DNA of 64,000 nt, taken from Daphnia pulex (taxonomy: Eukaryota > Arthropoda > Branchiopoda > Diplostraca > Daphniidae). The DNA lies in NCBI RefSeq assembly GCF_021134715.1, contig NC_060022.1, positions 2,051,001 through 2,115,000 of the forward strand, in the 5' to 3' direction. The position numbers were made by a program, and so were the translations under genes. Shown here in pieces: positions 1 to 64,000 of the stretch (its first letter is position 1; every line of letters begins with the position of its first letter). The notes under the pieces were generated by a model that was not told where the DNA came from, did no database searches, and worked only from the letters and a program-made list of their open reading frames with translations.

Positions 1-162
1 TGGGGTCGGACGCATGCGGGATCAGTCGAGCTTGGAATGTGTGGCTGGCGCATCGCTTGATTTCTTTAACTGCATATTTTTCTCATTTCTTTTTTATATT
101 TCCTTTATTTATTTTTTTAATGAAATTTTCTAACGCTTTAAACAAAATTAATTGCGCAATAG
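1..162. other. Intron-like sequence at the left edge
   Basis: This T-rich stretch has a branch-point-like CTAAC near 129-134 and an AG at 161-162, which fits a 3' splice site in front of the first visible exon of the gene to the right. The reading frame stays open through it from an ATG at 39, but it translates as a hydrophobic run typical of a T-rich intron. I therefore treat it as intron, not a signal peptide. Confidence 0.55.
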
Positions 163-3100
163 TGGCACCCATACCCGCTGCTCGTAATAAAATCCCTCGC
201 CCTGTAAAATCTGCTACTGCATCAGCGCGTCGCGAAGGCCGAGTTGAATCGGTGGTGAACAACCATCGCGAACAGCCAAAATTGCCCAACTCCTCCTCCT
301 CCTCTTTGCCGAGCAGTCCGTCATCAGACGCCGACGATTTGACCTTGGACAGCGAAAGCCTGAACATGTTTTCCAGCCGGAATGAGCTCAATCAAACGAC
401 TAAAGCTCAACGGGCGGCTGCGGTGGATAAACGGCCAGAGCAGCTGAAATCGCCATCGATTGAAAGAAATGCGGAAGCGATGCGTTTGAAATTCGCCCAA
501 GAGCGGCAGCAGCAGCGCAAAAAGGCTGAACTTGAAATGGCTTCCGCCCGCATTGAAACGGTGGAACAGCGGACCGCATCGCCTCCGGAAGTGGAAGAAC
601 GATCGAAGCGAAAAAAATGGGATCGGTCCCCACCAAAGTTGCTCCAAGTATTGGCGACAGCGCGAAGCGGAGCCACGTCAGATGATGATGACGAAATGAC
701 ATTGGCGGTTCCAGTGTCGCCAATGCGACGGTCTCGAATTCCCAGTGTTGTAGCCAGTCGGACGAGTAGCGTCAGCGAATTTTTCAGCCTCTCTGAGGAC
801 GAAGATGAAATGCCGATTCCGGTGGTGGTGGTGGTGGCGGCGCCCAAAGAATTCCGCAGTGATGATGAAGTGAAAAAGGAGGAAGACGACGACCCGGATG
901 CGACTTTTGCTGCAATGTGCGCCGCTCTAGCCAGGCGGAAACAGCGAGGTGAGCCACAATTGCCCAATGACGTGAGCCCGACGGTGCCAATTGAGACGCT
1001 CCAGCCTCTGATCCATGTGGATGGATGCAGCAGCGGCAGCAGCAGCCCCCCGGGAGTTGATGGTGACGCAAGTAATGGCGTAGGATTTTGGCATCAATCA
1101 AGCAACGAACAAGGTTGGATAACCGAGAAAAACCACGAAACCACTTCTTCCACCTCACCACGTTCAACATCACCTGCACTTCGTAGATCGAGCAGTTTCA
1201 ATGACGTTCCAGGCGATTCGCTCCTCTTCCCCCTACTTTCTAATTCTTCCTTCTCTGCTGTCTTGTAAGTTGGTTCTTTCTCTCTTCTTTCTTTTCTGTA
1301 TTTTCTTTCACTCGGGTAGGGGGATAGAATTATTTAGCTTTTCACTTTTCTCCAAAGTGTAGAACTAACCCCTAAAACTTTTTTAAGTGGTCGTTTATTT
1401 CTCTCAGCATGAACACTTACAAAAAAAAACTTGTTACTTAAATCATTAGGCACTTAAAAGCTTTATTGCTTCGGTTTCGGATGGGAGATGACTTTTTTGA
1501 ATGCCGGCCTTAAACTCCATACCCTTTTAGTTTTCTTTCCCAATAACTTTTTTATTTATTTTTAACATTTTTTTTTTTTTTTTTTTTTTTGTTTTATTAT
1601 TTTTGGACTTTGAAACTTTAACCAAAACAAAACTTAACGACGCCCCCCGTTTGCAAATGTTGTTGTGTACTCTTACTAACAGATCGAGTCGTGGCGATTA
1701 CGAGGACTTACCGCTCTTGTTGATCAATAACGACGCAGACGGACGCCACTCTCAAGGTGCATGCGATGGCATTTTTTCCTCTTCAGTTTTTCTTTTGTTA
1801 TTTATTTATTTTTTTCTTTTAAACAAACCTTACTACTGTTGGTATATATTCTGTAACCCCCTTTGTTGTACGTGTTAAGCTCACGTCTCGGCTCGAATTT
1901 GTCTATACCCTACTCCCCCCTTCTAGACTCGTAGCTGGCTCGTTTGACATTTCCGAGGTAATGTCGCTCGTATTTTTCTATATATTTTTTGGTCGCCTAT
2001 TCTTTTATTTTTATCTAAAAGAAAAACAAAAAAGTATATTCGTGTCAACCGACACGCATCTCTTTGTGTTTAGAGTGTGACACCCTGAAAGGTAAAAGAA
2101 CAAAAACTCCTTTTTCGTTTTCTTTTTTGGCAAATAGCGATTTGCCTGGGTTATTTTTGTTTCCCGAGTGCGTCTGGTTGTGTGTGTGTGGCTTCATTTA
2201 GATTCTGATTAATCGAGATCGATGGTATAGTCGAGAAAAATATGGTAGGGTCGTTAAATACTAACAAGAGGATTGGGGGATTTTGTTTTTAGATTTGGAC
2301 AGCCCCCGATCAAGCGAAGGAGATTCGTCGAACAATACTTCCGAGCGTCCAGCCAATTCTGTATCTTCAGAGGACGATTACGAGCTGCTCAATTATCGAC
2401 GAGAAAAGATTGAACCGGCGATTGTGGAGAAGAATGGACCGTTCAGCGAAGCTCACGAGAAGGAAGAAGTGGTCGTTTCAGAACCCATTTACACGATGGT
2501 GATCAAATCGCCTAGACCTCTAGTAGCCGTAAATGTGGGACCGGAAAAGGATGACAAATCTGGACAGACTAATGGAGACGTACACGTGGATGAACCGGAC
2601 AGGATGGAAGTCAAAGCCAGCCCAATTCCGGCAGAGGAGGGGCCTGAGATGGAGAGGGATGCGGGAGACGGTCAAACCGAATCGCCCATCATGTGGGAGT
2701 ACAAATTGCCAGCTCCGCCCACACCTTTCCAGGATTCGATCCAGTCGCCTTTGGATAAACTGCAGATTGCCAGCGAATCCGATTCGAGCCGTTCGAGACG
2801 CAGTTCCATGTCGACCGACAGCCTGCAGCACAACAGGAGTGCGGAAGAAGAAGATCTTGTCAAGGATTCGCCTCGTTCATCGATCGGTTCTCAAGAAGAA
2901 CCCGTGGCCCCACAAGTTGTGCCCAAGATCTCGATCAAAGAGGATTGCGACACTAACGAAGATGCTATCAAGTTGGATCTCGGTGCCGAATTGCAAGGTG
3001 AAAGCGCTACAGAAGAACCAGCGGTGAATGGCTCCCCGGTTGAAGAGGTTTTAAAAGTGGTGGTGGTGGAAGAAAAAGTTGTTGTTCTCCAGTCAAGTGA

Positions 3101-5406
3101 CCCGGAGGCTAAGCCGTACGGGGTTGAATCGACGACTGACGAGCCTTTGTCACTCGAGCCCACTTCATTGCCACCAGTGCCTAGCACTTTGCCGCCGTGC
3201 GATAGCGACGATGACTCGATTGGCCAACCCGATATGCGCTTTTCAATCGCCACTTATACTGTTCGTGTCAACAAAGATTCGACCTATGAGAAGAAGCTGG
3301 CCCGATCCGGTTCTCCCGAGGAATTGACCAAAGTGCAGATCGAACCGGTTGCTGGTAAACTTATTTACATTTCAGATAAATACGGCGATTAAAACTAATT
3401 TGTTGTGTTGTTGTATTAGTTCCGGAAAAGAAGGTCGACGATCCGTTACCTTTGGTAGCAGAAACAAAGGAGCCGGAAACAATTGCTGATCCAGTTAAGA
3501 CTGACGAGAACTCCGGAAGTAGCAGTGCTGCTGTCCCACCAGCTGCCCAGCTCCCATTGCCGATGTTAAATGCCGACTTTATCCAACAGTTTCAAAATGC
3601 ACTTCATTCTATCACAGGTATGTTATTTGACAGTTGATTGACACAACACACATTGGTCCTTCCGGTTCGATTGTGAGTGGCATTCTTTTGTTGGCGGATG
3701 TTGTTATTGTTTTGGGTTTCTTTTGTTTTGTTTAGATCCAAAGGCCCGCGCCTTGCAGGAAGAGTTTTTGCGTTTACAGCAACAGTTCCTGACTCTGCAA
3801 ATGCAAGCGGCTGTCCAACAGAACGTCACTCCGGTATCGACAGAATCTACTTCCGTTGCAGCTCATTGTGAGACCATCAAAGTGGAAGACAAGGTTGTGG
3901 AGATTGAAGTTCCAAAGGTCCTGGATCCACCAATCGAATTTTGCGTGGAATCCGATTCCAAACGAATTCTACCGGTGGAATCACCTGTCGAAATCCCGCT
4001 CAAGACTATCGAACCAATTGAAAACCAATCACAGTACGATCGATAATTTCTTAATCTCGCTAGTTTCGAATGTTTATAAAAGTCTCTCGTTTATTTCTTA
4101 TCTTTTACAGGAAGGAACAGATCGAAGTTGAACCTGAAGCGACAGTTTACCGTTACGCTGGGCCTCCTCAAGTCAAACTCGATACGTGGAAGCCTGGCAG
4201 GCCGCGTTCAGAAGTGATTGATTTCAGCCGCTCTTCTTCGTTCAACGTCCCATTGGCGCCTGTAGAGAAGAAAATTGATTTGCCAGTGAAAAATACCCCG
4301 GCCCCAACAGTTGCGGCGATGGAAAGCCCCGCCAGTCCGACCGTGGCAACCATTCCCGAAGAAGTGGTCGTCGTTCCAGCTCAGTTGCCTGAAATTGCAG
4401 AAGAAGAGAGCAAAATCAAATCGATCGTCATTGTTCCAGAAGTCGAGGAAACGTTGGACGTTCGCGAGAAGATTGAACACATCGAAAGCAGCAGTAATAA
4501 TAGTAGCAGCAGCACCAGCCCCGTTCCCAAACCTGTCGTTTTGCGTAAATCATCGTTCATGACGGCTCGTCCGTTTGAGGCTCGCCCAGTTTCTATGCCC
4601 ATCAAGAGGCCCAACTTTACGCCGATGGTTATTCAGCCTGTGCCCTTCGTCTTTGGCAAGATTCGAGCTCCCGAAGTGCGTGGTTTTGCTTCGCTGCCGC
4701 CTGATAATAGAAGCGAAATGCAGAGCATTAGGACAACTGGTTCGGCGGGGATAGCTCCATTTTCAGCGGTCAACAAACCTCGTCCAGTTTCAACGGTTAG
4801 TAAGGAAAATCCCACGGTTGTTATTCGAAATAAACTGATCGAATCAGCCCGCCGGCCGTCAGCGGAGCTCAATGGCATACCTATCAAATTAGAGGATTCC
4901 TCTGATCAGGTACTTTGCCAAAAATCGACAGATAAAATGTGTGTTAAACTTTTCCCATTATTTACTTTTGCTTGTTTTCTAAATTGCAGCTGGAGAAGGA
5001 AGTTAAAGAGAGCGTCCCTATCGTATCGGAAACACGCCGGGCTTCGAATTCGTCTCGCCCACTTTCGATGCCGATGAGTAGCAGTCTCTTGTTGGCCGCT
5101 GGGGCAGGCGGGGCAGTCAATAAACCCCAACCAGTTGTCTCCGAAATTTCGATTCAGCCTATTTCTCCTACTGCCCAACCGTCTGTTGTTTCCGGTGCCG
5201 ATCCTACGTCAATTTCCGGAAGACGATCCTTGTCTTCGAAATTTGTCCGCAAAGTTGATCCTAGAGAAGAGCTTCTCAACTCCATCCGAAGCTTTGCCAA
5301 CGGAGGTTCCCTAAAGAAGGTAATAGTATTTTTGTTTTATTAAATGTAATTTGATTAACATACATTTTTTTAAATTCTATAGACTGGAACTAGCTTGGAG
5401 AAGTAG
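163..5406 (+). CDS. Cordon-bleu-like WH2-domain protein, 3' part of gene
   Basis: Eight exons join in frame: 163-1264, 1683-1756, 2293-3354, 3420-3617, 3736-4033, 4111-4909, 4990-5319 and 5383-5406 (TAG). All junctions are GT-AG and phases match, including a small 74-bp exon. The visible part encodes about 1,295 residues, mostly acidic and Ser/Pro/Val-rich, so probably disordered. A glutamine- and leucine-rich segment near 3740-3800 may form a short coiled coil. The last 30 residues contain REELLNSIRSFANGGSLKK, which fits the WH2 actin-monomer-binding motif (amphipathic helix then LKKT). Cordon-bleu and COBLL1 also are long, disordered and end in WH2 motifs, so a Cobl-type actin regulator is the best guess. 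The N-terminus, where a ubiquitin-like domain would lie, is outside the window. The family name is an inference; the exon structure is well supported. Confidence 0.75.
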
Positions 5407-5913
5407 GAACATGTGTAAACAAGTCAATGCTGTCTGTGTCAAAATTCCTTGCTATATAAAAAAACGCCGTTAAAGTTTCTATTCACATTCCAGGTTAATC
5501 ATTTAAAAAATGTGTTGCAGTTTTGAGACATTCGTTTCACAGTTAGTTTTTTCCTTCTTTTTTTTTCTTCGAGATAATAATTATATCAATAAAAACTGTT
5601 ATGCATTCCAAACCTGTTATGCTTATTCATTGTTTACTCCGTAATGCGCAAATCCTTTAAGATGAACGAAAGTTGTTAACGGAAGTTATAAATTAATTTG
5701 TCTATAAAAAGAAGCCTGGTTCATTTTCACATTCAATTTCAATGCCCTAAATGTAAACCCCACGAAGAATGGGCAAATAAATACACTTGTCATACAACCA
5801 TTTCGAGAATAAATTGCGTTATATATTTTTCTCTTTCATCACTTTAATAGAATCGATGTAGTTTTAAGGACGAGATACGGTCAAATTAACTTAGGCAGCT
5901 TTGGAATTTCTCA
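5407..5913. other. Shared 3' intergenic region of two convergent genes
   Basis: This AT-rich stretch separates the stop codons of the Cobl-like gene (+) and syntaxin-8 (-). It holds an AATAAA at 5588-5593 for the plus-strand gene and an ATTAAA on the minus strand (5843-5848) that could serve syntaxin-8. No coding potential was seen. Confidence 0.6.
5588..5593 (+). promoter_or_regulatory. AATAAA polyadenylation signal of the Cobl-like gene
   Basis: A canonical AATAAA lies 182 bases after the stop codon of the plus-strand gene, followed by T-rich sequence. Confidence 0.55.
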
Positions 5914-7092
5914 TTAATGTTTCGGAATAGAAGCGACTACAACGATGGCAACAAACAACAACAGGATTACCATCCAATATCCTGAAGTGAAAACAAAGAA
6001 ATTATTGCATCTGTCTGAAGCACCTTATCTAACAAGATCTGTGTTTACCAAAAGTACGATCCTTCCGATCAACTACAGTTATTGTTGAAGTTTGCTGTGC
6101 CATTCGATCCCGAGTGCGATCAACGTTGTCTGCGATGTTTTCAATCAAATCTAAACCAAGAAAATACAATTTTTATTATTATTTTATGATAATTAATCAA
6201 AAGAATTTACCATTTTGTGATTCAACTTCATCACCAATTGTCTGGGCAATTTGCCTTTGCCTGCCAATAATTCTCGAAAGCTCATCCAGCCCTCTGTCTT
6301 GATCTAGAAAATACATTTTTATTAAGACACATATGAATAACACATTTAAATCCACTAACCTGCCATAATTTGGACTTGGATTTGTTTGAGTTCACGATGA
6401 GGGATATGTTCACTAGTCATTGCAGATGATGATGGATTTGAAGAGGTTGTTGTTCCTGATGACAATTTACTAAGGGATTGGCTCTTATCCAACACGCTAT
6501 AGTAAACAGAAAACTGTAAATGAAAATATTTCTATTCATAGTATGAAAAACTACAAACCTGCTATTGACAGAATTCAGAAGCTGCTTATGTTTGCTTAAA
6601 AGATCTTCAAGGAGAAGGCCCCGCCGTTCTTTCTCTCTTGCAGTCCTGAGTGAAAAGTTTTAGAAATGAGCTAACTTCATTAATGTTAGGTGGAAGTCAA
6701 TACAATACAATTGTTTATTTTGTGAGAGCCGTTCAAGATGTCCTTTAAGACTTTGGATTTCACTGTAAAGTTGACTCAAGCTATTCCTCAACTGAAAAGA
6801 AAGTCTTGCATGTGCTTGAGAATTCTTTGGTAGGTGATCCCTTTCATTAAAAATCCCCAGTAATGAAAAATGTAATTTTTCAGCAGATGAGAACTCCTTT
6901 TCCCTGGTTTGATGGATACAATTAAGAATTAATGTGATAACATCTACAGATGCAGCAACAAAAATTTGTCTTTCGTATTATTTGGTAAGAGCTTGGGCCA
7001 GAACCACAAGGTAAAATATTGACATTATCTAAAAGATTAGTTTTGTTTACTTACCAGGCATTAGCGTCGTTTCCCAAATCGACGAGCGCCAT
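5914..7092 (-). CDS. Stx8: Syntaxin-8, endosomal Qc-SNARE
   Basis: Seven exons join in frame on the minus strand: 7092-7055, 6903-6709, 6645-6559, 6496-6360, 6303-6211, 6150-6049 and 5981-5914. They give 239 residues; vertebrate syntaxin-8 has 236. The N-terminal half carries the helical region with ERRGLLLEDLLSKH. The SNARE helix begins DRGLDELSRIIGRQRQIAQT and continues through exons 5 and 6. A C-terminal tail anchor (VILLLFVAIVVVA) is followed by only five residues. Known role: the light-chain Qc-SNARE that pairs with syntaxin-7, Vti1b and VAMP8 in late endosome fusion; it inserts by its tail anchor and has no signal peptide. The ATG at 7092 fits the start of the family. It is head-to-head with bestrophin 1. 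Confidence 0.93.
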
Positions 7093-7666
7093 TCTTTCAT
7101 AGACGTCTGCTCGAGACAGCTGTCAAATGCGATGGTGTCGCTTTGTATATATATATACAGACTTGGGAAAGGGCAGGGAAAAACGAAAGAGAAAGAGAAT
7201 GGCCGGCGCCGGCCAGACATCACATCAGAATTCTTGTTGTGTCATTGTGACATTGTGTGTTATTCTTTCCCGTACCGTACGGTCGGTGCTTTAGTGTATT
7301 TATTCCTCGTGATGTTTAGTGAAAAGATTTATGAGTAGATATACACGAGGTCTATCAATTTCTGATTTCCAGTCTCCTGCGGCAGCCGGCAAGCCTGGTA
7401 AGTTATTATTGGTTTCACTTGAATTTAACCACTAGATTAGATTACACCTACACTACAAGGCCAAGTAGATACTAATTGTGGTTTAACTGGTATTATCAGG
7501 ATCGACATTTTTTCCTAATAAATTGGCCCACAGCTCGTAGTGTAACATTTAGTAGGAACGTAATGAGCAAAGAGTGAGAGTGGTTTGTTACAGCCACTTG
7601 GCCTTGTCCCACGTCTCTAAGTTATCCTCAAGTTCACGTTATAAGCTAGCACGGACGATTACGACG
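7093..7666. promoter_or_regulatory. Bidirectional promoter region, Stx8 / bestrophin 1
   Basis: 574 bases separate the two divergent start codons. The segment contains a GC-rich 16-bp perfect palindrome, TGGCCGGCGCCGGCCA, at 7200-7215, set in otherwise AT-rich DNA. A CTG|GTAAGT donor near 7395 suggests that bestrophin 1 has a 5' untranslated exon and intron here. From about 7392 rightwards the sequence is copied in every spacer of the 15-41 kb array. Confidence 0.55.
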
Positions 7667-9390
7667 ATGAATCCCATGTTTGGAAATCCGACGACTTCAA
7701 TTAAAACCTACAAGAAATTCATCGGCAATGTGTCTATTCTTCTGAAGTAACTCTTCCGTCATTGGCATTTTTGGCAATGCTATCTTATTCATTCAAAATT
7801 GTAATTTCAATTACTTTTATAGATGGAAACGAAGTGTTTACAAATTGTTATGGAAGCACATGGTGATCTACGCAATAGTATACATATGGCTGAGCATTCT
7901 CTACGAATTCATCCTCGACGAATATGGAAAAATGTTAAGTATTGGTCAATACATTCCAACAGTCTTATAATGGTAAACGTTCCACGCGCTGACTGAATAT
8001 CGTTTTCTATTTTTGTAAATTGTTTGTAGGAATTTCAGGGTCCTTGCCGAACATTGTTCCCGATATAGCGGTAGTATTAACCTTATGGTATTGCTTGGCT
8101 TCTTTACATCAACAGCCATGCAACGATTATACTCGATGCAAACACCCGAAACAGACCAATCAATTACCGTATTCATATTTTCACTGAAACCAGATCTACC
8201 TGAAGTAAGTCCAACTGAGAGTCATTTATCATTATAATGCAATAATTTTAATCGCTATTTTATTAAAGGGGCCTGTGATTATCGATCAATTTGTACGATG
8301 GCAATTGCTTGCTTTGATATTTTCATTTTGTCTGGTGTCTCATCCTATACGAAAAATCTATCCAAATCTTTCGTCCTTACAAACTGCAGGTAGTCTAATG
8401 ATTAGACCCTTCTTTTTTAGATTACCTTGTTATTTCTTTACAATTAACATATTTATATATATTTCAATCTAGGATTACTAACTCAAGACGAAAGGCAGAT
8501 CATAGAAGACTCTCTTTTGACTAACAAGAACACGTCCTGCGATCTCATTGTTATCGATTGTAAGAAATCTTTTTGCACTTAATTCAGTTGATCCCTAGTT
8601 AGCGATAATACCTTCATTTTTATCAAGGGATTTTGTTGCTTTTGAAGGAAACGTTCATGAAAAAACGATTTTTCAGCGAAGGCAACTACTTAAAGAACGT
8701 GGACGCAATTACTGCGTTCAAAAAGAGCTGTAAGAACATGACAAAATTTTCAGAGCAAAACCTCTCTCCAGCTCTGGTTCAGGTGCGCTCATAAGTTAAA
8801 TACTCTTAGTACAATAAGACTCTTCATTAAACTTCTTATCTTTTTTTATTCATAAGGCGGTTACTCTAGCAGTATACTGTTTTGGCTGTGTTACTATCAT
8901 GGCTCGAACTTTTGCCAAAGAAGAAGCACCAGTTGCTATCGCTATGATTACCTACATTCCAGTACTGCCGGCTATGCAGGTAATTTAAAAAAAATATTAA
9001 GTTATGACGGTCACTAATAAAGTTTTCATCGTAACCGATGAGCGCAGTTTTTTATTTACTTTGCCTGGCTCTGTTTTGGAAAAGCTGCGCTGGATCCATT
9101 TGGAGAAGATGAGGACGATATCAATGTTAAGCATCTTGCACAGTCACACGTGGAGGTACTACAACAGAAATTAAAAAAATCGAAAAACAATTAAACGACA
9201 ATAAATCTTGGCATATTTCCATAAGAATTCCACAAGGTTGAAATTACTCTACAATTTACATTTGGCGAATGTGTTTCCTGACTTGGTAACATTTTTACTT
9301 TATGCTTTTAATGTTCGCAATCTCAACCGCTTCTTACGAGTTTTAATGAATTTTCAGCCTCAGAAGTACTACGAATCGGTTCCGCTGTAA
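7667..9390 (+). CDS. Divergent bestrophin 1 (anion channel family)
   Basis: Ten exons join in frame: 7667-7746, 7823-7933, 8030-8204, 8269-8389, 8473-8559, 8628-8782, 8857-8979, 9048-9155, 9226-9285 and 9358-9390, giving 350 residues. Bestrophin landmarks in order: KWKRSVYKLLWK before the first membrane helix; INLMVLLGFF in the neck helix; DQFVRW; VIDWILLLLK; and the acidic calcium-clasp motif DPFGEDEDD near residues 300-308. Bestrophins are pentameric calcium-activated anion channels. The usual clasp Asn is Asp here, and the usual second neck Phe is Val. The typical NRWW after the neck is QRLY, so this is a divergent branch. It has fewer introns than its two relatives at 57-63 kb. An AATAAA follows at 9474-9479. 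Reading frames are intact; channel function is inferred. Confidence 0.88.
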
Positions 9391-9473
9391 AAACACTTCG
9401 ACGATTGCTGTATTTTAATCAATTTCTTTCCACCGCACAAATAGAAGAGATCAGAAATGTCAAATGTGTACCA

Positions 9474-9479
9474 AATAAA
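9474..9479 (+). promoter_or_regulatory. AATAAA polyadenylation signal of bestrophin 1
   Basis: A canonical AATAAA lies 84 bases downstream of the bestrophin 1 stop codon. Confidence 0.6.
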
Positions 9480-9812
9480 ATTAGTATTCCAAATTTGAAT
9501 GTCAGATGTGTCCGAAGATTCCTATCGACACGGTTGTTTAAATTGCGTGCTCTTTTGGTAAATATATCAGATCCACCAACTTAATGTTATAATTAAATAT
9601 TGTCTCAGTGAAATTTTTTATTTAATTTTTCTCTACTACTCGATAGGCAATTTCAAGTGGAAACTTGGGGGGGGGGGCGTTGAGGTGTAGAGACTAGTGA
9701 CTGGGTGCACTCTGCTGCGGACTGTGTTTCTCCTTCTGGGAGAAGAGCGCAGTTACTGGTGTGCTGCACATTACATCAACAATTACTTCGACAATTTTGA
9801 ATATAGAACAAG

Positions 9813-10020
9813 ACAATAGAACTCCAGTACCCGACAGTAGAACTCGTCGCGTTCGCGTAGTGGAGTTCTATTGTCGGGTATTTCTAATAATATTTAAAAA
9901 AATGAGATCTTATGTCTTTGGAGTTCTACTGTCGATGGAGTTGTACTGTCGCATACAAAGAAATTTTTAAAAATGGGGTTCTATCAGAGGGTTCTATTGT
10001 CGGTGGAGTTCTACTGTCAG
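9813..10020. repeat. Cluster of GAGTTCTAYTGTCG motif copies
   Basis: At least seven copies of a 12-15 base motif resembling GGAGTTCTACTGTCGG occur within about 210 bases. Two are inverted at the left (9813-9844). The others are direct, at 9861-9881, 9920-9951 and 9975-10020. The opposed copies at 9813-9881 form a short inverted repeat. It looks like the remains of a small mobile element with internal subrepeats. No coding sequence is present. Confidence 0.6.
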
Positions 10021-11287
10021 CAACCCTTCTTTACTGACCGCTAGATGTCACCGTCTTCAATTGTTTTGTCATGATGTATACAGCTTGCATCATGAAACAT
10101 GGCGAAACAAATTGTTGCTATTGTAGGCCTATACTTATTTTTCTGTGATTCCGAATACTGAATTGAACTTCGTTCGTGTAGGTTTATCTTGACCTAGTTT
10201 CCTTATTATTGTATATTACATCCATTTCTTCAAATTCTAGAAAGTCAGTCCGTCATTCCAACAAGTTGACTTAGTGCTCAGTCACTTTCCATCCATTAGA
10301 CCCTTATGCTGTCAAAAGCCTGAAACTCATATTTGAAGCCCACATACAGTGAAATTAGACAAAAGGTCTTGCGCATGGACCATAGGATCTTTTCTGAATC
10401 TTGCAAGTGTATCCTGTATCAGAATGTTATCTGTTATCTGTTTCTCTACAGCCGTTCAGAAGGCAACCCAGCTGAGAGATAGGTAGAGTTTTATTTTTCA
10501 TATATAAATTTGTGTAAATTTGTAAATAATATAGATAATTTTCCTTATCCCATTGCTACTTAGAGTTCCAGTTACAGTGAATGTACATGAAGAGTGTGAA
10601 GTGTATTTACATTTACCAGTTATCTGCTTCATGAAAGTCAAATGCCTTACTGAATTCGTCACCCAAATGATAAAGGTAAACACCATTATCACTTTTTACC
10701 ATGCTACTATGAGTTAATTTTGTTTAAGCTTCCTTTTAATTCCCAACTCGTTTTTGCAGAACTATTTGTGACGTCCCCTGAGATCGCGAGTCGGCCGCCA
10801 GTTTCAATCTACAACGCAGTTTCTTCATGGAATCGTAAGATCCTGAACTTGGGACTTCCACTACGGACTTCCACCACGGACTTCCACCAACATTCGGATC
10901 CTTATCTTCACGACGTACGCTGCTTCTTGTGCTTCACTGGCGAATTAGATCACTTCAGTGTTCGCTTCCGTCCGCTGTGAAATAACTGCAGTCACTCGCC
11001 ACGGGATTATGCCCAGGTAACCGACAATTGACTTACTTTCGTAGATTATCTACTAATAATCTAGTTGCGTTAAACTCTGGGTCTGTGTAATAATTCCAAA
11101 ATCAGACCCTTCTTGCGCGCAAACAAAGTTTTACTTGGACGTTTCTTTTTTCTAACGCTAGATGGCTTTTTGAAAATTTGCAGCTGTCAAAACAGTCAGT
11201 TTCAGTTATTTTGCACATCTTTTTGAACATTTATTGTCAGTTATTTTGTTGAAATATTTAGTTATAACTAACGATAACTATTCCCCC
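10021..11287. other. Intergenic DNA, no gene recognised
   Basis: Short open frames at 10498-10692 (-) and 10720-10980 (+) have no recognisable domains and no splice-supported continuation. I see no RNA gene or clear repeat here. Confidence 0.5.
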
Positions 11288-11677
11288 AACAAAGCTCACT
11301 TGTTAGGTTTTCGATATTTGATTTTTTATTTCTACTTCCGGTTTACTCATTTCAGTCTGTAGTTTAGTAAATATTCATCTGACGTACGAAAGAACCACAT
11401 ATTCGTGATCCTCGTAAAATTTGTGGTAAAGTTCACGTTTTGTTTTTTACGTATTCGTACTTCCGGTTTCGAAAATTTTCCTGAACTATAGTTCAGGAAA
11501 ATTCTCGATTTTGGCCAAATTTTGGATTTCGTTTAAATCACACCTAATCGACCCCAAATTTCATGGGGATCACGAATATGTGGTTTAATTTGACGACAGC
11601 TCGATGGTTGAGGCGCTGTGGTTACTTCCGGTATACTTCCGGAATTTTTAAAAAAAGACTAGCAAGTGAGCTTTGTT
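11288..11677. mobile_element. Foldback / MITE-like element
   Basis: The ends are inverted copies of AACAAAGCTCACTTGTTAG (11288-11306 against 11659-11677, one mismatch). Inside lies a second inverted pair of 19 bases, perfectly matched (11393-11411 and 11567-11585), centred on a 30-bp perfect palindrome at 11474-11503. All three share nearly the same centre, so the element can fold into one long interrupted hairpin. It carries four copies of ACTTCCGG (11334, 11459, 11624, 11635). There is no open reading frame, so it is non-autonomous. The family is not known to me. Confidence 0.72.
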
Positions 11678-11939
11678 CTGTTAACAGTTCTCAACATTGC
11701 AAGCTTGATTTAAACTCTAAAAAATTGCATATTTAAATCTTTTAGCTAAAAAACCTGATTATTGTTTCTTTCTGTATTATGTAACTTTCATTGGCATGTC
11801 AGTAAATAAGAACTGTTGTCTCTTTATTAAGGTAATGCAGAGGAAATTTCGAGAAGATGGACACCATAACGTCGCCGGTATCTCCAAAGTTTCAGCGCGG
11901 ATCATCATTTGTTGTTGGTAATGTGTTTGTGTTCGTTAA
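11678..11939. other. Spacer between two non-autonomous elements
   Basis: Nothing recognisable lies between the foldback element and the TTAA-flanked MITE, except that an 11857-12069 open frame starts here and runs into the MITE. That frame is chance or element-derived. Confidence 0.4.
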
Positions 11940-12266
11940 CCCGTTGTCTGCCACGCCTTTGTTCTCCCCTAGCTCCTTAGCACGGGCCGCGCTGTTCGGT
12001 CTCGTGGTTTTCATGCCACGGGGTCGGAGAGTCGCACCAGCCCCAGATTCGCCGCAAGGCGCCTGTTAGGCAATGCACCATAGGGACTTCCCCCTTGTCG
12101 ATACGGTGATGGATTCTAGAGGTTGTGCATTCCATCTTCTCCTGTCACCGTGTCAGCCCGGACTTGTCAGCAATGGCAAGTCCCACCTTGGCCATAGATC
12201 CTTCAGACGTGGCGCGTAGAGTAGTAGAGAACAACCTACGGGTTGTATGGCGTGGCAGCCAACGGG
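11940..12266. mobile_element. piggyBac-type MITE flanked by TTAA
   Basis: A 327-bp element begins CCCGTTGTCTGCCACGCC and ends with its inverse, one mismatch in the terminal repeat. It is flanked on both sides by TTAA (11936-11939 and 12267-12270). TTAA target duplication plus terminal repeats starting CCC is the signature of the piggyBac superfamily. It holds no transposase, so it is non-autonomous. The interior is GC-rich compared with its surroundings. Confidence 0.78.
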
Positions 12267-12286
12267 TTAACTTAAGTGTATGTTTT

Positions 12287-12312
12287 TGTATGTATGTATG
12301 TATGTATGTATG
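12287..12312. repeat. (TGTA)n microsatellite
   Basis: About six tandem TGTA units occur immediately to the right of the TTAA-flanked MITE. Confidence 0.8.
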
Positions 12313-12879
12313 CATGTGACTTTAAAATGTGGTGGAATTGTGGGTGGAGGTGGGACAATAAAGCAATTCCTTTTCTAAGTTTTGTGTTTGCTGTGTCTTA
12401 TAACTTATAAAAAAAAATAATGTTTAGCAGTTGTATCAATATATTTTCAACTCTAAAGTTTAACATAAGTTATAGCCAAGTGACTAATCATTTCCAGACT
12501 CTAAACTTCTATGAAGTAAGTTAAACACTATCTGCAACTCCTTTGTCACGCCAACTTAAGTTACAATAGAGCTATTAACATCAAAAATTTAGAGTAAACA
12601 TTAAACAGTACTAACTTTCGTAATGCAAAGTGACTTGAGCAATAGAAGCGACTCCAACATATGAAATAGTCGCAATGTCGAAAGGTTTTAGAAGGTGTTA
12701 AGAGAAGTCGTAGAAGATGATTACCATAAAAAAATATATTTTCTCATTTAAGATTAACGATTCCAAGTGACTAGTAACTATTAAGATATGACCGACAAAT
12801 TTGAACACAATTAGACAAATACTAGAACCGAAATTTCTGATTTAAGAGCCTCCCTGTAGTTAACTGGAGAAGCGAAAGT
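12313..12879. other. Intergenic DNA, nothing recognised
   Basis: AT-rich single-copy-looking sequence without credible open frames or repeats that I can identify. Confidence 0.4.
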
Positions 12880-13651
12880 TGTGATGTAACATTCAGGTGC
12901 CTTATTGGTGTTGTAACTCAGGGCAGTGGAATACTTCGCAGCTTCTATGCAGTAGGTCGGAGCAGTCTAAGTAGTGATACAATACTCGGGTGCCTTTGTT
13001 GTGTAGTACTTAGGCACATCGGTATGGGAGCGGAACCTCGGTATGGTAGCTGAAGGCAGCGTGGGTTGTAGTGTAGTAAACTGGAACCTCAGTGTAGTAT
13101 TTCGGTCCAACGTAGTTGGTACGAAGAAGCAGCCGCTGTGTAGTAGTTCGGTGCAGAGTAGTACTAGGGCGCTTCGGTGTTGTATTTGACCGCTTTGGTG
13201 GCGTAATCAGCTGGAGCCTCGGTGAAGTAGCTGGGATCGGAGTAGTACTTAGGCCTCGATGTAAAAGGCTGGGGCAGCATACGTGGTGATGTAGTACTCC
13301 GGTGCCTTGGTGGTGTAGTACTCCGGTGCCTTGGTGGTGTAGTACTCCGGTGCCTTGGTGGTGTAACTCGGGGCAGAGTTATACTTTGGGGCTTCGGTGT
13401 AGTAGTTCGGAACATCATCAGTTGTGGATTATACTCTGAGGAATTGGTGGTGAAGTAACCGGTGGTGAAGTAACCGGTTGTTGCGTATGTTGTTGTGTTA
13501 TAAGACGGTGGCGTTGCGGTTTGGTGTCCACATTCCCCCGAGACACACCAGTGGTCGACTTAACCGTCAAGGAAACAACAACCAACAACAGCACGACGCC
13601 ATATTTAACTAGACGGTAAACAATTTGACATCAATTTCCAATAACTTGCAT
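12880..13651 (-). pseudogene. Decayed tyrosine-rich repeat protein, copy 2
   Basis: On the minus strand a signal-peptide-like stretch (VVLLLVVVSLTV, near 13570-13600) is followed by repeats of the type APEYYTTK and EAPKYYSDP. Three exact tandem APEYYTTK-type units occur near 13290-13360. The reading frame changes several times, stops occur between repeats (for example near 13150 and 12960), and no in-frame ATG precedes the signal-like segment. YYTEAP-type secreted proteins, probably of cuticle or matrix, are familiar from Daphnia. This copy appears non-functional. It is a tandem relative of the copy to its right. Confidence 0.65.
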
Positions 13652-13714
13652 AGTAACGAAAAGAAAAAAATAATAAAGCGATACAAAACTCCATGTAGAA
13701 ACAGAATATTTACC

Positions 13715-14419
13715 ATTTGGTTGTAGTGTAATCCCCGGTGGCCTTGGGGTAGTAAACAGGAGCCTCAGTTTGGTAGTAGCTTGGAGCAGAGTTATACTTG
13801 GGTTTCTCAGTGAAGTAAACTGGGGCAGTGTACGTGGTTGTGTAATGTGTGGCCTTTTCGGTGTAACATAGTTGGGGGCTTCGTCGTAGTATCTAGGTGT
13901 AGCGTAGGTTGTGGTGTAGTAAATTGGGAGTCTCGGTGTAGTATTACAGTTCAACGTAGTAGGAAGGAGCAGCTGCTGTGTTGTAAGTCTGGGCTACGTA
14001 GTACTTGGCCGCCCCAATTGTGGTTGTGTAGTTCGGGTCAGAGTAGTACTTGTGCGGTTCGGTGTAGTACTCAACCGCTTTGGTATTCAAATAAGATGGG
14101 GCCTCGGTGTAGTAGGCTGGGGCAGCATTCATAGTCCTGTAGTAATTGGGGACTTCGGAGTAGTAGGCTGGGACAGTATAAACTCGGTGATGTGGTACTT
14201 CGGAGCCTCGGCGTAGTAAGTAGATGTTGCGTATCTAGACGTTGATGTGTAGTAAGGCGGCGACGTGGTGCATTATTCTTTCGCTGCTGTTGCTTGGTAT
14301 CCACCATGTCCAGGAGACATCGGTACACCCGTGGTCGACCCAACCATTAACCATACAACAACAAACAGCAGCACGGCGCCATGGTTAACTATACTATAAA
14401 CGATTTGAACATTAATCAT
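13715..14419 (-). pseudogene. Decayed tyrosine-rich repeat protein, copy 1
   Basis: An ATG at 14419 opens a frame that encodes a hydrophobic signal-like segment (GAVLLFVVVWLMV) and then STTGVPMSPGHGGYQATAAKE before a stop. Beyond it, in other frames, lie further YYT, EAPSYL, PHKYYSDPNY and AAPSYY repeats, down to about 13715. The shared signal segment and repeat type show that it is a duplicate of the copy at 12880-13651. Broken frames suggest a pseudogene. A minor splice-rescued product cannot be excluded. Confidence 0.65.
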
Positions 14420-14687
14420 CGAATATAACTGGTCGCATCAACTGAATACAAGATAAAAATTGATTCACGACTCGAACTAACAATGAATGTTTACCCGTGA
14501 TTGCGAACCGGAATTGCAATGAAGAAGGCAGTTGGTGACAAATAGTGGGCTGCAGGTGTTGCCGTGTCGGAGATGCTCACTCGACTGAGATCCCGTAGCC
14601 TTTTCTCTCTCCTTTTATACGATTTTTCCTCACCCTCACCTCTTGAGCCTTGCAGCTATTATACCTGCTTGATAATGAAGCAAAAAC

Positions 14688-15018
14688 TTTCCGTTCTAAC
14701 CCAGCCTCTACACCACTGCATGACAATTTTGAAGTAATGATCTCCGTGACCTTCGAAAGTGAAGGACATACAAACTGGCCTTTTTCATTCTGCAGGTTAA
14801 CGTTGCTGGGGCTGGGTCTAGAAAACCAATGTCAAAATGAATACCAAATGGATATGTAACACATCCCGTTCTCACCCAACCTCTACACCACTGCATGACA
14901 CGTTTAACGTAATGATCTCCGTGACCTTGGAGCGTAAAGGACATGGAACCTTTCCTTCTGCAGGTTGACGTTACTGGGGGTGGGTCTACAAAAACAAATA
15001 TCAAAATGAATACCAATG
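14688..15018. repeat. 175-bp direct tandem repeat, two copies
   Basis: Two head-to-tail copies of about 155-175 bases contain CTCTACACCACTGCATGACA at 14706 and 14881. Both end with a similar TCAAAATGAATACCAA segment. Their divergence indicates an older duplication. No coding function is apparent. Confidence 0.75.
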
Positions 15019-15035
15019 GTTATAGCTTAAAAAAC

Positions 15036-15263
15036 TCACTGTATACCAATTGACATTTGAGTCATCTCGTTTCTTAGGTGAATGAATAAATCTTCCATTT
15101 CGAACCGTTCGCCTCCACTTTTTTCCTTACGTCCCAAAAATGCCTCAACCTAAACCCGGAAAAAAAACAGATAAAGAAAGATAAAAAGTTAATGACGTTC
15201 ACCACTTACCTTCTCGTCTTCTCCATATCTTATTTCGCATACGGCGTATCCTACAGCAGTCAC
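15036..15263 (-). CDS. Two terminal exons of an unrecognised gene
   Basis: On the minus strand, 15263-15210 reads VTAVGYAVCEIRYGEDEK with an AG before it and a GTAAGT donor after it. It joins in phase 0 to 15149-15036, which reads VEAFLGRKEKSGG and continues to a TGA, 37 residues. Both exons are open, hydrophilic and flanked by good splice signals, so they look like the 3' end of a real gene. The matching position in array units B-D (for example 19810-19870) has in-frame stops. Candidate upstream exons are the pair in each array spacer (see 18078-18331), which would place the DUF4789-like gene inside an intron of this gene. I do not recognise the family. Confidence 0.4.
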
Positions 15264-15607
15264 CTTATTAATAAAAAAATATTGCATAATTATCATAAAA
15301 AAATTTCTTACTAAATTTTGTCAGCTTGAACACAAGAAATCTTAAGTGCTTAAATAACTGTGCAATATCAAGAGACTTGTATTTTCGCATCAATTACGAA
15401 ATTATTAGTACAAATATTGAGAAGTGAATTTTAGGATTATCCACTATCTTGTTTAATTACTTATATGCCGTATTGTTTCCTAAAATAGATAAGTTTTCCA
15501 AGTGAGATAGTCGGAACAATTAATTACGAAAAGGATACCAGGCCGAAATACAAATTATCGGAATTTAATAATATAACCGTATCGAATCTTTTTCGGGCAA
15601 TTCCTTA

Positions 15608-17009
15608 TCAAAAGCGTATTGGTCTACATTGGTTTGTAGCTGGGATGAATTGGAAGGAAGGTCCGCAGCTAGCTGGCCCACGGTTGCTACCGCATTGTCC
15701 AGTAGCTTGCAAGAAATCATTTGGTCGGCAACCGAAAGCAGGACTGACAGGCTGACTAACGTCGCGGACGGGTCTCCTAGGACTGTAAGAGAAATTATTA
15801 CAGAAATTATCAAGTGCCCTTAAATGTTTGCTAAATTGCATCTAAATAACTTACACCAAAGGATTTGCACACTTGAAGTTATTTCCGTTTCGACCGCCAG
15901 GTTGACAGGGATTTAGGAGAGATGTTGGAATTCTACTTGGCTGTTGGAATATCCCAATAGTATTGGGTCCTTGTCTTCGTTTTCTTGATAAACGTTGTGC
16001 ACGATAAAACCTATTATTGGGTTCGTTTGCGGCTCGACCAAAGACATCATCTAAAATTGCGTTCTCTTCCGGAGAAGAAAAGTATGGCGTTCTAGGGTCA
16101 TTCATATCAACACACTCTCCCAGCGGGCGAAAGACGTTGTAACCGAAAAGTTCAGAAGGTGAGCAAGGTCCACAGCTGCCCAACGCATGGCACAGTTCCT
16201 GTCCATTTCCATTACCGTATTTATGATTACTTATAATTGATTGTTTAACTGGGACCAATTGCAGGAGGAAGTCCTGATATCTATCAACTAGTTGACAAGT
16301 GTTGGGGGCACACTCTAATTTACCCGATGCACTAACGGATACAACCTGATTGGTTGGACACGGTCCTTAAAAAAATCATAAAAAGAAATTAATTAACAAA
16401 TAATTTGGGAAAATTGGCGTTTACTGTACCTTGGGTAAATAAAGGAACGCAATCGTCATCCTCTGATGGGAATGGATATTGCCCAATAGGACAATCACAA
16501 ATTGGATCTCCGTAAGCCGAGTAATATAGACGCCTACCTCCGCGACACTCTTTAGTGTCTAAAATATCGTGACAAAGACCATCTCGGCCGACGAACACTT
16601 TTTCTCTGCCACAAAGGCGAGGAGTGCATATTCCCTAAAAGTTTGACAAAAAAACAGGTTGGATAAAATACAAGAACAGCATTAATTCTAAAAAGAATTA
16701 AAATCCCACCTCGTAAGTATACGGGTCGACCGTTATCCAAAGCAACACACTATAGCAAGGACCTTTCTTCAGAAGTGGATAACAGTATCCATCGCCCTTA
16801 AATCGGACTGAGGAGTCACCACACCCATCATCAGCAAAAGAAGCATTAGATGGTTTCTTATTTTGTGGAACTGGAGCAGCAGCATTGAACGGACGATAAC
16901 TTCCATAAGATTTGTCGGTCGTACTGGAGATATAACTAGGATAGGTTGGCGCGTTGTTTGCCAATACCAGTGCGACAGCAGTCGCAAATATTATTGCTGA
17001 AAACAACAT
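15608..17009 (-). CDS. DUF4789-like secreted Cys-rich protein, copy A
   Basis: Four exons join in frame: 17009-16710, 16634-16430, 16365-15855 and 15782-15608, giving 396 residues. The start is the ATG at 17009, which opens a signal peptide (LFSAIIFATAVALVLA). A frame running further upstream begins only with TTG. The mature part has paired cysteines and phrases such as GYCYPLLKKGPC, CDCPIGQYPFP and CVPLFTQGPCP, typical of the arthropod DUF4789 family as I know it; its biochemical role is unknown. A dibasic RKRR at residues 296-299 fits a furin site between two Cys-rich parts. Copy A is a type 1 gene, but exon 2 has private changes (HDILDTKE, PIGQYP) absent from B-E. Secreted structural or binding protein is inferred. 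Confidence 0.85.
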
Positions 17010-17444
17010 TTCCTTAAATGTTTCGTGTTCCAAAAAGAGCGGGTTTGTCTGGGCTTTTCCTTTACTCTTTGTGATGGCGAAACAAACTGTGTTTTTGTTT
17101 AATTAACTGCAATCGTTCTATGAAAAAACAAAAACATTATACATTATGTAAAAATAATTTAGTCAACCATATAAATTAATCCGATTTCTTTAGGATACTT
17201 ATTAGTACCGCGCTTGATGATTGAGGTGTAACAAACCACTGGCAATACGCCAAAATATTTGCATGGAATTCGTTCTTGAGTTTCACAATTTCTAAGAACA
17301 CTCGATGTTCGTCCACAGTCAAAGGGGATTTACGATAGAGAAACTAGTTCACTTTTGCCCCTGCTTTTTTTTTCGTTTTCTCATGAAAGAGATGTATGTT
17401 TCACACTTCATAAGCAACGACCAAAAACCACATTTTAACGGAAA

Positions 17445-17810
17445 GTCTGGTAAGTTATTGCTAGTGTTACTTGAATTGAACCACTAGATTAGATAACACC
17501 TTCACTGCAACGCCAAGTGAATATTAATTGTGGTCATACTGGTATTATCAGGAACGACTTTTTTCCTAACAAATAGGCCCCCAGCTCGTAGGTTGTAGTT
17601 TTATGAGCAAAGAATGAAAGTGGTTCGTGAAAGCCAATCCTGAAGTTCACGTTATAAGATTAACACGTACGACGACGATGAATCCCATGTTTGGAAATCC
17701 GACGACTATGATTAAAACCGACAAGAGTTCCAGCAGCAAAGTGTCCATTTATCTGACGTAACTACTCCATCATTGGCATGTTTGGCAATGCTATTATAGT
17801 CTCTTGAAGA
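17445..17810 (+). pseudogene. Copy of bestrophin 1 5' region, spacer A
   Basis: This segment matches 7392-7800, covering the 5' untranslated intron, the ATG, the first coding exon and the start of intron 1. The ATG at 17678 opens MNPMFGNPTTMIKTDKSSSS, against bestrophin 1 MNPMFGNPTTSIKTYKKF. The donor GTAACT is kept at the same place. No downstream bestrophin exons follow, so it is a truncated duplicate. Confidence 0.8.
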
Positions 17811-18077
17811 TTTCCTAATTCTAAACCATGGCATTAATTATTTTGCAAGGTCATTAAAGCTGCTCTGCTCTTTCACTCTTTCAGTCTAATGAAAATTTAG
17901 TGGGTTACGTCTATTCGTCTAAAACCCAGTTTTCCGGGGGAAATAAATGTGGTAATCTATTGCGGTGTAACGCTAAAGAATTGTTTAAATAATCATGAAA
18001 AATAATCGCTTTCCCGTCCCCAGAATTGAAAAAAAAATATTCTCTTTACAAAGAACAAAAATAATCTTTGATCATAC

Positions 18078-18331
18078 CTCGACTCGACGAACGTTTCCGG
18101 TGGTTACACGTGCATCACATGGAACATCAACAATTCCACAAATCAAAACGAACCTAAACAAATAGAAAATCAAAATGTCTTCAAACAGTATAATTGATGG
18201 AAGCCAAAAATTGCAAAACTGAAGAAAACAAAAACTTACCGGTTACATAATGTCAGCAGTTGAATGAAAACGATCTTGGGGTTATCAATATATTCTTCGA
18301 ACTCTGGAACACGTAGGCGAAAACTGGTTGC
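18078..18331 (-). other. Orphan exon pair in spacer A
   Basis: Minus-strand 18331-18240 (30 codons plus 2 bases, reading ATSFRLRVPEFEEYIDNPKI and onward) joins in frame to 18153-18078 (FVLICGIVDVPCDARVTT and onward, ending VRRVE). AG acceptors and GTAAG or GTATG donors flank both. They end in phase 0, as the terminal exons at 15263-15036 require. They may be exons of a gene that encloses copy A, or duplicated relics. No family was recognised. Confidence 0.35.
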
Positions 18332-20240
18332 CTATCGACGATCCCGAAGGGACGACGACACCAATAAGTTGACATTCTTCTCACTGGTTAATGTTTTTCT
18401 TCACAGCGATATTATGTTGCTTAATGTGGAATCTGGTCAGTATTGATACACAGATAAGACTAAAGACTCTACTGGAAATCCTACTATTACAGGCAAACAT
18501 GATGTCTAGTATTAGCAGTTCAAGAGTTCAAGTAATAAGACGTTACTAAGACTGAAAGCTCGAGTTGACTTGATCAGGTACTTGTTCTTCACTGTTGCAT
18601 AATTGATAAAAAGAGACAACTTCAACAGTCAAACTGTACTTGAAACTTGAAAAGCTTGTTTTGAGCTAAGTTATGGTGTTGTCTAACATTGTGTCAACAA
18701 AGATGGACTTAATAAAAACACATTTTGTGTCCTTTGTCCCTTTTGAGAAGGGATATTTAAAAAAAAATCCAATGCAGGCGATACAATCCATCGTTCCTCA
18801 CTTCTTTTACCAACGTGATCTGGGAATCCTGGGCTCGTTTAAACATTTTGTTTTTCAACCAAATGCAAGAGGATCTGGGACGATTGGGCAATCGAGAAAC
18901 AAATGAATACTTCATGTGAACGGACAAATTAAGTCCGTTCGTCGCAAATGTACACTATGATCAAACATTTCTATTGCTGAACCTTTTATAAACTGACACT
19001 ACGATGAATTGGAAGACCAACGGACACTTCGAAGTTTGTACCTGCGACTAATTCAATGCCAATTTTTATGCGGAAATGGCGGAGTCGCAGACGAACTTTC
19101 CTGAAGCGGTGCTGCCAATTTTTTGGGTGGGTCGGTTTCTCCCCCCGCTAGATGGAAACAGTTTCGCAAGTTCGTTTGAAAAAAAAGCGGGGCTGAGGCA
19201 TGAAGTAGTACAGTTAGTTGATGCATGGTGATGTACGTAATTGAGGTTTGAGGTGCTATTATTGCACTAAAACCTGCCATAAAAGTGTAGAATAAATTAA
19301 GCTTTTGGTGCAAATCAGTAAATAACTTACTGATTATGCAGAATTGAAAATTACTTTTTATAGGCGACTATACAAAACATTACTTCCAACGAATAAGCAA
19401 AAGGAATTTTTCAGTTGTCTCGAATCCCCTATGTGAAACTTCAAAATTAATTGCTATTGCAACTCTCCTCAAGATTGAACGTTTCATAATAGTTGGTTTA
19501 CAATATCCAAGGTTGGCGGGACCTCAGTCCAACCAAAATTTGTTATCTCACTGTCCTCAATAGAATTGGGAATTTCAGAATGTTTGTCAAGCTGTAGTAG
19601 GAATATAAAGGTTATCCCAGCTAGAGATATTGACAAATCCCCACAGCACAAAAGGTAGTAAGTAGTATACTGGTAAAAAATGATAAAAAAAAAACTATTA
19701 TTTGGGAATAGCCCTTCCATGTAGCACTTTGTAATTTTATTATAAATCATGATGTTACACAAAAGTGAGTTGCGTTTGTCCGTATTCACAATGTGCTCCG
19801 GGCAATCACGTTCACCGCTTACCTACTCGGCTTCTCCTTATCTCATTTCGCATACGGCGTCTCAAACAGCTGACACTTAATTCATCAAAATGTTTGTTAA
19901 AGTATCGTACAAAAGTTCTTAGTTAAATTAAGACGTAGCAAAATTAAATTAGGAAAGCTAGAACAGAAGAAACTTGAGTGATTTTAATAACTGTGCGATA
20001 TCAAGAGACTTGTATTTTCGCATCAATTACGAAATTTCTTATACAAATATTGAGAAGTGAATTTTAGGATTATCCACTATCTTGTTTAATTACTTATATG
20101 CCGGTTTGTTTCCTAAAATAGATAAGTTTTCCAAGTGAGATAGTCGGAACAATTAATTACGAAAAGGATACCAGGCCGAAATTCAAATTATCGGAATTTA
20201 ATAATATAACCGTATCGAATCTTTTTCGGGCAATTCCTTA
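18332..20240. other. Rest of spacer A and the junction to unit B
   Basis: No gene is recognised. Short frames at 18673-18906 (+), 19053-19313 (-) and 19484-19789 (-) have no domain signal or splice support. The unit junction lies near 19800-19810, where sequence matching 15195 begins again. Confidence 0.5.
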
Positions 20241-23200
20241 TCAAAAGCGTATTGGTCTACATTGGTTTGTAGCTGGGATGAATTGGAAGGAAGGTCCGCA
20301 GCTAGCTGGCCCACGGTTGCTACCGCATTGTCCAGTAGCTTGCAAGAAATCATTTGGTCGGCAACCGAAAGCAGGACTGACAGGCTGACTAACGTCGCGG
20401 ACGGGTCTCCTAGGACTGTAAGAGAAATTATTACAGAAATTATCAAGTGCCCTTAAATGTTTGCTAAATTGCATCTAAATAACTTACACCAAAGGATTTG
20501 CACACTTGAAGTTATTTCCGTTTCGACCGCCAGGTTGACAGGGATTTAGGAGAGATGTTGGAATTCTACTTGGCTGTTGGAATATCCCAATAGTATTGGG
20601 TCCTTGTCTTCGTTTTCTTGATAAACGTTGTGCACGATAAAACCTATTATTGGGTTCGTTTGCGGCTCGACCAAAGACATCATCTAAAATTGCGTTCTCT
20701 TCCGGAGAAGAAAAGTATGGCGTTCTAGGGTCATTCATATCAACACACTCTCCCAGCGGGCGAAAGACGTTGTAACCGAAAAGTTCAGAAGGTGAGCAAG
20801 GTCCACAGCTGCCCAACGCATGGCACAGTTCCTGTCCATTTCCATTACCGTATTTATGATTACTTATAATTGATTGTTTAACTGGGACCAATTGCAGGAG
20901 GAAGTCCTGATATCTATCAACTAGTTGACAAGTGTTGGGGGCACACTCTAATTTACCCGATGCACTAACGGATACAACCTGATTGGTTGGACACGGCCCT
21001 TAAAAAAATCATCAAAAGAAATTAATTGGTAAATTACCCGAGGGATCGTTCTACGATCCTGAAGGGTAATTGAAATTGTATAAGAAATAAATGTAGACGA
21101 CGACCCTAAGGGTGTAGACCTACATTTATTCAGCTTTTTAAAGAACAAAAAGAGGGGGGTGTGCTGCCCTTTCCTCTTACCTGCACACGCCCTTTGCCAT
21201 TCAGACTTATAGCTACAGATCCGTGTACAGGGTTTTAACCAAACACAATTACATGTTATCAAACATAATCAGAGAGAATTTCACACATAACTTCCAAATA
21301 ACAGTTTGAGGGGGATACGAGAAAAAACCTGAGGACTTCAGGGTAAAAAAACTCTATCCCAAGGTAACATATCATGAAACACAGAAACATGAACATAATG
21401 GTTGCAGCAAAAAATAGTGCGCTTCTTCTTCTGGACAGCTCTGCCAACTGCCGTAACTTGAACACGTAATGGGGCCTTCTTACTTTCTCGCCAGTCTAGT
21501 TATTCTTGCTTCTAGAATAACCTCCAGCTTTCCGGCCACGAAAGGTTTGATTTCTACGCGTTTTTTCCAAAATTGAATGAATCATAATTAAATAAATGAT
21601 GACACAGGGTGGGTATGGGTGGGAGACAGACCCTTAGGGTCGTCGTCTACATTTATTTCTTATACAATTTCAATTACCCTTCAGGATCGTAGAACGATCC
21701 CTCGGGTAATTTACCAATTGTACTGCGAAATGCATTTCGCCTAGACCCTAAGGGTGATTTTAAAGCCCAATGATGAATTTTTAATTTTGAACAAACATCG
21801 TTTGTGTCGACGCTCGATTGTAAAATCGATTGAACGTCGTTTCTTTTGACCAACTTCCGGCTCGCAAGATTGCCTCCACCGGTACGCCGTCACTGACCGC
21901 TTTCGAAGCGGCCGCTCCTCTTGTGGAATGCGCCCCAAAACACCGAGTGTTTATGCCGGCCTTTTGCAAGAACGATTTAATCCAGCGACTCACTGTACTG
22001 GCTGAGACCGGCCTATGGGGCGCGATGAGTGCAACAAATAGTTTTCCTTCGTCTGTCTCGCGTCTAAACTGATTCGTACGTTCCACAAATTCTTTAAGCG
22101 CCAAGACTGGACATAAAATCGGATCCGGATCATTTAATATTGAAAAGGACTGCAGCGGACCGTTCCGCTGTGCTTTCCGTAACCTATCTAATGAGAATAC
22201 TACCCCTCTTTCTGAGAAGACGACGGATCGGTAACCAATTGCCGCTATCTCCGACGCTCGCATTAAGGTAGCTAACGCTATCATGGTGACCAATTTACTA
22301 GCTAAGACGCTCAGGGTAAGGTGTCGGTTTTCGCCCAACGAATTAATAAATTCTACAACTTGACTCGGGTCCCACATGTCGTTGTACTTGGGCTTGGGGG
22401 GATTCTTGTGATAGCAGCCTTTCATTAATCGGACGACAAGCGGATGCGCGCCTATCTGAACGCCTTCGATGGACCCCAGGGTCCTGGACAACATAGACCG
22501 GTGAATGTTGATTGCGCTATACGACTTGCCCGAGGCCAGCAAGTCGGTGAGGAACTGCAAAACCTCGGTTAAATCCGCCGACAAGGGATCCGTATCCCTT
22601 CGCACACACCAATGTGTCCAGTTCCGCCATGCGGAATCGTAAGTTGCGAGGGTGGTCGGTCGATTTCCGGCCACAAGAAGGTCGACCACGTTCGACGAAA
22701 AGCCTCTGTCACGCAACTGTCGCCGGACAGTCTCCAAACGGCCAAGTGAAGTGCGCTGGATGCTAATAACGGGTGCGGCTCGTTCAGTGCCGATGTCAGG
22801 AGGTCCGGCTCCTGCTGAAGAAGAAATACTACGTCGCACGCTAGCTCGAGTAGCACCGGGAACCAGGCCTGACCTGTCCATACGGGGCAAACGAAAACTA
22901 CGTCAGCTTTCTCTCTTCTAATTTTTTCCAAACATTGAAAAATTAGCGCAAAAGGGGGAAAAAGATACCCCGAAAGGCCCTTCCAGTTAACTGAAAAGGC
23001 ATTTGTGTTCAACGCTTGCGGTTGCGGCCGCCACGAAAAGAAAGAGGGGAGCTGCGCGTTCCAATGGGACGCAAAAAGGTCAACTTTTGATGGCCAGATC
23101 TTTTGAACGCGAGAAAAAACGGATGGATTTAATTTCCAATCGCTTGCATCCGGTCCGGCGCGAGACTCTTCGTCAGCAATTACATTCAGCTTGCCGCTCA

Positions 23201-26200
23201 AATGAACCGCTTCGATTGCAATATTCCGGCTCTCACACCAAGCTGTCAGAGTGGTTGATAATTGCGTCAACGCTTTGGACCTGGTACCCCCGCCGTGATT
23301 AATATAAGCCACTGCCGTGACGTTGTCTAAATAAATTTTTATCGCTATACTTTCCGATACCGCCGCGAATGATTGAATCGCGTATAACGCGCCTAACATC
23401 TCTAGTTCATTAATGTGCCTCTTGGTATCTTCCAAAGTCCATGAGCCCCTCGTCCTCACATTATTACAATACGCTCCCCAGCCTGTTAGAGAAGCGTCGG
23501 AGAAAATCTCCAGATCTGGCACGCTAGGAAAGAACAACTTTTCCCTTTTTAAGCCTAGATTGTTGGACCACCATTCTAAGTCGTCCCTGGTTTCCGCCGA
23601 TAGCACGCATTCCGACTTCAAATTAAATCCCACTTTTCTAGCTTGCTTAATATAGAATGCCTGCATCCTCCTGAAATGAGACTGCGCAAAAGGTATCGTA
23701 GGTATGGCCCAAGTAAAGTTGCCCATTATCGACGCAATCTCTCGCAATGAAATTCTGCTCCTGGCAAGGGCCGCATCGCATTTGGCCTTAACGGTTGCAG
23801 CCTTGTCCGACGGCAGCGAAAAGGAAAGTTTTACCGAATTAATAACCAAGCCCAGATACTCTATTACTTGCGACGGTTCTACAATTGACTTCTCCCAATT
23901 GATCAAGAAACCCAGATTTTGTAATAATTCAACCACTTTATTTACATCGGCTTTGGTGCTATCTTTTGATGTATTAACTATTAATATATCATCCAGATAC
24001 ACGATGAGACGCATGCCCTGCCTTCTCAGAAAAGCCGCCACTACTTTTAGAATTTTCGTAAAATACCGCGGGGCCGGAGCTAAACCAAAAGCCAGACAAG
24101 TAAATTGAAAAATACGCCCCTTCCAGGTGAAACGCAAATATTTCTGGTGGGAGGGGTGCACAGGGACCGTAAGATAAGCATCTTTTAAATCCAACTTTGC
24201 TAGCCAGTCCCCTTCTCTCAAAATGAAGCGTGCGGAATCAAGATTTTCCATCTTAAAGTGTTCATACCGGATGAATACATTAAGTGGTTTAAGATTTACA
24301 ATCGGGCGAAAACCGCCCGATTTTTTTGGAATAACAAATAGAGAACAGACAAACCCATCCTCCCCGCTATTCGAAATTTCTACAATGGCTTTCTTCTCAA
24401 GTAAATCTTTTACTTCCTGGTCGCAAACGCTTGCCATCTCTTTCGACATTGTTATCGGACGCGGAAGTTTAGTTTGATTCGGGGTTTCTACAAAATCTAG
24501 CTTAACCCCGTTTGACACGCTGTCTAGGACCCAACGATCGTCCGTAACAGTCTCCCACATTTTAGCAAAATGTAAAATACGCCCGCCCACATTTTCACAC
24601 ACAACAGTATTGCGTAAAATTTGAATGGGATCAGAAGGAGGGACGAAAACATACCTTTCACCTCCTCGAGTCCAAGCAGTTGCACCCGGCGGTCGTCCTC
24701 TTCCGACCCCACCACTCTGCCTCCCTTCAACGGGAAATTGGGCCGCTGCTTCTCTCCTTGGGCGCAACACCCGTTGAGATGGGCCTGGGTTCACTGCTAC
24801 CTTTCTTCCACCTGCCTTAGCCCTCGCTCGAGCCGCCGATGAGCTTGCCAGTGTGGCGTCTTGAGACGCCTCCTTGAGCATCGTCTCTAAGAATTTGTCC
24901 GTGAAAAGGAGCTCAGTTGCCTCCTTTCCCGGTGCGAAAGCGTCAGGGTTTGACAATATGAAGTCATATGTCGGTTCCACCAATGTCACAACCGCTCGCC
25001 TTCTTCTTTGGGTGATGTGGTAGTACGCTCTACCCCACTGTTGTAAAACGGCCCGCACCGTATTCTTGGCTTGCGTCACCGTTTCTCCCTCTCCAAGAGC
25101 ACACACTTTAGCGTATAAATCAAACAGAGGTGGGGCAACGTCCATTATTTTAAGCTGAGTCTGTATAAGCGCTTCCTCCGAAGCATTAACCCCTTTCAAT
25201 CGATCTTTGTCTTTAGCATGCCTCAACATAAAGCCGTCGAGCTTAGGCGGTTTAATCGAGAAAGTCGGGTCCTCAAACTCGAGCTCAAATTTCTTTGAGA
25301 TTGCTTTTGAATCGTCGGTTGACAGGCCAGTCGTTAGCCAAACCCTAATCTCGTCTGAAATCGCTGTTGGGATGAACGCCGTCACTTCCCCTGATTCACT
25401 GGCTGCTTTGGATGAGCCTGCCGTGGCTGCCGCGGCTGCCGCGCGCGTTGGTTTTAGAGCCTTCCCTTTCGACTTAGATCCGGCGGCAGGGGCTTGGGGA
25501 GTACGCTCCTTTGGTAGCCATGGACGGTCCACTAGCTTTGGACCCCCCTCGTCTAACTCTTCTTCCTCTTCGTCCTCTACTTCAAGATACTCGCCATCTT
25601 CTTCGTCTTCCTCCTGTCTGCTCTCCCGCTTCTCTCTTTCTTCCAAGTCTCTTAGCTTGCTAAAACGAACGTAGGCTTCTTCTTCGATCCTATCATCTAA
25701 CGGAAACTCGGCGCCATTCCCCCGTTCCTTCGCACGCCCCCTTGGTCGATCCCCCACATCATTTTGATAAAACCGGTCTCCGTGAAAAAACTGATCACGC
25801 GGAGGAACGTCAAAAGCCGGTGGTGGAATCACGGGTGGAATATTAAACAATGGCGGTTGAGCGTCAAAGGAGGGAGCCCACTCTCGATAGTTTCGAAGAG
25901 GAGACCTTTCTCTATCTGGATAATCAAAGTGAACAAAACGGTCGCGTGGCTGACCATTCCAATCACGAGAACGATTTGCCCAATCTCTAGCTTCTTGTTC
26001 AGTACGAAAACCTACGGCCCGTGGGTCCATTCTCTGGTGCCTATGCCAACCATAAAAATCACTAGGGCCTGCCATTCTGAAATTCTGACTGCACTGTACG
26101 CGAGCTGAAATAAGTCTGAATGGCAAAGGGCGTGTGCAGGTAAGAGGAAAGGGCAGCACACCCCCCTCTTTTTGTTCTTTAAAAAGCTGAATAAATGTAG

Positions 26201-26855
26201 GTCTACACCCTTAGGGTCTAGGCGAAATGCATTTCGCAGTACAATTAACAAATAATTTGGGAAAATTGGCGTTTACTGTACCTTGGGTAAATAAAGGAAC
26301 GCAATCGTCATCCTCTGATGGGAATGGATATTGCCCAACAGGACAATCACAAATTGGATCTCCGTAAGCCGAGTAATAAAGACGCCTACCTCCTCGGCAC
26401 TCTTTAGTATCGTAAATATCGTGACAAAGACCATCTCGACCGACGAACACTTTTTCTCTACCACAAAGGCGAGGAGTACATATTCCCTAAAAGTTTTGCA
26501 CAAAAAATATTGGATAAAATAAAAGAACATTATTAATTATTTTAAAAAATCCCACCTCATAAGTATACGGGTCGACCGTTATCCAAAGCAACACACTATA
26601 GCAAGGACCTTTCTTCAGAAGTGGATAACAGTATCCATCGCCCTTAAATCGGACTGAGGAGTCACCACACCCATCATCAGCAAAAGAAGCATTAGATGGT
26701 TTCTTATTTTGTGGAACTGGAGCAGCAGCATTGAACGGACGATAACTTCCATAAGATTTGTCGGTCGTACTGGAGATATAACTAGGATAGGTTGGCGCGT
26801 TGTTTGCCAATACCAGTGCGACAGCAGTCGCAAATATTATTGCTGAAAACAACAT
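20241..26855 (-). CDS. DUF4789-like secreted protein, copy B, split by DIRS
   Basis: Exons are 26855-26556, 26486-26282, 20998-20488 and 20415-20241, giving 396 residues of type 1. Exons 1, 3 and 4 match copies A and D, and exon 2 carries the HDIYDTKE and PVGQYP form. All frames and splice sites are intact. However, intron 2 holds a 5,215-bp DIRS retrotransposon in the same orientation, enlarging it from about 65 bp to more than 5.2 kb. In a genome of very short introns this could impair splicing, so this copy may be expressed poorly or truncated after exon 2. Coding capacity alone does not prove it functional. Confidence 0.75.
21103..21210 (+). repeat. DIRS left inverted terminal repeat
   Basis: This 108-bp segment starts ACCCTAAGGGTGTAGACCTA. 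It is the reverse complement of 26110-26217 with essentially no differences seen by eye. The outermost 75 bases (21028-21102), beyond it, are not inverted at the other end. They contain a GGATCGT/ACGATCC hairpin and the near-palindrome GGTAAATTACC at the tip. Confidence 0.88.
21631..21755. repeat. DIRS internal complementary region
   Basis: Positions 21631-21715 are the reverse complement of the left outer end, then AATT (21716-21719), then the reverse complement of the right outer end (21720-21755). It thus records a head-to-tail joint of the two ends, as expected of the template used to finish a circular DIRS intermediate. Confidence 0.9.
21781..22890 (-). CDS. DIRS tyrosine recombinase
   Basis: A 369-residue ORF carries the phage-integrase catalytic set: Arg211 (LMRASE), His321 and Arg324 (HSTRG), Trp347 (GSWS) and Tyr357 (FNRFY). 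The N-terminal SAM-like core-binding part spans roughly residues 75-160. In DIRS elements this enzyme integrates a circular double-stranded DNA copy, replacing a DDE integrase or endonuclease. The ORF overlaps the reverse transcriptase ORF by 322 bases in another frame, so it needs its own initiation, a frameshift or a spliced transcript. All expected catalytic residues are present, suggesting recent activity. Confidence 0.9.
   Translation of the reverse strand: MPRMDRSGLVPGATRASVRRSISSSAGAGPPDIGTERAAPVISIQRTSLGRLETVRRQLRDRGFSSNVVDLLVAGNRPTTLATYDSAWRNWTHWCVRRDTDPLSADLTEVLQFLTDLLASGKSYSAINIHRSMLSRTLGSIEGVQIGAHPLVVRLMKGCYHKNPPKPKYNDMWDPSQVVEFINSLGENRHLTLSVLASKLVTMIALATLMRASEIAAIGYRSVVFSERGVVFSLDRLRKAQRNGPLQSFSILNDPDPILCPVLALKEFVERTNQFRRETDEGKLFVALIAPHRPVSASTVSRWIKSFLQKAGINTRCFGAHSTRGAAASKAVSDGVPVEAILRAGSWSKETTFNRFYNRASTQTMFVQN
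22569..26159 (-). CDS. DIRS Gag-like / reverse transcriptase / RNase H polyprotein
   Basis: A single 1,196-residue frame. Translation more likely starts at the ATG at 26075 (MAGPSDF), because the ORF before it lies in the terminal repeat. The first 480 or so residues are Gag-like: Arg/Asp/Pro-rich, with a Glu/Asp-rich block, then a helical segment. The reverse transcriptase follows; its YLDD catalytic box is at residues 721-724. An RNase H domain has IFSDAS and DNVTAVAYIN, followed by the DLFAS segment typical of DIRS/Ngaro proteins. Gag and Pol appear fused without a stop. I did not see a clear separate methyltransferase domain, though the C-terminal 150 residues are unassigned. Confidence 0.88.
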   Translation of the reverse strand: MLPFPLTCTRPLPFRLISARVQCSQNFRMAGPSDFYGWHRHQRMDPRAVGFRTEQEARDWANRSRDWNGQPRDRFVHFDYPDRERSPLRNYREWAPSFDAQPPLFNIPPVIPPPAFDVPPRDQFFHGDRFYQNDVGDRPRGRAKERGNGAEFPLDDRIEEEAYVRFSKLRDLEEREKRESRQEEDEEDGEYLEVEDEEEEELDEGGPKLVDRPWLPKERTPQAPAAGSKSKGKALKPTRAAAAAATAGSSKAASESGEVTAFIPTAISDEIRVWLTTGLSTDDSKAISKKFELEFEDPTFSIKPPKLDGFMLRHAKDKDRLKGVNASEEALIQTQLKIMDVAPPLFDLYAKVCALGEGETVTQAKNTVRAVLQQWGRAYYHITQRRRRAVVTLVEPTYDFILSNPDAFAPGKEATELLFTDKFLETMLKEASQDATLASSSAARARAKAGGRKVAVNPGPSQRVLRPRREAAAQFPVEGRQSGGVGRGRPPGATAWTRGGERYVFVPPSDPIQILRNTVVCENVGGRILHFAKMWETVTDDRWVLDSVSNGVKLDFVETPNQTKLPRPITMSKEMASVCDQEVKDLLEKKAIVEISNSGEDGFVCSLFVIPKKSGGFRPIVNLKPLNVFIRYEHFKMENLDSARFILREGDWLAKLDLKDAYLTVPVHPSHQKYLRFTWKGRIFQFTCLAFGLAPAPRYFTKILKVVAAFLRRQGMRLIVYLDDILIVNTSKDSTKADVNKVVELLQNLGFLINWEKSIVEPSQVIEYLGLVINSVKLSFSLPSDKAATVKAKCDAALARSRISLREIASIMGNFTWAIPTIPFAQSHFRRMQAFYIKQARKVGFNLKSECVLSAETRDDLEWWSNNLGLKREKLFFPSVPDLEIFSDASLTGWGAYCNNVRTRGSWTLEDTKRHINELEMLGALYAIQSFAAVSESIAIKIYLDNVTAVAYINHGGGTRSKALTQLSTTLTAWCESRNIAIEAVHLSGKLNVIADEESRAGPDASDWKLNPSVFSRVQKIWPSKVDLFASHWNAQLPSFFSWRPQPQALNTNAFSVNWKGLSGYLFPPFALIFQCLEKIRREKADVVFVCPVWTGQAWFPVLLELACDVVFLLQQEPDLLTSALNEPHPLLASSALHLAVWRLSGDSCVTEAFRRTWSTFLWPEIDRPPSQLTIPHGGTGHIGVCEGIRIPCRRI
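26110..26217 (-). repeat. DIRS right inverted terminal repeat
   Basis: Reverse complement of 21103-21210. The outer end beyond it (26218-26242) contains the 16-bp perfect palindrome GCGAAATGCATTTCGC (26222-26237) followed by AGTAC at the element tip. The repeat overlaps the 5' end of the long ORF. Confidence 0.88.
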
Positions 26856-27290
26856 TTCCTTAAATGTTTCGTGTTCCAAAAAGAGCGGGTTTGTCTGGGC
26901 TTTTCCTTTACTCTTTGTGATGGCGAAACAAACTGTGTTTTTGTTTAATTAACTGCAATCGTTCTATGAAAAAACAAAAACATTATACATTATGTAAAAA
27001 TAATTTAGTCAACCATATAAATTAATCCGATTTCTTTAGGATACTTATTAGTACCGCGCTTGATGATTGAGGTGTAACAAACCACTGGCAATACGCCAAA
27101 ATATTTGCATGGAATTCGTTCTTGAGTTTCACAATTTCTAAGAACACTCGATGTTCGTCCACAGTCAAAGGGGATTTACGATAGAGAAACTAGTTCACTT
27201 TTGCCCCTGCTTTTTTTTTCGTTTTCTCATGAAAGAGATGTATGTTTCACACTTCATAAGCAACGACCAAAAACCACATTTTAACGGAAA

Positions 27291-27656
27291 GTCTGGTAAG
27301 TTATTGCTAGTGTTACTTGAATTGAACCACTAGATTAGATAACACCTTCACTGCAACGCCAAGTGAATATTAATTGTGGTCATACTGGTATTATCAGGAA
27401 CGACTTTTTTCCTAACAAATAGGCCCCCAGCTCGTAGGTTGTAGTTTTATGAGCAAAGAATGAAAGTGGTTCGTGAAAGCCAATCCTGAAGTTCACGTTA
27501 TAAGATTAACACGTACGACGACGATGAATCCCATGTTTGGAAATCCGACGACTATGATTAAAACCGACAAGAGTTCCAGCAGCAAAGTGTCCATTTATCT
27601 GACGTAACTACTCCATCATTGGCATGTTTGGCAATGCTATTATAGTCTCTTGAAGA
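27291..27656 (+). pseudogene. Copy of bestrophin 1 5' region, spacer B
   Basis: Equivalent to 17445-17810. The ATG is at 27524 and the first-exon donor is kept. Confidence 0.8.
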
Positions 27657-27923
27657 TTTCCTAATTCTAAACCATGGCATTAATTATTTTGCAAGGTCAT
27701 TAAAGCTGCTCTGCTCTTTCCCTCTTTCAGTCTAATGAAAATTTAATGGGTTACGTCTATTCGTCTAAAGCCCAGTTTTCCGGGGGAAATAAATGTGGTA
27801 ATCTATTGCGGTGTAACGCTAAAGAATTGTTTAAATAATCATGAAAAATAATCGCTTTCCCGTCCCCAGAATTGAAAAAAAAATATTCTCTTTACAAAGA
27901 ACAAAAATAATCTTTGATCATAC

Positions 27924-28177
27924 CTCGACTCGACGAACGTTTCCGGTGGTTACACGTGCATCACATGGAACATCAACAATTCCACAAATCAAAACGAACC
28001 TAAACAAATAGAAAATCAAAATGTCTTCAAACAGTATAATTGATGGAAGCCAAAAATTGCAAAACTGAAGAAAACAAAAACTTACCGGTTACATAATGTC
28101 AGCAGTTGAATGAAAACGATCTTGGGGTTATCAATATATTCTTCGAACTCTGGAACACGTAGGCGAAAACTGGTTGC
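27924..28177 (-). other. Orphan exon pair in spacer B
   Basis: Equivalent to 18078-18331, with both frames and splice signals unchanged. Confidence 0.3.
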
Positions 28178-30086
28178 CTATCGACGATCCCGAAGGGACG
28201 ACGACACCAATAAGTTGACATTCTTCTCACTGGTTAATGTTTTTCTTCACAGCGATATTATGTTGCTTAATGTGGAATCTGGTCAGTATTGATACACAGA
28301 TAAGACTAAAGACTCTACTGGAAATCCTACTATTACAGGCAAACATGATGTCTAGTATTAGCAGTTCAAGAGTTCAAGTAATAAGACGTTACTAAGACTG
28401 AAAGCTCGAGTTGACTTGATCAGGTACTTGTTCTTCACTGTTGCATAATTGATAAAAAGAGACAACTTCAACAGTCAAACTGTACTTGAAACTTGAAAAG
28501 CTTGTTTTGAGCTAAGTTATGGTGTTGTCTAACATTGTGTCAACAAAGATGGACTTAATAAAAACACATTTTGTGTCCTTTGTCCCTTTTGAGAAGGGAT
28601 ATTTAAAAAAAAATCCAATGCAGGCGATACAATCCATCGTTCCTCACTTCTTTTACCAACGTGATCTGGGAATCCTGGGCTCGTTTAAACATTTTGTTTT
28701 TCAACCAAATGCAAGAGGATCTGGGACGATTGGGCAATCGAGAAACAAATGAATACTTCATGTGAACGGACAAATTAAGTCCGTTCGTCGCAAATGTACA
28801 CTATGATCAAACATTTCTATTGCTGAACCTTTTATAAACTGACACTACGATGAATTGGAAGACCAACGGACACTTCGAAGTTTGTACCTGCGACTAATTC
28901 AATGCCAATTTTTATGCGGAAATGGCGGAGTCGCAGACGAACTTTCCTGAAGCGGTGCTGCCAATTTTTTGGGTGGGTCGGTTTCTCCCCCCGCTAGATG
29001 GAAACAGTTTCGCAAGTTCGTTTGAAAAAAAAGCGGGGCTGAGGCATGAAGTAGTACAGTTAGTTGATGCATGGTGATGTACGTAATTGAGGTTTGAGGT
29101 GCTATTATTGCACTAAAACCTGCCATAAAAGTGTAGAATAAATTAAGCTTTTGGTGCAAATCAGTAAATAACTTACTGATTATGCAGAATTGAAAATTAC
29201 TTTTTATAGGCGACTATACAAAACATTACTTCCAACGAATAAGCAAAAGGAATTTTTCAGTTGTCTCGAATCCCCTATGTGAAACTTCAAAATTAATTGC
29301 TATTGCAACTCTCCTCAAGATTGAACGTTTCATAATAGTTGGTTTACAATATCCAAGGTTGGCGGGACCTCAGTCCAACCAAAATTTGTTATCTCACTGT
29401 CCTCAATAGAATTGGGAATTTCAGAATGTTTGTCAAGCTGTAGTAGGAATATAAAGGTTATCCCAGCTAGAGATATTGACAAATCCCCACAGCACAAAAG
29501 GTAGTAAGTAGTATACTGGTAAAAAATGATAAAAAAAAAACTATTATTTGGGAATAGCCCTTCCATGTAGCACTTTGTAATTTTATTATAAATCATGATG
29601 TTACACAAAAGTGAGTTGCGTTTGTCCGTATTCACAATGTGCTCCGGGCAATCACGTTCACCGCTTACCTACTCGGCTTCTCCTTATCTCATTTCGCATA
29701 CGGCGTCTCAAACAGCTGACACTTAATTCATCAAAATGTTTGTTAAAGTATCGTACAAAAGTTCTTAGTTAAATTAAGACGTAGCAAAATTAAATTAGGA
29801 AAGCTAGAACAGAAGAAACTTGAGTGATTTTAATAACTGTGCGATATCAAGAGACTTGTATTTTCGCATCAATTACGAAATTTCTTATACAAATATTGAG
29901 AAGTGAATTTTAGGATTATCCACTATCTTGTTTAATTACTTATATGCCGGTTTGTTTCCTAAAATAGATAAGTTTTCCAAGTGAGATAGTCGGAACAATT
30001 AATTACGAAAAGGATACCAGGCCGAAATTCAAATTATCGGAATTTAATAATATAACTGTATCGAATCTTTTTCAGGCAATTCCTTA

Positions 30087-31494
30087 TCAAAAGCGTATTG
30101 GTCTACATTGGTTTGTAGCTGGGATGAATTGGTAGGAAGGTCCGCAGCTAGCTGGCCCACGGTTGCCACCGCATTGTCCAGTAGCTTGCAAGAAATCATT
30201 TGGTCGGCAACCGAAAGCAGGACTGACAGGCTGACTAACGTCGCGGACGGGTCTACTAGGACTGTAAGAGAAATTATTACAGAAATTATCAAGTGCCCTT
30301 AGTTGTTTGCTAATTTGCATCTAAATAACTTACACCAAAGGATTTGCACACTTGAAATTATTTCCGTTTCGACCGCCAGTTTGGCAGGGATTTAGGAGAG
30401 ATGTTGGAATTCTACTTGGCTGTTGGAATATCCCAAAAGTATTGGGTCCTTGTCTTCGTTTTCTTGATAAACGTTGTGCACGAAAAAACGTATTACTTTT
30501 GTTATTCTTTGTTTTTATGGGTTCGTTTGCGGCCCGATCAAAGACATCATCTAAAATTGCGTTCTCTTCCGGAGAAGAAAAGTATGGCGTTCTAGGGTCA
30601 TCCATGTCAACACACTCTCCCTGAGAGCTAAAGATGTTGTAACCAAAAAGTTCAGAAGGTGAGCAAGGTCCTCGAGTGCCTAACGCATAGCAGTATCCAT
30701 ATTCATCGTCTTCGTCATCGTTACTTATTCTTGATTGTTTAACCGGGACCAATTGCAGGAGGAAGTCCTGATATCTATCAACTAGTTGACAAGTGTTGGG
30801 GGCACACTCTAATTTACCCGATGCACTAACGGATACAACCTGATTGGTTGGACACGGCCCTTAAAAAAATCATCAAAAGAAATTAATTAACAAATAATTT
30901 GGGAAAATTGGCGTTTACTGTACCTTGGGTAAATAAAGGAACGCAATCGTCATCCTCTGATGGGAATGGATATTGCCCAACAGGACAATCACAAATTGGA
31001 TCTCCGTAAGCCGAGTAATAAAGACGCCTACCTCCTCGGCACTCTTTAGTATCGTAAATATCGTGACAAAGACCATCTCGACCGACGAACACTTTTTCTC
31101 TACCACAAAGGCGAGGAGTACATATTCCCTAAAAGTTTTGCACAAAAAATATTGGATAAAATAAAAGAACATTATTAATTATTTTAAAAAATCCCACCTC
31201 ATAAGTATACGGGTCGACCGTAATCCAAAACAACACATTCTCGCAAGGGCCTTTCTTCAGAAGAGGATAACAGTATCCATCGCCTTTAAATCGGACAGAA
31301 TAGTCTCCACAGCCATCATCAGGATAAGAAGAATTAGATGGTTTCCCATTTTGTGGAACTTTTGCACCATTAAACGGAGGATAACTCTCATAAGAATTGC
31401 CGGCCGTACTGGAGACATCACTAGGATAGGTTGGCGCGTTGTTTGCCAATACCAGTGCGACAGCAGTCGCAAATATTATTGCTGAAAACAACAT
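30087..31494 (-). CDS. DUF4789-like secreted protein, copy C
   Basis: Exons 31494-31198, 31128-30924, 30859-30334 and 30261-30087 give 400 residues. This is type 2: exon 1 reads SDVSSTAGNSYESYPPFNG, and exon 3 has a five-residue net insertion with an acidic DDEDDEYGY and an IKTKNNKSN segment before the furin-like RKRR. Compared with type 1, CHALGSCG becomes CYALGTRG, losing one cysteine. The signal peptide (MLFSAIIF) and the upstream sequence are those of type 1 genes, so the copy seems to be a recombinant: a type 2 body behind a type 1 promoter. Frames and splice sites are intact. Confidence 0.85.
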
Positions 31495-31929
31495 TTCCTT
31501 AAATGTTTCGTGTTCCAAAAAGAGCGGGTTTGTCTGGGCTTTTCCTTTACTCTTTGTGATGGCGAAACAAACTGTGTTTTTGTTTAATTAACTGCAATCG
31601 TTCTATGAAAAAACAAAAACATTATACATTATGTAAAAATAATTTAGTCAACCATATAAATTAATCCGATTTCTTTAGGATACTTATTAGTACCGCGCTT
31701 GATGATTGAGGTGTAACAAACCACTGGCAATACGCCAAAATATTTGCATGGAATTCGTTCTTGAGTTTCACAATTTCTAAGAACACTCGATGTTCGTCCA
31801 CAGTCAAAGGGGATTTACGATAGAGAAACTAGTTCACTTTTGCCCCTGCTTTTTTTTTCGTTTTCTCATGAAAGAGATGTATGTTTCACACTTCATAAGC
31901 AACGACCAAAAACCACATTTTAACGGAAA

Positions 31930-32295
31930 GTCTGGTAAGTTATTGCTAGTGTTACTTGAATTGAACCACTAGATTAGATAACACCTTCACTGCAACGCCA
32001 AGTGAATATTAATTGTGGTCATACTGGTATTATCAGGAACGACTTTTTTCCTAACAAATAGGCCCCCAGCTCGTAGGTTGTAGTTTTATGAGCAAAGAAT
32101 GAAAGTGGTTCGTGAAAGCCAATCCTGAAGTTCACGTTATAAGATTAACACGTACGACGACGATGAATCCCATGTTTGGAAATCCGACGACTATGATTAA
32201 AACCGACAAGAGTTCCAGCAGCAAAGTGTCCATTTATCTGACGTAACTACTCCATCATTGGCATGTTTGGCAATGCTATTATAGTCTCTTGAAGA
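31930..32295 (+). pseudogene. Copy of bestrophin 1 5' region, spacer C
   Basis: Equivalent to 17445-17810. The ATG is at 32163 and the donor is kept. Confidence 0.8.
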
Positions 32296-32562
32296 TTTCC
32301 TAATTCTAAACCATGGCATTAATTATTTTGCAAGGTCATTAAAGCTGCTCTGCTCTTTCCCTCTTTCAGTCTAATGAAAATTTAATGGGTTACGTCTATT
32401 CGTCTAAAGCCCAGTTTTCCGGGGGAAATAAATGTGGTAATCTATTGCGGTGTAACGCTAAAGAATTGTTTAAATAATCATGAAAAATAATCGCTTTCCC
32501 GTCCCCAGAATTGAAAAAAAAATATTCTCTTTACAAAGAACAAAAATAATCTTTGATCATAC

Positions 32563-32816
32563 CTCGACTCGACGAACGTTTCCGGTGGTTACACGTGCAT
32601 CACATGGAACATCAACAATTCCACAAATCAAAACGAACCTAAACAAATAGAAAATCAAAATGTCTTCAAACAGTATAATTGATGGAAGCCAAAAATTGCA
32701 AAACTGAAGAAAACAAAAACTTACCGGTTACATAATGTCAGCAGTTGAATGAAAACGATCTTGGGGTTATCAATATATTCTTCGAACTCTGGAACACGTA
32801 GGCGAAAACTGGTTGC
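32563..32816 (-). other. Orphan exon pair in spacer C
   Basis: Equivalent to 18078-18331, with frames and splice signals unchanged. Confidence 0.3.
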
Positions 32817-34725
32817 CTATCGACGATCCCGAAGGGACGACGACACCAATAAGTTGACATTCTTCTCACTGGTTAATGTTTTTCTTCACAGCGATATTAT
32901 GTTGCTTAATGTGGAATCTGGTCAGTATTGATACACAGATAAGACTAAAGACTCTACTGGAAATCCTACTATTACAGGCAAACATGATGTCTAGTATTAG
33001 CAGTTCAAGAGTTCAAGTAATAAGACGTTACTAAGACTGAAAGCTCGAGTTGACTTGATCAGGTACTTGTTCTTCACTGTTGCATAATTGATAAAAAGAG
33101 ACAACTTCAACAGTCAAACTGTACTTGAAACTTGAAAAGCTTGTTTTGAGCTAAGTTATGGTGTTGTCTAACATTGTGTCAACAAAGATGGACTTAATAA
33201 AAACACATTTTGTGTCCTTTGTCCCTTTTGAGAAGGGATATTTAAAAAAAAATCCAATGCAGGCGATACAATCCATCGTTCCTCACTTCTTTTACCAACG
33301 TGATCTGGGAATCCTGGGCTCGTTTAAACATTTTGTTTTTCAACCAAATGCAAGAGGATCTGGGACGATTGGGCAATCGAGAAACAAATGAATACTTCAT
33401 GTGAACGGACAAATTAAGTCCGTTCGTCGCAAATGTACACTATGATCAAACATTTCTATTGCTGAACCTTTTATAAACTGACACTACGATGAATTGGAAG
33501 ACCAACGGACACTTCGAAGTTTGTACCTGCGACTAATTCAATGCCAATTTTTATGCGGAAATGGCGGAGTCGCAGACGAACTTTCCTGAAGCGGTGCTGC
33601 CAATTTTTTGGGTGGGTCGGTTTCTCCCCCCGCTAGATGGAAACAGTTTCGCAAGTTCGTTTGAAAAAAAAGCGGGGCTGAGGCATGAAGTAGTACAGTT
33701 AGTTGATGCATGGTGATGTACGTAATTGAGGTTTGAGGTGCTATTATTGCACTAAAACCTGCCATAAAAGTGTAGAATAAATTAAGCTTTTGGTGCAAAT
33801 CAGTAAATAACTTACTGATTATGCAGAATTGAAAATTACTTTTTATAGGCGACTATACAAAACATTACTTCCAACGAATAAGCAAAAGGAATTTTTCAGT
33901 TGTCTCGAATCCCCTATGTGAAACTTCAAAATTAATTGCTATTGCAACTCTCCTCAAGATTGAACGTTTCATAATAGTTGGTTTACAATATCCAAGGTTG
34001 GCGGGACCTCAGTCCAACCAAAATTTGTTATCTCACTGTCCTCAATAGAATTGGGAATTTCAGAATGTTTGTCAAGCTGTAGTAGGAATATAAAGGTTAT
34101 CCCAGCTAGAGATATTGACAAATCCCCACAGCACAAAAGGTAGTAAGTAGTATACTGGTAAAAAATGATAAAAAAAAAACTATTATTTGGGAATAGCCCT
34201 TCCATGTAGCACTTTGTAATTTTATTATAAATCATGATGTTACACAAAAGTGAGTTGCGTTTGTCCGTATTCACAATGTGCTCCGGGCAATCACGTTCAC
34301 CGCTTACCTACTCGGCTTCTCCTTATCTCATTTCGCATACGGCGTCTCAAACAGCTGACACTTAATTCATCAAAATGTTTGTTAAAGTATCGTACAAAAG
34401 TTCTTAGTTAAATTAAGACGTAGCAAAATTAAATTAGGAAAGCTAGAACAGAAGAAACTTGAGTGATTTTAATAACTGTGCGATATCAAGAGACTTGTAT
34501 TTTCGCATCAATTACGAAATTTCTTATACAAATATTGAGAAGTGAATTTTAGGATTATCCACTATCTTGTTTAATTACTTATATGCCGGTTTGTTTCCTA
34601 AAATAGATAAGTTTTCCAAGTGAGATAGTCGGAACAATTAATTACGAAAAGGATACCAGGCCGAAATTCAAATTATCGGAATTTAATAATATAACCGTAT
34701 CGAATCTTTTTCGGGCAATTCCTTA

Positions 34726-36121
34726 TCAAAAGCGTATTGGTCTACATTGGTTTGTAGCTGGGATGAATTGGAAGGAAGGTCCGCAGCTAGCTGGCCCACG
34801 GTTGCTACCGCATTGTCCAGTAGCTTGCAAGAAATCATTTGGTCGGCAACCGAAAGCAGGACTGACAGGCTGACTAACGTCGCGGACGGGTCTCCTAGGA
34901 CTGTAAGAGAAATTATTACAGAAATTATCAAGTGCCCTTAAATGTTTGCTAAATTGCATCTAAATAACTTACACCAAAGGATTTGCACACTTGAAGTTAT
35001 TTCCGTTTCGACCGCCAGGTTGACAGGGATTTAGGAGAGATGTTGGAATTCTACTTGGCTGTTGGAATATCCCAATAGTATTGGGTCCTTGTCTTCGTTT
35101 TCTTGATAAACGTTGTGCACGATAAAACCTATTATTGGGTTCGTTTGCGGCTCGACCAAAGACATCATCTAAAATTGCGTTCTCTTCCGGAGAAGAAAAG
35201 TATGGCGTTCTAGGGTCATTCATATCAACACACTCTCCCAGCGGGCGAAAGACGTTGTAACCGAAAAGTTCAGAAGGTGAGCAAGGTCCACAGCTGCCCA
35301 ACGCATGGCACAGTTCCTGTCCATTTCCATTACCGTATTTATGATTACTTATAATTGATTGTTTAACTGGGACCAATTGCAGGAGGAAGTCCTGATATCT
35401 ATCAACTAGTTGACAAGTGTTGGGGGCACACTCTAATTTACCCGATGCACTAACGGATACAACCTGATTGGTTGGACACGGCCCTTAAAAAAATCATCAA
35501 AAGAAATTAATTAACAAATAATTTGGGAAAATTGGCGTTTACTGTACCTTGGGTAAATAAAGGAACGCAATCGTCATCCTCTGATGGGAATGGATATTGC
35601 CCAACAGGACAATCACAAATTGGATCTCCGTAAGCCGAGTAATAAAGACGCCTACCTCCTCGGCACTCTTTAGTATCGTAAATATCGTGACAAAGACCAT
35701 CTCGACCGACGAACACTTTTTCTCTACCACAAAGGCGAGGAGTACATATTCCCTAAAAGTTTTGCACAAAAAATATTGGATAAAATAAAAGAACATTATT
35801 AATTATTTTAAAAAATCCCACCTCATAAGTATACGGGTCGACCGTTATCCAAAGCAACACACTATAGCAAGGACCTTTCTTCAGAAGTGGATAACAGTAT
35901 CCATCGCCCTTAAATCGGACTGAGGAGTCACCACACCCATCATCAGCAAAAGAAGCATTAGATGGTTTCTTATTTTGTGGAACTGGAGCAGCAGCATTGA
36001 ACGGACGATAACTTCCATAAGATTTGTCGGTCGTACTGGAGATATAACTAGGATAGGTTGGCGCGTTGTTTGCCAATACCAGTGCGACAGCAGTCGCAAA
36101 TATTATTGCTGAAAACAACAT
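34726..36121 (-). CDS. DUF4789-like secreted protein, copy D
   Basis: Exons 36121-35822, 35752-35548, 35483-34973 and 34900-34726 give 396 residues. The protein equals copy B in every exon, but intron 2 is the short, empty form with a single AATT (35509-35512). Copy D is therefore the uninterrupted counterpart of B. It is also the best candidate for the functional type 1 gene. Domains are as in copy A: signal peptide, Cys-rich parts and RKRR. Confidence 0.85.
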
Positions 36122-36556
36122 TTCCTTAAATGTTTCGTGTTCCAAAAAGAGCGGGTTTGTCTGGGCTTTTCCTTTACTCTTTGTGATGGCGAAACAAACT
36201 GTGTTTTTGTTTAATTAACTGCAATCGTTCTATGAAAAAACAAAAACATTATACATTATGTAAAAATAATTTAGTCAACCATATAAATTAATCCGATTTC
36301 TTTAGGATACTTATTAGTACCGCGCTTGATGATTGAGGTGTAACAAACCACTGGCAATACGCCAAAATATTTGCATGGAATTCGTTCTTGAGTTTCACAA
36401 TTTCTAAGAACACTCGATGTTCGTCCACAGTCAAAGGGGATTTACGATAGAGAAACTAGTTCACTTTTGCCCCTGCTTTTTTTTTCGTTTTCTCATGAAA
36501 GAGATGTATGTTTCACACTTCATAAGCAACGACCAAAAACCACATTTTAACGGAAA

Positions 36557-36922
36557 GTCTGGTAAGTTATTGCTAGTGTTACTTGAATTGAACCACTAGA
36601 TTAGATAACACCTTCACTGCAACGCCAAGTGAATATTAATTGTGGTCATACTGGTATTATCAGGAACGACTTTTTTCCTAACAAATAGGCCCCCAGCTCG
36701 TAGGTTGTAGTTTTATGAGCAAAGAATGAAAGTGGTTCGTGAAAGCCAATCCTGAAGTTCACGTTATAAGATTAACACGTACGACGACGATGAATCCCAT
36801 GTTTGGAAATCCGACGACTATGATTAAAACCGACAAGAGTTCCAGCAGCAAAGTGTCCATTTATCTGACGTAACTACTCCATCATTGGCATGTTTGGCAA
36901 TGCTATTATAGTCTCTTGAAGA
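36557..36922 (+). pseudogene. Copy of bestrophin 1 5' region, spacer D
   Basis: Equivalent to 17445-17810. The ATG is at 36790 and the donor is kept. Confidence 0.8.
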
Positions 36923-37189
36923 TTTCCTAATTCTAAACCATGGCATTAATTATTTTGCAAGGTCATTAAAGCTGCTCTGCTCTTTCCCTCTTTCAGTCTA
37001 ATGAAAATTTAATGGGTTACGTCTATTCGTCTAAAGCCCAGTTTTCCGGGGGAAATAAATGTGGTAATCTATTGCGGTGTAACGCTAAAGAATTGTTTAA
37101 ATAATCATGAAAAATAATCGCTTTCCCGTCCCCAGAATTGAAAAAAAAATATTCTCTTTACAAAGAACAAAAATAATCTTTGATCATAC

Positions 37190-37443
37190 CTCGACTCGAC
37201 GAACGTTTCCGGTGGTTACACGTGCATCACATGGAACATCAACAATTCCACAAATCAAAACGAACCTAAACAAATAGAAAATCAAAATGTCTTCAAACAG
37301 TATAATTGATGGAAGCCAAAAATTGCAAAACTGAAGAAAACAAAAACTTACCGGTTACATAATGTCAGCAGTTGAATGAAAACGATCTTGGGGTTATCAA
37401 TATATTCTTCGAACTCTGGAACACGTAGGCGAAAACTGGTTGC
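37190..37443 (-). other. Orphan exon pair in spacer D
   Basis: Equivalent to 18078-18331, with frames and splice signals unchanged. Confidence 0.3.
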
Positions 37444-39352
37444 CTATCGACGATCCCGAAGGGACGACGACACCAATAAGTTGACATTCTTCTCACTGGT
37501 TAATGTTTTTCTTCACAGCGATATTATGTTGCTTAATGTGGAATCTGGTCAGTATTGATACACAGATAAGACTAAAGACTCTACTGGAAATCCTACTATT
37601 ACAGGCAAACATGATGTCTAGTATTAGCAGTTCAAGAGTTCAAGTAATAAGACGTTACTAAGACTGAAAGCTCGAGTTGACTTGATCAGGTACTTGTTCT
37701 TCACTGTTGCATAATTGATAAAAAGAGACAACTTCAACAGTCAAACTGTACTTGAAACTTGAAAAGCTTGTTTTGAGCTAAGTTATGGTGTTGTCTAACA
37801 TTGTGTCAACAAAGATGGACTTAATAAAAACACATTTTGTGTCCTTTGTCCCTTTTGAGAAGGGATATTTAAAAAAAAATCCAATGCAGGCGATACAATC
37901 CATCGTTCCTCACTTCTTTTACCAACGTGATCTGGGAATCCTGGGCTCGTTTAAACATTTTGTTTTTCAACCAAATGCAAGAGGATCTGGGACGATTGGG
38001 CAATCGAGAAACAAATGAATACTTCATGTGAACGGACAAATTAAGTCCGTTCGTCGCAAATGTACACTATGATCAAACATTTCTATTGCTGAACCTTTTA
38101 TAAACTGACACTACGATGAATTGGAAGACCAACGGACACTTCGAAGTTTGTACCTGCGACTAATTCAATGCCAATTTTTATGCGGAAATGGCGGAGTCGC
38201 AGACGAACTTTCCTGAAGCGGTGCTGCCAATTTTTTGGGTGGGTCGGTTTCTCCCCCCGCTAGATGGAAACAGTTTCGCAAGTTCGTTTGAAAAAAAAGC
38301 GGGGCTGAGGCATGAAGTAGTACAGTTAGTTGATGCATGGTGATGTACGTAATTGAGGTTTGAGGTGCTATTATTGCACTAAAACCTGCCATAAAAGTGT
38401 AGAATAAATTAAGCTTTTGGTGCAAATCAGTAAATAACTTACTGATTATGCAGAATTGAAAATTACTTTTTATAGGCGACTATACAAAACATTACTTCCA
38501 ACGAATAAGCAAAAGGAATTTTTCAGTTGTCTCGAATCCCCTATGTGAAACTTCAAAATTAATTGCTATTGCAACTCTCCTCAAGATTGAACGTTTCATA
38601 ATAGTTGGTTTACAATATCCAAGGTTGGCGGGACCTCAGTCCAACCAAAATTTGTTATCTCACTGTCCTCAATAGAATTGGGAATTTCAGAATGTTTGTC
38701 AAGCTGTAGTAGGAATATAAAGGTTATCCCAGCTAGAGATATTGACAAATCCCCACAGCACAAAAGGTAGTAAGTAGTATACTGGTAAAAAATGATAAAA
38801 AAAAAACTATTATTTGGGAATAGCCCTTCCATGTAGCACTTTGTAATTTTATTATAAATCATGATGTTACACAAAAGTGAGTTGCGTTTGTCCGTATTCA
38901 CAATGTGCTCCGGGCAATCACGTTCACCGCTTACCTACTCGGCTTCTCCTTATCTCATTTCGCATACGGCGTCTCAAACAGCTGACACTTAATTCATCAA
39001 AATGTTTGTTAAAGTATCGTACAAAAGTTCTTAGTTAAATTAAGACGTAGCAAAATTAAATTAGGAAAGCTAGAACAGAAGAAACTTGAGTGATTTTAAT
39101 AACTGTGCGATATCAAGAGACTTGTATTTTCGCATCAATTACGAAATTTCTTATACAAATATTGAGAAGTGAATTTTAGGATTATCCACTATCTTGTTTA
39201 ATTACTTATATGCCGGTTTGTTTCCTAAAATAGATAAGTTTTCCAAGTGAGATAGTCGGAACAATTAATTACGAAAAGGATACCAGGCCGAAATTCAAAT
39301 TATCGGAATTTAATAATATAACTGTATCGAATCTTTTTCAGGCAATTCCTTA

Positions 39353-40760
39353 TCAAAAGCGTATTGGTCTACATTGGTTTGTAGCTGGGATGAATTGGTA
39401 GGAAGGTCCGCAGCTAGCTGGCCCACGGTTGCCACCGCATTGTCCAGTAGCTTGCAAGAAATCATTTGGTCGGCAACCGAAAGCAGGACTGACAGGCTGA
39501 CTAACGTCGCGGACGGGTCTACTAGGACTGTAAGAGAAATTATTACAGAAATTATCAAGTGCCCTTAGTTGTTTGCTAATTTGCATCTAAATAACTTACA
39601 CCAAAGGATTTGCACACTTGAAATTATTTCCGTTTCGACCGCCAGTTTGGCAGGGATTTAGGAGAGATGTTGGAATTCTACTTGGCTGTTGGAATATCCC
39701 AAAAGTATTGGGTCCTTGTCTTCGTTTTCTTGATAAACGTTGTGCACGAAAAAACGTATTACTTTTGTTATTCTTTGTTTTTATGGGTTCGTTTGCGGCC
39801 CGATCAAAGACATCATCTAAAATTGCGTTCTCTTCCGGAGAAGAAAAGTATGGCGTTCTAGGGTCATCCATGTCAACACACTCTCCCTGAGAGCTAAAGA
39901 TGTTGTAACCAAAAAGTTCAGAAGGTGAGCAAGGTCCTCGAGTGCCTAACGCATAGCAGTATCCATATTCATCGTCTTCGTCATCGTTACTTATTCTTGA
40001 TTGTTTAACCGGGACCAATTGCAGGAGGAAGTCCTGATATCTATCAACTAGTTGACAAGTGTTGGGGGCACACTCTAATTTACCCGATGCACTAACGGAT
40101 ACAACCTGATTGGTTGGACACGGCCCTTAAAAAAATCATCAAAAGAAATTAATTAACAAATAATTTGGGAAAATTGGCGTTTACTGTACCTTGGGTAAAT
40201 AAAGGAACGCAATCGTCATCCTCTGATGGGAATGGATATTGCCCAACAGGACAATCACAAATTGGATCTCCGTAAGCCGAGTAATAAAGACGCCTACCTC
40301 CTCGGCACTCTTTAGTATCGTAAATATCGTGACAAAGACCATCTCGACCGACGAACACTTTTTCTCTACCACAAAGGCGAGGAGTACATATTCCCTAAAA
40401 GTTTTGCACAAAAAATATTGGATAAAATAAAAGAACATTATTAATTATTTTAAAAAATCCCACCTCATAAGTATACGGGTCGACCGTAATCCAAAACAAC
40501 ACATTCTCGCAAGGGCCTTTCTTCAGAAGAGGATAACAGTATCCATCGCCTTTAAATCGGACAGAATAGTCTCCACAGCCATCATCAGGATAAGAAGAAT
40601 TAGATGGTTTCCCATTTTGTGGAACTTTTGCACCATTAAACGGAGGATAACTCTCATAAGAATTGCCGGCCGTACTGGAGACATCACTAGGATAGGTTGG
40701 AGCGTTGTTTGCCGATACCAGTGCGACAGCAGTCGCAAATATTATTGCTGAAGCCAACAT
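39353..40760 (-). CDS. DUF4789-like secreted protein, copy E
   Basis: Exons 40760-40464, 40394-40190, 40125-39600 and 39527-39353 give 400 residues of type 2, matching copy C except at the 5' end. The signal peptide here reads MLASAIIFATAVALVSA, and upstream DNA differs clearly from the other copies. An upstream frame extending to 40814 lacks an ATG, so the start is at 40760. As the rightmost unit it probably keeps the original type 2 promoter, which copy C lost. Frames and splice sites are intact. Confidence 0.85.
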
Positions 40761-42329
40761 TTCCTTAAATTCTTCGTGTTCTGACAACAAAAACAGGTTT
40801 GTCTGGGTTTTCACCTCGACTCTTTGGAATGGCGAAACAAACCCTGTCTTTGTTTAATTAACTGCAATTCTTCTATAAAAAAAATGTATATTAGATTACG
40901 TCAAAATAATTTTGCCTTATTATTACTTAATCTGTTTTAATTAAGACGATTACTTATACCGTGCTTGATGAGTGAGGAGTAGCAAACCACTGGCGACTAC
41001 TTCAAAATATCTGGGTGGAATTCGTTCTTGAGTTGCACAATTTCTAAGAACACACGATGGACCCGTCCACAGCCAAAGGGGATTTACGATAGACTAACCA
41101 GTCCACTCTTGCTCCTGCCTCTTTTTTCGTTCTCGCATGAAAGAGATGTTGGTTGTCACCCTTCAAAGGCAAAAAAAAAATTACTATAGTTCTACAATCG
41201 AAAAAGAGAAAGGCAAGCGGCATAAGCGTGCAGTGTAAACTGGTGTAAACCATCCGCGACAGGTTGGTAATTAAATAGGTAGAACAAAAAACGGCCGAGT
41301 CACGAACAAATCAGTGTACGGGATCACCTTGAAATGGGCATTAATCAGAGGAAAGAAATCAATCTCATACCAGAAAAGGAATAAACATTATGATTAAGAA
41401 GGTCATGAGACGGAAGGCCAACACCCACTCCCAGAATGCTTTGCAGTCACACCCAACTTTTTTGGGCGTTTCAACTTCCGATTGACCGACCTTCTGCGCG
41501 CGGCACCAAAAGACACGGAAGTCTGGCGTAATACTGCGTTGGAAACAAGCTCGAGTGTAGAGCAAATATTTTCTAAACGTGTTTGTTCCTTCTATGGTAG
41601 CCATACACTGTTAACACGGCACATTTTACTGTATCGTACTATCGTAGTGATGCTATCAAAAGTTTTGTTATATCACAGTCGTGTACATTTGGCTGAGTCA
41701 TCTGTGCTAACTGGAGAGATTTTGGAGGTTATAACGACTAAAAGAGTATGGTAAATATTGTTTTTGGGTCTGATCGATTTCAAGCACAGTTGGAGCATGG
41801 AGCTATAAAAAAAGCCGAAAATGCGGGTTTATCTCCATTTCAATCGTAATGGCGGAATCGAGAATCTCAGATAGGTCAAGGTTTCTCACCGCTATGCAGG
41901 TTTTCCCGAAATCGACAACGCCCCTACCACTTGGCCTAGTCACAATCCATTCTTGTCCCTCAGAAACTGATTTCACCATAAAACATCAACGTTGTCTTTA
42001 CAATTCGTCATTCTTTAGAAATCTATACAAGCGTTCTTTGTTCAGCGAATAAAGTAGGCTCCATTGTGAAAGTATAGATGCTGGCTACCTAAATGTAGTC
42101 TCTCCATAGATTGCTTAGTCATGAAGTTAGGTACCTATTACCGAGACGGTTACGGAGTTACCTTCAAACCAAATGATCGCTATTTAAATAATTACCGCGC
42201 TAGCCAGACTGTTGCGCAAGTTGCTACAAGCTACAAAATCTGAAACTCCAGAAAAAAAAATGAGGATTAGATTAACTGTAATATGTGTCAACACATTCAT
42301 CGACAACAATAATATACAAACTTAAATAA
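40761..42329. other. Diverged end of the array and intergenic DNA
   Basis: From 40761 to about 41160 the sequence still aligns with the array spacer (compare 41040-41150 with 17300-17400) but with many changes and indels. It then loses similarity. The remaining sequence to 42329 has only short frames without domain signal. No gene is recognised. Confidence 0.55.
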
Positions 42330-45300
42330 TCAATCCACAATATAATCACCAACCGTAACAGAATTGTGAATGGCTACACGGTCAGCTTTGGCCACAGCCA
42401 CAAGAAGATCACTGTCACTTCCAGATTTGATGGACCAAGAATGAAGAGCAGTGGCAGTCGGGTAAGGAAGTCGGAATTTTTGAACGTATCCACTGGCCCC
42501 TTCGTAGTGGTAGACGGTAACGGCCTCGTGCTCAGCCAACAGAAGATAATCATCAGGCAAGTTACCGTGACTGAAAGTTGTGATGGCGCGGACGTCACAC
42601 GCCGGAATAATGTGTTCCAACTTCATGGAACCGGTGTTTGTGCTAAATAAACGCACACCCGGACAACCAACAACACTTGCCAATACCTCGGGTGAGAATG
42701 TCATGATGAGGGCAATCATCGATTTGGAACCCAAGCGGAAGTTGTGCATCTTGTAATCGGAATTCCATTGCCCGTTAGAATTGGACATTTCTGCTGGCGT
42801 CTTCATGCGCTCGTACACTTGCACTCCGCCCAACGACGCCACTGCTGAATTTGTTTTACTGGCATTTCCGCTAGTCGACACCGATCGAAGATTATGGATA
42901 GCTTCGTCAGTTATGTCCACCACATCTGATCCAAAATCCTTAACCAAGTCCATGCGGAAAGGATCAGACGAAACGATGCGCCAAAGTTTTGTTCCAGTTG
43001 TAGAGAGACTCGCTGCAGAATCAGGTGGCAACGCAAGCCATTTCGACACGTTGCCCGTGTCCGGAGGAATGCCAGCTAGACTGTAGCTCGTTTCATTTGA
43101 CTTGCGACTGTAGACCATTGAACCTCCGCGGGTCCCTATGAAGAGAAGTGAAGTGTCGTTCATCTGTAATTCGGAAAGCGCAGTGACTTGGTGCGGCAGA
43201 CTGATGGTCTGACTGAGATCCAAGTGATCCATCTTGAAATACGCGTGTCGCAACGCATCATGCCATTGTAAGGCTGCATTATATACGTTTCTTTCCTCTA
43301 CCTATCGTTCAACGTAAAATTAATGAAAATGAAAGGCATTGCGATTTTTGCACTGCAATACCTTTAGTATTCGCGGTTCGACGAAGCTAGTAATGCCAGT
43401 TAACTGGCCAACGTTGAAAGAATTGTCATTGATCTTGGCTTCAACTGGTAGCAAGAAATTTCCGCCATGAATCATAGCATTTCCTAAGGACCATACGGCA
43501 TTGGTGTTGATAGGCGCATCAAGGTAGAGCGCTCGCGATGCCAAATCAGCCAAATCAATATCATTTGTCAGTCCAACATTCACAACGTTACCACTGATCG
43601 TAAGGTCACTGAATTGCGGAGCTCCTAGTAAATGAAAGTAGCAAGGAAATGTAGAATTATTCAATGAAAAAAGGTGGCGCCATAATTAAATTACCATAGA
43701 CAGATCCAACATTCGCAAGCATCACAACTTCCTGTCCAAAGTCAGGTATTCCGTTCACTTTCTGAGTAACCGTGAGGTTTCCTGATAAATCGACTTGGCC
43801 TTGGAAGACTTTGTGCGATTCAATCTTTTCGTCCCCATCCACCTGTAAAGTACAAGCGGCTGTAAGAACATATTTCAAATAAACAATTATTTTTTGCTGT
43901 CACCATCCAAGTGTTTGCACATTCCGCCTTGAGGTCGAATCCATTAACTCGGGCTCCGTCTTCCAGTATGATGTCACCGAGCATGATTACTTTATCAACC
44001 ACCATGGAGTCAGGTAGCTCTTGGTCAGTGTCTAGCGTAACAAAGCCAGAAGGAAAAGGTTGGTCGTTCAGCTTGGAAACTTTCACATTCCGGTTGACTG
44101 AGATTGTTTCAAAAACCATTGTTCCGTTCACAATATCACTGACGTCAAGCCGAATGGCATCTCTCGCCGTGCTAATTATATCCGGATACACTGAATCACT
44201 TGACAGACTGTGTGTAGACAGCCGAGCAGTTTCCAGCTGATCGAAATATTTCGGAGACGTGATGTTTGCATCGACATCGACAAGAACAACGTCTTCGATA
44301 AACTTCTTCACGTCGACACCATTCAGCTCTTCAACCGATAACGCGCCTTCAATCTAAAATACACATACAGTGATAAAATCAATTTGAAATGTACATATTT
44401 GAACCGCCCTCTACTAACCTTGACGGGACTGGTGAATGTAACAGTCCCCGTGAATATATTTGTATCATTGATTCGTGCCAGTGAGGAAACCAACTGCTCC
44501 CAATTCTCGCCCTGTAGTGATTTTATCTCTAGAGAGTCTACATCGATCTGTTGCTCGAAAATGATGTCACCGCGGTGGATGTTATGAGTCAGCGTTTGGG
44601 AGGAGAACAGCAGCGAGTTTGGCACCCCGTTGAGAGTAGTCGAGTCTCCAATCATTTTCATATCGCCAGCAATAACTTGATCTGCGAATTTAATAGGTGA
44701 TTCGATCGTTTGGTCGGCGCTGATGTGCAAAAATGAGTCGAGTAAACGGCGGCCGTTCACCAGTTCGGCGTCCACATCTCCTTTCACTTGAACTGTTTTA
44801 AATTTCTTGACTCCTGTAACGCGGGGCTTCTGATTATGATGGACAACATCGTCCTTGAGTCGCTGAAGCGAGAAGCCGTTCACAGTTCCGCTTACACGAA
44901 TTTGCTCCGATTCCAGATGCTCAAAAGACACGCTAGTGTTAAAAACTAATTTTTCACGTATGTCTCCAGCCACTTGACTTAGCCAGTGAAGATCGTAGTC
45001 GTTAATTTTATTCGATGAAGTCATGATGTCGCCTTTGACTTCCAACACATTTATATCGAATAAATCAGCTTTGATTGTCTGAGCAGTTGGGGAGTGCGCG
45101 TGTACGAAAGACGATTTCCACTTATCCACAGTGAGGCCATTCAGTGTTCGGAATGAAAGTGTATCTCCTGAAATATTGCCGACCGCCCAAGCGCCTCTAA
45201 TCCATTGATCCGTGGAGACGGTAACTCTGCGGCGGTCGAAGAGGTCCAAATCTAATCCGTTGACATGGTTTGAAGCGTCCGTCATATTCAGATTGCCTCC

Positions 45301-48300
45301 AATGGTCAAAGAACTGAAATCTGGAGAGACTAGTTTTTGTGGCGCAGTGAAAGTTTGATCCACACCGTCGAGCACCATTAATTCCGTGGGAAATCCGTTG
45401 ATAGATCCGTTGACTATGATTTCATCACTAACACTGACGTGGTAGAATTTCAAGCGGCATGTTACCGAATTGAAGTTATCGTCAAATTGCAATACACTTC
45501 CTAGCAGCTCATCCAAGTCATATTTGTTAAGACGGCCCTTAACATCCAGCGCAGAAAAGTCGACAAAACGTTGGAAATCGTAGCGGCCAGTAATAGTCTG
45601 ATCAGTGCTGGATGTAAGCAACTCCTCCAGTAACTTCAACCCGTTTATGTAGCCGTCAACCTGCAGACTATTTATCTTCAATGAGGAAAATTTCTTGGGG
45701 CCAGTTATTACAACGTCGACGCCATTCTGCATGAAGAAAAATTATAATGAAAGCTATAAAATCTGATAAAATTTAATGAGAAAATATTTTTACTTACGGA
45801 ATAAACAATGTCGTTCAGGAGGTCTTCAAGGCTTTCTCCGTTTACCTTTAAGTGTCCGGCAGCCAAAGAACCATCAATTGAGCATAAATTACGAATGGTG
45901 ACGTTCTTATTTATTCCTTGCAGCTTTAAGATAGCAGGATGCACTCCGTGTTCCCTGACAGCTTTCCAGTCAACCCCATTGACATTTTCTACGGTTAAAT
46001 CTCCAGTAGGAACTTCAAATCCATTTAACAAACGCAATGCTCCCTCAACAGTTTGATTTGTATCGAGTGTAAGGGCGTTATGAAGATGATGGTTGTTAAC
46101 TGTTTTTTCAACATGAAGTACACGGGTGGTAACGTCCCCATGGAAAACTTTTTCTCCTGCAAAGCAGATTTGAAATAAATCTGCTATATAACCGTATTAA
46201 AGAATATACCAGTCATGACGATGTCGTCCAAACTTGTGTTTTTAGTTATGAAGTCATCAAAATTAATTCCGTTGATGATTTCAACTTGGAGAAACTTTTC
46301 AGCAGTAACACCCTATACAGAAATGAGCGGAATTATGAAATAAAATTTTTTTTGCGTTGCAAACCTAAACATACTTGTTTAAAAACGATGCTGCCTTCAA
46401 TAAGCTGGTCAGCGTCTAATCTAATAGCGCTGGCATTCAAAGCCATTATATCGATGTCGTTAACCATGTCAGATTTTATCTCCAAATTTCCGTCTATCAC
46501 CAAATGGTCGAAATGGACGTTATCCAGCTGAACGTCAAGTGTTTGATCGACGACGACATTAGGTAGCACATGCGAAGCATCAACTCCGTTCAGGTGTCCA
46601 TCGACAGATAAATCGACAACGATCACATCATCACCGAAATTAATTGAGTCTATAATAATAAAAAAAAATGTTATTGTCTTTAATAACAGAACGAAGTGAT
46701 AATATTTACCAAGGGTATCATTTGAAGTCAAAATTTCACTACTCAAATCGATTCCGTTAACAGTTCCACCAACGATTACGTCTCCGACAACGCTAACATT
46801 ATTGTTGACGATGAGGTTACCAGTGATTTTAGGATGTTTGTCACTTTTCACAAGAACATCTTCAACTAAAATGCCGTTGATTTGTTTGGCGCTAAGGGCA
46901 TCGGTTGTCAGTGTCCCCATTAACACAAGACTCTCTATCATTCGCTCGGAATCAAGCCGGACTACATCGGTGACCAAAGGGTCGAAAGGTAGTCCATTCA
47001 GTTTCTCAACAGACAATTTGGTTACTTCGAGTTGATTGATTAACATTGACCCGTCGACGATAAGGTGCCCAAAATCGATGTTATCTTGAGTAGCGTTTTG
47101 GATTGTACCTGTGAATCAAATAATAGTAAAATAAAAATGAATCAAATATTATGTTTAATCACTTTACCTTGTAAACGACCATCAATGTCGTCAAGCAGTC
47201 TTTCTAGTTCAGTCATCTTTTTCTGGATATCACCGACAATGACATCAAGTCCGGGGATCCAGGATTCCGGATTGAAATCAACTTCAGTTTGATTGATTTT
47301 CTCCAGTGTAACTTCCGGTACCTCAATCGTTCTCACCTTCCACGAGCCCTTCAGTTTGACATCACTATCATACAGTACTATTCCTTTGGAAAATTCGAGA
47401 AATTCGCGCGATTTGGCACCAGCCTTTTCAGCTGCAGAAGTAGTCGCGTCGATGCGACCTTGAACTCCGAGTAGTTGTCGGGCTACAGGATTTTCTATAG
47501 GCTCCAAGTGGACATCGACTGTAAAAATCCATCCTACTGATCCTTCAGAAATGACCAGTAGTAATTGCTGATCGAGAATGATTGACGTGAGTGAGCTGAA
47601 ATCCAAATTGTCGATAGATGTGAGGCAGCCAATGTCTAGGAACCAAATATTAGTCTGTGATTTAATGTACATGACAGAAAAATTTAGTATTTTACCCGAA
47701 GGTTTTATTTTCTTAGGCGGTGAATCTATAGCGATTGGATCGGAGCAAGTCGATTGCATGGGTACGAATGTAAGTGACGAGGCATCTAGCAGCAAAATAT
47801 TGACGAAAGCTTCAAATGACGTCACATTAAATCCGCTGATTAATAGAAAAGTATCGTCGCGGTAAGTTGGTGGCGATAAAGGCTTGATGACCGACACGCC
47901 TTGAAGAGGCAAAGTTTGTAATGCCTCGTAGAAACCATCGACGAACTGGAAGATTTTCATAGATTGAAATGTGGCAAACGCCAAGTAGTGAGTCGAACCT
48001 ATCCGGAAACATTGAAAATCCTGCGGAAGAGGGATTTAAAAATAACTACCTGAATTCTTCTAAATAATACAATAGAAGACCACTTACCTTAACTCCTTCT
48101 GCCTCAATTATCTGGTGATGTTCTAGTTGAAGAGTGTCAAACAGATAAGTGTTGAGCCGTTTCTGATCAACGTCGTAATGAAACAGATGCCCTTGGCCAT
48201 CAACGGTACATATCTGTATCGGAGAGTTGTCGGTGAATGAGGATGTCGTCACCAGGCTGTCGGATGGAAAACAGAATACATTACGTGATAAATAATTACA

Positions 48301-49435
48301 GGAAAATAAATACGATGTACTTACTCGAAGTGAATTTGGCCTTTATTCAAGGCCAACTTGAAGATTCCAGGTCTTATCTGATTATCTGTCTTTTTAGCTA
48401 ACATGCAAAAAATATCTCCATTCACGTCAAACACTCGCAACCCTGAAAACTCGTTAATAAGCTGTTGGTTAACAGAGAGTTCCAGTGTGTCCTGTTATGA
48501 TAGAAAATTTAGCATTTGTCGGAAAAAATCGTATTAATTCAAAACTCGCCTTGTGAACTTTGTAAACCTCTAGACTTTTTGGTGTTAATACCAACAGAAA
48601 TAGAAGAATTTCGCCGCTTTCTGGGTCGAAGAGTTTGAAATGCTCAAGGGATATTGCATTATCAGACAATACTAAAAGTACAAACAATGATGACATATTG
48701 TTCCAACAAATACAATCCAGCACAAATTATATTTACTTTTATAGTCCATGAGTTGGAGAGCGTTAGAATTCAGACGATACAAGTTGAGGCGATCACCACA
48801 AGTTACTAACGTGTATCTCCGTTTCTCATATTGCACCGAATCGAGCAATACTTCATTTTCATTTTGGCTTGGACATTGCAGCGTGTTGGAAGAAACGATG
48901 TTCACAGAATCCACCACCAATTCTAACATTTTAAAATCACGAAATAAGATAACCACAAGATCTGCCACGCTTTCTGACTACTTACGATCTCGATGCTGAT
49001 AAAGATCGGGAACGAATCCTGTCCAAACGTCTTGAACTGGAGCAGCTCGACGATGTCGTTCATGACGATCTAATGCCTGGAATACAGTGTCCTGAAGTTG
49101 CAGTTCAAATTCTGACCACAAATTCGCTACAGCCGACTCACTATCCTAATGATTGAAACATTTCCACAATAGGAATTAAGACTAAACATTCAACAAACGA
49201 ATCAAAACCAAAAAAAATTAAATTCACCGGTATCTTGAATGCCAAACGACAAGGAACAATGAGCAGTGCCGAAATTATAACAATGGAGGCCATTCTCAGG
49301 AGAGACACATCCGTCACCGTCTACAGACAATCGCTTACAGACGAAGACATCTGATTCTGACCATCCAACATCCAAGGGGCAAATTTGAGAAACTAATTTT
49401 ACAGATACATTTTCAATTTGTGAATTACTTCGCAT
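42330..49435 (-). CDS. Very large beta-propeller / beta-repeat protein
   Basis: About 16 exons on the minus strand give an estimated 1,900-2,000 residues, ending in DYIVD at 42330. I followed the frame through most but not all junctions. The N-terminal part (to about 47500) has short beta-rich repeats like those of EAR/EPTP propellers. It is followed by a helical linker near 47150-47300. The centre (about 43350-47100) is a long series of 55-65-residue repeats of the form 'DQTI-G--F----L-V-G-VNG--L--L', suggesting a beta-helix or solenoid. The last 300 residues form a second propeller-like region. The first exon is cysteine-rich (CPLDVGW, CVSPENGLHC) and has many N-glycosylation sites after it, so secretion is likely. 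No signal peptide is seen at the ATG at 49435; a further 5' exon may exist. Function unknown. Confidence 0.72.
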
Positions 49436-49980
49436 TATTCTTTAACATGTAACAAAAAATACACGAATAAAAATAGTGTAATTGGTATCTAGATTAATGT
49501 TTATTTTTTATTTAAAAGATTGTGTGCTAATCAGACAATGTCTCCACGTGTTTCTCATGAGGCCTAACGTGGATCCACGTAGATAAAAGATACCATTGGC
49601 TGTAACTACGAAGGTTAGCCCTCAACGACTTTTTTTCCCCAGGTTGGCGTTACCTAAAAAGTTTTTTATAGCCGCTTTTAGTTGGTTTTGACAACCTAAA
49701 TTTTGTCGTCCTACCCCCTACACGCTTTATTTGATATGCAAAGCCACCTCTAAGGCGCAATAAGGCGTTCTAGTCCTATCTAATAATGTTAGGACTTTGC
49801 CATTGATAAACTGTCAGTTCCAATCGCTGGTAGTGAGTGAAAGGTCGATATTGATAGCATCTAATCTTTTCGTCTCTGCTTTAAAGTCAAACATTTAGTT
49901 GGATCTGAACTAGTATTTAGCTTGTGCAAGTGTACTGTTTAGTTAGACATATTACAACTTTGCTGATTCACAGTACGAAT
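49436..49980. promoter_or_regulatory. Divergent promoter region, repeat gene / SCCPDH
   Basis: 545 bases separate two divergent start codons. The right half (about 49800-49980) would hold the SCCPDH 5' untranslated region. An exon with a signal peptide for the repeat gene could lie here, but I could not identify one. Confidence 0.45.
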
Positions 49981-51812
49981 ATGGCACGAGAGTACGATTT
50001 GATCATTTTTGGTGCGACGGGATTCACTGGGCAGTATGTCGTTGAGGTAATTATTAATTCTTAATTAATTTAAAAAAATTCGTTGAGGTAATTATTAATT
50101 CTTTTTATTAATTCTTGCTAATCGTTAGGAAGTAGCTCGTGTTGCCGACGAAGAGAAACTCACTTGGGCAGTTGCTGGTCGTCATGTCGAAAAGTTAAAG
50201 CAAATTTTGGAAAAAGCTGAGAAAGTGACTGGTGAATTTTGATAAGCTATTTCACTGTCTGTATTTTTGCTTAATAAATTTTATTTTTACATTATTGCAG
50301 GCAAATCTCTCGCGAATGTTGGAGTCATCAAGGCAGATGTTAGTGATCCTAATTCACTTAGTGAGATGGCTAAGAAAGGGAAGATTGTTCTAAACTGTGT
50401 GGGGCCTTACAGGTATGTGAAGGACTAAACATATTTTTAATGTGTTACCATAATGCATCTCGAATGTCTAGATTTTATGGAGAAGCTGTAGTGAAAGCCT
50501 GTGTAGAAAATGGAACAAGTCATCTTGACATAAGTGGGGAGCCTCAAGTAAATTTAGACAAATAAAATAACTGACTTAATTTCCATTTAATTAACTTTTA
50601 TTTTTATTATCTCCTTGATTTTAGTTTCTTGAAAGGATGCAGTTGGATTACAATTCTACTGCTCGTGATAACAATTGCTATGTAGTGGGTGCTTGTGGAT
50701 TTGACAGTATCCCAGCTGATATGGGAACTGTTTTTCTAGAACAAGAATTTGATGGGCAAGTCAACTCTGTTGAAACATATTTGAATATCAAGGCCAAACA
50801 TGTAAGCTTAATCACACAACCAAATATTTAGACGAGTCTTAAATGCGCTATTATTTATTAAACGCACCAGGGATTTCATCTTCACTACGGAACTTGGCAG
50901 AGTGCTATCTACGGGTTCGCTTGTGCCAACGAATTGAAACCGTTGCGCAAGAAGCTTTTCCCTCAGCGGTTGCCCGAGTGTCAACCAAAGCTAAAATCAA
51001 GGTGTGTAATTTAAATTCAAACAATACCTTTAAAAAAAAAAAAAATTAATGTTCTCTTCTGTAAACAAAAAGGGGTCCACTCCATCAAAACCCAATCGTC
51101 AAATCATGGTGTCTACCATTTCCTGGATCTGATCGCTCTGTTGTGATGCGATCTCAGCGGTACTTCTACGAAAAGGAGAAAAAGCGCCCAGTGCAAATGT
51201 CAGCGTACGTACAATGCCCTTCGTTAATTGCGGCTGTACTGATGATCTTAACGGCTACCGTGTTCGGTATTTTGGCGAGTTTCAAATTCGGACGCAGTTT
51301 GCTGGAAAAGGTACGTAATTGGTTTTAACAAAGGGGAATTTAACGATTGCATAACTTTCTGTTGTCTGAATGACTGAATAGTACCCAAAAGTGTTTTCAT
51401 TCGGAGCATTTGACCACAAAGGTCCAACAAAAAAAGAAATGGAGGGAACGTCATTTGTTCTTACTTTAGCTGGAAAAGGATGGAGCGAGAAACTGGCAGA
51501 GCCGACGGATGTGAACAAGAATCGCCCCGAGAAAGAGCTGGTGGTTCAAGTGTCTGGACCTGAACTTGGTTACGTTGCCACACCAATATGCTTGGTACAA
51601 GCCGCTCTTGTACTTCTTCGCGAAGCTGATAAACTGCCCTCTGAGTACTTACGTCTAAATTTTCCTGTGTTGTGTAAATTTCAATTTTTTTTTGGTATTT
51701 TTACAGAGGGGGAGTGTATCCACCTGGAGCGGCATTTGGTAAAACTTCCCTGATTAAGCGTTTAACCAAATATGGAGTCAAATTCGAAACTGGCCTCAAA
51801 AGTTCTTTATAA
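49981..51812 (+). CDS. Sccpdh: Saccharopine dehydrogenase-like oxidoreductase
   Basis: Nine exons join in frame: 49981-50046, 50129-50231, 50301-50412, 50472-50547, 50625-50801, 50871-51001, 51073-51310, 51382-51644 and 51707-51812. They give 423 residues; human SCCPDH has 429. The N-terminus has the Rossmann motif IIFGATGFTGQYV and then WAVAGRH, VLNCVGPYRFYGE and YVVGACGFDSIPADMG, all diagnostic of the family. A hydrophobic segment (SLIAAVLMILTATVFGIL) near residue 290 and the C-terminal GGVYPPGAAFGKT are also family features. SCCPDH is found on membranes and lipid droplets. Its substrate is unknown, and it is not the lysine-pathway enzyme. It is convergent with SKI2, with only 184 bases between stops. 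Confidence 0.95.
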
Positions 51813-51996
51813 GAAAATGAAAAACATTTGTTGCTGCACTTTTTCTTGTTGGAAAAATTATTCCTCTATATTAATTCATATTGTTTTTTAAAAAGAAACT
51901 TTACTTTTGTTACTTAACTTAAGGTTTGGAAATGTAATCCATTTACCTAGCATTAAATTGGTGGTTCTTTGCAATTTTCTCTTGTCTTGCTTTTAT

Positions 51997-54900
51997 TTAT
52001 TGGGTGTACAAACTGGCCGCAAAAACAATGTCACGTTTGATTGCTGTAGAAGCTTCTCCCATTTTCTGGTAGAGAATCGGATCGCCAATGATGCGAGCAG
52101 CATCTCGGACGTCACGCAATGTTTCGTCTAATCGCTGAATACACCGCACAATCATTCCTTCTTGGACATCCGTCAACCCCATAATCTCGGCGAAAGGCTA
52201 TCGGGAAAATAGGCATTATTACAGAGAAAGTCAAGTACGTTGAAGGCAAATTACCATTCCTTTGGCCCACTCGTAAACAACTTCTACCAACTCGAACCTA
52301 AACTGGTCCACAAAATCTCCGACCGCCTCCTTTAACCCACACGCCTGTTGCGTACGCCCAATCTTTTCGGCTATCTCTCGAATTCGATACCGACCCTATA
52401 GTAATCAAAGAAGAGTTAGTGCAAATGGTTGCTAATTTAAACAAATACAAGAAAATGCAGTTTTCACCTTTTCTAGAACAGGGGTCATTGTTGGTTCACT
52501 TGCGTTCTTTTGCTGAAATACCAGGCAGGAAAGCAAGGCAGCAATTTCAGCTGGTTGCAGTTCAGTGAGGACGTTGTGGAATACCAGCTCAGTAATTATC
52601 AGTTCGTGATTTCCCATTTCGCAAGCCACTTTGCCCTTCATTTGCACTGAGATATGGAGGGAAAAAAATGAATGGCTATCATTACACTGCAACCTGTTCA
52701 ACATTGCTTACACGTTCCGTTGCCATCAACATAATTAAGCTCTTTTAGGACTTCGAGTCGAGAATGGTATTCAGCTGAATGTAGTAAGCTATCTTCAGAC
52801 AATAAGAATTGGGTCCTCTGTAACTCTTCTTGGATGCTCATAGAGGCACTTGTTTGTTCCAACTGAATTCAAGAAATACGTAAAAATTAAATTTTTAAAA
52901 TTCTTAAAATATTTTTACATGTTGCTCGAACTGTGAGCAGGCGGTGCAGGTTGCGGACGCCAATCTGTTTAACAGAATTGTCAGTTCCTGCATCTTTCCC
53001 ACTAGATCCATGTTTGTCCACTTCCAATCTTGAAGTGGATTGATGACTTCAATGGATGCAGCTTGTGAAAGACGTGATAATTCCTGAACAGCCATGGAGC
53101 AACTTGGTCCAGGCGGGTTGTCTCTGGAAAATTAAAAAAAATATTAGAATTGAAATTTATCATGTAATATTTCAGCAATACCGGAAACGAGGTATTTGTC
53201 GATTATCCCAATCAGCGACAATTTTGTCTGACTCGATTTTGAGCTGAGTTCTGGTCACTTCCCAAATTTGTTTGGCTTTGATGAGCACAACGGCATGATT
53301 GACTCTTGATGTTGGATAGAACAAGCCTTTCTTTAACTGTGAGATGCCTAGCATCTTCGTCCAGATCAGGTCGTCCTTTTTGTTGGCCACTTCGCCGTCT
53401 CCACTAACCAGCAACAGAATCTTGTACAGTTTTTCTTTGGATCTCGAATCGACAGACAAGAGAATGGCTAGCTTGTTGCATCGTGATTGATGTTGGACGA
53501 TCAAAACTCGCCCAGGGTTCATCTCGCGCACCATACTAGGATGGGATAATAAACTTTCCTGCATTTCTTCCTACAGTGGATACAAAAAATTAGTATACCT
53601 GTAAAATCAATTGCTCATAACACGAAAATACCTTTAGACGTAGATAGGCAGAAGCATTGTTGTAGTAACTATCAATGTCAGTACAAATATCACAGGCTAA
53701 CTGGGGAATCATTTGGACTTGATCGTACAGCTAAAATTTAAAAAAAAATTATGTTAAACAGAAAGTCCAATATTCACAACATTTTGCGATAATTACTTTA
53801 CCTTTTGCAACTGCTCCTTCACCTTACCCAACTTGGATTGCTGATGGTCTTCGCCAAAAGATCGCTTCATCATATCCTCCACGCGTAAATGCTCGACACG
53901 CAAAAGGTTAAGAATCATGGAATAGGTAACACGAAATTGGGACGACAGCTTCATCGGCTGTCCCAACATCATTGCGTGCAATTCACTTGATTCAGGAACA
54001 TCATTTTTGCACAGAATGATGACCTTGGCAGATAGGGAATTTAAATAGAAATCGAGAGACAACTTAATAAATATATACTGTGCCGGTTGTATCGAGACCA
54101 CGACGTCCAGCACGACCAGCCATCTGAATATACTCCGCCGGAAGTAAATTACGGAATCCCGTTCCATCGTGTTTGCGGATAGTATCAAACACAACAGTTC
54201 TTGCCGGCATGTTAACGCCCATTGCAAATGTTTCGGTGGCAAAGAGAAGCTTTAAAATGTGAACAATGATTAATTTATTCATGATTCAGAAAATTTAGAA
54301 ATATAGACAATACCTTAACGAGTCCTTCCTGGAAGAGCATCTCTACTACCTCTTTCAAAATCGGTAATATGCCACTGTGGTGGACGCCAATACCTCTCTT
54401 CAATAGAGTCTGCATATTCGTTACCTAGAAGAAAATCTCAATATTATTTCTAAAATATTTGCTATGATTAAGATGTCGCACACCTGCGGCAGTTTTTGAT
54501 CGGATCCTTTTAATCGAGACACGCATTTTTGAAAAAATTGATGAATGCGTCCTCGTTCCTCAGCTGTTACCAGATCAACCGATGTTAGTAGGGATGAATT
54601 CTGATCGCAACGATTGCGCGAAAAAGTGAATGCCACTACAGGCAATTGATCCTGTTTCTTGAGATGGTCCAGAAGTGCAATCAATAAATTTTTCTCTTGG
54701 GCTTGCCCCCAGCCTAAATGATGCAACTTATTGTAAAATAATTGTAGACATAACTACAATAATTGGCAGCACCTTTGTGACCACCTCCTCCACCGGGGGC
54801 TCTGCCAGCTTCTTTAGTTGGTACACCACGTCCTCTACCAGCCGCAGCTGCAGCTCCACCTGGTTTGACATCTTTCTCTTTAGACTTCTTGGCTTCCATA

Positions 54901-56910
54901 GCGGCCATGTACCTGTAACACGCCCAATAATAATGTAAAAAGAAAGCGAAAGAAAAAACAAACTTTGTCAATTGAAGGATAGCCGTACCCTTTGGGGACG
55001 AAAGCTCCTTCAGCGTTAACAATAAGGAACCGTTCGTCCTTGCTCTTGCCAGTCAAGCCCGTATACAGATAGTGTTCAAGAGGTACAGGTCGCTTCAATG
55101 TACTGATAACATACATCTTTCGTCCTTTTGTTCGACCAACCCAAGTTGCAAACTACAAAGACAAACAAAAACAAATATATTATGTGTTTAAAGCTTATAA
55201 ATTAATTTTGGCCATTTTGCTTACTTCTGAGGTGTTCGGGACCGTAGCGCTGAGCATTACAATATTGACATGCGACGGAAGGAGAATCAGCACCTCTTCC
55301 CAAACCACACCACGTTCACTGTCATTAATGTAATGAACCTCGTCGAAGATAACCCATTCCAAATCACGAATGATGTCAGAACCATTATAGAGCATAGAAC
55401 GAAGGATTTCTGTCGTCATGATGAGGCACGTAGCTTTGGCATTGATCTGAACGTCACCAGTCAAAAGCCCCACATCGGTGAAAGTAGTTTTAAAGTCTCG
55501 GAATTTTTGGTTAGACAAGGCTTTAATAGGTGAAGTGTAGATTGCTCTGAAATGTAAAAGTTGATTTAATGTTTCTCAATGAAAAAGGTTTGTTTAAACT
55601 TCACCTCGTCATATGTTTTTGAGATAGAGCGATTGCGTATTCGGCTACGACAGTTTTTCCTGCAGAAGTGTGAGCAGCAATAAACACATCTTCTCCTTTC
55701 TCGAGATGAATAATAGCCTAGAAAATAAGACATGGAATTCTTTAAATATCTGACAAATATAAAGTACTTATAACAATAAAATTTCGTACGTGTTTTTGAA
55801 ATCTGTCGAGCTCGAAAGGCCAAGTAAACGCGGGGTTCGGAACAAGATCATTGAAGTTTTCCAGCGAAGACGATACATCAATTATCTCCGCCCAATCAGT
55901 CGACTTCAATTTCTGTTTCTCTGACAAGCTTAGTACTTTAGAAATGTCTACTACTGGAATGTCATCGAAATTTTCATTTTCGTTCTCCGACATAGCAATC
56001 GGCTTCTTTTCAGCTACTCGGCCGATAACATCTCATTATTTGCAAAACTATAGAAGAAATATAAATGGATTTAAATCACCAAAGTTGTTTTTCTTTGAGA
56101 GAAGTGGCTCTTCTTCAATCCATTTGAAAATGGATCCCTTCTCTTTGAGCAAATCAGCCAAGTCAATAACAGATGTGCTGTCAGATTCGACGATTAATTT
56201 AGAGTCTTCTTGCTGGTCGTTCGGTTTCGACTTCAATGGTTTTAGAGATGATGCTAGATTAAGGTTGACATCACTCGAGCCAAAATTCATTCCATTTTTG
56301 AATCCTGGTGGAACTGTTTTTAGATCTAGAATAAACAACACCCAGAGTTTTAAAGTTGCAACTTAAGAGACATTTAGACATTTTAATGAAATACCCTTTT
56401 TGAAGCACAATTCCTCCAACAGTTCATCCATCTGAAGCAAATCTGACATGGTTTCCGATGGATTCCACTCTAATCCACCAGGCCAGAATGGCACATTACT
56501 TGCACTACCTCGAACCCATTCACTTGGTGGTCCTTAAAATGCAATTCACACAAAAAAGCGCCATCATCAGTAATGAACAGCCATAAAATAAAATTCATTT
56601 TATTTTAGTCAATACCTGGAATCCTTTGTAAAGACATTGATGTTTTGTTTGTCATTCCTGCATGAGGAGTGACAATTTCAACAACTTCTGCCAAGGCTCC
56701 AGTATTGATGTCTCTCTCAACCAACAAGGTAGTCGGGGTTGCAGCAACTTCAGTCTGGCACAGTTGCTTCATGTTGGCATCATGTTTCCAGTATTGCTGG
56801 ACCATTTCAAGATCATGAATAGGAAGAAGCTGGGGATTTTCTAAATAATTTTGGACTTGGGATTTCATTTCCACAAGAATAGGTGGTGCTCCAAAGGGTA
56901 GGCCGTCCAT
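51997..56910 (-). CDS. tst: SKI2 exosome-associated RNA helicase (twister)
   Basis: A multi-exon minus-strand gene of about 1,200 residues. It starts at an ATG in good context at 56910 ([14 protein letters not shown]) and ends [13 protein letters not shown] at 51997. Early exons 56910-56616, 56532-56395 and 56325-56080 join in frame. Helicase motifs in order: HTSAGKT (Walker A, near 55650), DEVHYIN (near 55340), SATVPN (near 55240), then [17 protein letters not shown] and [10 protein letters not shown] (near 54100-54230). The [10 protein letters not shown] segment and the C-terminal DSHCT-type domain are characteristic of SKI2. With SKI3 and SKI8 it feeds mRNA to the cytoplasmic exosome for 3'-5' decay. 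No disruption was seen, though not every junction was traced. A 57050 ATG opens an out-of-frame upstream ORF. Confidence 0.93.
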
Positions 56911-57359
56911 TTCTGAGTCTGAACAATTTTGTGGTGCTTATTAATTACCAATATAGTTTTAAAGCTGTTATCGGTTACAGCACTATACAGCTCAATAAAG
57001 AGCGATGGATTCTCCAACAATGATTTATGAAATGTCTCAAACGTTTTCATATAATAAAATTTTAGGCTTTAACAGATATGTTTGTTATGATTCCGCGCCT
57101 TGTATATTTTTATTCCACGAAACGTAGAAAGCAATGACAAAAGAGCCCTACAGGTGGCGGTAGAAGCGATTGTCATTCAAATTCAAAATTCATAACAAAC
57201 AGTCAAACACGGACAAACAATTCAAATTTTGCTATAAAAATAACTACGCAAAGACAATCTTGTCAGGGTCAACATTTTATTTTAATTCAAAAAAGACAAT
57301 TTATGCTTCCATAGCTCTGGTTATAACTTATAAATATATATTAATAGGAAGGCTTATTT
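56911..57359. other. SKI2 5' region with upstream ORF, and intergenic DNA
   Basis: The ATG at 57050 begins a 61-codon frame that overlaps the SKI2 start in another frame. A candidate intron (56948-56919) would not restore the frame either. It is probably 5' untranslated sequence. The rest is AT-rich DNA up to the bestrophin 2 stop codon. Confidence 0.5.
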
Positions 57360-59752
57360 TTAAATAGGGAGCGCATTTGTTTGAACTGAAGATAGTTCAT
57401 GATATTGTTTCCCAGGCTATGAAAACAAAAAAACATATTAGACATTGATTAATGAAAAAAAGTAATTTAATTCATTAAAAAAAAGTCCTTTACCATGGCA
57501 CCAAAGACGTGTTCCAGATCCTGGGTGTAGAGATGCGTCAATCGAATAGAATCCTATTGCAAACATACCGCATCAGTGTATAGTTGAACTCTCGTACCTC
57601 GCACCAATCAATCAACATCATTTATGCACAAGAAAAATACCTGGATATGGTTCTCGAGTAAAAGTTTCACGTCGATATCATCTTCATCAGCCCCAAAGGG
57701 ATTTACAGCTACTCGACCGAAATTTAGCCAAATAAGAAAAATGAAAAACTGAAAATAACAGACATTTTTCTTTAGACCTTATATCGACAGCAAATAATTT
57801 TGCTTATGTAGAATTTCTGTAATAACCTGCATGCTGGGAATCACGGGAAAATAATTCACGACAACTTCCAAGAATTCACAGCTGGACGCCTCTTCAACAT
57901 TACGGGCCATTAACGTAACCAAACCGTAAGTATAGACGACGATTATTACAGCCTTTGATAAACAATTCAGGTTAAAAAGTAAATGTATAGGCAATAACAC
58001 AAAGTTGTCATGTGATTGTCATTATGATTTGTCATTATGTCATTGTCACAATGAATGTCATTATTACCTGAATAAGGGCGCATGGAATATTCTTCGTTGC
58101 AATCTTTTCCCCCAGAGAATATTTAATGGAATACGAGTTATTTAATCTATTTAATGTGAGTAAAATAAATCACTAAACCGTACTTTGATGGTGTTTCCGC
58201 AATTTTTCTTGAAGACCATTACTGCATCAGCACATTTAAGGAAATTGGAGTTCTCCATAAATCGATTTTGTATCGAGCATTCTTTTAGTAACAAAAACAT
58301 CCAGTCGATGACCATTAAAGCGCGCGGTGTCTTGTTACGTTCGGTCTCCACTCTTTCCAAGATTATTCGTTCTTTCTCTTTTATAATTCCTAGAACGAGA
58401 AGAAAAATCCCACTGAATGAATCAAATGAAGGCCGTGCGTCCGTATTTCTCATAATCATTATCCATATTTTCTCATTACCAGCCATCTGAAGAGAAATCA
58501 TGTCGGGGAACATCTGTAGAAAAACAAACAAATGAAATACAACCAAAATCAATATCAAAACCAATAACAGGAAACAAAAATTTATAACTGACCTTTCTCA
58601 AAGGTTTACAAACAACACGGAATGTGAGTATCCAGGCTAGGACCGCCCACCGGGCGAATTGTTCGACGATGACGGGCCCCTTAACAATAATTAGACCAAT
58701 TAGAATGAACATTATTACATGATAAAGAGAATCGTGTTCGCTTTTACTTACTTCAGGCAAATTTTGCTTGAGCGACAAAATGAAATAAGTGATAACTTTA
58801 GCCGTCCCAGGAATCATTGTTTGCAAAGCAAATAGACGCTGCATGGCCGTTGTCGTAAAGAAGGTTAGCATGATCATGAGATTAATGGAATTGGAATTTT
58901 TGTTGCAATATTTCGCCAGCGCAACAAATGCTCTACAAATTTCAAAAGTACAAAAACCACAAGTAAGGAATTATTATTGCTGGTTTAATCTTTTTGTTTG
59001 TCAAATAAGATCAAGGTCAATTCCTACACGAAAACGGCGTTCATGTGAAATTGTTAAGTCTTTAGCGCTACACCACGTACACATTGCACTCTTGGCGCCC
59101 TTGACTATTTATTTCAAACAAACAAAAAACAAAGTAGCCCTATCATTTACACCCTGTGCGAACAAACCAGTGGGCGGCTAATTTCGGCCCTGAATAAAAT
59201 AGGACAATATACGACCTAGATTCACTGTTCAAATTCTACTCACAAATCGCATAACTATAACTCACGTTTTTCCGTCTTCGTCGAGTACGAAATTGTGCAA
59301 GATGGTTAACATGTAATAAAGTAAATAGTACACCAACAGTTGCTTCCATATTTTCTTGTAGATACTTCCTCTCCATCTAAAATTATACAAAGAAACAATG
59401 ATTTAAAAAATCTTGATTATGCCACTTAATATAGCTAATTAATTATTATCGAGAAAAACAAATTGGTTAGAGAAATATACATATATAACACCACAACACA
59501 TTGGCCCTTGATTGATGCGTACCGTAAGAGAACACGAATGGATTCACCGATGCTGTTAGCTTCAGGAGCAGTTTGATTAAACGCAATGACTGATGGAACT
59601 TGACTAACTGTGCGCTCTAGATTACCGACGGACTTTAGCATGGTGCTGTTGGTAACAGAATTTTCATAAGTTAAAACAATAACACGCACTATTCTGGACA
59701 GACGAGATTCGTAAACGATGATTTGAACGTCACGACCAGTGCCAGACAACAT
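57360..59752 (-). CDS. Divergent bestrophin 2 (anion channel family)
   Basis: Eleven exons join in frame: 59752-59523, 59376-59266, 58932-58752, 58679-58593, 58513-58480, 58389-58184, 58103-58068, 57952-57827, 57748-57641, 57553-57494 and 57416-57360. They give 411 residues. Landmarks: RWRGSIYKKIWK; neck INLMIMLTFF; VEQFARW; VIDWMFLLLK; clasp NPFGADEDD near residue 353; and a shared C-terminal PGKQYHELSS. It has about 60 N-terminal residues not present in bestrophin 1. The clasp keeps Asn and the key Asp residues but has Ala for the usual Glu. The second neck Phe is Ile. Two introns are absent from bestrophin 1. It is closest to bestrophin 3, in tandem upstream. Expected role: plasma-membrane anion channel; gating cannot be judged. 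Confidence 0.9.
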
Positions 59753-61250
59753 AGGAACAGACCTGTTACAACTAAAGAGTTTTCGCTTTTAAATAAGCAC
59801 CAGACACCAGCACTCGCGTGGAGAGCGTGAGATTAGTCAACAAAACATCGGTGGGTTTCCCCTATAAACGCAAGCGGAATAAACCCGCTGGGATCCGCTC
59901 ACCTTCCTAAAACGAAACAACAAAAATAGGGTAGTGTATGAGAAAAAAAATCAGACAATCCCCTTTTAAAAATGAAACGAGTTGGCTACGTTTTGTTGGC
60001 ACAGGTAACAGTTGCATTGTTTTTCTTAAAACAAAAAACAAAAACCAAAAACCAAACATCAGCAGGTATTTGTTGCGTAGAATGCCATCGAATGGAAAGG
60101 AATTGAGGAATAAAGATGATTTATTAAACCGAATATGCTTGCAAGAGTGTTATGAATAATGATTAGTTAATTACGGAACCAGTATTATTTTATGGTATTA
60201 TTTTAAATTAGCCGATATTCTGAATCGCGAGTAAAATGAAAAGGCGAGAGAGGGGCCTTCATATTTACGTTATTGAAATGGGAAGATTTAGATACAGGAG
60301 CTCTGATTGCCAGCATTCGTAATTGTGTCAATCTCTTAATTATAATTAGATCCATTAAGAATCTATTGCTTATAGATTCTTTACATCTGAACATATCAGG
60401 AAAACCAGTTTGCGTTGACGCAGATCTCAGCTGAAATATATAGTATACTTTGCATTCAGGTCACACGTTTATCCTTATTGGGAACTTTCCACTGAATTAA
60501 CCTTGGGGTATTCTGAGCGATGGATGGATTTGATTGAATTATATCTTGGGGGAAATCGGAAAATGGAATTTGGGCAGATTCAGTCAGACATGAATTTACA
60601 TTTAGATTGGTAACTAAAGAAATAGCTAACACTTTGTCAACGTCTCCAAATATTTGGTTCAACCTAAAAAGTGTGGCACACCGCATCCGTTGCGAAATAC
60701 AATCCGGAATCCTTGGACTTATCGTGAGAGGATTACGATAGTTGTCCTACGACAAACAATCAATTTCCTTGACCAACGAATCCTTATACAACAAACGTCT
60801 GTTTTTATTTGCATTCTCCGCGCGGAGTTTGTAAGAAACACGGATGCTAAAAAAATCTACTTTGCATTTCGGTTGGCCAAAATTTGTGATTCTCATTGGC
60901 ACTGGATCAAACGTTTCAAATAGCGTTATCGAGAAGGGACTTTGTAACAAAAACGTAATTCGGATAAAATGTTTTTTGGCCTACCTCTGAACTGGCGAAA
61001 TAATAATTGAATTCTTCATAAGGGCTTACCAGGAGTTGTTGGCGGGCAATAAAGGAACATTGGCTGACCCTCTTTTTTCTGATCCTTGGAGCTTATTTTC
61101 TGTTAAACCCTTATAGTACTATATTAAATCGGCAAGAAAGTTGAATGTTGAATTTTGAAGATCACAAAAAATTTGATTTATTTACATGTTGACGTGTTAC
61201 ACGTTCTTAGGATTGTAAACACCGTTTATATGCTGTTGAAGTATGCTCAT
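59753..61250. other. Region between bestrophins 2 and 3, no clear gene
   Basis: Low-complexity A/C-rich sequence lies near 60020-60060. Minus-strand frames at 60203-60394, 60456-60686 and 60747-60950 are next to one another but in different frames and lack recognisable domains. They could be decayed coding sequence or chance. Nothing else is seen. Confidence 0.4.
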
Positions 61251-63443
61251 CTAAATGGGAGCAGCAGTTTGAAGGGAAGATGCTTCATTGTATTGCTTCT
61301 GGGGCTAAATGAAAATTAAAAAAAGGACAAATGAATTAGTGGGGAAATCTTGTATACATAGTAATTAATAACTTGACGAACCATAGCGCCAAAAATGTGA
61401 TCCAATTCCTGAGTATAAAGATTTCCCAATCGATAAGAATCCTATGGATGTAAAAAGATGAAAATTCGCTTCTGCAATCCGACTGCAGAATGAAATGCAT
61501 TAAGAGGAATACCTGGATATGTGTCTCTAGTAGCAGCTTGACGTCAATATCATCCTCGTCGGTTCCGAAGGGATTCACGGCCACTCGGCCAAAATTCAGC
61601 CAGATGAGAAAAATGAAAAACTGGTTAGGAAAACAGAAAAACAATAAGATTCTCACAAAATAAGTAAACAAACGTACGGTATTTTAGGAAAACAAAATAG
61701 AAACCTGCATGCTGGGAATCACGGGGAAAAAATTAACAATTCCTTCCATGAACCCACTGCTGGCCGCCTCTTCAAAATTACGAGCCATTAACGTTACCAA
61801 TCCGTACGTGTACACGACAATAATGGCAGCCTAAAAAAAAAAACATTTCAAATTAAATGAATTATTTTTAAAGATGAGATTATTCAAACGGTCAACTTCA
61901 CTCTCATTCATTACCTGGATAAGGGCGTACGGAATATTTTTGGTTGCAAACTACGTGGATTCCATTGCAAATAAATTTTACAATAGTGTCAGTTTCATTT
62001 AAAACGAAAGGAAAAACACAAAAAAAGATCATACTTTGATCGTGTTTCCGCAGCTTTTCTTGAATGACATCACAATATCCAGAACTTTAAGGTGATTGGA
62101 CTTTTCAGTGAAACGGTTGTGTATCGCGGTTTCTTTTAGTAATAAAATCATCCAGTCGATGACCACCAAAGCGCGAGGTGTCGTGTTGTGCTCCGTCTCT
62201 ACCCTCTCCAAAATGCATCTCTCTTTCTCTCGAATGATACCTGATGAGTTAAATTAATGTTAAATAAAATAAATCACTGGAAACTCCAATATCAGCATTA
62301 CCAGCCACCTGAAGAGAAATCATGTCAGGGAATAACTAAAATTCAGGAAAAATGAAGAAACAATTAAAACGTAAAAATTAATGAGATATAGAAATTAATT
62401 CTAATAAAACCAAAAATTAACGAACCGCTCTTAGAGGTTTACAAACAACGCGGAAAGTGAGTATCCAGGCCAGTACCGTCCAGCGTGCAAATTGCTCAAC
62501 AATGATCGGACCCTTCACAATCACACGATGTCATTTGCTTTTATAGAGATCGCACAGTAAATCGTATATTTAAGAAATTACCTCAGGCAAATTTGTTTTG
62601 AGTGACATGATGAAAAATGTTATGACTTTCGCCGTTCCCTGATTTAAATTTTTTTTATTAAATTTTTTTTTTTTTTTTTTTTTTTCCATATTACCGGAAC
62701 CATTGTTTGCATAGTAAAGAGACGTTGGAGAGCCGTCGTTGTAAAGAAGGACAACATAATCATGAGGTTAATGGAATTGGAATTCCGCAGACAGTATTTT
62801 GCCAATGCCACGAAGGCTCTGCAAATGGGAGAATCAAAAGTAAAACCATCATGACTTGTGAATGTGCATACCTAGCCCGATTATTGATTACGCATTAACT
62901 GATTTAAATAAGACCATGGCCGTTACAAGCCACAGTACACAATTCGCTATGGTTACACTCAATAGATTTACGCCCAAGGACTTGGGTATTTTTTTTTCTC
63001 CAAGAAAAACCTTTTGGTGGTGCTATTTCGTGCGAACAAAGACTGATGGTCATCGATCTAACGTTGGCCCTGAGCGTAAATTCTAACTGAAAAATGACAA
63101 ATTTGCAATTCAATGTAAAACTTACTTTTTTCCGTCGTCGTCGAGCACATATTTGTGTAAAATGGTGAGCAGGTAATACAGAGCGTAATAAACCAACAAG
63201 TCTTTCCATATTGTCTTGTAGATGCTTCCCTTCCAGCTGCAATTAAATAAGAAATCGTTATCAAGCGCAATCTAAAATATCAACTGCCGCTACATAAAAT
63301 CTGATTCATTCATTCATGTTGGCGATTGTTTACCGTAAAAGTATGCGAATGGATTCACCGAAACGGTTAGCGTCGGGTGAAGTTTGATTAAAGGCAAGCA
63401 CCGATGGAACTTGGCTCACTTGGCGAACGACTTTACCGTGCAT
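61251..63443 (-). CDS. Divergent bestrophin 3 (anion channel family)
   Basis: A tandem duplicate of bestrophin 2 with the same exon pattern plus one extra intron. It starts at the ATG at 63443 (MHGKVVRQVSQVPSVLAF) and ends PQKQYNEASS and onward with TAG at 61251; about 370 residues. The first exon (63443-63334) is 40 codons shorter than in bestrophin 2. Landmarks: RWKGSIYKTIWK; neck INLMIMLSFF; VEQFARW; VIDWMILLLKE; clasp NPFGTDEDD. The exon encoding MQTMVPGTAK is cut by a 56-bp poly(A)-rich intron at 62694-62639 (CCG|GTAATA ... CAG|GGAACG). That intron is absent from both relatives. The remaining junctions traced agree in phase. One donor (ATG|GTTCGT near 61372) is weak. Confidence 0.87.
62639..62694 (-). 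other. 56-bp intron unique to bestrophin 3
   Basis: On the coding strand it runs from GTAATATGG, through a run of more than 20 A, to AAATTTAAATCAG. Removing it restores VPGTAK exactly as in bestrophin 2, where the codons are contiguous. Its length is not a multiple of three, so retention would break the frame. Confidence 0.8.
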
Positions 63444-64000
63444 CGTGCACAATAATTTCCGATTCAATCACACGAGCCAATGTTGAAACAATCAAAAACT
63501 ATCCACGACAACTTCACCGCGATACCAGCCGTTTTCCAGCGCCCAGCCGTTCTTCACGGATTCTTGGTTACTACTAGACGGATTGTTTCTCTCAAATATG
63601 GCCGGGTCCCATCACGTGTGTCGAGTTCCAGAAGATCGCCCAAACTACGTATAAAAATAAAAATTACGGAATTCGCCCGTTGGCTTCCGTTGGCCTTGCT
63701 CAGAAAAAAAAAAAAAAGGAATAACATTATTCTGATGCGGTGGCCGAAGAACAGCAGCAAAATAGAGAAAGAAGACAACTAAATTATACTCTGAAAACTT
63801 GCTGGACTTGTTTTTTTGAAGAGTCCGAAGTACTTTCATGCTTTTGTTCAACTTTATAGAGACCGGTGAATATACATACTTAATGCAATGCCCCAAGCCC
63901 ACAAGACTCGACGATCTAGGAAGTATTTATCAAGGACAATGAACTCCCAATTTCTCCAGGTGGGATGTTACAGAACGCATCTTCGTAACTGTATTTGCGG
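63444..64000. other. Right edge, no gene recognised
   Basis: Upstream of the bestrophin 3 start. It may hold its promoter and 5' untranslated exon. Opposed frames at 63480-63782 (+) and 63554-63778 (-) are shadows of each other and have no domain signal. Confidence 0.4.

Follow-up and report, generated by a model that had tools for sequence, protein, structure and literature searches.

How does the DNA copy of a tyrosine recombinase retrotransposon enter a chromosome, and at which base does the chromosome give way to the element? The integration of DIRS elements is an unsettled matter, and for the passage of cDNA into the chromosome there has until now been a model without junction evidence. 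The question is raised by an element in a 64,000-nt window of the Daphnia pulex genome (NC_060022.1, positions 2,051,001 to 2,115,000), where the window is the whole stretch of DNA that was analysed and features lie on its forward strand unless stated otherwise. A preliminary description had proposed that a circle with one AATT between its ends recombined with a genomic AATT in the style of a phage att site, and that palindromes beside this core could be the arms bound by the recombinase.

The element is a DIRS1-like retrotransposon (21027..26245, limits set by a break after AAT) with its genes on the minus strand. It has a tyrosine recombinase ORF of 369 aa (21781..22890, minus strand; Phage_integrase, 6.5e-12), a long ORF with a reverse transcriptase (22569..26159, minus strand; RVT_1, 7.7e-23 in the piece 23502-24701, above the cut-off), a left inverted terminal repeat of 109 bp (21102..21210) that is 100% identical to its right partner (26110..26218) and an internal complementary region (ICR) of joined ends. 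Empty sites show no target-site duplication, and identity between circle and target is needed at about three bases only. The terminal repeats are inverted, rather than the split direct repeats of PAT/Ngaro elements. In the ORF pieces searched, no Pfam model for RNase H or methyltransferase passed its cut-off, and an Rfam search of the window gave no matches. Recombinase residues R215, K243, H325, R328 and Y361, which form the R, K, HxxR, Y set, are invariant in a seven-sequence alignment. By sequence, Cre is the closest recombinase of solved structure, at weak similarity (E 0.0016), and it recombines double-stranded DNA.

This anatomy, the AAT junction and the absence of duplication are already known for DIRS1-like elements. 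DpuDIRS3, from the same species, shares the reverse transcriptase, the tyrosine recombinase, the inverted terminal repeats, the joined-end ICR, the ATT/ATT ends, the AAT junction and the lack of a target-site duplication, and its sizes (divergent ITR 24, rE 50, ICR 38-89) fit the anatomy of the window element (PMC3266345, Table 3). The idea that the left extension is unusual for animals was discarded on the same table, which gives matching sizes for DpuDIRS3 under different labels. What we add to that description is a hairpin over the joint, a single breakpoint and a free fourth base. Daphnia pulex has 19 intact DIRS elements in 16 families, two of which show signs of activity, according to PMC2996953.

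The ICR occupies 21630..21756, with its core AATT at 21716-21719, and its minus strand, which is the gene sense, is the better folder. Positions 21630-21719 are the exact reverse complement of 21024-21113 (the left end including AATT), and positions 21716-21756 are the reverse complement of 26206-26246 (the right end including AATT). Because both end copies overlap on the AATT at 21716-21719, the ICR consists of right end, AATT and left end, and the earlier identification of joined ends is borne out by these matches; the 48-nt match between right end and ICR (I3) is only 94% identical because it runs on beyond the element. A motif near CTTTAAARTCAC lies just ahead of the ICR in gene sense, between the ICR and the recombinase stop (window 21745-21757, minus strand). 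A loose pattern places such a motif in 20 of the 21 families compared here, the 21st (L029) having CTTGAAAATCAC, and also in L055, a locus where no ICR turned up.

The window copy sits within a tandemly repeated gene stretch (16267-40308; repeats of ~4.6 kb with apparent small cysteine-rich protein genes), inside one repeat and apparently in non-coding sequence. Four neighbouring repeats are empty and paralogous to the occupied one, each with the single AATT that had been described (cores at 16391..16394, 30885..30888, 35509..35512 and 40151..40154). A genome search found ten full copies of this family, ~100% identical by score, and the seven others compared have no mismatches to the window copy across 5221-5223 bp; seven identical 5.2-kb copies point to what is probably a very recent burst. 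A 2.77-kb non-autonomous relative (L064:100-2866, at C12:545199), with about 29 other near-identical copies, keeps the termini, ICR and hairpin and has a 263-aa Gag-like ORF; the list of ORFs of at least 100 aa in one of its copies holds no reverse transcriptase or recombinase.

We located the breakpoint by taking the junction flanks of 40 copies from two families, ten from the window family and 30 from the abundant 2.77-kb relative. Two of the latter's 30 right junctions lie off the expected place (C9:1531999 and C1:234814) and were not counted, leaving 38 readable. An AATT on both sides, as described earlier, is present at the window copy but is not a general rule: the left tetramer is AATT in 36 of 40 copies and ATTT in the other four, while the right tetramer is AATT in 26 of 38, AATC in five, AATG in six and AATA in one. 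Across these copies, left variants are confined to base 2 and right variants to base 4. Base 4 differs from T at 12 of 38 right junctions versus none of 40 left junctions (p 6e-5), and base 2 is T at four of 40 left junctions versus none of 38 right junctions, where it is always A (p 0.12, which on its own falls short of significance). The insertion at C6:4138783 combines both kinds of mismatch, ATTT on the left with AATC on the right, a pair that neither strand of a simple heteroduplex gives. A genome-wide count of exact patterns, covering the abundant family and its autonomous relative, found 13 right ends with a base 4 other than T; on the left there were none, against 58 (29 ends and 29 ICRs) that have T. 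The same sides vary in other families (ACTT on the left in L031 and L053, AATC on the right in L037 and L042); the left-flank AATT is missing in L029/L030, which are old copies with a shared flank, and L063 has CATT at its left flank and GATT in its own ICR. The core variants are not later mutations, because the seven other window-family copies compared are free of mismatches.

Insertions break, without heteroduplex-like mixing, at a single sharp point that lies between bases 2 and 4 and for which AAT^N is the best reading. In the left AATT (21024..21027), bases 1-2, and probably 1-3, belong to the target and base 4 to the element, as judged from the junction variants in the 40 copies. In the right AATT (26243..26246), bases 1-3 belong to the element and base 4 to the target, as judged from the junction variants together with the paralogous empty sites. 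As an annotation rule for DIRS boundaries, an element runs from the base after AAT through AAT.

The cuts of tyrosine recombinases are usually staggered by 6-8 bp, the stretch that is exchanged, and mismatches there can end at either junction. A one-point boundary is therefore a poor fit to an exchanged overlap of 6-8 bp, and any overlap is at most 1-2 nt; the base-4 and base-2 variant counts do not show the mismatches reaching either junction that an overlap of several bp would give. We accordingly consider it improbable that a double-stranded AATT circle and a genomic AATT recombined by two staggered exchanges, with the dyads as recombinase arms. In a published DIRS model, a circle recombines through a short stretch of identical sequence, with a 3-bp circular junction (PMC3266345), and the conserved catalytic residues and the inverted half-sites beside the core in several distant families also speak for such a reaction. 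A single breakpoint without mixing argues against an overlap of at least 4 bp, however, as do the free base 4 and the opposite mismatches at the two junctions of C6:4138783. AATT as an exchanged 4-bp core is rejected, since base 4 is free and base 2 may differ. The preliminary description had named insertions with unrelated flanking tetramers as its refutation, and these were seen in part: flanks other than AATT do occur (AATC, AATG, AATA and ATTT), but AAT or A.T remains in each. The part of the preliminary description that stands, and that is also in the published DIRS model, is that the ends join at a short core matching genomic sequence, with no target-site duplication.

Empty sites confirm which side keeps the base of the target. 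We used the joined flanks of 27 insertions to find paralogous empty sites (at least 42 matches), scored 40 of 258 candidates and inspected 20 empty sites, covering ten insertions. The AATC or AATG of the right junction recurs in the empty sites of three insertions (C3:2169777, five of five paralogues; C9:180743, one of one; C6:23890, one of one), and the empty sites of the remaining seven have AATT throughout. Because the variant base is already there in the empty sites, the right junction retains base 4 of the target and the left one has the element's T. At C7:11398, the base immediately ahead of the core is T in the left flank of the insertion but A in the three paralogues, a difference for which paralogue divergence is probably the simple reason. 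For the other copies of the window family, the empty-site search turned up a single paralogue (87%), of the C5 site, in which AATT is present with indels beside it.

In the abundant family, the target is preferred over a few more bases. Base 0, immediately ahead of AAT, is a pyrimidine in 28 of 30 insertions (background 0.45, p 4e-8), the next base out is A in 20 of those 28 (background 0.29, p 4e-6) and T occupies base 4 in 17 of 28 (background 0.36, p 0.009), the last being a mild preference. The resulting target, A[CT]AAT^N, matches the element's own ACAAT before the break. The window family is without the pyrimidine rule at base 0 (A in five, T in four and G in one).

DIRS relatives outside this genome were absent from the viral contigs and prokaryote genome contigs, and generality beyond this genome therefore rests on a published table (PMC3266345). 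Table 3 of that paper lists 28 DIRS1-like elements from many phyla, and start and end trinucleotides differ in ten of them. Among the eight of these ten with a three-letter junction, seven match the junction in their first trinucleotide and depart from it in the last, six of them at the middle letter, while AcasDIRS1 is the one reversed case. This is the polarity found in the Daphnia junctions, and is thus an independent sign of it; the mismatch pattern in seven of eight informative elements of other phyla suggests that a one-point break is general among DIRS elements.

We then compared the structure around the joint between families. An ICR was sought at 36 loci (the window, L029-L043, L045-L063 and L064) and was absent at six (L033, L034, L038, L040, L041 and L055). 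Eight loci were dropped as near-copies of counted families (L030, L039, L043, L046, L047, L049, L051 and L058) and L035 was left out because the hairpin is deleted from its ICR, so that 21 families remain. The window junction folds with -30.6 kcal/mol (z -6.5 against 200 dinucleotide shuffles), and the minimum free energies of the joined ends of the 21 families lie below those of dinucleotide shuffles (median z -6.5, with z < -3 in 20 of 21).

The predicted fold of the gene-sense ICR is a nested hairpin of three tiers, with inner, outer and base stems. At the left end of the window element, the nested hairpin (21032..21071) has an outer stem AATTACCC/GGGTAATT (21032-21039/21064-21071) and an inner stem GGGATCGT/ACGATCCT (21042-21049/21053-21060). 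The base stem forms after end joining, when the right end's GTAC (26239..26242) and the core AATT pair with AATTGTAT (21074..21081), about 50 nt inside the other end. Because the base stem includes AATT, the joint is double-stranded within the folded single strand; a core so placed, here in a predicted fold, is also what marks the attC and CTXphi sites. All four core bases are predicted to be paired in 20 of 21 families, the exception being L032, which pairs two. The inner stem of L056 is down to two pairs, the folds of L029 and L050 are irregular and L063 has its core in the middle tier.

The pairing is kept in spite of quite different stems, such as GGAAGCGC-AAA-GCGCTTCC in L048. When right arms were swapped between families, the base stem kept 2.7 pairs of 5 versus 4.0 with its own arm, and a swap of partners lowered pairing from 0.85 to 0.53 in the inner stem and from 0.85 to 0.37 in the outer stem (p 5e-5 each, which is the floor of 20,000 permutations and, with relatedness ignored, overstates independence). 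The parse of the inner and outer stems was automated and misread L029, L050, L056, L061, L063 and L064, which the totals include; the base-stem register was chosen with G-T scored above A-C, and L053 and L063 are in the wrong register. The stems covary between families, and the fold is conserved. Among the hairpins of L025-L063, internal loops are unequal in many cases (2 nt versus 3 nt between inner and outer stems, for example); they recall, by analogy, the extrahelical bases that choose the strand in attC.

The fold favours one strand. Under RNA and DNA parameters alike, the strand reading right end, core and left end outfolds its complement in 20 of 21 families (sign test 2e-5, which ignores relatedness and so overstates independence). 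The base stem has 22 G-T pairs versus two A-C pairs, with 11 of the 22 G-T pairs at base 4 of the core, and across all stems the count is 51 versus 19 when the six misparsed families are included. Such a bias should not be expected of double-stranded binding sites. The favoured strand is that of the genomic RNA at the ICR and also that of the minus-strand cDNA at the joined ends, and RNA and cDNA are indistinguishable by sequence as the folded molecule.

These results change the meaning of the arms. The hairpin GGATCGT/ACGATCC and the palindromes GGTAAATTACC and GCGAAATGCATTTCGC are present as described, and the dyads are real and conserved, but they are tiers of one hairpin that contains the core and not two separate binding sites. 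GGTAAATTACC is not kept in most related families and is incidental; a role as a binding arm is rejected for it. GCGAAATGCATTTCGC (26222..26237, repeated at 21725-21740) has equivalents of the CGAAA..TTTCG type in nine of 21 families, the window's subgroup, which differ, by eye, through changes on both sides; it is absent from the others. The best support for the arm idea comes from distant families such as L060 and L061, where inverted half-sites seen by eye lie across the core (CGAGCGATTTAC and GTAAATTGCTCG in L060) and look like ordinary double-stranded recombinase sites. It is very improbable, in our judgement, that the dyads are double-stranded sites bound by additional recombinase subunits, by accessory proteins or by host proteins, with folding as a by-product: the outer-stem sequence GAGCAATT does recur, by eye, as a half-site next to the core in distant families, but the excess of G-T over A-C pairs in the base stem is unexpected for double-stranded sites, and from family to family the stem sequences diverge widely while the pairing and the small loops are retained.

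A different possibility is that the hairpin acts in RNA, where the ICR of the genomic RNA would guide reverse transcription or the template switching that rebuilds the missing ends, with integration as a separate recombinase step. The better folding of the gene-sense ICR in 20 of 21 families and the favoured G-T pairs fit this proposal, in the RNA the ICR closely follows the stop codon of the recombinase, and a published model takes the ICR as the template (PMC5633606). We nevertheless regard it as rather unlikely, because it leaves unexplained both the position of the breakpoint inside the base stem and the sharp one-point junctions, and because a very stable hairpin in the template would impede copying through the joint.

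The reading we prefer, to which we give an even chance, is that the joint of a folded single-stranded cDNA exchanges one strand with a genomic AAT through the tyrosine recombinase. The minus-strand single-stranded cDNA, running from right end through core to left end, would fold at its joint, whether it is circular or is linear with its ends held together by the base stem. The base stem would then offer AAT^T as double-stranded DNA, and the recombinase would exchange one strand only, after AAT, with a chromosomal A[CT]AAT^N or similar. The genomic AAT would have to match only on the 5' side of the break, as a half-site, and the host would complete the joint by replication or repair. One-point junctions are consistent with the exchange of a single strand, and single-stranded DIRS cDNA, reportedly described in 2020, would fit the proposed mechanism. 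We infer three of its parts, namely the folding of DNA and not RNA, the exchange of a single strand and the identity of the strand that is cut. Several points weigh against it: selection at the RNA level on the same ICR strand would give the same sequences, G-U pairs and covariation, the nearest solved recombinase is Cre, and the half-sites across the core in distant families look like an ordinary double-stranded site.

The closest precedents are bacterial. In integrons, the attC site is a folded single strand on which a tyrosine recombinase exchanges one strand with a double-stranded partner, followed by replicative resolution (PMC4792948). If the inference is right, the window element would work in the same way, but it is not itself a member of this group and differs in that its recombinase belongs to the general phage integrase family, that it is a eukaryotic retroelement and that its folded site is built from the two ends of the element. 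In CTXphi, a forked hairpin in the single-stranded phage DNA makes attP, and one pair of strands is exchanged (PMC3089051). Whereas CTXphi borrows the host's XerC/XerD and has the fixed target dif, the window element encodes its own recombinase and its target is only AAT or A[CT]AAT. IS200/IS605 elements have hairpins near the ends of their single-stranded DNA and insert just 3' of a short target, which remains at one flank. They differ from the window element in their HUH transposase, in place of a tyrosine recombinase, and in having no retrotransposition.

The integron paper treats the integron and CTXphi as the only two similar reactions (PMC4792948). A literature search, mostly without subscription papers, turned up no account of either a hairpin over the joint or a one-strand mechanism in DIRS. 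We tentatively propose, at somewhat less than an even chance, that DIRS integration is a eukaryotic recombination of the attC/CTXphi type, in which a conserved hairpin of the joined ends of single-stranded cDNA undergoes one-strand exchange at AAT^N with a half-site target. With the breakpoint mapped to one position and a conserved structure around the joint, the mechanism of integration becomes directly testable. If true, the single-strand reading would make DIRS elements the counterpart, among eukaryotic retroelements, of the integron and CTXphi systems.
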